A DNA stretch of 5,092 bases from the NCBI GenBank assembly GCA_030916685.1, contig JAUPWD010000089.1:1-5092 (forward strand), written 5' to 3'. A program made the position numbers and the translations under genes. Under the pieces are notes generated by a model. That model saw only the letters and a program-made list of their open reading frames with translations. It did no database searches and was not told the DNA's origin. Position 1 is the stretch's first letter; every line of letters starts with the position of its first letter. Below, one piece after another: positions 1 through 5,092 of this stretch. The DNA comes from Patescibacteria group bacterium. Lineage in GTDB: Bacteria; Patescibacteria; Paceibacteria; Moranbacterales; UBA1568.

Positions 1-24
1 ACCGGAAGGACTGATCCGGCATTC

Positions 25-30
25 GAGGAG
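25..30 (+). promoter_or_regulatory. Shine-Dalgarno of the small membrane-anchored gene
   Basis: GAGGAG lies eight bases before the ATG at 39 and decides that start. It is the only clear Shine-Dalgarno placed properly before a gene in this window. The two large genes downstream lack a comparable one. Confidence 0.65.
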
Positions 31-38
31 ATTATCTC

Positions 39-467
39 ATGACAAGGAGAGAAAAGACTATTCTGTCTGTTCTTATGCTTGCGCTTGCCACGCTCATTGG
101 AATAGCCACCACCTATTTTGGTGTCAAGTTAGTCATGACTAACGCACCACCAGCCCCATCCTACCAGGAGAAAAACCTGGCGGTGCTCAAGTCCGCCCAG
201 TCGAATGATCTCGTGCTCTGCCTCGGAGAGAAGTCTAGCTCCTCACAACAAGAAGTCACATTCGCATTTTTAGTCGATATGATCAATAGCTATGTCATGA
301 CCGGCTGGAACCTCGATACGCACCACCTGTCCCGAAAGGACGGCGGATGGAATCTGCTCTTCGCTTCGAGATGGGAATGTGAGATGCGGGTGGTGAAAGA
401 GCCACTCGCTCAACAAACCATTGGCCGAATCATCATGTACGGACCCAATCCACCGCCAGCGAAGTGA
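39..467 (+). CDS. Small membrane-anchored protein of unknown function
   Basis: I do not recognise this 142-residue protein. Residues 1-6 are positively charged (Met-Thr-Arg-Arg-Glu-Lys). A hydrophobic stretch at about 8-32 follows, which reads as one membrane-spanning signal anchor. There is no lipobox cysteine, and no obvious signal-peptidase site is clear enough to argue for secretion. Next comes a Pro-rich spacer (about 36-41), then a soluble region of about 100 residues expected outside the membrane. That region holds two cysteines (about 61 and 114) that could pair, aromatic patches around Gly-Trp-Asn and Gly-Gly-Trp-Asn, and a Pro-rich C-terminus. The ATG at 39 is supported by a GAGGAG Shine-Dalgarno at 25-30, eight bases upstream. 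The gene ends with TGA. No upstream promoter is visible in the 38 bases available, so it may belong to a transcript starting outside the window. Being a real gene is likely; its role is unknown. Confidence 0.75.
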   Translation: MTRREKTILSVLMLALATLIGIATTYFGVKLVMTNAPPAPSYQEKNLAVLKSAQSNDLVLCLGEKSSSSQQEVTFAFLVDMINSYVMTGWNLDTHHLSRKDGGWNLLFASRWECEMRVVKEPLAQQTIGRIIMYGPNPPPAK

Positions 468-482
468 TCACCGCCAACGACC

Positions 483-534
483 GCCCCTAAATACCTAGCG
501 TAACATCGCGAAAGTATCCGGGGGCTGTTTTTTT
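483..534 (+). terminator. Weak possible terminator after the first gene
   Basis: A run of seven T (528-534) follows the G-rich segment 520-525, which can pair with GCCCC at 483-487. The stem is only five base pairs with a loop of about 33 bases, so this is a poor intrinsic terminator by itself. The position, 16 bases after the stop codon of the first gene, is what makes it plausible. Confidence 0.25.
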
Positions 535-545
535 ATTTCAAAAAT

Positions 546-596
546 AGCGGTCGTTCCGCTGTCTCAGCGGTGCGTCCGCTGTTTTATTTTTCTTTT
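546..596 (+). repeat. Left arm of terminal inverted repeat
   Basis: This arm consists of two 15-base palindromic units, 546-560 and 566-580, separated by GTCTC, then GTTTTA and a T-rich tail. Each unit has a five-base stem (AGCGG / CCGCT) and a five-base loop (TCGTT, then TGCGT). It matches the reverse complement of 992-1042 with about three mismatches. Confidence 0.85.
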
Positions 597-657
597 ATTT
601 TTCCTTCTCGATTTTTTTCATCCGATAGCAGCCATCGAACATTTCTCACTCGCTCTG

Positions 658-681
658 TCGATCAGGGAGCTGTCCTGTCGA
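658..681. repeat. Small bulged hairpin inside the element
   Basis: TCGA (658-661) pairs with TCGA (678-681), CAGG (663-666) with CCTG (674-677), and A668 with T673, around a GCTG loop. T662 and G667 bulge out. Nine base pairs with two bulges is modest and could be chance, but it lies within an element full of symmetry. Confidence 0.35.
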
Positions 682-803
682 AACCATCCGTCACGCTCGA
701 CTGTTACCGACTCGCTCAAGAGAAACGTTACCGCCGTCTGCTAAACGAAGCAAAATAAATGAGAAGGAAAGCGCCGCCCCTATCTTCTGACTTGGTCTTT
801 GGG

Positions 804-935
804 TCTCCGCGCGAAAAGAATCGCTAGAAATTCCAGACTCACTATGGATACAGGAGATTCTCACAGGAGGAAGTGAAACGCCACTGAGAAGCTTCCATAA
901 GGTGAGGCGGAATTTCTCGATTCGTTCGCAGGAGA
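804..935. repeat. Long imperfect hairpin of about 44 base pairs
   Basis: The two halves of this 132-base segment fold on each other. Helices from outside in: 804-808/931-935, 811-815/925-929, 818-823/918-923, 826-834/909-917 (nine perfect pairs), 838-842/902-906, 843-848/894-899, and 855-863/885-893 (eight of nine). The bulges are small, except six bases at 849-854. The apical loop is 864-884. Either strand could form it. It could be a structured RNA, the folded core of a mobile element, or the trace of an inverted duplication. I did not match it to any known RNA family, and it lacks recognisable integron attC core sites. Confidence 0.6.
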
Positions 936-949
936 GAGTTTCTTTGGTT

Positions 950-977
950 TACTTTTCTTTGCGGACAAAGAAAAGTA
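950..977. repeat. Perfect 12-bp hairpin with CGGA loop
   Basis: Positions 950-961 are the exact reverse complement of 966-977, around the four-base loop CGGA. It sits between the long hairpin (804-935) and the right repeat arm. It is not followed by a T run on the plus strand, so it does not look like a plus-strand terminator. It is probably part of the same repeated element. Confidence 0.7.
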
Positions 978-991
978 TGAAGAAAGTTTTA

Positions 992-1042
992 AGAAGAAAA
1001 TTAAAACAGCGGACGCACCGCTGAGGCAGCGGAACGACCGCT
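992..1042 (-). repeat. Right arm of terminal inverted repeat
   Basis: This is the inverted partner of 546-596. It holds palindromic units at 1008-1022 and 1028-1042 separated by GAGGC, preceded by an A-rich segment. The units keep the AGCGG / CCGCT stems with loops ACGCA and AACGA, which are the complements of the left-arm loops, so sequence beyond the small stems is conserved between arms. Confidence 0.85.
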
Positions 1043-1050
1043 CCTAAACA

Positions 1051-1082
1051 AAAAACACTCTGATTTTTATTGGAGTATTTTT
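1051..1082. terminator. Weak A-rich/T-rich hairpin, possible bidirectional terminator
   Basis: The segment 1051-1063 pairs imperfectly with 1070-1082. Five A (1051-1055) face five T (1078-1082), with a short core of ACTC/GAGT plus two wobble pairs around a six-base loop. The symmetric A-run, stem, T-run layout resembles a bidirectional terminator that would separate the inverted-repeat element from the GH130 genes. The stem is weak, so this is only a suggestion. Confidence 0.25.
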
Positions 1083-1108
1083 CCTAAAAAAAGAAAGAAG
1101 AGTATACT
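1080..1108 (+). promoter_or_regulatory. Possible promoter of the GH130 gene pair
   Basis: TATACT at 1103-1108 is a good -10 hexamer (five of six to TATAAT). The sequence 17 bases upstream (TTTCCT, 1080-1085) is a poor -35, and no TGn extension precedes the -10. Initiation near 1115 would give a leader of about 22 bases before the ATG at 1137 and would place the alternative GTG at 1113 at or before the transcript start. Confidence 0.3.
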
Positions 1109-1136
1109 GAGGGTGGAGCGAAGACAAAAAAAGAAT

Positions 1137-3047
1137 ATGACTGTTCAAAAATCATTTCCAAGGGGGTATGAGGTTTTTTCGGAGGGGAAAACCATTGCCC
1201 TGTTTACGGCGCCATTCGAAACGGAGAAGAAGAGTCTCTCGGTCATCGAGAGCCGATCGGGACTTCATTTCAAGATGAATCCAGGTCGTTTCGTCGTGAC
1301 CAAGGCATTCGGCATTCGTGAAGATATATCGGACGTTCTCGATATGTCGATCACCGGACTTCCTGGAAGTGATGGATATTTCCTCACCTATACGAAGAAG
1401 CGCGGCGGCAAAGTATATCTCTATGGAGCGAAGTCGAATGACGCTCTCTCCTGGAAGAAAACGGGTCTCATCGAAGGCATCCATAGTTTCGGTGCGCTCG
1501 TACCGGAGTATTCTTTCGAGGATCATTCCATACTGTATTATTCTGCGAATGGCCGATCGATCAAGATGGCGCTGACATCGGATCGGGAGCATTTTTCCGT
1601 GTTTTCACAATCGGTTCTGGAACCACGGAAATCAAGCTTTGATTACGGATCGCTTCAGATGGGGCGGGCTTTTTTGACGACGGAAGGAATTGCTTTGTTT
1701 TATCTCGCGAAGAATATCCGTGGGAGATTGTGTGTGGGCGCGGCACTCTTTGATCAGACGGCTCCGGCCAAACTCCTCTGGCGGTCGAGTCATGCACTCT
1801 GGGAGCAGCCGGAACACTGGAAGACCGCAGACATCCGTCTCGTCGGTATCGTTTCGACCAAGGATGGCTTTCTCGGATATTTTCAGGAAGGGGAGTATCG
1901 GATTTTCGCCGAGCCACTCCGCTATGTCGCCAAGACAAAGCCGAAGTTTTTGAAAAAGGCGCCGGTGAAGAAAGTCGCGAAAAAACCAAAGAAAGAGCCG
2001 ATTGAAAATAAATTGACGCTTGTTCGTCATGTAAGCAATCCGATCCTCGCTCCACGCACGGAGAATCAGTGGGAGTCGCTCGCGACTTTCAATCCGGCAG
2101 CGCTTCATATCGACGGTGTGGTGCACCTCCTCTATCGGGCACAGGGACACGACGGACTTTCGGTGCTCGGATATGCAGCGAGCTTCGATGGAATTTGCAT
2201 TCATCATCGCGAACCGGGACCGGTCTTCATTCCGTCGCGGAGTTTCGATACGCGTCACAAGATGGCGAGCAAGCATCCGTACCCGTATGTATCCGGTGGT
2301 GGATATGGCGGTTGCGAGGATCCGCGCATCGTACAGATCGGCGAGACCATCTATCTCATTTACGTTGCTTTCGACGGGGTAAATCCGCCGGGAGTAGCAT
2401 TGTCGTCCATCGCGAAGGAGGATTTCCTCGCGAAGCATTGGCATTGGACGCCGCCGAAACTCATTTCGAAGCCGGGAGAAATTCAGAAGAACTGGGTGAT
2501 CTTTCCGGAGAAAATTCATGGGAAATTTGCGGTGCTCCATGGTATCAGTCCGGATATTAAGATTGAATACGTCGACAGTCTCGATGACCTCGGTGATGGA
2601 AAGTATATCGAGAGCTTGAAATCTCATGGTGGTGGCGGATATGCACAGACGGATCGCCGGAATCAGTGGGACAATATCGTTCGTGGAGTGGGTGCTCCGC
2701 CGCTTCGGACGAAGAAGGGGTGGCTCGTGTTCTATCATGCGATGGATCACCGTGATCCGGGTCGCTACAAGGTGGGCGTGATGCTCCTTGACCTCAAACA
2801 TCCGGAGAAGATTATGCGCCGATCGGATCAGCCGATCCTTGAGCCGGAAATGAGCTATGAGAACAATGGATTGAAGCGCGGTGTGGTATATGTCTGCGGC
2901 GCGGTCATCAAGGACGATACTTTGCTCGTGTATTACGGCGCATCGGATCACACGGTCGCAGTCGCCGCGGCGCCGATCGATGATTTCCTGAATCGCCTCA
3001 TGACGCATCAGCTGGTACAATTGAAGGCCGTAACCATTGGTAAGTAA
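1137..3047 (+). CDS. Double-domain GH130 protein: degenerate GH130-like domain plus intact GH130 domain
   Basis: This 636-residue protein is probably a cytoplasmic beta-mannoside phosphorylase or mannosidase; no signal peptide is seen. Residues about 293-625 form a GH130 five-bladed propeller domain: Phe-Asn-Pro-Ala-Ala (318-322), Tyr-Arg-Ala-x-Gly-His-Asp (333-339), Gly-Cys-Glu-Asp-Pro-Arg (392-397), Phe-Pro-Glu-Lys-Ile (456-460), Gly-Ala-Pro-Pro (519-522), Gly-Trp-Leu-Val-Phe-Tyr-His (528-534) and Tyr-Tyr-Gly-Ala-x-Asp (599-604). Asp395 in the EDPR motif matches the general acid reported for family members, by my recollection. Residues about 10-262 align with the same fold but lack EDPR and the Tyr-His motif; 187-206 match the late 'GAALFD' blade. 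A linker rich in lysine (266-292, 12 Lys) joins the halves. I prefer the ATG at 1137; an in-frame GTG at 1113 would add eight residues. Neither has a clear Shine-Dalgarno. The next gene, with the same architecture, starts 17 bases after the stop. GH130 membership is firm; substrate and subfamily are not. Confidence 0.9.
   Translation: MTVQKSFPRGYEVFSEGKTIALFTAPFETEKKSLSVIESRSGLHFKMNPGRFVVTKAFGIREDISDVLDMSITGLPGSDGYFLTYTKKRGGKVYLYGAKSNDALSWKKTGLIEGIHSFGALVPEYSFEDHSILYYSANGRSIKMALTSDREHFSVFSQSVLEPRKSSFDYGSLQMGRAFLTTEGIALFYLAKNIRGRLCVGAALFDQTAPAKLLWRSSHALWEQPEHWKTADIRLVGIVSTKDGFLGYFQEGEYRIFAEPLRYVAKTKPKFLKKAPVKKVAKKPKKEPIENKLTLVRHVSNPILAPRTENQWESLATFNPAALHIDGVVHLLYRAQGHDGLSVLGYAASFDGICIHHREPGPVFIPSRSFDTRHKMASKHPYPYVSGGGYGGCEDPRIVQIGETIYLIYVAFDGVNPPGVALSSIAKEDFLAKHWHWTPPKLISKPGEIQKNWVIFPEKIHGKFAVLHGISPDIKIEYVDSLDDLGDGKYIESLKSHGGGGYAQTDRRNQWDNIVRGVGAPPLRTKKGWLVFYHAMDHRDPGRYKVGVMLLDLKHPEKIMRRSDQPILEPEMSYENNGLKRGVVYVCGAVIKDDTLLVYYGASDHTVAVAAAPIDDFLNRLMTHQLVQLKAVTIGK
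1926..2012 (+). other. Region encoding the lysine-rich interdomain linker
   Basis: About 29 codons between the degenerate and intact GH130 domains encode a segment with 12 lysines in 27 residues plus several prolines and alanines. This resembles a flexible basic linker. It may simply separate the propellers or bind an anionic partner. The second gene joins its two domains without such a linker. Confidence 0.7.
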
Positions 3048-3064
3048 TATTTATTTCTTTTTCT

Positions 3065-3457
3065 ATGCTCGATGTCATCCGATCTCCTCATAATCCACTC
3101 CTCCGTCCGAATTGGGAGAATGCTTTCGAAGCGGCAGCGACGTTCAATGGTTGCCCGGTAAAGACCGGCACCGGGAAGGCTGTGACCATGGTCTATCGTG
3201 CTCTTTCCGAACCACAGTTCTATGAAGGTGTGGAGATCATGCTTTCCGTCGTGGGGAAAGCCGAGAGTAAGGATGGTGTTTCATTAGCGAAGACCGCCCC
3301 ATTTATCGTTCCGGAAGAGAGTTGGGAGCGCTATGGATGCGAGGATCCCCGCGTGACGAAGATCGGGGATACCTATTATATTTTTTATACCGCACTCTCG
3401 ACATTTCCCTTCGGTCCGGATGGAATCACGGTGGACTCGCGACTACTACGGATCTGA
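3065..3457 (+). CDS. Upstream fragment of the broken GH130 gene
   Basis: As written, this frame yields 130 residues. The first 123 are the N-terminal part of a GH130 domain, including Phe-Asn-Gly (27-29), Val-Tyr-Arg-Ala (43-46) and Gly-Cys-Glu-Asp-Pro-Arg (91-96). The last seven are out-of-frame sequence read after the shift, before TGA at 3455-3457. It covers about two of five propeller blades and would not fold as a full enzyme by itself. If the frameshift is a sequence error, this entry merges with the next. Confidence 0.5.
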   Translation: MLDVIRSPHNPLLRPNWENAFEAAATFNGCPVKTGTGKAVTMVYRALSEPQFYEGVEIMLSVVGKAESKDGVSLAKTAPFIVPEESWERYGCEDPRVTKIGDTYYIFYTALSTFPFGPDGITVDSRLLRI

Positions 3458-4983
3458 AGAAGATTGATGCCAAGCATCATGTGACGCATTTCAATTCCAA
3501 AGCGATGACGCTTTTCCCGAAGAAAATAGGAGGGAAATTCGCCGCGCTTCTTTCAGTGAATACGGATCGTCCGCCGGCGACCATCGCATTGGCATTTTTC
3601 GAGAAGGAAAGTGATATGTGGTCGGAGGAATATTGGCGAAATTGGTATGATGGGCTCTCCGATCACGCTATCGATCTCTCGAAGCGATCAGGGGATCATG
3701 TAGAAATTGGCGCGCCACCGCTCGAAACATCGAAAGGCTGGCTCCTCATTTACTCCCATATCTATCATTACGGAACTGCACAACAGGTATTCGGTATCGA
3801 AGCAGTACTCCTCGACAAGAAAGATCCGAAGAAAATTCTCGGACGGACCGCGACACCGCTCATCATGCCGCAGGAGAATTATGAACTCTATGGCATGGTG
3901 GATAACATCACGTTTCCATCAGGAGCTTATATCGAGGGGGATGATCTGCATATTTATTATGGCGCGGCCGATACGACGGTTTGTCGTGCGACCACTCCAC
4001 TCGCGCGATTGCTTGAGGATATGCTCCAGCCGGAAGGGGAGATCGTCTTCGATCGTGCGAAGGAGAATCCGATTCTCACGCCGGTAGCGGAGCATGCCTG
4101 GGAGGATAAGGCAGTTTTCAATCCGGCAGCCTTTCTCGAGGATGGCAAGATTCATCTCGTGTATCGAGCCATGGGTCATGAGGATACGTCCGTGATGGGG
4201 TATGCCGTGCTCTCGGATATCGCGACCATCGAAGAGCGACTCCCGGAACCGATTTATGTGCCACGGGAAATTTTCGAACAGAAACTGAATCCAGGAAATT
4301 CCGGATGTGAAGATGCACGCATCACGCGAATCGATAATACGTACTACATGTGTTATACCGCTTTCGATGCGGTGAATCCTCCTCGTGTGGCAATGACGAC
4401 CATATCGGTGAATGCTTTCAAGGAACGACGATTCGACGAGTGGACGACTCCCGTGCTCATCTCTTCACCGGGGACGGATGATAAGGATGCCGCGATCTTT
4501 CCGGAAAAGATTAATGGGCATTATGTGTTTCTCCATCGTTTCCAGCCGAATATCGATCTTTGTTATGTGGAGCACTTGGTCGCGCTCGATGGGAAGAATT
4601 TCCTTCCGCGCAATCCGATCATGCGGCCGCGTCCCGGCATGTGGGATGATCTGAAGATTGGTATCTCCTCGACTCCGCTCAAGACGAAGAAAGGCTGGCT
4701 CCTCCTCTACCATGGTGTCTCTTCGGAGGATCATCGCTATCGTGTGGGTGCGGCACTCCTTGACCTGAAAGATCCGGAGAAGGTCATCGGACGAACCGAT
4801 GCACCGCTCTTCACCCCGGAAATGCCCTATGAGCTCGAGGGAATCGTCCCAAATGTTGTTTTCCCATGTGGATCCGTCATCATCGGAAGCAAGCTCGTCA
4901 TCTATTATGGAGGGGCAGATACGGTCATCGGCGTGGCGACCATCTCCCTCGCCAAGCTCTTGACCCATATTTTGAAGGATTAA
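3433..4983 (+). CDS. Downstream fragment of the broken GH130 gene
   Basis: This gives 516 residues of GH130 sequence in the shifted frame: the last three-fifths of domain 1 and all of domain 2. The frame is open upstream to a TTG at 3322, but the residues before 3433 are a shadow of the other frame and do not match the family. If translated independently, the first in-frame ATG after the shift is at 3505 (Met148 of the joined protein) and has no obvious Shine-Dalgarno. Domain 2 is complete, so the fragment could in principle still give an active single GH130 domain. The gene ends with TAA. Confidence 0.55.
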   Translation, partial: GLATTTDLKKIDAKHHVTHFNSKAMTLFPKKIGGKFAALLSVNTDRPPATIALAFFEKESDMWSEEYWRNWYDGLSDHAIDLSKRSGDHVEIGAPPLETSKGWLLIYSHIYHYGTAQQVFGIEAVLLDKKDPKKILGRTATPLIMPQENYELYGMVDNITFPSGAYIEGDDLHIYYGAADTTVCRATTPLARLLEDMLQPEGEIVFDRAKENPILTPVAEHAWEDKAVFNPAAFLEDGKIHLVYRAMGHEDTSVMGYAVLSDIATIEERLPEPIYVPREIFEQKLNPGNSGCEDARITRIDNTYYMCYTAFDAVNPPRVAMTTISVNAFKERRFDEWTTPVLISSPGTDDKDAAIFPEKINGHYVFLHRFQPNIDLCYVEHLVALDGKNFLPRNPIMRPRPGMWDDLKIGISSTPLKTKKGWLLLYHGVSSEDHRYRVGAALLDLKDPEKVIGRTDAPLFTPEMPYELEGIVPNVVFPCGSVIIGSKLVIYYGGADTVIGVATISLAKLLTHILKD

Positions 4984-4993
4984 TATTGTGGGG

Positions 4994-5022
4994 TTGACAC
5001 CTTTAAAATAGCTTGGTAGTAT
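4994..5022 (+). promoter_or_regulatory. Sigma70-type promoter with extended -10, reading out of the window
   Basis: A perfect -35 hexamer TTGACA (4994-4999) is separated by 17 bases from TAGTAT (5017-5022), a four-of-six -10. A TG at 5014-5015, one base before the hexamer, forms an extended -10. Initiation is expected near 5029. It begins only 11 bases after the stop codon of the GH130 gene and must serve something beyond 5092. It is the best promoter in the window. Confidence 0.6.
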
Positions 5023-5092
5023 GTTTCTGATGCTTCACGGCAATCTTTTTTCATTCGTGGAAAAAGTGGCTCTGAATAGCTTAGAAAAAATA
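5023..5092 (+). other. Untranslated leader or start of an RNA downstream of the promoter
   Basis: No start codon with a ribosome binding site is seen in these 70 bases. TTCACG (5034-5039) can pair with CGTGGA (5056-5061), including one wobble pair, around a T-rich 16-base loop. The octamer AATAGCTT occurs at 5007-5014, inside the promoter spacer, and again at 5075-5082. The segment is most simply the 5' leader of a gene that begins outside the window. Confidence 0.3.

Follow-up and report, generated by a model that had tools for sequence, protein, structure and literature searches.

Several described systems resemble parts of the locus reported here. In Thermoanaerobacter, Teth514_1788 and Teth514_1789 are neighbouring genes, each encoding a single-domain enzyme, with a division of labour by chain length (accessible portion of PMC4264767). 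BT3780 and BACOVA_03624 are GH130 beta-1,2-mannosidases, also single-domain; according to the available text of PMC4599007, the replacement of phosphate-binding bases by acids accompanies hydrolysis in GH130, and a lysine (Lys199) marks those members that are active on beta-1,2-mannan. The Leishmania MTP/MPT enzymes (GT108) act in beta-1,2-mannan (mannogen) turnover, and the single-domain Uhgb_MS appears in a listing as a synthase of mixed linkages (both from the available part of PMC8950772). The solved GH130 chains are single-domain proteins of 303-390 aa, which agrees with the premise of an earlier sequence-only reading of this DNA that characterised members are mostly built this way.

The window, i.e., the whole stretch of 5,092 nucleotides analysed, which would appear to come from a very small, uncultured bacterium, instead carries four propellers in a row across two neighbouring genes (Table 1), as that reading had described, each gene having an N- and a C-terminal domain (G1N and G1C; G2N and G2C). 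The lengths it gave, 636 and 639 residues after repair of a frameshift, are borne out by gene 1 and by P0121, an intact 639-aa copy of gene 2 that is identical to the two pieces in the window at 122/123 and 515/516 residues. As the frame break is local and numerous database proteins match, an artefactual origin of the pair was excluded.

Table 1. Positions in the window of the two genes, their domains and the residues discussed.
Feature	Positions	Strand	Remarks
Gene 1 (G1)	1137..3047	+	636 aa, two-propeller GH130 protein
G1N, putative degenerate propeller	1137..1922	+	Residues 1-262; catalytic motifs unrecognisable
Flexible linker	1923..2030	+	Residues 263-298; pLDDT <50 at 263-291 and 295-298
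G1C, GH130 domain	2013..2996	+	Catalytic Asp395, Lys451, Asp604; putative phosphate site switched
Glu394-Asp395 of G1C	2316..2321	+	Catalytic Glu-Asp pair; role after PMC4599007 (available text)
Val515-Arg516 of G1C	2679..2684	+	Part of switch; phosphorylases have Lys/Arg then Ile/Val
Gene 2 (G2)	3065..4983	+	Two-propeller GH130 protein; frame broken near 3,430
G2N, GH130 domain	3065..4029	+	Catalytic and sugar-binding residues retained, putative phosphate ligands gone
Glu93-Asp94 of G2N	3341..3346	+	Catalytic pair; 82/82 G2N domains
Asp168 of G2N	3565..3567	+	Invariant acid adjoining lost Arg; 82/82 G2N
Glu214 of G2N	3703..3705	+	G2N-specific acid beside lost Lys; 80/82 G2N
Glu246 of G2N	3799..3801	+	G2N-specific acid; 71/82 G2N
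G2C	4030..4980	+	Canonical beta-1,2-mannoside phosphorylase domain by residues
Glu416-Asp417 of G2C	4309..4314	+	Catalytic pair; 83/83
Lys474 of G2C	4483..4485	+	Beta-1,2 linkage-specificity lysine; 83/83 G2C; role after PMC4599007 (available text)
Arg492 of G2C	4537..4539	+	Putative phosphate ligand; 82/83 G2C
Lys531 of G2C	4654..4656	+	Putative phosphate ligand; Lys/Arg in 82/83 G2C
His550 of G2C	4711..4713	+	Putative phosphate ligand; 82/83 G2C

Occurrence of the tandem architecture

Database matches were found for gene 1 in at least 2739 of 7997 scored proteins and for the gene-2 piece in at least 7923 of 8000. Domain typing was confined to the best 120 matches per gene; 117 of those to gene 1 were two-domain proteins and three were fusions of G1C to gene 2, while 119 of those to the gene-2 piece had the G2N plus G2C arrangement. 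This wide occurrence in relatives and databases rules out a rare fusion peculiar to the source organism. Two-domain proteins of this length are thus widespread in sequence databases, which in part refutes the earlier reading; no account of a tandem GH130 form was found in the open-licence papers searched. PMC7143001 names two GH130 enzymes in one CPR genome, with no mention of tandem domains in its available part. The tandem proteins are common as sequences and undescribed as enzymes within the literature searched, and the pair would appear to be a variant of GH130 new to that literature.

The pair itself also recurs in related genomes, as the earlier reading had proposed checking. Gene 1 lies directly upstream of gene 2 in 75 of the 80 gene-2 loci fetched (median gap 4 nt), most of them from Patescibacteria (CPR), and the three fusions join parts of the two genes, which makes the pairing a meaningful one. 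The p-values for adjacency were computed with loci as independent, ignoring kinship among them.

Residue patterns of the four domains

The 26-bit Pfam cut-off for PF04041 (GH130) was passed by G1C, G2C and both pieces of G2N, and, with G1N set apart, the domains show the five-bladed beta-propeller of GH130. The invariant catalytic Asp of the family (Asp142 in BT3780) is present in 83/83 G2C, 82/82 G2N and 73/73 G1C domains, and the Lys199 equivalent is retained just as completely (83/83, 82/82 and 73/73, respectively).

G2C is the only domain of the window with every beta-1,2-mannoside phosphorylase residue tested, including three basic phosphate-binding residues, whose identity was assigned from spacing and conservation rather than from structure. 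It has the same catalytic, Lys and putative phosphate residues as the closest solved folds, 9fj8/9gph and 7fip, and its motifs and fold are also those of known systems including Uhgb_MS. In G2N, by comparison, the Arg has become Thr/Ser, the Lys His/Gln and the His mostly Ser. This loss parallels that in BT3780 and BACOVA_03624, which share the fold, catalytic Asp and Lys; however, no counterpart of their Glu227/Glu268 pair was demonstrated at the same positions of G2N. The columns of two G2N acids are largely Gly elsewhere, in 82/83 G2C for Glu214 and in 69/83 G2C and 73/73 G1C for Glu246. Asp168 was rejected as an acid specific to G2N, since Asp occurs in its column in 24/83 G2C and in 7fip and 9fj8 as well; this column adjoins a gap, and the alignment there is uncertain.

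The AlphaFold model of gene 1 has a pLDDT of 81.4 and a pTM of 0.54, and no signal peptide was obvious by eye. No Pfam family was found for positions 1137-2012, G1N staying below the PF04041 cut-off; its homology to GH130 is remote, seen via NCBIfam, PDB search and profile comparison, with Uhgb_MS as best sequence match. The idea that both N-terminal halves are GH130-like holds for G2N; G1N appears to be a degenerate propeller and occurs in 36/74 relatives. In the G1C of the window, Gly469 and Val515 leave His534 as the sole remaining residue of the putative basic phosphate-binding set, and together with Trp453 and Arg516 they form a four-residue switch that is all-or-none among relatives: 50/73 domains are switched and 23/73 retain Arg and Lys, eight of the latter also retaining His. 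Both putative phosphate-ligand positions of switched domains hold small or mostly aliphatic residues, in contrast to the acids of BT3780 and BACOVA_03624. Both states occur with and without G1N, which rules out a link between the switch and loss or gain of that domain.

Neighbouring genes and genome content

At 28/80 loci, a cupin of the mannose-6-phosphate-isomerase type, a HAD protein of the phosphohexomutase type or both were found within two genes, so that, as in the Teth514_1788/1789 type of system, mannose-phosphate genes lie nearby in part of the set; at 52/80 loci members of both clusters were absent nearby, many contigs being short. Such neighbours would match a reversible route from mannan through Man-1-P and Man-6-P to Fru-6-P. 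For four of the eight HADs scanned (L022, L036, L049 and L068), the general HAD hydrolase model scored above the phosphomannomutase model, and the match of the cupin to the bifunctional NCBIfam model was limited to the isomerase portion and scored well under the cut-off of that model. The HAD mutase occurs in 10/31 tandem genomes and, among sampled genomes, in 6/16 with full-length gene 2 versus 39/270 without (p 0.025). Strong PF01050 matches, by a cut set after the list had been viewed, occur in 5/16 versus 21/270 (p 0.009), and PF01050 matches of any strength in 9/16 versus 84/270. Strong co-inheritance of these enzymes with the pair was not upheld, the association being moderate only.

The window itself encodes neither enzyme, its upstream part holding only a 142-aa ORF without known function. 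A mobile context drew no support: no PHROG match was found for this ORF, no plasmid match in a near-identity search, no viral-contig match to gene 1 and no Rfam family. Glycogen phosphorylase (PF00343) occurs in 40/286 sampled genomes and full-length gene 2 in 16/286, with an overlap of 0 that is expected by chance with p 0.08, so replacement of the former by gene 2 is not a significant pattern.

Proposed function and alternatives

Our preferred reading, to which we give a probability of about 0.65, is that genes 1 and 2 work as a single unit, namely a phosphorylase system for beta-1,2-mannan (oligomannan) that resides in the cytoplasm and occurs mainly in Patescibacteria. The substrate is suggested by the Lys signature and the nearest solved enzymes, and complex formation by the fusion proteins. 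An uncommon polymer of mannose is probably what the pair builds or degrades, and this polymer may serve to store energy. On residue patterns, the layout is best read as one canonical active site (G2C), two rebuilt sites (G2N and G1C) and one scaffold (G1N), an optional one. In phosphorolysis by G2C, a proton relay would run via Asp417 while Arg492, Lys531 and His550 position phosphate for attack on the terminal mannose, yielding alpha-mannose-1-phosphate; in reverse, mannose would be added to the chain. At loci that have them as neighbours, the phosphohexomutase (HAD) and the isomerase (cupin) would connect Man-1-P to Man-6-P and Fru-6-P. With their complete sugar sites, catalytic Asp and rebuilt nucleophile sites, G2N and G1C may grip the same beta-1,2-mannan and most likely perform a different, non-canonical step: they could hydrolyse the polymer, transfer to it from a donor of another kind, or bind its end and so supply G2C. 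As the solved GH130 enzymes are single-domain, however, G2C may be able to act without the other domains. Compared with Teth514_1788/1789, the system has three to four domains in two chains, two with changed phosphate sites. The sequence-only reading is partly supported: a catalytic domain paired with a sensing or scaffolding one would fit the degenerate half of gene 1, and consecutive steps on one chain would fit three catalytic-looking domains with differing phosphate sites.

The pair could instead degrade short beta-1,2-mannosides salvaged from a host or the environment, not a reserve of the cell itself, as has been proposed for Teth514_1788/1789, where the adjacent genes and chain-length division of Thermoanaerobacter (PMC4264767, accessible portion) follow the same logic. 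This is a possibility to be taken seriously, if not the one we favour: at least one SBP_bac_1 match (a sugar-type ABC binding protein) was found in 23/31 tandem genomes, but none in the other eight, and ABC transporters are not prominent beside the pair (ABC_tran in 3/61 downstream neighbours scanned; an ATPase cluster at 11 loci, scattered over many positions). This rarity, and the absence of GDP-mannose synthesis genes from the 25 commonest neighbour families listed, also sets these loci apart from the Teth514_1788/1789 type. Moreover, the CPR genome with two GH130 enzymes has them without signal peptides and lacks PTS or ABC sugar importers, according to the available part of PMC7143001. 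A rather doubtful view makes G1N, G1C and G2N non-catalytic binding or oligomerisation modules around an active G2C. The unrecognisable motifs of G1N, the lack of the putative phosphate ligands in G2N and in the G1C of the window and the confident placement of the two P0121 domains together (pTM 0.80) are consistent with it, yet nearly every G1C and G2N keeps the Lys and the catalytic Asp as well as the contacts made by Asn and Arg, and this conservation, with the coupled switch of G1C, exceeds what binding should require.

That G2N is an inverting beta-1,2-mannosidase, using Glu214 and perhaps Glu246 and Asp168 as base and making gene 2 a hydrolase-phosphorylase fusion, seems unlikely. The lost bases and the conserved glutamates, in positions mostly Gly in G2C and G1C, recall the pattern for hydrolysis cited above (PMC4599007), but the acids lie near the lost Arg and Lys columns rather than at them, and a hydrolase would waste the energy gained by the phosphorylase. 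We downgraded this option because the Asp168 column holds Asp outside G2N. Least convincing is a glycosyltransferase-like G2N (or G1C) that, in the manner of certain GT108 enzymes of Leishmania, uses a nucleotide sugar to initiate or elongate the chain, with G2C as phosphorylase. The propeller fold of G2N does resemble GT108; however, other propeller families match it equally well (5mt2 25.2, 6n1b 25.1, 7zei of GH159 24.1, GH43 rows 22-23), for which reason this option too was downgraded. By sequence no GT108 chain was matched at E 0.001, nor was a nucleotide-binding feature identified.

An extension of our phosphorylase reading, which we consider improbable as a whole, is a bacterial mannogen: many Patescibacteria would hold an intracellular beta-1,2-mannan reserve run by a conserved multi-propeller complex, with phosphorolysis by G2C and, at the rebuilt nucleophile sites of G2N and the switched G1C, novel chemistry that could initiate chains, transfer to them or trim them, so that one fold would serve a whole storage cycle. 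Glycogen phosphorylase was found in 0/16 sampled tandem genomes.

Patescibacteria make up a large share of the diversity of bacteria, and little is known about how they manage carbon and energy. A conserved pair with readable active-site patterns offers a direct, expressible test of which polymer they use, and the all-or-none switch of G1C poses an evolutionary question that is open to mutation testing. If G2N or G1C has an activity other than phosphorolysis, nature would here have combined different nucleophile sites of a single fold within one chain, which would be useful for beta-mannoside synthesis.

Two adjacent tandem-domain genes

The sequence-only reading held that each of the two neighbouring genes encodes two GH130-type domains, and this was borne out. 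The Pfam GH130 family (PF04041) matched the C-terminal half of gene 1 (G1C) and both halves of gene 2 (G2N and G2C). The N-terminal half of gene 1 (G1N), with no Pfam match, was a remote GH130 relative by NCBIfam (1.7e-6), matched the GH130 mannoside synthase 9erh among PDB sequences (8.5e-7), and aligned with the other three domains by hhalign profile comparison (E 2.5e-12 to 1.9e-20, one profile pair each). A frame change near position 3,430 interrupts gene 2; because both pieces agree with P0121, an intact database copy (122/123 and 515/516 residues identical), this break is a local defect of the record.

Features of the window
Feature	Position	Strand	Description
ORF, 142 aa	39-467		sole ORF upstream of gene 1; function not assigned
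Near-direct repeat, 16 nt	476-491 / 1033-1048
Inverted repeat, 49 nt	546-594 / 994-1042		96% complementary, 399 nt apart
Gene 1	1137-3047	+	G1N + G1C
Gene 2	3065-4983	+	G2N + G2C

Relatives are numerous among the protein search matches listed: 2739 of the 7997 candidates scored for gene 1, and 7923 of 8000 for the second piece of gene 2. Typing of the best 120 hits per gene with custom domain profiles found G1N+G1C in 117/120 gene-1 matches and fusions in 3/120, with the order G1C-G2N-G2C in proteins P0011 (which also has a G1N remnant), P0013 and P0024. G2N+G2C was found in 119/120 gene-2 matches, the remaining one having a split G2N.

Scanning genomes with an alignment of two-domain gene 2 as query gave at least 585 matching stretches; 504 were confirmed, and the best 80 were analysed (loci with L numbers). 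A two-domain gene 2 in 80/80 loci is to be expected from a selection that retained the top-scoring hits to a query with both domains. The presence of gene 1 upstream in 75/80 is independent of locus selection and shows that the same pair recurs in related genomes, a check that the earlier reading had proposed. The two genes are separated by -172 to 966 nt (median 4; 75 loci), most widely in L042 and L066, where an extra GH130 gene sits in between. Among the five loci without gene 1, the upstream sequence is <160 bp long in three and 913 bp in L040, leaving L061, with 4.3 kb, as the one locus that lacks the gene despite ample DNA. G1N was present in 36/74 typed gene-1 copies (window counted) and missing from 38/74, some of which begin at contig ends. 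By record title, 48 loci are assigned to a Patescibacteria/CPR group, 18 are named only ‘bacterium’ or ‘uncultured bacterium’, and 14 bear other names (seven Chloroflexi/Dehalococcoidia, two Omnitrophota, two Nanoarchaeota, and one each Bacteroidetes, Rickettsiales and Babeliales), some of which may be misbinned. In a phylum sample of 286 genomes, full-length gene 2 (E <1e-200) occurred in 16, counting the sample centre G002, which was picked for having it; a second GH130 lay upstream within ~1.5 kb in 16/16. With gene 2 in ~5% of the other 285 genomes, the gene-pair unit is therefore conserved but patchy.

Several loci carry variants: a 293-aa single-domain GH130 between the two genes (L042:9968-10849), additional stand-alone G2N-like domains adjoining the pair (L079:11936-12928, L066:1309-2265), and a gene 2 with a fused C-terminal extension of ~460 residues to which no function was assigned (L070:3227-6640). 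The repeats upstream of gene 1 in the window look like a small non-coding MITE-like insertion, and a 33-nt core had no exact match among the 80 loci. Searches of Pfam, NCBIfam and PHROGs gave no hit for the 142-aa ORF, which by eye has a hydrophobic N-terminal stretch.

Divergence of the domains and their active sites

In an unrooted tree that included two reference chains, G2N formed a single clade (83/83, support 0.989), as did G1C (support 1.0; 73 domains plus a profile-mistyped one from L030); by this criterion G2C was not a separate clade. As G2N and G1C are each one clade, both split off before the sampled host lineages diverged.

Excerpts of PMC4599007 describe Asp142 of the GH130 beta-1,2-mannosidase BT3780 as invariant in GH130 and likely the catalytic acid, Asn74, Arg89 and Asp363 as sugar contacts, and Lys199 as a mark of beta-1,2 specificity; they also state that GH130 phosphorylases hold phosphate with three basic residues, replaced in the hydrolases by Glu227/Glu268. 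When 83 G2C, 82 G2N and 73 G1C domains were aligned with the solved structures 7fip and 9fj8, the sugar contacts, catalytic Glu-Asp and Lys were retained in nearly all copies of each domain type. From their spacing to BT3780 Glu227/Glu268 and their conservation in solved beta-1,2 enzymes, we infer that Arg492, Lys531 and His550 (P0121 numbering) are the phosphate-site basic residues. G2C retains each of these putative positions in 82/83 copies. G2N lacks all three, having Thr/Ser, His/Gln and mostly Ser instead, and carries Glu214 in 80/82 (a placement also supported by alignment to 9fj8) and Glu246 in 71/82, where the other domain types mostly have Gly. Asp168, present in 82/82 G2N, was ruled out as a mark of this domain, the same column being Asp in 7fip, 9fj8 and 24/83 G2C.

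The 73 G1C domains fall into two states at four columns, without intermediates: Trp / not Arg / not Lys / Arg in 50/73, including the window copy, and not Trp / Arg / Lys / not Arg in 23/73. Both occur with and without G1N. His is found at the His550 position in 8/23 Arg/Lys-state copies. This third basic position is Gln in ten others and Tyr in five, whereas copies in the Trp-bearing, switched state retain His there in 49/50, an unexplained trade-off.

Neighbouring genes

A mannose-6-phosphate isomerase-type cupin adjoins the pair in 21 loci (one doubtful cluster member being a 2,688-aa ORF in L001), and a HAD protein cluster does so in 13; 28 loci have either or both, and six have both. Every member lies ≤2 genes from the pair, against a background of 249/947 neighbour ORFs (cupin p 3e-13, HAD p 2e-8, kinship among loci ignored). 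A Pfam scan took 85/111 upstream and 61/119 downstream ORFs of 100-900 aa, those omitted by hand being mostly on the opposite strand, with some same-strand ORFs at positions ±2. Consistent with the clusters, it matched MannoseP_isomer in 12/85 upstream and 4/61 downstream neighbours, and the PMM model in 5/85 and 6/61, respectively. All eight HADs scanned exceeded the PMM cut-off, the general HAD model outscoring PMM in 4/8, and the L068 HAD matched the alpha-phosphoglucomutase 4bnd (4.7e-34) ahead of phosphomannomutases. Two loci encode fusions that join the HAD phosphohexomutase-like domain with a nucleotidyltransferase-like one (L033:12196-13503, L077:3385-4608).

Relatives of the HAD mutase were found in 10/31 genomes holding the tandem pair, in eight of these no more than ~1.5 kb away from either the pair or the accompanying cupin, and also in 39/270 sampled genomes without full-length gene 2. 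In one such genome the cupin and HAD mutase are adjacent (G272:C11:18513-20189); the two can therefore travel without the GH130 pair.

Proposed function and relation to known GH130 enzymes

In the most likely scheme, G2C would phosphorolyse beta-1,2-mannan, releasing one mannose per turn as alpha-Man-1-P, or in reverse would extend the chain by one mannose per turn from alpha-Man-1-P. Where present, the HAD mutase and cupin would tie alpha-Man-1-P to Man-6-P and Fru-6-P. G2N and G1C, whose nucleophile sites differ, would hold or act on the same chain, with G1N as a putative scaffold. The G1C-G2N-G2C fusions suggest that these three domains are the working core and G1N an addition.

The mannan may be a reserve, like the mannogen described for Leishmania in PMC8950772; glycogen phosphorylase occurred in 0/16 tandem genomes versus 40/286 sampled overall, but with p 0.08. 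It may instead be salvaged, as proposed in PMC4264767, and a sugar-type ABC binding protein is encoded somewhere in 23/31 tandem genomes.

The pair shares the GH130 fold and probably, in one domain, the chemistry of the family. Tandem-domain GH130 proteins were not found in the portions of the open-licence literature examined, where the enzymes are single-domain only (PMC4599007, PMC4264767, PMC8950772, PMC10619541); an extract of PMC7143001 reports two GH130 enzymes without signal peptides in one CPR genome. As those portions describe single-domain enzymes only, the pair represents a new GH130 variant; what is new for the family is the domain combination, the conserved pairing and the two altered active-site patterns.
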